Shown here in pieces: positions 1-13,963 of a stretch of 13,963 bases of DNA. The DNA is from a bacterium (GTDB lineage Bacteria; Blakebacterota; Blakebacteria; Blakebacterales; Blakebacteraceae). Location of the stretch: NCBI GenBank assembly GCA_025774205.1, contig JALGWK010000085.1, positions 1 through 13,963 on the forward strand, given 5' to 3'. The translations under genes and the position numbers were made by a program. The notes under the pieces are model-generated. The model saw only the letters and a list, made by a program, of their open reading frames with translations, did not search any database and was not told the origin of the DNA. Every line of letters begins with the position of its first letter. The stretch's first letter is position 1.

Positions 1-2783
1 ACCTCACCATCCCCCATCGCCAGGTGATCGTCATCACCGGTCCCTCGGGATCGGGCAAGTCGAGCCTGGCGTTCGATACCATCTACACTGAAGGTCAGCG
101 CCGCTACACGGAATCTCTCGATCCCTATATCCGGCAGTTCCTCGAACGGATGGAGAAGCCCGATCTCGACCTCGCGACCGGTATCACGCCGGCAGTGGCG
201 GTCGGTCGGGTTCCGCCGCCGAAGAGCAGTCGTTCCACGGTCGGCACCATGACCGAGGTGGCGGATGTCTTCCGGCTTCTCTTCAGCCGTCTCGGGACCG
301 TGCTCTGCTCCGGATGCGGGGATGTGATCCGACCCGATCCGCCGGGGCGGGTCGCTGAACTCATCAGGGCTGCGCTCGACAGCGGAGAAGGACCGCTGGT
401 GGTTTCGGCGGCGTTGTCGGTCTCCCCTTCCCGCGAAAACACACTCGCCCGACTGCGGCACTATCTGTCGGAGGGATACCTCAGGGTGGCCCTCCGGGAT
501 GAAATGGTCCGGATCGACGGGAGCGAGGAGGAACTGGACGAGGTTGCCCGGGCGGTCATCGATGCCGACGTGACCGCGGGTGATGCCGCCCTCGTCATCG
601 ATCGTCTCACTCCCTCCTCTCCACGCAGCCGTATCCGTGAGGCCGCTGAGAACGCCTACCGGGAGGGGAACGGCACACTGTTCCTTCATTACCCCGGTGG
701 CAGACGGACGCGGTACTCGGAAGGATACGCCTGTTCATCGTGCGGTCTGGAGGTTCCCGAACCGCGGCCCCACCTCTTTTCTTTCAACAGTCCCTACGGC
801 GCCTGTCCGGTCTGCGAGGGATTCGGAGCCGAAATCGCCTATCTCCCCGAACTGGTGGTACCCGATCCCACCCGGACCCTTGCTGCCGGCGCGATCGAGC
901 CGTGGAGCAAACCTGCTTACCGGCGCTGGCAGGCACGGCTCGAGGAAACTGCTCCGGAAGAGGAGGTCCGCCTCGAAGTGCCATGGGAGGAACTGAGCCC
1001 GGAGGAGCAGGCTCTGATCTGGAACGGCTTCGGGCGATTCAAGGGCGTGGAGGGATTCTTTGGAAAACTGGAGAAAAAGAAATACAAGATGCACGTACGG
1101 GTTTTCCTGGCGCGATATCGTTCCTATGTGACCTGCGGAGCGTGCGGCGGATCGAGGTTGCGGCCGGAGGCGAGACAGGTGGTCCTGGGAGGGGAGGACA
1201 TCGCCACTCTCTCCGCCCGGTCAATCTCGGAGGTGAGGGAGTGGTTCGCCGCCCTCGTTTTCTCCGGTGAACGGGCCGAGATATACGAACCTATCCTGAG
1301 GGAAGCCGAATCACGGTTGAGGTATCTCGATGAAGTGGGGGTGGGCTACCTGACCCTCAACCGTCTCTCCCGAACCCTCTCGAGCGGCGAAGTTCAGCGT
1401 ATCGCCCTGGCTTCCGTCATGGGGACCGCCCTGGTCGATACGACCTATGTCCTGGATGAGCCGAGTGTCGGACTCCATCCGAGGGATGTCGGCCGACTGA
1501 TACGGATCATCCGTTCCCTGCGGAACCGGGGCAATACCGTGATCGTGGTCGAACATGACCGGGAACTCATCGAGGCGGCCGACCTGATCATCGATCTGGG
1601 GCCGGGCAGCGGGGAGAAGGGGGGGGAGATCGTCTACCAGGGAGCCCTCCACGGGCTCCTGAACGAAACAGAGACGGCGACAAGTCGGTACCTGCGGGGC
1701 AAGACCGGCCCACCGAAGCCGTTCCGCCGCCGGCAGCCGAAGGAGGGGTGGCTGCGGATAATCGGGGCGGGGGAGCACAACCTCAGGGAGATCGATGTTG
1801 AGATCCCCCGCGGAACACTCACCTGCCTGACAGGGGTCTCGGGATCGGGTAAATCGACGCTTCTCTACGAGGTGCTGAAGCCGGCGCTCGAGATCGAACT
1901 CGGGATCCGACCTTCTCGTCGACCTGGACGGTACCGGTCGATAGAGGGGTGGCAGGGACTGGGCGGGATCGAGGCTCTCGATCAGAGTCCCCTGACCGCG
2001 AACCGGCGGAGCAATCCGGCGACGTACGCCCGGGCCTGGGACGGCATCAGAAAGGTGTTTGCCGCCACCGGGGAGGCCCGGAATCGGGGCTTCGGCCCCG
2101 GCACCTTCTCGTTCAATACCCCGGCTGGCCGGTGCCCGGAATGTGAGGGAGTCGGAACGGTCACGATGGACATGCAGTTCATGGCTGATGTCGAACTGGT
2201 GTGTGAGCAGTGCAACGGGAAACGGTTCACACCGGAGGTGCTGGAGATAAGGTACCGCGGGAAGAACATCGCCGAAGTCCTCAAACTTACGGTGGACCAG
2301 GCAACCGGGTTCTTCTCCGCTGCGCCGGGAGTGGCGAGGGCTCTCGAACCGCTCCGCCGGGTGGGACTGGGTTACCTGAGGCTCGGTCAGCCTGCGCCCA
2401 CCCTTTCAGCCGGTGAGGCTCAGCGGGTAATGCTGGCAGCGCACCTGCGGAAGCGTCATTCCCGACCGGTACTCTACCTGTTCGATGAGCCCACTACGGG
2501 ATTGCATGGTATGGAGGTGATACGCCTGTTAGGCTGTATCGAGGATCTGGTAGAGAAGGGCCACACTATCGTCATTATCGAACATAATATTGACTTTGTG
2601 AGTCATGCCGACTGGGTGATCGATCTCGGTCCGGAAGGGGGAGAAGGAGGAGGCCTGGTGGTAGCAGCGGGACGTCCCGAGGACATCGTCGCCGAACCGG
2701 CTTCACACACCGGTCGGGCGCTCCGTTCCGTTCTGAGCCGGATCAGCGCGGAGGATGCGATGGAGAACGGGATTACGTCATGA
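1..2783 (+). CDS. uvrA: UvrA-family excinuclease ABC subunit A (5' end missing)
   Basis: DNA-damage recognition ATPase of nucleotide excision repair, acting in the cytoplasm with UvrB. The reading frame is already open at base 3 and the first codons (LTIPHRQVIVITG) match the strand before the UvrA Walker A, so the true start lies upstream and GTG 24 is not the start. Counting from codon 24: Walker A GPSGSGKS 6-13, CxxC pair C95/C98, zinc module C237/C240 and C261/C264, C371/C374, first signature LSSGEVQRI 452-460, Walker B with D478/E479, second Walker A GVSGSGKS 604-611, zinc module C704/C707 and C727/C730, second signature LSAGEAQRV 794-802, Walker B D821/E822. A region like the UvrB-binding domain is kept between C98 and C237. 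Both signatures depart from the usual LSGGEAQR. With about 20 missing residues the length is near the usual 940. It could be a UvrA paralog rather than the housekeeping copy. The stop overlaps the next start as ATGA. Confidence 0.93.
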   Translation, partial: LTIPHRQVIVITGPSGSGKSSLAFDTIYTEGQRRYTESLDPYIRQFLERMEKPDLDLATGITPAVAVGRVPPPKSSRSTVGTMTEVADVFRLLFSRLGTVLCSGCGDVIRPDPPGRVAELIRAALDSGEGPLVVSAALSVSPSRENTLARLRHYLSEGYLRVALRDEMVRIDGSEEELDEVARAVIDADVTAGDAALVIDRLTPSSPRSRIREAAENAYREGNGTLFLHYPGGRRTRYSEGYACSSCGLEVPEPRPHLFSFNSPYGACPVCEGFGAEIAYLPELVVPDPTRTLAAGAIEPWSKPAYRRWQARLEETAPEEEVRLEVPWEELSPEEQALIWNGFGRFKGVEGFFGKLEKKKYKMHVRVFLARYRSYVTCGACGGSRLRPEARQVVLGGEDIATLSARSISEVREWFAALVFSGERAEIYEPILREAESRLRYLDEVGVGYLTLNRLSRTLSSGEVQRIALASVMGTALVDTTYVLDEPSVGLHPRDVGRLIRIIRSLRNRGNTVIVVEHDRELIEAADLIIDLGPGSGEKGGEIVYQGALHGLLNETETATSRYLRGKTGPPKPFRRRQPKEGWLRIIGAGEHNLREIDVEIPRGTLTCLTGVSGSGKSTLLYEVLKPALEIELGIRPSRRPGRYRSIEGWQGLGGIEALDQSPLTANRRSNPATYARAWDGIRKVFAATGEARNRGFGPGTFSFNTPAGRCPECEGVGTVTMDMQFMADVELVCEQCNGKRFTPEVLEIRYRGKNIAEVLKLTVDQATGFFSAAPGVARALEPLRRVGLGYLRLGQPAPTLSAGEAQRVMLAAHLRKRHSRPVLYLFDEPTTGLHGMEVIRLLGCIEDLVEKGHTIVIIEHNIDFVSHADWVIDLGPEGGEGGGLVVAAGRPEDIVAEPASHTGRALRSVLSRISAEDAMENGITS

Positions 2784-4831
2784 TCGTGCCCACTATCCCG
2801 GCAGTGGATGATATCAGCAGCCAGCTCGATCGCCTGCTGGCTCCGTCACTGAAAGCGCAACCCGACAATCTGGAGGATGTGGATCGCCTCGACTGGGAAC
2901 TGTGGCTCCTTCTGACGCTGGTCCTGTTGTCTCTCCTCATCGTCTTCATCCTCAATCACGCGCCGGGATTGCTCCCCCCGGTGGAAATGGTCTTCAAGCC
3001 GGCGGATCTGGAGATATACGTCGATGGGCTCACGGTCCTGGTGCTTCTCTTCTGCCTCTATGTCGCCCAGAAGCACAAGCAGCTCAGAAGTCTGCGGGTC
3101 ACACTGATTAAGGCTGAGGTTACCAGGGAAAGGATTTCCCAGCGGCTCTCGATAATCGAAGTCCTCTACGGTATATCGGAGGAGATGACTTCGGGAGGCA
3201 CCTCCCGGGAAGCCTACACCTCTCTCCTGGACAGTGTCCGGAAGACCATGGACGCCGAATCGGCGTCGCTCTATCTGACCGTTTCCGACCGGGGCGACCT
3301 CAGCCTGGTCGGATTCGCCGGCGAAGATTCCAGGCGGCCTGCGGGTCGGATCGAGATGGGTGAAGGGATAACCGGGCGGGTCGCGCAGAGCACAGAATCC
3401 CTCCTGCTCACCCGGCCGTTCGAGGCCGGATACTACCAGGTCATGTCGGTGATCGAGCGGGAATACTCCCATGCCATGTACGTGCCGCTGATCATCGATG
3501 GCCAGGTCTGGGGTGTACTGGGGGTCGGGACGGTCCAAACCGTCATCGAATACACCGATATCGATCTGAAGCTCCTGCAGGGGTTCGGCAACAACATGGC
3601 TCTCGCCCTCCGCAAGAACGATCTGATTGCCCGATTCCAGGAGAGCCTGATCACGAACGAGGAGACCCGGATCCAGTTGATCCAGGCTGAGAAACTGGCC
3701 GGCCTCGCGGAACTGATGGCAGGCATCAACCACGAGCTGAACAATCCGTTGAGCGTGATCGTGGGTAATGCCGATCTCCTGCTCCGGCAGGACCTCGACG
3801 ATGAGACGCGGGAACGCCTCGGCAAGATGAATGATGAGGCGTTGAGGGCGAAGCGGCTGGTCGAGAACCTCCTTATCACCGCCCGGGGGGAGGAGGTCAT
3901 CGGCAAGGAGGTAAACCTGAACGAGATCGTCCAACAGGCCATCGCCCTGCTGCGCTACCAGGTGAGCCTGGATGACGTCCGCATAGAAACGAACCTTTCA
4001 GACGATCTGCCGCCGAGTGTGCTCGATCCCTTCCAGATCCAGCAGCTCATCTTCAACCTGGTGAACAACGCCCGGCAGGCGATGCTCACCACCGACAGGG
4101 CCTCGCGGCGTATCATCGTTACGACCGAGATGGTCAGGGGAGGGGCACCGGACGAAGCTGCGGAGGAATCAGGCCCCACGGTCCACCTGCAGGTTCGCGA
4201 TTCCGGCCCCGGGATTGAAGAACAGAACCTGAGACGGGTCTTCGATCCCTTCTTTACAACGAAGGAAGTCGGCAGCGGTACCGGACTCGGACTCTCCATC
4301 TGTTTTCGGATCGTGCAGCAGTTCGACGGCTCGATAACTGCCGGCAACCATCCTGAAGGAGGGGGGGCAGTCTTCGACATCTGGCTCCCTGCTTCCCTCG
4401 GGGAGCCGCAGCCGTCGATCGAGTCTCCCGTCGAGAATCGAGTGGTCGAGCGGCCATCACGGATGGGATCGGTCCTGCTGGTCGACGATGAAGAGAACAT
4501 CCTCGACCTCATGGAGGAAGCTTTCCGGCAGGCCGGACATGAGGTTACGTTGACCCGGAACGGTCAGGAGGCTCTCAAACATCTTCTGGAAAGTGGACCA
4601 CCAAATGCGATCGTGCTCGACCTGAAGATGCCGGTCATGGATGGGCGGGAGTTCTTCTCCCGACTGACGGAAGAGCTGCCCACCCTGACCGACCGCGTGC
4701 TGTTCCTCACCGGCGACACCCTCAGCAACAGTGCCAGGATGTTCCTGACGAGCGTGGGCCGCCCTTACCTGAGCAAGCCTTTCGCGCTGGACGAACTCGT
4801 CGGCAGCGTCGAAGCAACCATGGAGTGGTGA
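2780..4831 (+). CDS. Membrane-bound hybrid sensor histidine kinase (GAF, HisKA, HATPase, receiver)
   Basis: Senses a signal and autophosphorylates on histidine, probably then passing phosphate to its own C-terminal receiver. Seen in order: hydrophilic N-terminus, membrane segments at about 41-58 and 79-96, a charged helical linker 98-125, a GAF-like domain about 126-285, a HisKA H-box GINHELNNPLS with H318, an HATPase domain with N-box QLIFNLVNNARQAM, G1 box DSGPGIEE and G2 box GSGTGLGLSI, then a receiver from about 560 with acidic pocket VDDEE, phospho-acceptor D614 (VLDLKMPVMDG) and lysine K666 (SKPF). All catalytic residues look intact. No HPt domain and no DNA-binding regulator are present in the window, so the output is unknown. 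The ATG lies in the ATGA shared with the uvrA-like stop, so translation is probably coupled. The short loop between the membrane segments suggests the GAF domain, on the cytoplasmic side, receives the signal. The ligand cannot be inferred. Confidence 0.93.
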   Translation: MIVPTIPAVDDISSQLDRLLAPSLKAQPDNLEDVDRLDWELWLLLTLVLLSLLIVFILNHAPGLLPPVEMVFKPADLEIYVDGLTVLVLLFCLYVAQKHKQLRSLRVTLIKAEVTRERISQRLSIIEVLYGISEEMTSGGTSREAYTSLLDSVRKTMDAESASLYLTVSDRGDLSLVGFAGEDSRRPAGRIEMGEGITGRVAQSTESLLLTRPFEAGYYQVMSVIEREYSHAMYVPLIIDGQVWGVLGVGTVQTVIEYTDIDLKLLQGFGNNMALALRKNDLIARFQESLITNEETRIQLIQAEKLAGLAELMAGINHELNNPLSVIVGNADLLLRQDLDDETRERLGKMNDEALRAKRLVENLLITARGEEVIGKEVNLNEIVQQAIALLRYQVSLDDVRIETNLSDDLPPSVLDPFQIQQLIFNLVNNARQAMLTTDRASRRIIVTTEMVRGGAPDEAAEESGPTVHLQVRDSGPGIEEQNLRRVFDPFFTTKEVGSGTGLGLSICFRIVQQFDGSITAGNHPEGGGAVFDIWLPASLGEPQPSIESPVENRVVERPSRMGSVLLVDDEENILDLMEEAFRQAGHEVTLTRNGQEALKHLLESGPPNAIVLDLKMPVMDGREFFSRLTEELPTLTDRVLFLTGDTLSNSARMFLTSVGRPYLSKPFALDELVGSVEATMEW

Positions 4832-6102
4832 CCCTGGAATCCTCGACCTGGCAACTGATCATCCTGTTTGTGCTGCTCCTGTTCTCTGGATTCTTCTCTT
4901 CCTCCGAAACCGCGCTCTTCTCGCTCGGCAAGGGCCAGATCTCAGAGATGGATCGATCCGATCGCGGATCGAGGAGAAGAGTAGCTCTGCTGCTGGCGAA
5001 ACCGCGCCGCCTCCTCGTCGGCATCCTGGTCGGGAATACGCTGGTGAATATCGCAGCCGCCTCTCTGGGAACAGCGGTGGCGATCGACCTGCTCACACCG
5101 GCCGGAAGCGGTCAGGCTGTCGGTGAGGGTGTCCTGTGGGCGACGGTCATCATGACCGTCCTCATTCTCTTCCTGGGCGAGATTGTGCCGAAATCGTTTG
5201 CGCTGGAAAACGCTACCCGGCTGGCTCCCCGGATTTCGCGACCGCTTTTCATCTTCCTGGCCCTCGTCAAACCTCTGCGCGTGATCCTGATGTGGATCAA
5301 CGATTTCTTCCTTACCCTCCTTCGCCCCTCTTTGCTCGAAGGGCCCGACCTGTCGAGCGATGAACTTGCTTCTGCCGTCGAGGAAGGGTACGACGCGGGA
5401 ATCCTCGACACGTTCGAGCGGGAGGTGATCAACAACCTCCTCGACATGGAGCGGAGAACGGTCGGGGATATCATGACCCCCAGGGTTGAGATCGTGAGCC
5501 TCGACCGTGATACCCGGCCGGAAGAGTGGAAGGAGATGTTCCACACCAATGGCTTCTCGCGGGTCCCGGTCACCGCGGGTGATCTCGATAGCGTGGAGGG
5601 CGTCCTCTACGCCAGGGACGTGCTCGCTGCGCAGGCCGGGGTGACCACGCGTCCCGACATCTCCGTGCTGGCCCGTCCTCCCTGGTTCATTCCGGAGAGC
5701 ATGAAGGCGATGGATCTGCTCGGGGAGTTCCGTGAGCGTCAGGTACATCTGGCTCTGGTGATCGATGAATACGGTTCGGTCTCCGGGCTTGTCACCATGG
5801 AAGATGTGCTCGAAGAGATTGTAGGTGATATCGCGGACCCGAGGGGCGAGGAATCTCCATTCCGCCTGATCGAAGAGCGTGTTGCCGTCGTCTTCGCCGG
5901 ATGGGAGCTGGATGAGTTCTCCCGGGCCGTCGGGATCGATCTCATCGACCGGTACTCCGAGACGGTCGGGGGCTGGATCGTGAACCGGCTTGGTCGGATT
6001 CCTGCTACCGGTGAAACGCTCGAGCTCGGTCCCTTCCGATTCCATATTCTGGCGGCGAATCCGACCCGGGTGCTGTGGCTCCGGGTCGAGTGGGGGGTGT
6101 GA
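4825..6102 (+). CDS. CNNM/CorC (HlyC/CorC) family membrane protein, DUF21 plus CBS pair
   Basis: Integral membrane protein of the CorC/HlyC (CNNM-like) family. Members are linked to magnesium or cobalt efflux and resistance, and the older name hemolysin is misleading. Residues 1 to about 195 form the DUF21 membrane domain, with hydrophobic segments near 8-28, 60-90 and 101-130 and the typical opening FSGFFSSSETALFSL. A CBS pair follows: CBS1 from about 214 (GDIMTPRVEIVSLD) and CBS2 about 275-335 (VIDEYGSVSGLVTMEDVLEEIVGDI). The C-terminal CorC_HlyC transporter-associated domain fills about 345-423 (TVGGWIVNRLGRIP). The length of 425 residues is normal and nothing is missing. Two GTG codons, 4825 and 4828, are possible starts, and both overlap the kinase stop (GTGGTGA); no Shine-Dalgarno decides between them. 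The ion carried cannot be told from sequence. The next gene is a paralog. Confidence 0.92.
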   Translation: MVTLESSTWQLIILFVLLLFSGFFSSSETALFSLGKGQISEMDRSDRGSRRRVALLLAKPRRLLVGILVGNTLVNIAAASLGTAVAIDLLTPAGSGQAVGEGVLWATVIMTVLILFLGEIVPKSFALENATRLAPRISRPLFIFLALVKPLRVILMWINDFFLTLLRPSLLEGPDLSSDELASAVEEGYDAGILDTFEREVINNLLDMERRTVGDIMTPRVEIVSLDRDTRPEEWKEMFHTNGFSRVPVTAGDLDSVEGVLYARDVLAAQAGVTTRPDISVLARPPWFIPESMKAMDLLGEFRERQVHLALVIDEYGSVSGLVTMEDVLEEIVGDIADPRGEESPFRLIEERVAVVFAGWELDEFSRAVGIDLIDRYSETVGGWIVNRLGRIPATGETLELGPFRFHILAANPTRVLWLRVEWGV

Positions 6103-7136
6103 TGGGACTCCCCCTGCTGCTGGTCCTGATGTTCGTGGGGATCCTCGGAAGCGCCTTCTTTTCCGGGGCCGAGATCGCCGTCATCTCCTGCAGTCGTCTG
6201 AGAATGCGGCATCTTGCCCGGGAGGGGAGCCGGGCGGCCATGGCGGTCGAACGCATCCTGAATGACCTTCGCAGGATGGTAACCGCGACGCTGATCGGTA
6301 CCAATTTCTGCAATGTGGCAACCGCGGCCGCCGCTACCGGATTCTTCATTACCATCACCCCCGGCAGCGAAGCGCTCATGTCGACCCTGGTCGTCACCCC
6401 GGTGGTCCTCGTATTCGGAGAGATACTTCCGAAGACTATCTTTCGCCAGTACGCCGACGGGATCTGCCTGAGGACGGCGCCGGTGCTCACGTTGTTGAAG
6501 TGGCTGCTCTTTCCCCTGGTCTGGATCGCCGACAGTTCGCTGGTCGTGCTGTTCAAGATCCTCGGATCGAGTGACCTGTCACACGAATCTGTTCTGACGC
6601 GGGATGAACTGCTTCGCATGATGGTCGAGGGAGAACAGAAGGGTCTCCTCCGTTCGGATGGGAGCAGAATGATCCACCGGGCGTTCCGCTTCTCCGGAAC
6701 GAAGGTCGAAGACATCATGGTCCCCCTCGTCGAAGTCTCAGCCATCGGGGAACAGGTGAATCTCGATGACGTCCTGACCCAGATGACCGGTCACAGCTTC
6801 TCGAGGATTCCTGTCTACCGTGACCGGATTGACAATATCGTCGGTATGCTGCTCGTATTCGATCTTCTGGGAATCACGGATGAACAGACCGTCGGAGAGA
6901 TCATGCATCCCGCCTACTATGTGCCGGAGATGAAACGCCTCGAACAATTGATCCTCGAGATGAAGGAGAGCCGGGCCCATCAGGCGGTGGTCGTGGATTC
7001 AGTGACGAGTTCGATCGGAGCGCGCCTGTCGCGGCCCGATCTGAGGAATGGATCATCCTCGATGCCGCCACCTCCCTCATCGAACTGCGACGCACACTTG
7101 GAACTCCTTTGCCTGAGGGGGGTCACAGGACCATAG
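6102..7136 (+). CDS. CNNM/CorC family paralog, truncated by an out-of-frame deletion
   Basis: Second DUF21/CBS protein, downstream paralog of the intact CorC-type gene. The ATG at 6102 overlaps the previous stop (TGATG), follows a G-run, and leads straight into the hydrophobic N-terminus; an in-frame GTG at 6075 is less likely. The DUF21 domain spans about residues 1-190 (FFSGAEIAVIS), CBS1 starts near 203 (VEDIMVPLVEV) and CBS2 near 268. The match stops at D299 (HQAVVVD), where the neighbour continues EYGSVSGLVTMEDVLEEIVGDI. The 45 residues after that are low-complexity and unlike the family, ending at TAG 7134-7136 for 344 residues in all. The missing C-terminal domain is found directly downstream in another frame, so the ancestral gene ran to 7282. 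The membrane domain and CBS1 could still fold, but CBS2 is broken. It is either a decaying gene or a sequencing or assembly error. Confidence 0.85.
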   Translation: MGLPLLLVLMFVGILGSAFFSGAEIAVISCSRLRMRHLAREGSRAAMAVERILNDLRRMVTATLIGTNFCNVATAAAATGFFITITPGSEALMSTLVVTPVVLVFGEILPKTIFRQYADGICLRTAPVLTLLKWLLFPLVWIADSSLVVLFKILGSSDLSHESVLTRDELLRMMVEGEQKGLLRSDGSRMIHRAFRFSGTKVEDIMVPLVEVSAIGEQVNLDDVLTQMTGHSFSRIPVYRDRIDNIVGMLLVFDLLGITDEQTVGEIMHPAYYVPEMKRLEQLILEMKESRAHQAVVVDSVTSSIGARLSRPDLRNGSSSMPPPPSSNCDAHLELLCLRGVTGP

Positions 7137-7282
7137 GTGGTTTTCTCACCTCGACTCTGGGGCAGATCCCCTCGCCCGGGGAACTGCACACTATCGGTGA
7201 GTTGGAGATCGAGGTGCTGGACGCCACTCCCCGGAAGGTCCTCAAGGTGCGGATCAGGCAGAATGTCGATACCGGAGAGTGA
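6998..7282 (+). pseudogene. Orphaned C-terminal CorC_HlyC domain of the disrupted paralog
   Basis: Read from base 6998 in the frame one base behind the upstream gene, 94 codons give SDEFDRSAPVAARSEEWIIL followed by a family-typical CorC_HlyC domain: LIELRRTLGTPLPE, GGFLTSTLGQIPSPGE, IEVLDATPRKVLKVRI, ending at TGA 7280-7282. This lines up with the C-terminus of the intact neighbour (VGGWIVNRLGRIPATGE). There is no start codon with a ribosome site in this frame, so it is probably not translated separately. Relative to the neighbour, about 22 codons of CBS2 are absent at the junction. The frame change requires a loss of 3n+1 bases, so about 67 bases fits. The first 139 bases overlap the shifted tail of the truncated CDS. 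Confidence 0.8.
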
Positions 7283-7301
7283 GCGGGAGACGCTCCCGCT
7301 C
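7281..7301 (+). terminator. Perfect 9-bp hairpin on the stop codon, possible terminator without U-tract
   Basis: GAGCGGGAG (7281-7289) and CTCCCGCTC (7293-7301) are exact reverse complements around a 3-base loop ACG. The stem takes in the last two bases of the TGA that ends the CorC remnant. It is GC-rich and stable, but no run of T follows (GGTGCATAACC), so it is not a classical intrinsic terminator. It may act as a weak terminator, a 3'-end protector of the upstream transcript, or a Rho-linked end. Its place between two gene blocks fits a transcript boundary. Confidence 0.55.
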
Positions 7302-7312
7302 GGTGCATAACC

Positions 7313-7341
7313 TTGCCAACCGGGATATCACTCCGTAAACT
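7313..7341 (+). promoter_or_regulatory. Candidate sigma-70-type promoter for the lipoprotein cluster
   Basis: TTGCCA (7313-7318, 5 of 6 to TTGACA), a 17-base spacer, then TAAACT (7336-7341, 4 of 6 to TATAAT). It lies between the hairpin closing the CorC block and the lipoprotein ATG at 7386. The predicted start point would be near 7348, the first base of the next hairpin. This is pattern matching only; the organism's own promoter consensus is unknown. Confidence 0.4.
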
Positions 7342-7347
7342 GCGCAA

Positions 7348-7370
7348 CCCGAACCCCGTGCAGGTTCGGG
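7348..7370 (+). promoter_or_regulatory. 8-bp hairpin in the leader of the lipoprotein gene
   Basis: CCCGAACC (7348-7355) pairs exactly with GGTTCGGG (7363-7370) around a 7-base loop. It begins where the predicted promoter would start transcription and ends just before the ribosome site GAGG (7374-7377) of the gene at 7386. It could stabilise the 5' end of the mRNA or be a regulatory leader. There is no U-tract, so it is unlikely to be an intrinsic terminator. The function is inferred; the dyad itself is plain. Confidence 0.45.
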
Positions 7371-7385
7371 ACTGAGGTTCCGGAT

Positions 7386-7781
7386 ATGAGAAAATCGGGA
7401 GAGAAACGGATTGAAGATCACGCCTGGACCGCCCACCGGGGACGGTTCGGTTGCTTTCTCCTCCTGCTGGCACTGGTGGCTGTCGGCTGCGGTGGTGACC
7501 GCGACGATCGCGACAACATCAGGAACAAGGTGGGGGAACCTGACGATATCCAGTTCACGGAGGGACCGGTTTCCGACTGGGAGATCTGGACGTACTACGA
7601 TCTCCCTATCCCGGGCAAGAACTACGAGTACCGGTTCGAGCGGCCGGCCAATACCTGTGGCGGCAGCGGAGCCTGGGTTCTCACCTTCCAGCGGGAATAC
7701 ACCCCCGCCGGGGACGAAGAAGTAATCGGAGCAGTATCGGCGCCGGAAGTGTCCGACCGCTCGAATCCGATCAAACCATGA
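7386..7781 (+). CDS. Small putative lipoprotein, function unknown
   Basis: 131 residues. A basic N-terminus (MRKSGEKR) leads to a hydrophobic stretch FLLLLALVAVGC, with C35 as the likely lipidated cysteine. The lipobox AVGC is acceptable but weaker than the usual L-[AS]-[GA]-C, and the n-region of about 20 residues is long. The mature part reads GEPDDIQFTEGPVSDWEIW, then TYYDLPIPGKNYEYRFERP and a Cys at about 89. This layout (charged start, short G-x-PD segment, then a tyrosine-rich strand segment) recalls small BamE/SmpA-type envelope lipoproteins, but I do not claim homology. GAGG at 7374-7377, 8 bases before the ATG, supports the start. It probably faces the periplasm and is the first gene of a three-gene envelope cluster with the thioredoxin-like and exported proteins that follow. 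Confidence 0.75.
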   Translation: MRKSGEKRIEDHAWTAHRGRFGCFLLLLALVAVGCGGDRDDRDNIRNKVGEPDDIQFTEGPVSDWEIWTYYDLPIPGKNYEYRFERPANTCGGSGAWVLTFQREYTPAGDEEVIGAVSAPEVSDRSNPIKP

Positions 7782-7788
7782 TCTGAGC

Positions 7789-7795
7789 AGGAGGG
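7789..7795 (+). promoter_or_regulatory. Strong ribosome binding site fixing a GTG start at 7803
   Basis: AGGAGGG lies 7 bases before the GTG at 7803. The match is near perfect and decides the GTG start of the thioredoxin-like gene over the internal ATG at 7839. Confidence 0.75.
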
Positions 7796-7802
7796 TACAC
7801 AG

Positions 7803-8210
7803 GTGGAAGTACTTATCGTCCACCCCCGCAGCGACAGCATGTTCGAGAAGATCATCCTTCGAAGCGATAAGCCGTGCGTGTGCGCCTTTGTGGACCGGTC
7901 GCTGGTGAGCCTGCAGGATTACATGCAGGTAGAGGAAACGTTCCGCGCCACGAGCGCTGACTGGTGCATGTTCGGTCTGGCCTATATGGAGGATGTGCCG
8001 AAGATCATCAGGAACTTCTTCGATGAGGAAAGTATCGGGAGCATCATGTACCTCTTCATGAAGCCCCGCGGCAAGATGCTTCCCCCGGCGATCGAAGGGT
8101 TCATCCCCGGGGAACTGCTCAAGGATCAGATCGAGAGACTTCGTGAGTTCTCCGGTGAGGGGTCGGTTGTTGAGGGGGGAACCGGAGAGGAGAAGGAGAA
8201 GATCGGGTGA
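7803..8210 (+). CDS. Thioredoxin-fold-like protein lacking the CxxC active site
   Basis: 135 residues, no signal peptide, so probably cytoplasmic. I read a thioredoxin-like order of elements: a helix FEKIILRSDKP, a strand PCVCAFVD, then a helix where thioredoxins have WCxxC (here RSLVSLQDY, no cysteine pair), a second strand region CMFGLAYMEDVPKI, a helix IIRNFFDEESIG, the strand IMYLFMKPRGKM and a final helix GELLKDQIERLREF, matching the layout FKNGxxV..GxxxxxxLxxxL of thioredoxins. The cis-proline before the third strand is also not evident (GSIMYLF). If the fold is right, it is redox-inactive and more likely a binding or scaffold protein. The tail from about 120 is rich in Glu and Gly. The GTG start has a strong Shine-Dalgarno, and the stop overlaps the next start as GTGA, which ties it to the exported protein. 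The fold is an inference from pattern. Confidence 0.7.
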   Translation: MEVLIVHPRSDSMFEKIILRSDKPCVCAFVDRSLVSLQDYMQVEETFRATSADWCMFGLAYMEDVPKIIRNFFDEESIGSIMYLFMKPRGKMLPPAIEGFIPGELLKDQIERLREFSGEGSVVEGGTGEEKEKIG

Positions 8211-9079
8211 GGCGGGGACAGTACCATCGACATGATCCTGTCCGCCTCCTGACGTTCCTGCTCATCGTTTCCTTCCTGCCGCGGTTCCAGCCGGTGTGCG
8301 CCGGGACCGGGGTCATCAATCCGCCGGATCGATCCACCCGCTCCCTCTCGGGAGAAGCGGTCGCCGGCGCCCGCTATCGTCACAACGGCCGAGAATCCAT
8401 CCTCTCCTCAGGCGACTGGGTCCCCGCTGACGCCGACATCCACATCACGGTCGCGGGTGGCGACAACGACGCGGTCCGGGCTTTCAGAACCGAGATTTTC
8501 TCGCTTGAGGAAGGTGAACGGGTACTGGTCGAGGTCCCCGGCCTGCAGGAGTGGGATACGCAGACCCGGAAGTGGATCCATACCGATCTCGATCCCGGGG
8601 AGGCGGCCGAGGGACGGTGGCTCTGGAGTGGAACGTTCCGCCCGGGAGACAGGATCGTGATCCAGTGGCGTGATGCCGACAGCGGTCGGGTCGTGCCTCA
8701 CCCGGTAACCCTCAGGATCGTGGATTCCTTCGGCGCGAAACTGGCCTTCGCCACACCGGTCTCGGTCGTATTCCCGGTCACCGGCGATGCTACGGTGACC
8801 GCTTCGGCAGGATTCTCGGTACGCTACTACCGGATCAGTAATCGCCCCTTCTGGAAACGCCTCGAGAGAATAGGATTTCCCGCGATCGCGCTCTCCTACG
8901 CCATGATCGGGGGACAGAAAAGCGTGCTCTATTCGATCGGCATCTCCGCCATCGATGATCAGCTGCACCTCTCGTACGGCGGCTTCCGGAATTCCCTGAC
9001 CGCCAACAACTTCTGGATGCTCGGACTCTCCCTGAAAACGAGTGACCTGATGGCAGCCGCCCGCAGGGCACTGAAGTAA
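8207..9079 (+). CDS. Exported protein of unknown function with a strand-rich C-terminal half
   Basis: 290 residues, not recognised. The N-terminus MRRGQYHRHDPVR plus hydrophobic 14-24 (LLTFLLIVSFL) forms a Sec-type signal peptide, with a plausible cut after VCA at residue 32. Residues 40-170 carry GDWVPADADIHITVAGG and a segment ending IVIQWRDADSGRVV, which look like beta-sandwich repeats. From about 180 there are alternating strand-like segments (KLAFATPVSVVF, ATVTASAGFSVRYYRI, FPAIALSYAMI, VLYSIGISAIDDQLHLSY, FWMLGLSL) suggestive of a membrane-associated or small outer-membrane strand array. It does not end in the aromatic residue common in outer-membrane proteins. The GTG start is supported by AAGGAG at 8193-8198, 8 bases upstream, and overlaps the previous stop. 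It is the last gene of the envelope cluster, and a change of transcription unit follows it. Confidence 0.75.
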   Translation: MRRGQYHRHDPVRLLTFLLIVSFLPRFQPVCAGTGVINPPDRSTRSLSGEAVAGARYRHNGRESILSSGDWVPADADIHITVAGGDNDAVRAFRTEIFSLEEGERVLVEVPGLQEWDTQTRKWIHTDLDPGEAAEGRWLWSGTFRPGDRIVIQWRDADSGRVVPHPVTLRIVDSFGAKLAFATPVSVVFPVTGDATVTASAGFSVRYYRISNRPFWKRLERIGFPAIALSYAMIGGQKSVLYSIGISAIDDQLHLSYGGFRNSLTANNFWMLGLSLKTSDLMAAARRALK

Positions 9080-9101
9080 TAAGGAAGGGAGTCCTGGAGC
9101 G

Positions 9102-9129
9102 AATTAATCCGACATAATTACTCCGATTA
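9102..9129. promoter_or_regulatory. AT-rich dyad, candidate operator just upstream of the iron-block promoter
   Basis: AATTA (9102-9106) and TAATT (9115-9119) are inverted repeats 8 bases apart. TAATC (9105-9109) and GATTA (9125-9129) form a second nested dyad. The stretch stands out as AT-rich in GC-rich DNA and ends 5 bases before a TTGACA. A DtxR-family regulator is encoded in the same transcription unit, so an autoregulatory operator is possible. It does not match the known DtxR/IdeR box, and short AT dyads arise by chance. Confidence 0.25.
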
Positions 9130-9133
9130 TACG

Positions 9134-9161
9134 TTGACATACCGCCTGCCCTGTCTACGTT
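9134..9161 (+). promoter_or_regulatory. Candidate sigma-70-type promoter for the GNAT-feoB-regulator unit
   Basis: TTGACA (9134-9139, exact) is followed by a 16-base spacer and TACGTT (9156-9161, keeping T1, A2 and T6 of TATAAT). The predicted start point is near 9168, leaving a leader of about 50 bases before the ATG at 9220. A weak 5-bp hairpin, CGATG (9169-9173) with CATCG (9182-9186), lies at that start point. It is the only promoter-like element I see between the exported protein gene and the regulator gene, whose intergenic gaps are otherwise 10 bases or negative. Confidence 0.5.
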
Positions 9162-9219
9162 GCATATCCGATGATGATAACCATCGCTGAGGCTTCCGGC
9201 CAATGACGGGGATTCCGGG

Positions 9220-10203
9220 ATGAATATCCGCGCTGTCCATACAGAAGATGCCGACCGCATCCGCAGGATCATGAAGGTGGCCTTCGAGGACGAATACCGC
9301 CGGATGGGACAGAAGCAGACCCGCCTGCCTACCATGACCGATCAGCTGCTCGGGTACTATCTCGACCGGACCCCCGAATATTCCTTCGTCGCCGAGAAGA
9401 AGGGGGGGGCGGTCGGTTTCTGCCTGGTGTGCAGATGGGGCACAACGGCCTGGATGGGGCCGATAGCCGTTCTGCCGCCGGCCCAGGGCACGGGGATCGG
9501 CCGTTCGATGGTCGAGGCCTCGATCGCCGCCCTGAGAGACACCGGGATCACAACCCTCGGTCTCGAGACCATGCCCCGCTCATATCGGAACCTCCAGTTC
9601 TACAGCCGTCTCGGCCTGAACTTCGAACAGTTGACCCTCGACCTGAGCCGGGTCTACCGGAACGGATCGGAAGTGGATGACGGGGGGGAGCGGCAGAGGC
9701 TTGAACTGGTGTCACTGGCTGACGGCATGGGAGCTGAACAGGAATCCGCCCTGCGGGCCGTCACCGCAATATCCGACCTGGTCAGCCCCGGTCTCGACTA
9801 TCGTTCTGAAGTCGAATTGACCGGATCGCATCGGTTGGGTGACACGATCCTGGCCTTCCTCGACGGCACTCCCGTCGGATTCACGATATTCCATACCGAA
9901 CCGTACGCGAAAGAAGAGATCCACGGGACCGTGAGGATCAACACACTGTTGCTGGCGCCTCCCTCAGGTGGGGAAGACACCCTCGACCGGTTGCTGGAGA
10001 GCATGATCACCGGGCTCGAGAAACGGTTCGTGGCCTCCGGCTTCGACGCGATTATCTTCCGCGTCCCGGTGAGATATCGATCCGCCAGGAACATCCTGCT
10101 GAGACGAGGATTCGCGATCAATCATTCAGATGTGAGGATGACCTGTGATGACCTGCCCGAAGCGGACAGGCCGGGTGTGATCCACCTCAGCAAGTGGGAG
10201 TAG
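9220..10203 (+). CDS. GNAT-family N-acetyltransferase with two tandem GNAT-like domains
   Basis: 327 residues, cytoplasmic. The first domain (about 1-150) opens MNIRAVHTEDADRIRRIM and has the acetyl-CoA-binding loop as VLPPAQGTGIG (Q89-G94) followed by the helix RSMVEASIAAL, then a typical LGLETMPRSYRNLQFYSRLG, in which Y and F close the fold. The second domain (about 165-327) keeps the overall order, with INTLLLAPP, a long helix, FRVPVRYRSARNILLRRGF, but has SGGED in place of the Q/R-G-x-G-x-G/A loop, so it is probably degenerate and unable to bind acetyl-CoA. The substrate is unknown. It ends 10 bases before the GTG of the feoB-like gene, so it is likely cotranscribed with it and lies first in that unit. 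Whether it has an iron-related job cannot be inferred from position alone. The ribosome site is weak (GGGG at 9208-9211). Confidence 0.85.
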   Translation: MNIRAVHTEDADRIRRIMKVAFEDEYRRMGQKQTRLPTMTDQLLGYYLDRTPEYSFVAEKKGGAVGFCLVCRWGTTAWMGPIAVLPPAQGTGIGRSMVEASIAALRDTGITTLGLETMPRSYRNLQFYSRLGLNFEQLTLDLSRVYRNGSEVDDGGERQRLELVSLADGMGAEQESALRAVTAISDLVSPGLDYRSEVELTGSHRLGDTILAFLDGTPVGFTIFHTEPYAKEEIHGTVRINTLLLAPPSGGEDTLDRLLESMITGLEKRFVASGFDAIIFRVPVRYRSARNILLRRGFAINHSDVRMTCDDLPEADRPGVIHLSKWE

Positions 10204-10213
10204 GGATCCGACC

Positions 10214-12184
10214 GTGAGTATCGATCCGCAACAGGGAGCTGTGGCTGTTCCGGCAGAGAGGGGAGCAGGACGGCTGCTACTGGTGGGGAACCCGAACGTC
10301 GGCAAGAGCGCCATCTTCGGGGAATTCACCGGTCGGTACGTGACGGTCTCGAATTACCCCGGCACCACCGTCGAGGTCACGAACGGCTCGGCCACCCTCG
10401 GCGGCCGCCGCTGGGAGGTGGTCGATACTCCGGGGATCAACACCCTCATCCCCCAGTCGGAGGATGAGCAGGTCTCCCGTGACATCCTCCTGAACAATGG
10501 CCACGACGTGGTTCTCCAGGTCGGGGACATGAAGAACCTGCGTCGGGTCCTGCTCGTGACCCTGCAGCTGGCTGAGATGCAGGTGCCCTTCCTGCTCGAC
10601 CTCAACATGAGGGACGAGGCGAGGACAGCGGGGATCGCGGTCGATACCGGGCAGCTGGCCTCGATCATCGGGGTTCCGGTGGTGGCCACGGTCGCGACCC
10701 GGAAGAAGGGGCTGGCCACCCTGATCGACAGTATCGACGACGCGGACCGGAGCGACTGGCGATGCGACTATCCCCCCAGCATCGAACGGGCCGTGAAAAA
10801 GATAGAGCAGATGCTTCCCGACGATCTGACGATCAGCGGGAGATCGATCGCGCTGATGCTGCTGGCCGGCGATGAGACGCTTCGTCCCTGGTTGAGGGAA
10901 CGGGTGGCGACCGGGGATATCAGGGAGCTTGATGAGATCATCATCGGTCTGAACCGGGAGTTCGCCGCGGGACCGAGGATCGCGATCAACCGGACCCGCA
11001 TGGCGTTCGTCGACCGGGTCATGGCAGAGGTATACCAGGTCAGGTCGGCTTCATCGGCACCGGCGTGGTTGACAACCATCAGCGATCTGTCGATGCATCC
11101 GGTCTGGGGAATCCCTTTTCTTCTTCTGACCCTGGTGATCGCCTACCTGATGGTGGGCCTGCTGGGGGCCGGAGTCCTGGTCGACTGGTTCGAAGGGGTC
11201 TTCTTCGAAGGGTGGCTGAATCCCCTTGCCACGCGGGTGATAGACGCCGTCCTGCCGATCCCCCTGCTGCGCGATCTGCTGGTGGGGGAATACGGAGTGA
11301 TCACCATGGCCCTGACCTACGCGGTCGCTATCGTGCTGCCGATCGTGGGCACCTTCTTCATCTTCTTCTCCTTTCTCGAGGATTCCGGGTACATGCCCCG
11401 TCTCGCGGTCATGTCCAACCGGATCTTTCGGAAGATGGGCCTGAGCGGAAAAGCCGTGCTGCCGATGACCCTCGGTCTCGGCTGCGACACCATGGCCACC
11501 ATGACCGCCAGGATCATGGAGACCAGGAAGGAGCGGGTCATCGTGACCCTCCTCCTGGCTCTCGGCGTGCCCTGCTCGGCCCAGCTGGGCGTCATCCTCG
11601 GCATGCTGGCCGGACTGGGCCCGGTCGCGATGCTGATCTGGGTGGGACTGTGGCTCTTCAGCAGGCTCTATCCGGGCGACCGGAGTGATTTTATCCTCGA
11701 ACTTCCTCCTATCAGAGTGCCCCGGTTCAGCAACATCCTGGTCAAGACACTGGCCAGGATCGAATGGTACCTGAGGGAGGCCGTGCCCCTCTTCATCGTC
11801 GGGACCTTCATCCTCTTCGTGCTCGACCGGCTGAACTTCCTCCCCGCCATCGAACGAATGGCCGCCCCTGTCATCCAGAGCGCCCTCGGATTGCCAGTGG
11901 AGGCGACCCAGGCGTTCCTCATCGGGTTCCTGAGGCGTGATTACGGGGCAGCCGGCCTGTTTGATCTCTTCCAGGCGGGAGAGCTCGATCCGATCCAGGC
12001 GCTCGTGGCGCTCATTGTCATTACCCTCTTCATGCCCTGTATTGCTAACTTGTTGATGATCATTAAAGAGCGGGGTCTGAAGACAGCGATCTGGATGAGC
12101 GCTTTCATCCTTCCCTTCGCGCTCATCGTTGGTACGGTCGTCAATTACCTCCTGCGACTGCTCGGGGAGGGGGTGGTGACATGA
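10214..12184 (+). CDS. feoB: FeoB-type ferrous iron transporter with variant membrane motifs
   Basis: Inner-membrane protein taking up Fe(II), with an N-terminal GTPase. Seen: G1 GNPNVGKS 25-32 (N28 at the position linked to potassium-stimulated hydrolysis), switch I YPGTTVE 48-54, G3 DTPG 71-74, G4 NMRD 131-134, a helical GDI-like region about 190-275, then a polytopic membrane part from about 290 to 650. The landmark FLEDSGYMPR is kept. The first gate-type motif is GLGCDTMA (421-428) where classical FeoB has G-x-G-C-x-V-P-A, and the second is PCSAQLGV (C454) where E. coli-type has SCSARLPV; both cysteines are conserved. The length of 656 is shorter than the 773 of E. coli. I believe this variant occurs in other anaerobe and uncultured lineages. 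The GTG start has a weak upstream G-run (GGG 10203-10205). Its stop overlaps the next start as ATGA. There is no separate feoA upstream. Confidence 0.92.
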   Translation: MSIDPQQGAVAVPAERGAGRLLLVGNPNVGKSAIFGEFTGRYVTVSNYPGTTVEVTNGSATLGGRRWEVVDTPGINTLIPQSEDEQVSRDILLNNGHDVVLQVGDMKNLRRVLLVTLQLAEMQVPFLLDLNMRDEARTAGIAVDTGQLASIIGVPVVATVATRKKGLATLIDSIDDADRSDWRCDYPPSIERAVKKIEQMLPDDLTISGRSIALMLLAGDETLRPWLRERVATGDIRELDEIIIGLNREFAAGPRIAINRTRMAFVDRVMAEVYQVRSASSAPAWLTTISDLSMHPVWGIPFLLLTLVIAYLMVGLLGAGVLVDWFEGVFFEGWLNPLATRVIDAVLPIPLLRDLLVGEYGVITMALTYAVAIVLPIVGTFFIFFSFLEDSGYMPRLAVMSNRIFRKMGLSGKAVLPMTLGLGCDTMATMTARIMETRKERVIVTLLLALGVPCSAQLGVILGMLAGLGPVAMLIWVGLWLFSRLYPGDRSDFILELPPIRVPRFSNILVKTLARIEWYLREAVPLFIVGTFILFVLDRLNFLPAIERMAAPVIQSALGLPVEATQAFLIGFLRRDYGAAGLFDLFQAGELDPIQALVALIVITLFMPCIANLLMIIKERGLKTAIWMSAFILPFALIVGTVVNYLLRLLGEGVVT

Positions 12185-12396
12185 CGACCTGTCCTCTCTG
12201 CGGCAACCGCTTCGAGGAAGGGGAGAACAGCGCCTGCAGTGCCTGTCCGATGGGCCGGGAGTGCGGTACGATCTGCTGCCCGAACTGCGGGTACCAGTTC
12301 ATCGAGCGTTCCTGGATCGTGGATACCTGGCGGTCATTCAGGCAGGCGGTCATTTCGGGTGTGAGCGGAAAGAAGAACAGGATCGATGATACATAG
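12181..12396 (+). CDS. Small eight-cysteine protein of the feo cassette, zinc-ribbon-like
   Basis: 71 residues, soluble, no membrane segment or signal. Cysteines lie at 4, 7, 19, 22, 28, 32, 33 and 36: CPLC, eleven residues, CSAC, five, C, three, CCPNCG. The two outer CxxC knuckles with following G (CPLCG, CPNCG) look like a zinc ribbon or rubredoxin-type knuckle, and the inner CSAC and C28/C32 could hold a second metal or an Fe-S cluster. The last 30 residues are basic and Trp/Arg-bearing (SWIVDTWRSFRQ, GKKNR). It begins in the ATGA of the feoB-like stop and overlaps the regulator by 11 bases, so it is translated with both, which suggests a partner in iron transport or sensing. It is not the known FeoC (no winged helix) and not the membrane-anchored FeoB-associated Cys-rich protein. 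From memory only, similar short proteins sit beside FeoB in uncultured bacteria; a search would settle it. Confidence 0.8.
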   Translation: MTTCPLCGNRFEEGENSACSACPMGRECGTICCPNCGYQFIERSWIVDTWRSFRQAVISGVSGKKNRIDDT

Positions 12397-13075
12397 ATTC
12401 GGTTTCAACGCCTGGCAGACCCATGAAGAGCGGGAGCAGGAACATCTCCTTCATCTGCTCTGGAACCTCGAAGAGGAGGGTAATCAGCGGCTTGAGACCG
12501 TGAAGGAACGCTGGATCCAGGATGGGGATCCCGATCCGATCATCGAACTGGCCCGGGACGTCGGGTTGGTGACCGTCGAGAACGGGGACCTGCGGCTTAC
12601 CGACCAGGGTAAAGAACAGGCCGAGGATCTCGTCCGCCGCTTCCGCCTGGCCGAATGCCTCTTCAGTGAGGTGTTCCTGCTGGAGGAGATGCAATACGAG
12701 AAGAGCGCCTGCGAGTTCGAGCACATCCTCACCCCCGAGGTGACCGACAGCGTCTGCACCCTGCTGGGACATCCCCCCATCTGCCCGCACGGTCGCCCGA
12801 TCCCGAAAGGGGCGTGCTGTGCGAAGTTCAGTTCCGACGTGAAACCGATCGTCGTGCGACTCTCCGACCTCGGCCCGGGTGACATCGCCAAGGTCGTGTT
12901 CATTACCTTCACCCGCTCGAAACACCTCGACAAGCTCGACACGATCGGTCTCACGCCGGGCGCCATGGTGAAACTCCATCAGCGCCAGCCCTCCTTCATC
13001 CTCGATCTCGGTGAGACCCAGATCGCCATCGACCGGGAGATCGCTCACGAGATATTCGTGAAGAAGATGGGTTAG
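12386..13075 (+). CDS. DtxR/MntR-family metal-dependent regulator with C-terminal FeoA/SH3 domain
   Basis: 229 residues. Residues 14-80 fit the DtxR winged helix (HLLHLLWNLEEEG, GLVTVENGDLRLTDQGKEQA). Residues 81-140 fit the dimerisation domain: RRFRLAE, then SACEFEHILTPEV with C109, E112 and H113 at the DtxR primary-site positions C102, E105 and H106, then CPHGRPIP. H20 takes the place of DtxR Met10. Ancillary ligands differ: F86 where DtxR has His79, and E105 where it has His98, while E90 matches Glu83. The recognition-helix region (GDPDPIIELARDVG) is unlike the usual SxxTVSxxVxRLE. Cysteines C124, C133, C144 and C145 add a further possible metal site. Residues 155-228 form a FeoA-like SH3 domain (RLSDLGPGDIAKV, LDTIGLTPGAMVKL). 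It probably represses the feo genes with Fe(II), or acts as the FeoA of this FeoB. The start ATG 12386 lies inside the preceding gene. Confidence 0.88.
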   Translation: MIHRFGFNAWQTHEEREQEHLLHLLWNLEEEGNQRLETVKERWIQDGDPDPIIELARDVGLVTVENGDLRLTDQGKEQAEDLVRRFRLAECLFSEVFLLEEMQYEKSACEFEHILTPEVTDSVCTLLGHPPICPHGRPIPKGACCAKFSSDVKPIVVRLSDLGPGDIAKVVFITFTRSKHLDKLDTIGLTPGAMVKLHQRQPSFILDLGETQIAIDREIAHEIFVKKMG

Positions 13076-13120
13076 TGCCATTTTCCCGGGCTTTCATCGA
13101 TAGTATTATTATTACCCCCG

Positions 13121-13142
13121 GTCAGGGTGATCCCGGCCTGAC
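13121..13142. repeat. Inverted repeat between the regulator and carboxylase genes
   Basis: GTCAGG (13121-13126) and CCTGAC (13137-13142) are exact inverted repeats around GTGATCCCGG. The loop contains further GGG/CCC pairing, so alternative stems are possible. No T-run follows on either strand. It sits 13-34 bases before the candidate ATG at 13155. It may be a leader hairpin, an operator, or the weak end of the feo transcript. The preceding AT-rich run TAGTATTATTATTA (13101-13114) could hold a -10 element, but no matching -35 was found. Nothing else is seen in 13076-13154. Confidence 0.35.
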
Positions 13143-13154
13143 ATCAGGGAACTC

Positions 13155-13963
13155 ATGATCGTGACCGAGTTGTGTCAGAAGGAGGTCGAACCGGCAGCCA
13201 TGTCCGACACCCGCAGAGATCCCGACCATCCCGCGCCCGACCGTCCCGATCCACTCCCCGTCGACAACATCATCCAGACCGCCGTGGACCAGGAATTCCG
13301 CCTGACAGAACGGTTCCGGACGGCCTATGAAAAGATGGCCGGCAAGGTCGTGGAGATCCGCAAGAGCCAGCGGCAGGTCCATCTTGGTGGCGGGGAAGGG
13401 AACATCGAGAAGCAGCACCGGAAGGGCAGACTGACGGCACGGGAGCGGATCGCCCTGCTGGTTGACGAGGGGAGCACCTTCCACGAACTGGGTGAGTTTG
13501 CCGCCTGGGATATGTACGCGGAGTGGGGGGGCGCTCCCGCCGCCGGGGTGATCTGCGGATTGGGGCGGGTCGAAGGTCGCCTGGTGATGATCATCGCCAA
13601 CGACGCCACCGTGAAGGCGGGCGCCTTCTTCCCGATGACGGCGAAAAAAGTGATCCGCAATCAGTACATTGCCGAGCAGTGCCACCTGCCGACGATCTAC
13701 CTGGTTGATTCCGCGGGGGTTTTCCTGCCCCTCCAGGAGGATGTCTTCCCCGACCAGGATGATTTCGGACGGGTGTTCTATCTGAACGCCCGCATGACGT
13801 CGAAGGGGATTCCCCAGATTACCGCGATCATGGGTTACTGCGTCGCCGGCGGCGCCTACCTGCCCATCATGACCGACAAGGTTCTCATGACGGAAGGATC
13901 GGGACTCTACATCGGTGGACCGGCCCTGGTGAAGGCCGCCATCGGCCAGGAGGCCAGTCACGA
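13155..13963 (+). CDS. Acyl-CoA carboxylase carboxyltransferase subunit, MCC-beta-like (3' end missing)
   Basis: Biotin-dependent carboxyltransferase that moves CO2 from carboxybiotin to an acyl-CoA, cytoplasmic. The frame runs off the window end, giving about 270 residues of a roughly 530-residue family. Seen: a helical N-terminus, then LGGGEGNIEKQHRKGRLTAR, GLGRVEGRLVMIIANDATVK, YLVDSAGVFLPLQEDVFPD, DFGRVFYLNARMTSKGIPQI, MGYCVAGGAYLPIMTD and YIGGPALVKAAIGQE. The IANDxTVK, VFPDxDxFGRxFY and GPALVKAA stretches match methylcrotonyl-CoA carboxylase beta (MccB) better than propionyl-CoA or AccD types, so a role in leucine or isovalerate degradation is likely, with other acyl-CoA substrates possible. 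Two in-frame starts compete: ATG 13155 (AGGGA 4 bases upstream, high GC3 in the extra codons) and ATG 13200 (AAGGAGG but 14 bases away). The biotin carboxylase partner would be expected downstream. Confidence 0.88.
   Translation, partial: MIVTELCQKEVEPAAMSDTRRDPDHPAPDRPDPLPVDNIIQTAVDQEFRLTERFRTAYEKMAGKVVEIRKSQRQVHLGGGEGNIEKQHRKGRLTARERIALLVDEGSTFHELGEFAAWDMYAEWGGAPAAGVICGLGRVEGRLVMIIANDATVKAGAFFPMTAKKVIRNQYIAEQCHLPTIYLVDSAGVFLPLQEDVFPDQDDFGRVFYLNARMTSKGIPQITAIMGYCVAGGAYLPIMTDKVLMTEGSGLYIGGPALVKAAIGQEASH
13179..13185 (+). promoter_or_regulatory. Shine-Dalgarno-like AAGGAGG that confuses the carboxyltransferase start
   Basis: AAGGAGG lies 14 bases before ATG 13200 and inside the codons that would follow ATG 13155. 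The motif is strong but the spacing is longer than usual. If it is the true ribosome site, the protein begins MSDTRRDPDH; if not, it begins MIVTELCQKE. Confidence 0.35.

Follow-up and report, generated by a model that had tools for sequence, protein, structure and literature searches.

A small cysteine-rich protein encoded directly downstream of feoB is very probably a Feo accessory of one divergent FeoB clade

Feo is the most widespread Fe(II) importer of prokaryotes, and the role of its small accessory proteins is debated. The stretch of DNA analysed here (13,963 nucleotides, referred to below as the window) raises this question in a particular form: what is the role of a 71-residue, cysteine-rich protein whose gene lies between feoB and the gene of a DtxR-type regulator? 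All three genes are on the forward strand. The feoB gene (10214-12184, 656 aa) matches TIGR00437 (E 7.5e-116) and PF02421 (E 6.5e-48) and falls by phylogeny into a divergent FeoB clade. The regulator gene (12386-13075) encodes a DtxR-type metal-dependent regulator (PF02742, E 8.7e-22) with a C-terminal FeoA domain (12854-13063; PF04023, E 4.1e-13); in ten relatives the Cys protein itself carries a directly fused FeoA domain. The small gene (12181-12396) begins with an ATG at 12181 that forms an ATGA with the feoB stop codon (TGA, 12182-12184), is preceded by a G-rich, Shine-Dalgarno-like stretch (ggggaggggg), and runs 11 bp into the regulator gene, whose ATG lies at 12386. A sequence-only reading had described this 71-residue frame and its two overlaps, and the coordinates confirm it on each point. 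The window also holds a GNAT-type acetyltransferase gene (9220-10203), which stops 10 bp short of feoB and may belong to the same operon, and an open-ended 926-aa ORF (3-2783) that by eye resembles a UvrA-type ABC excinuclease subunit.

The small ORF is under purifying selection. It shares 62% identity (global alignment) with its same-genus homologue, with dN 0.25 and dS 0.77, giving a dN/dS of about 0.32 (0.09 for the neighbouring regulator). As this constraint is joined by a Cys pattern that recurs in 67 loci, we consider the ORF to be a real gene. Weak matches within the same genome, L002 and L003, were broken or short and were set aside as paralogues; L009, which has internal stops, was set aside as a family member. 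On contig C319 the window genome (G000) carries a second, different feo locus (L122), where another FeoB is preceded by DtxR-like and FeoA domains, and no member of the small-protein family was found there.

We searched for relatives by protein sequence alone, so that gene position served as an independent test. A single-protein search of 60 sampled genomes returned clean-ORF homologues beyond the window's genus, in four genomes (G026, G042 twice, G016 and G014). The feoB side was readable in five of the six loci, with feoB adjoining in each, and the remaining locus lay at a contig edge; at one locus (L008) the Cys protein was fused to a FeoA domain. A scan of a genome collection with a seven-row alignment and a CPNC search pattern gave 42 loci, all in metagenome-assembled genomes. 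Their bacterial hosts were labelled Chloroflexota, Calditrichota, Eisenbacteria, Saganbacteria/WOR-1, Latescibacterota, Verrucomicrobiota, Lentisphaerota, deltaproteobacterial lineages, a betaproteobacterial genome, Bacillota, Actinomycetota, Firestonebacteria, Armatimonadetes and Sumerlaeota, and their archaeal hosts Bathyarchaeota and Thermoproteota; because all are metagenome-assembled, single taxon labels may be wrong, though the gene order was read on single contigs. Using a 43-row profile, we found the family in 31 of 386 sampled genomes, with one match per genome except in G042, which has two. In total, the family comprises 67 non-redundant loci, the window included, from about 15 named bacterial phyla and from Thermoproteota/Bathyarchaeota. 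Plasmids and viral contigs yielded no member.

Enough contig was available at 65 of the 67 loci, and at 63 of these feoB lies directly upstream on the same strand, with a median of 5 bp from its stop codon to the start of the profile match. A 4-bp stop-start overlap like that in the window is possible in 25 of the 63 loci, and a 1-bp overlap in four, showing that such overlap with feoB is widespread but not universal. On the 3' side, a FeoA domain follows or is fused at 61 of the 63: 44 loci have a DtxR-FeoA gene, 10 a fused FeoA domain and 7 a stand-alone FeoA. Neither is within reach at the other two, since the contig ends at L049, and at L040 an insertion places the regulator about 1.1 kb further on. 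The fused FeoA domains match PF04023 (E 1e-9 to 1e-13 in the six tested), and in a model of a fusion the FeoA domain is predicted with confidence and aligns with crystal structures of FeoA (3e19, E 3e-6). Furthermore, feoB is present in all 31 family-positive genomes, compared with 295 of 386 overall. Two Armatimonadetes members (L048, 3213-3443; L051, 3118-3354) lie away from feoB beside unrelated genes. This near-exceptionless membership of feoB operons, together with the covalent joining to FeoA in several lineages, indicates that FeoB and the FeoA domain are the working partners of the protein. The sequence-only reading had named it a candidate FeoB accessory and had stated that a wide spread without any link to feoB, or membership of a characterised family, would speak against this; the loci showed the opposite, and no Pfam or NCBIfam model claims the family. 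We are therefore highly confident that the Cys protein is a Feo accessory.

We next describe the cysteines. The window protein has the eight that had been reported (C4, C7, C19, C22, C28, C32, C33 and C36), of which only seven are conserved in relatives. Both knuckles, C4-P-L-C7 (12190-12201) and C33-P-N-C36 (12277-12288), have cysteines that are invariant in all 43 aligned members, whereas P34 and N35 owe part of their invariance to the search pattern, which contained them. Between the knuckles lies an inner motif, C19-x2-C22-P-x4-C28 (12235-12264), in which C22 and C28 are likewise invariant and C19 is kept with a shift of at most one residue in some members. The eighth, C32 (12274-12276), is optional, being C in 23, K in 19 and V in 1 of the 43, and R, G or H in further members. 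Members found without the CPNC pattern have the same layout where the motif scan could read them; the most divergent one (G211/L126) has looser Cys spacing and went unmatched by the scan. From their sequence, C4, C7, C33 and C36 look like rubredoxin or zinc-ribbon knuckles. Structure prediction of the protein alone, as had been suggested, did produce an AlphaFold2 model, but a weak one (mean pLDDT 65), with a predicted, low-confidence C-terminal helix at residues 45-59 (12313-12357). With a best Foldseek E value of 1.7, to LysW, the model was unusable for assigning a fold, and matches of the profile to PDB zinc fingers (2i13 and others) were read as matches of CxxC composition.

The regulator has cysteines of its own. 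At 12786-12824 it carries the motif CPHGRPIPKGACC, and the pattern CP[HDF]xxxIPxGxCC occurs in 40 of the 44 loci with the small gene and a DtxR-FeoA regulator, in 9 of 10 loci of the same clade without the small gene, and in none of 30 canonical FeoB loci. This pattern may possibly form a second metal or thiol site of the regulator subfamily.

Could the protein be a known accessory under another guise? One parallel is FeoC (PF09012), the winged-helix Feo accessory of Gammaproteobacteria and others, which is also small, soluble and encoded directly 3' of feoB; in E. coli, feoC starts on the last base of feoB. An O2-sensitive [4Fe-4S] cluster can be present in FeoC, which in E. coli functions fully only with its cysteines and in some species binds and stabilises FeoB (PMC8749426, PMC9047314, PMC11406355). 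PMC8749426 also reports the motif CxxGxCKxCPx4-7C for FeoC, along with [4Fe-4S] binding and a requirement for the Cys residues. The inner C-x2-C-P-x4-C of the Cys protein has a spacing identical to that of E. coli FeoC (C61-x2-C64-x5-C70), and the last three cysteines of the FeoC motif fit this spacing (x2, x5) in most members, its first Cys being absent. However, the window protein gave no PF09012 match at E up to 1 (E. coli FeoC as control, 4.5e-13), and homology was rejected on this ground and on an hhalign probability of 3.5% over 13 columns. The loop is thus similar to FeoC in motif, and homology is not demonstrable. Unlike FeoC, the Cys protein has no winged-helix match, has an extra pair of CPxC knuckles and belongs with another FeoB clade. 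Mutual exclusion with FeoC was uninformative, given just four clear FeoC loci in 386 genomes. Two of the FeoC genes encountered, at L112 and L114, have the Cys patterns CGSCCSC and CCHGCVSCC, unlike E. coli FeoC, so the FeoC Cys motif is itself variable.

Other known proteins were compared as well. The FeoB-associated Cys-rich membrane peptide (PF12669), which PMC8749426 describes as prevalent in Firmicutes/Bacteroidetes, is likewise small, Cys-rich and encoded 3' of feoB. In contrast, the present protein is hydrophilic and has another Cys pattern; it gave no PF12669 match in Pfam at E up to 1 and, by inspection, has no long hydrophobic segment. In setting the protein apart from both FeoC and this membrane-anchored peptide, the sequence-only reading was correct. 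FeoI of Stenotrophomonas maltophilia, an alternative third Feo subunit in place of FeoC, is predicted to be an inner-membrane protein and has no identified Fe-S site (PMC9047314). FeoA (PF04023), to which the Cys protein is covalently joined in ten relatives, is an SH3 domain that lacks a Cys module, and the window protein itself has no FeoA domain. Rubredoxin and zinc-ribbon proteins (LysW, RUBY_RBDX, DZR) share the two CPxCG-type knuckles and give weak profile and structure matches: PF21349, the rubredoxin-like domain of rubrerythrin, is found at best E 1.2e-5 among the 11 of 43 members that match it, and rubredoxins in the PDB are matched at E of about 0.004. They differ from our protein in that it has a Cys triad inserted between the knuckles and a feo context, and the window protein matches only generic profiles, below their curated cut-offs; matches of other members in Pfam and NCBIfam are likewise to generic knuckle profiles. 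In open full texts (subscription papers, InterPro, COG and arCOG being outside this scope) no named protein at this position was found, and the survey of Feo evolution in PMC8749426 names, in its available portion, only FeoA, FeoC and the PF12669 membrane peptide. Within open-access papers, Pfam and NCBIfam, then, the family is apparently undescribed.

To place the protein among FeoBs, we built a FastTree phylogeny of 98 FeoBs, with rows picked by presence and absence of the small gene. All 58 gene-bearing FeoBs, fusions included, fell into one clade (72 rows, support 94), which also contains 14 FeoBs that lack the gene; this ratio reflects the choice of rows and is not a natural frequency. 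Mapped on the tree, presence and absence require at least nine changes, indicating that losses are common, and the fusion with FeoA arises at least four times, which hints at physical contact of the Cys protein with FeoB or FeoA. The gene was present in none of the 30 best-scoring canonical FeoB loci. In the window's sister genus (G003), feoB is followed directly by the DtxR-FeoA gene; this genus and the other FeoBs of the clade without the gene, about 14 in all, show that the small protein is not needed for transport as such. It is an optional accessory of one divergent FeoB clade. We also considered whether it replaces a Cys-rich FeoB tail, and rejected this, as FeoB tails are almost Cys-free with the gene, without it and in canonical FeoB. 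The FeoB-1 proteins of Geobacter, reported to form a separate cluster of unassigned specificity (PMC2700814), may belong to this divergent clade.

What, then, does the accessory do? It might be an unrelated zinc-ribbon protein co-transcribed with feoB by chance, given that Cys knuckles are cheap in sequence and that two members, L048 and L051, are unlinked; yet linkage at 63 of 65 loci in about 15 phyla and two domains, with repeated fusion to FeoA, leaves chance next to impossible. The sequence-only reading had laid emphasis on the DtxR-type regulator, and the protein could indeed be its partner, adjusting feo operon transcription as an anti-repressor or zinc-ribbon co-regulator: at 44 of 63 loci its gene is flanked by feoB and the DtxR-FeoA gene, and overlap with the regulator gene is frequent. 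That emphasis did not hold up, because in 17 of the 63 loci just a FeoA domain lies on the 3' side (10 fused, 7 separate), so that DtxR is dispensable. Clade members without the Cys protein also keep the same DtxR-FeoA regulator after feoB, and we regard this role as improbable.

Two further readings place the protein at FeoB itself. As an iron chaperone, it would collect Fe(II) where FeoB opens to the cytoplasm, bind it at its Cys sites, rubredoxin-like or as a thiolate relay, and pass it on without regulating FeoB, which would suit a small, soluble, Cys-rich neighbour of FeoB with the rubredoxin-like matches described above. Two tight all-Cys knuckles, however, normally keep their metal firmly, and the fusion partner is FeoA, a docking and regulatory SH3 domain, rather than an iron-using enzyme; a chaperone therefore seems rather unlikely. 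It also seems unlikely that the protein, with zinc in a purely structural role, stabilises FeoB or helps to assemble it, acting without sensing as a protease shield like Salmonella FeoC or as an aid to oligomerisation. Zinc-ribbon profiles are the commonest weak matches, stop-start coupling suggests co-translational assembly, and protection of FeoB from FtsH by FeoC is known (cited in PMC9047314), but this reading does not explain why the inner Cys triad is so strictly conserved besides the knuckles.

Judging by the fusions, and by how constantly the protein is paired with FeoB and FeoA, its most likely role is that of an accessory module working through FeoA. Specifically, we give about an even chance to a dedicated, soluble, cytoplasmic and metal-binding accessory of one FeoB clade, with a FeoC-like role, that acts on FeoB via the FeoA domain. 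The Cys layout argues for a rubredoxin or ribbon scaffold bearing a FeoC-like metal loop. While the link to Feo is observed, we infer the metal, the sensing and the direction of control as follows. C4, C7, C33 and C36 would make up an M(Cys)4 scaffold of the rubredoxin or zinc-ribbon type. The C-x2-C-P-x4-C loop between the knuckles, which C32 completes in some members, could bind another metal or else an Fe-S cluster of labile kind, and this site would report cytoplasmic iron or oxygen. FeoA, an SH3 fold, makes a nucleotide-dependent contact with NFeoB (PMC8980893), and the Cys protein likely shares its docking surface on FeoB. The FeoA SH3 domain would dock the Cys module on the FeoB G domain, so that occupancy of the loop could alter how FeoB turns over nucleotide, how it is gated or how stable it is.

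Small Cys-rich Feo accessories are already known as a kind, and the present protein adds another, a second and apparently unrelated Cys-rich accessory of Feo. More tentatively, and with doubt outweighing confidence, it may represent a class of Feo subunit common to bacteria and crenarchaeal lineages, in which a rubredoxin or zinc-ribbon scaffold with a FeoC-spaced, iron- or oxygen-sensing loop gates a divergent FeoB via FeoA, the function of FeoC having converged on another fold. The protein also marks one FeoB clade, and its recurrent fusion to FeoA offers a natural, small and soluble module in which iron or oxygen sensing by a Cys loop through FeoA can be tested.
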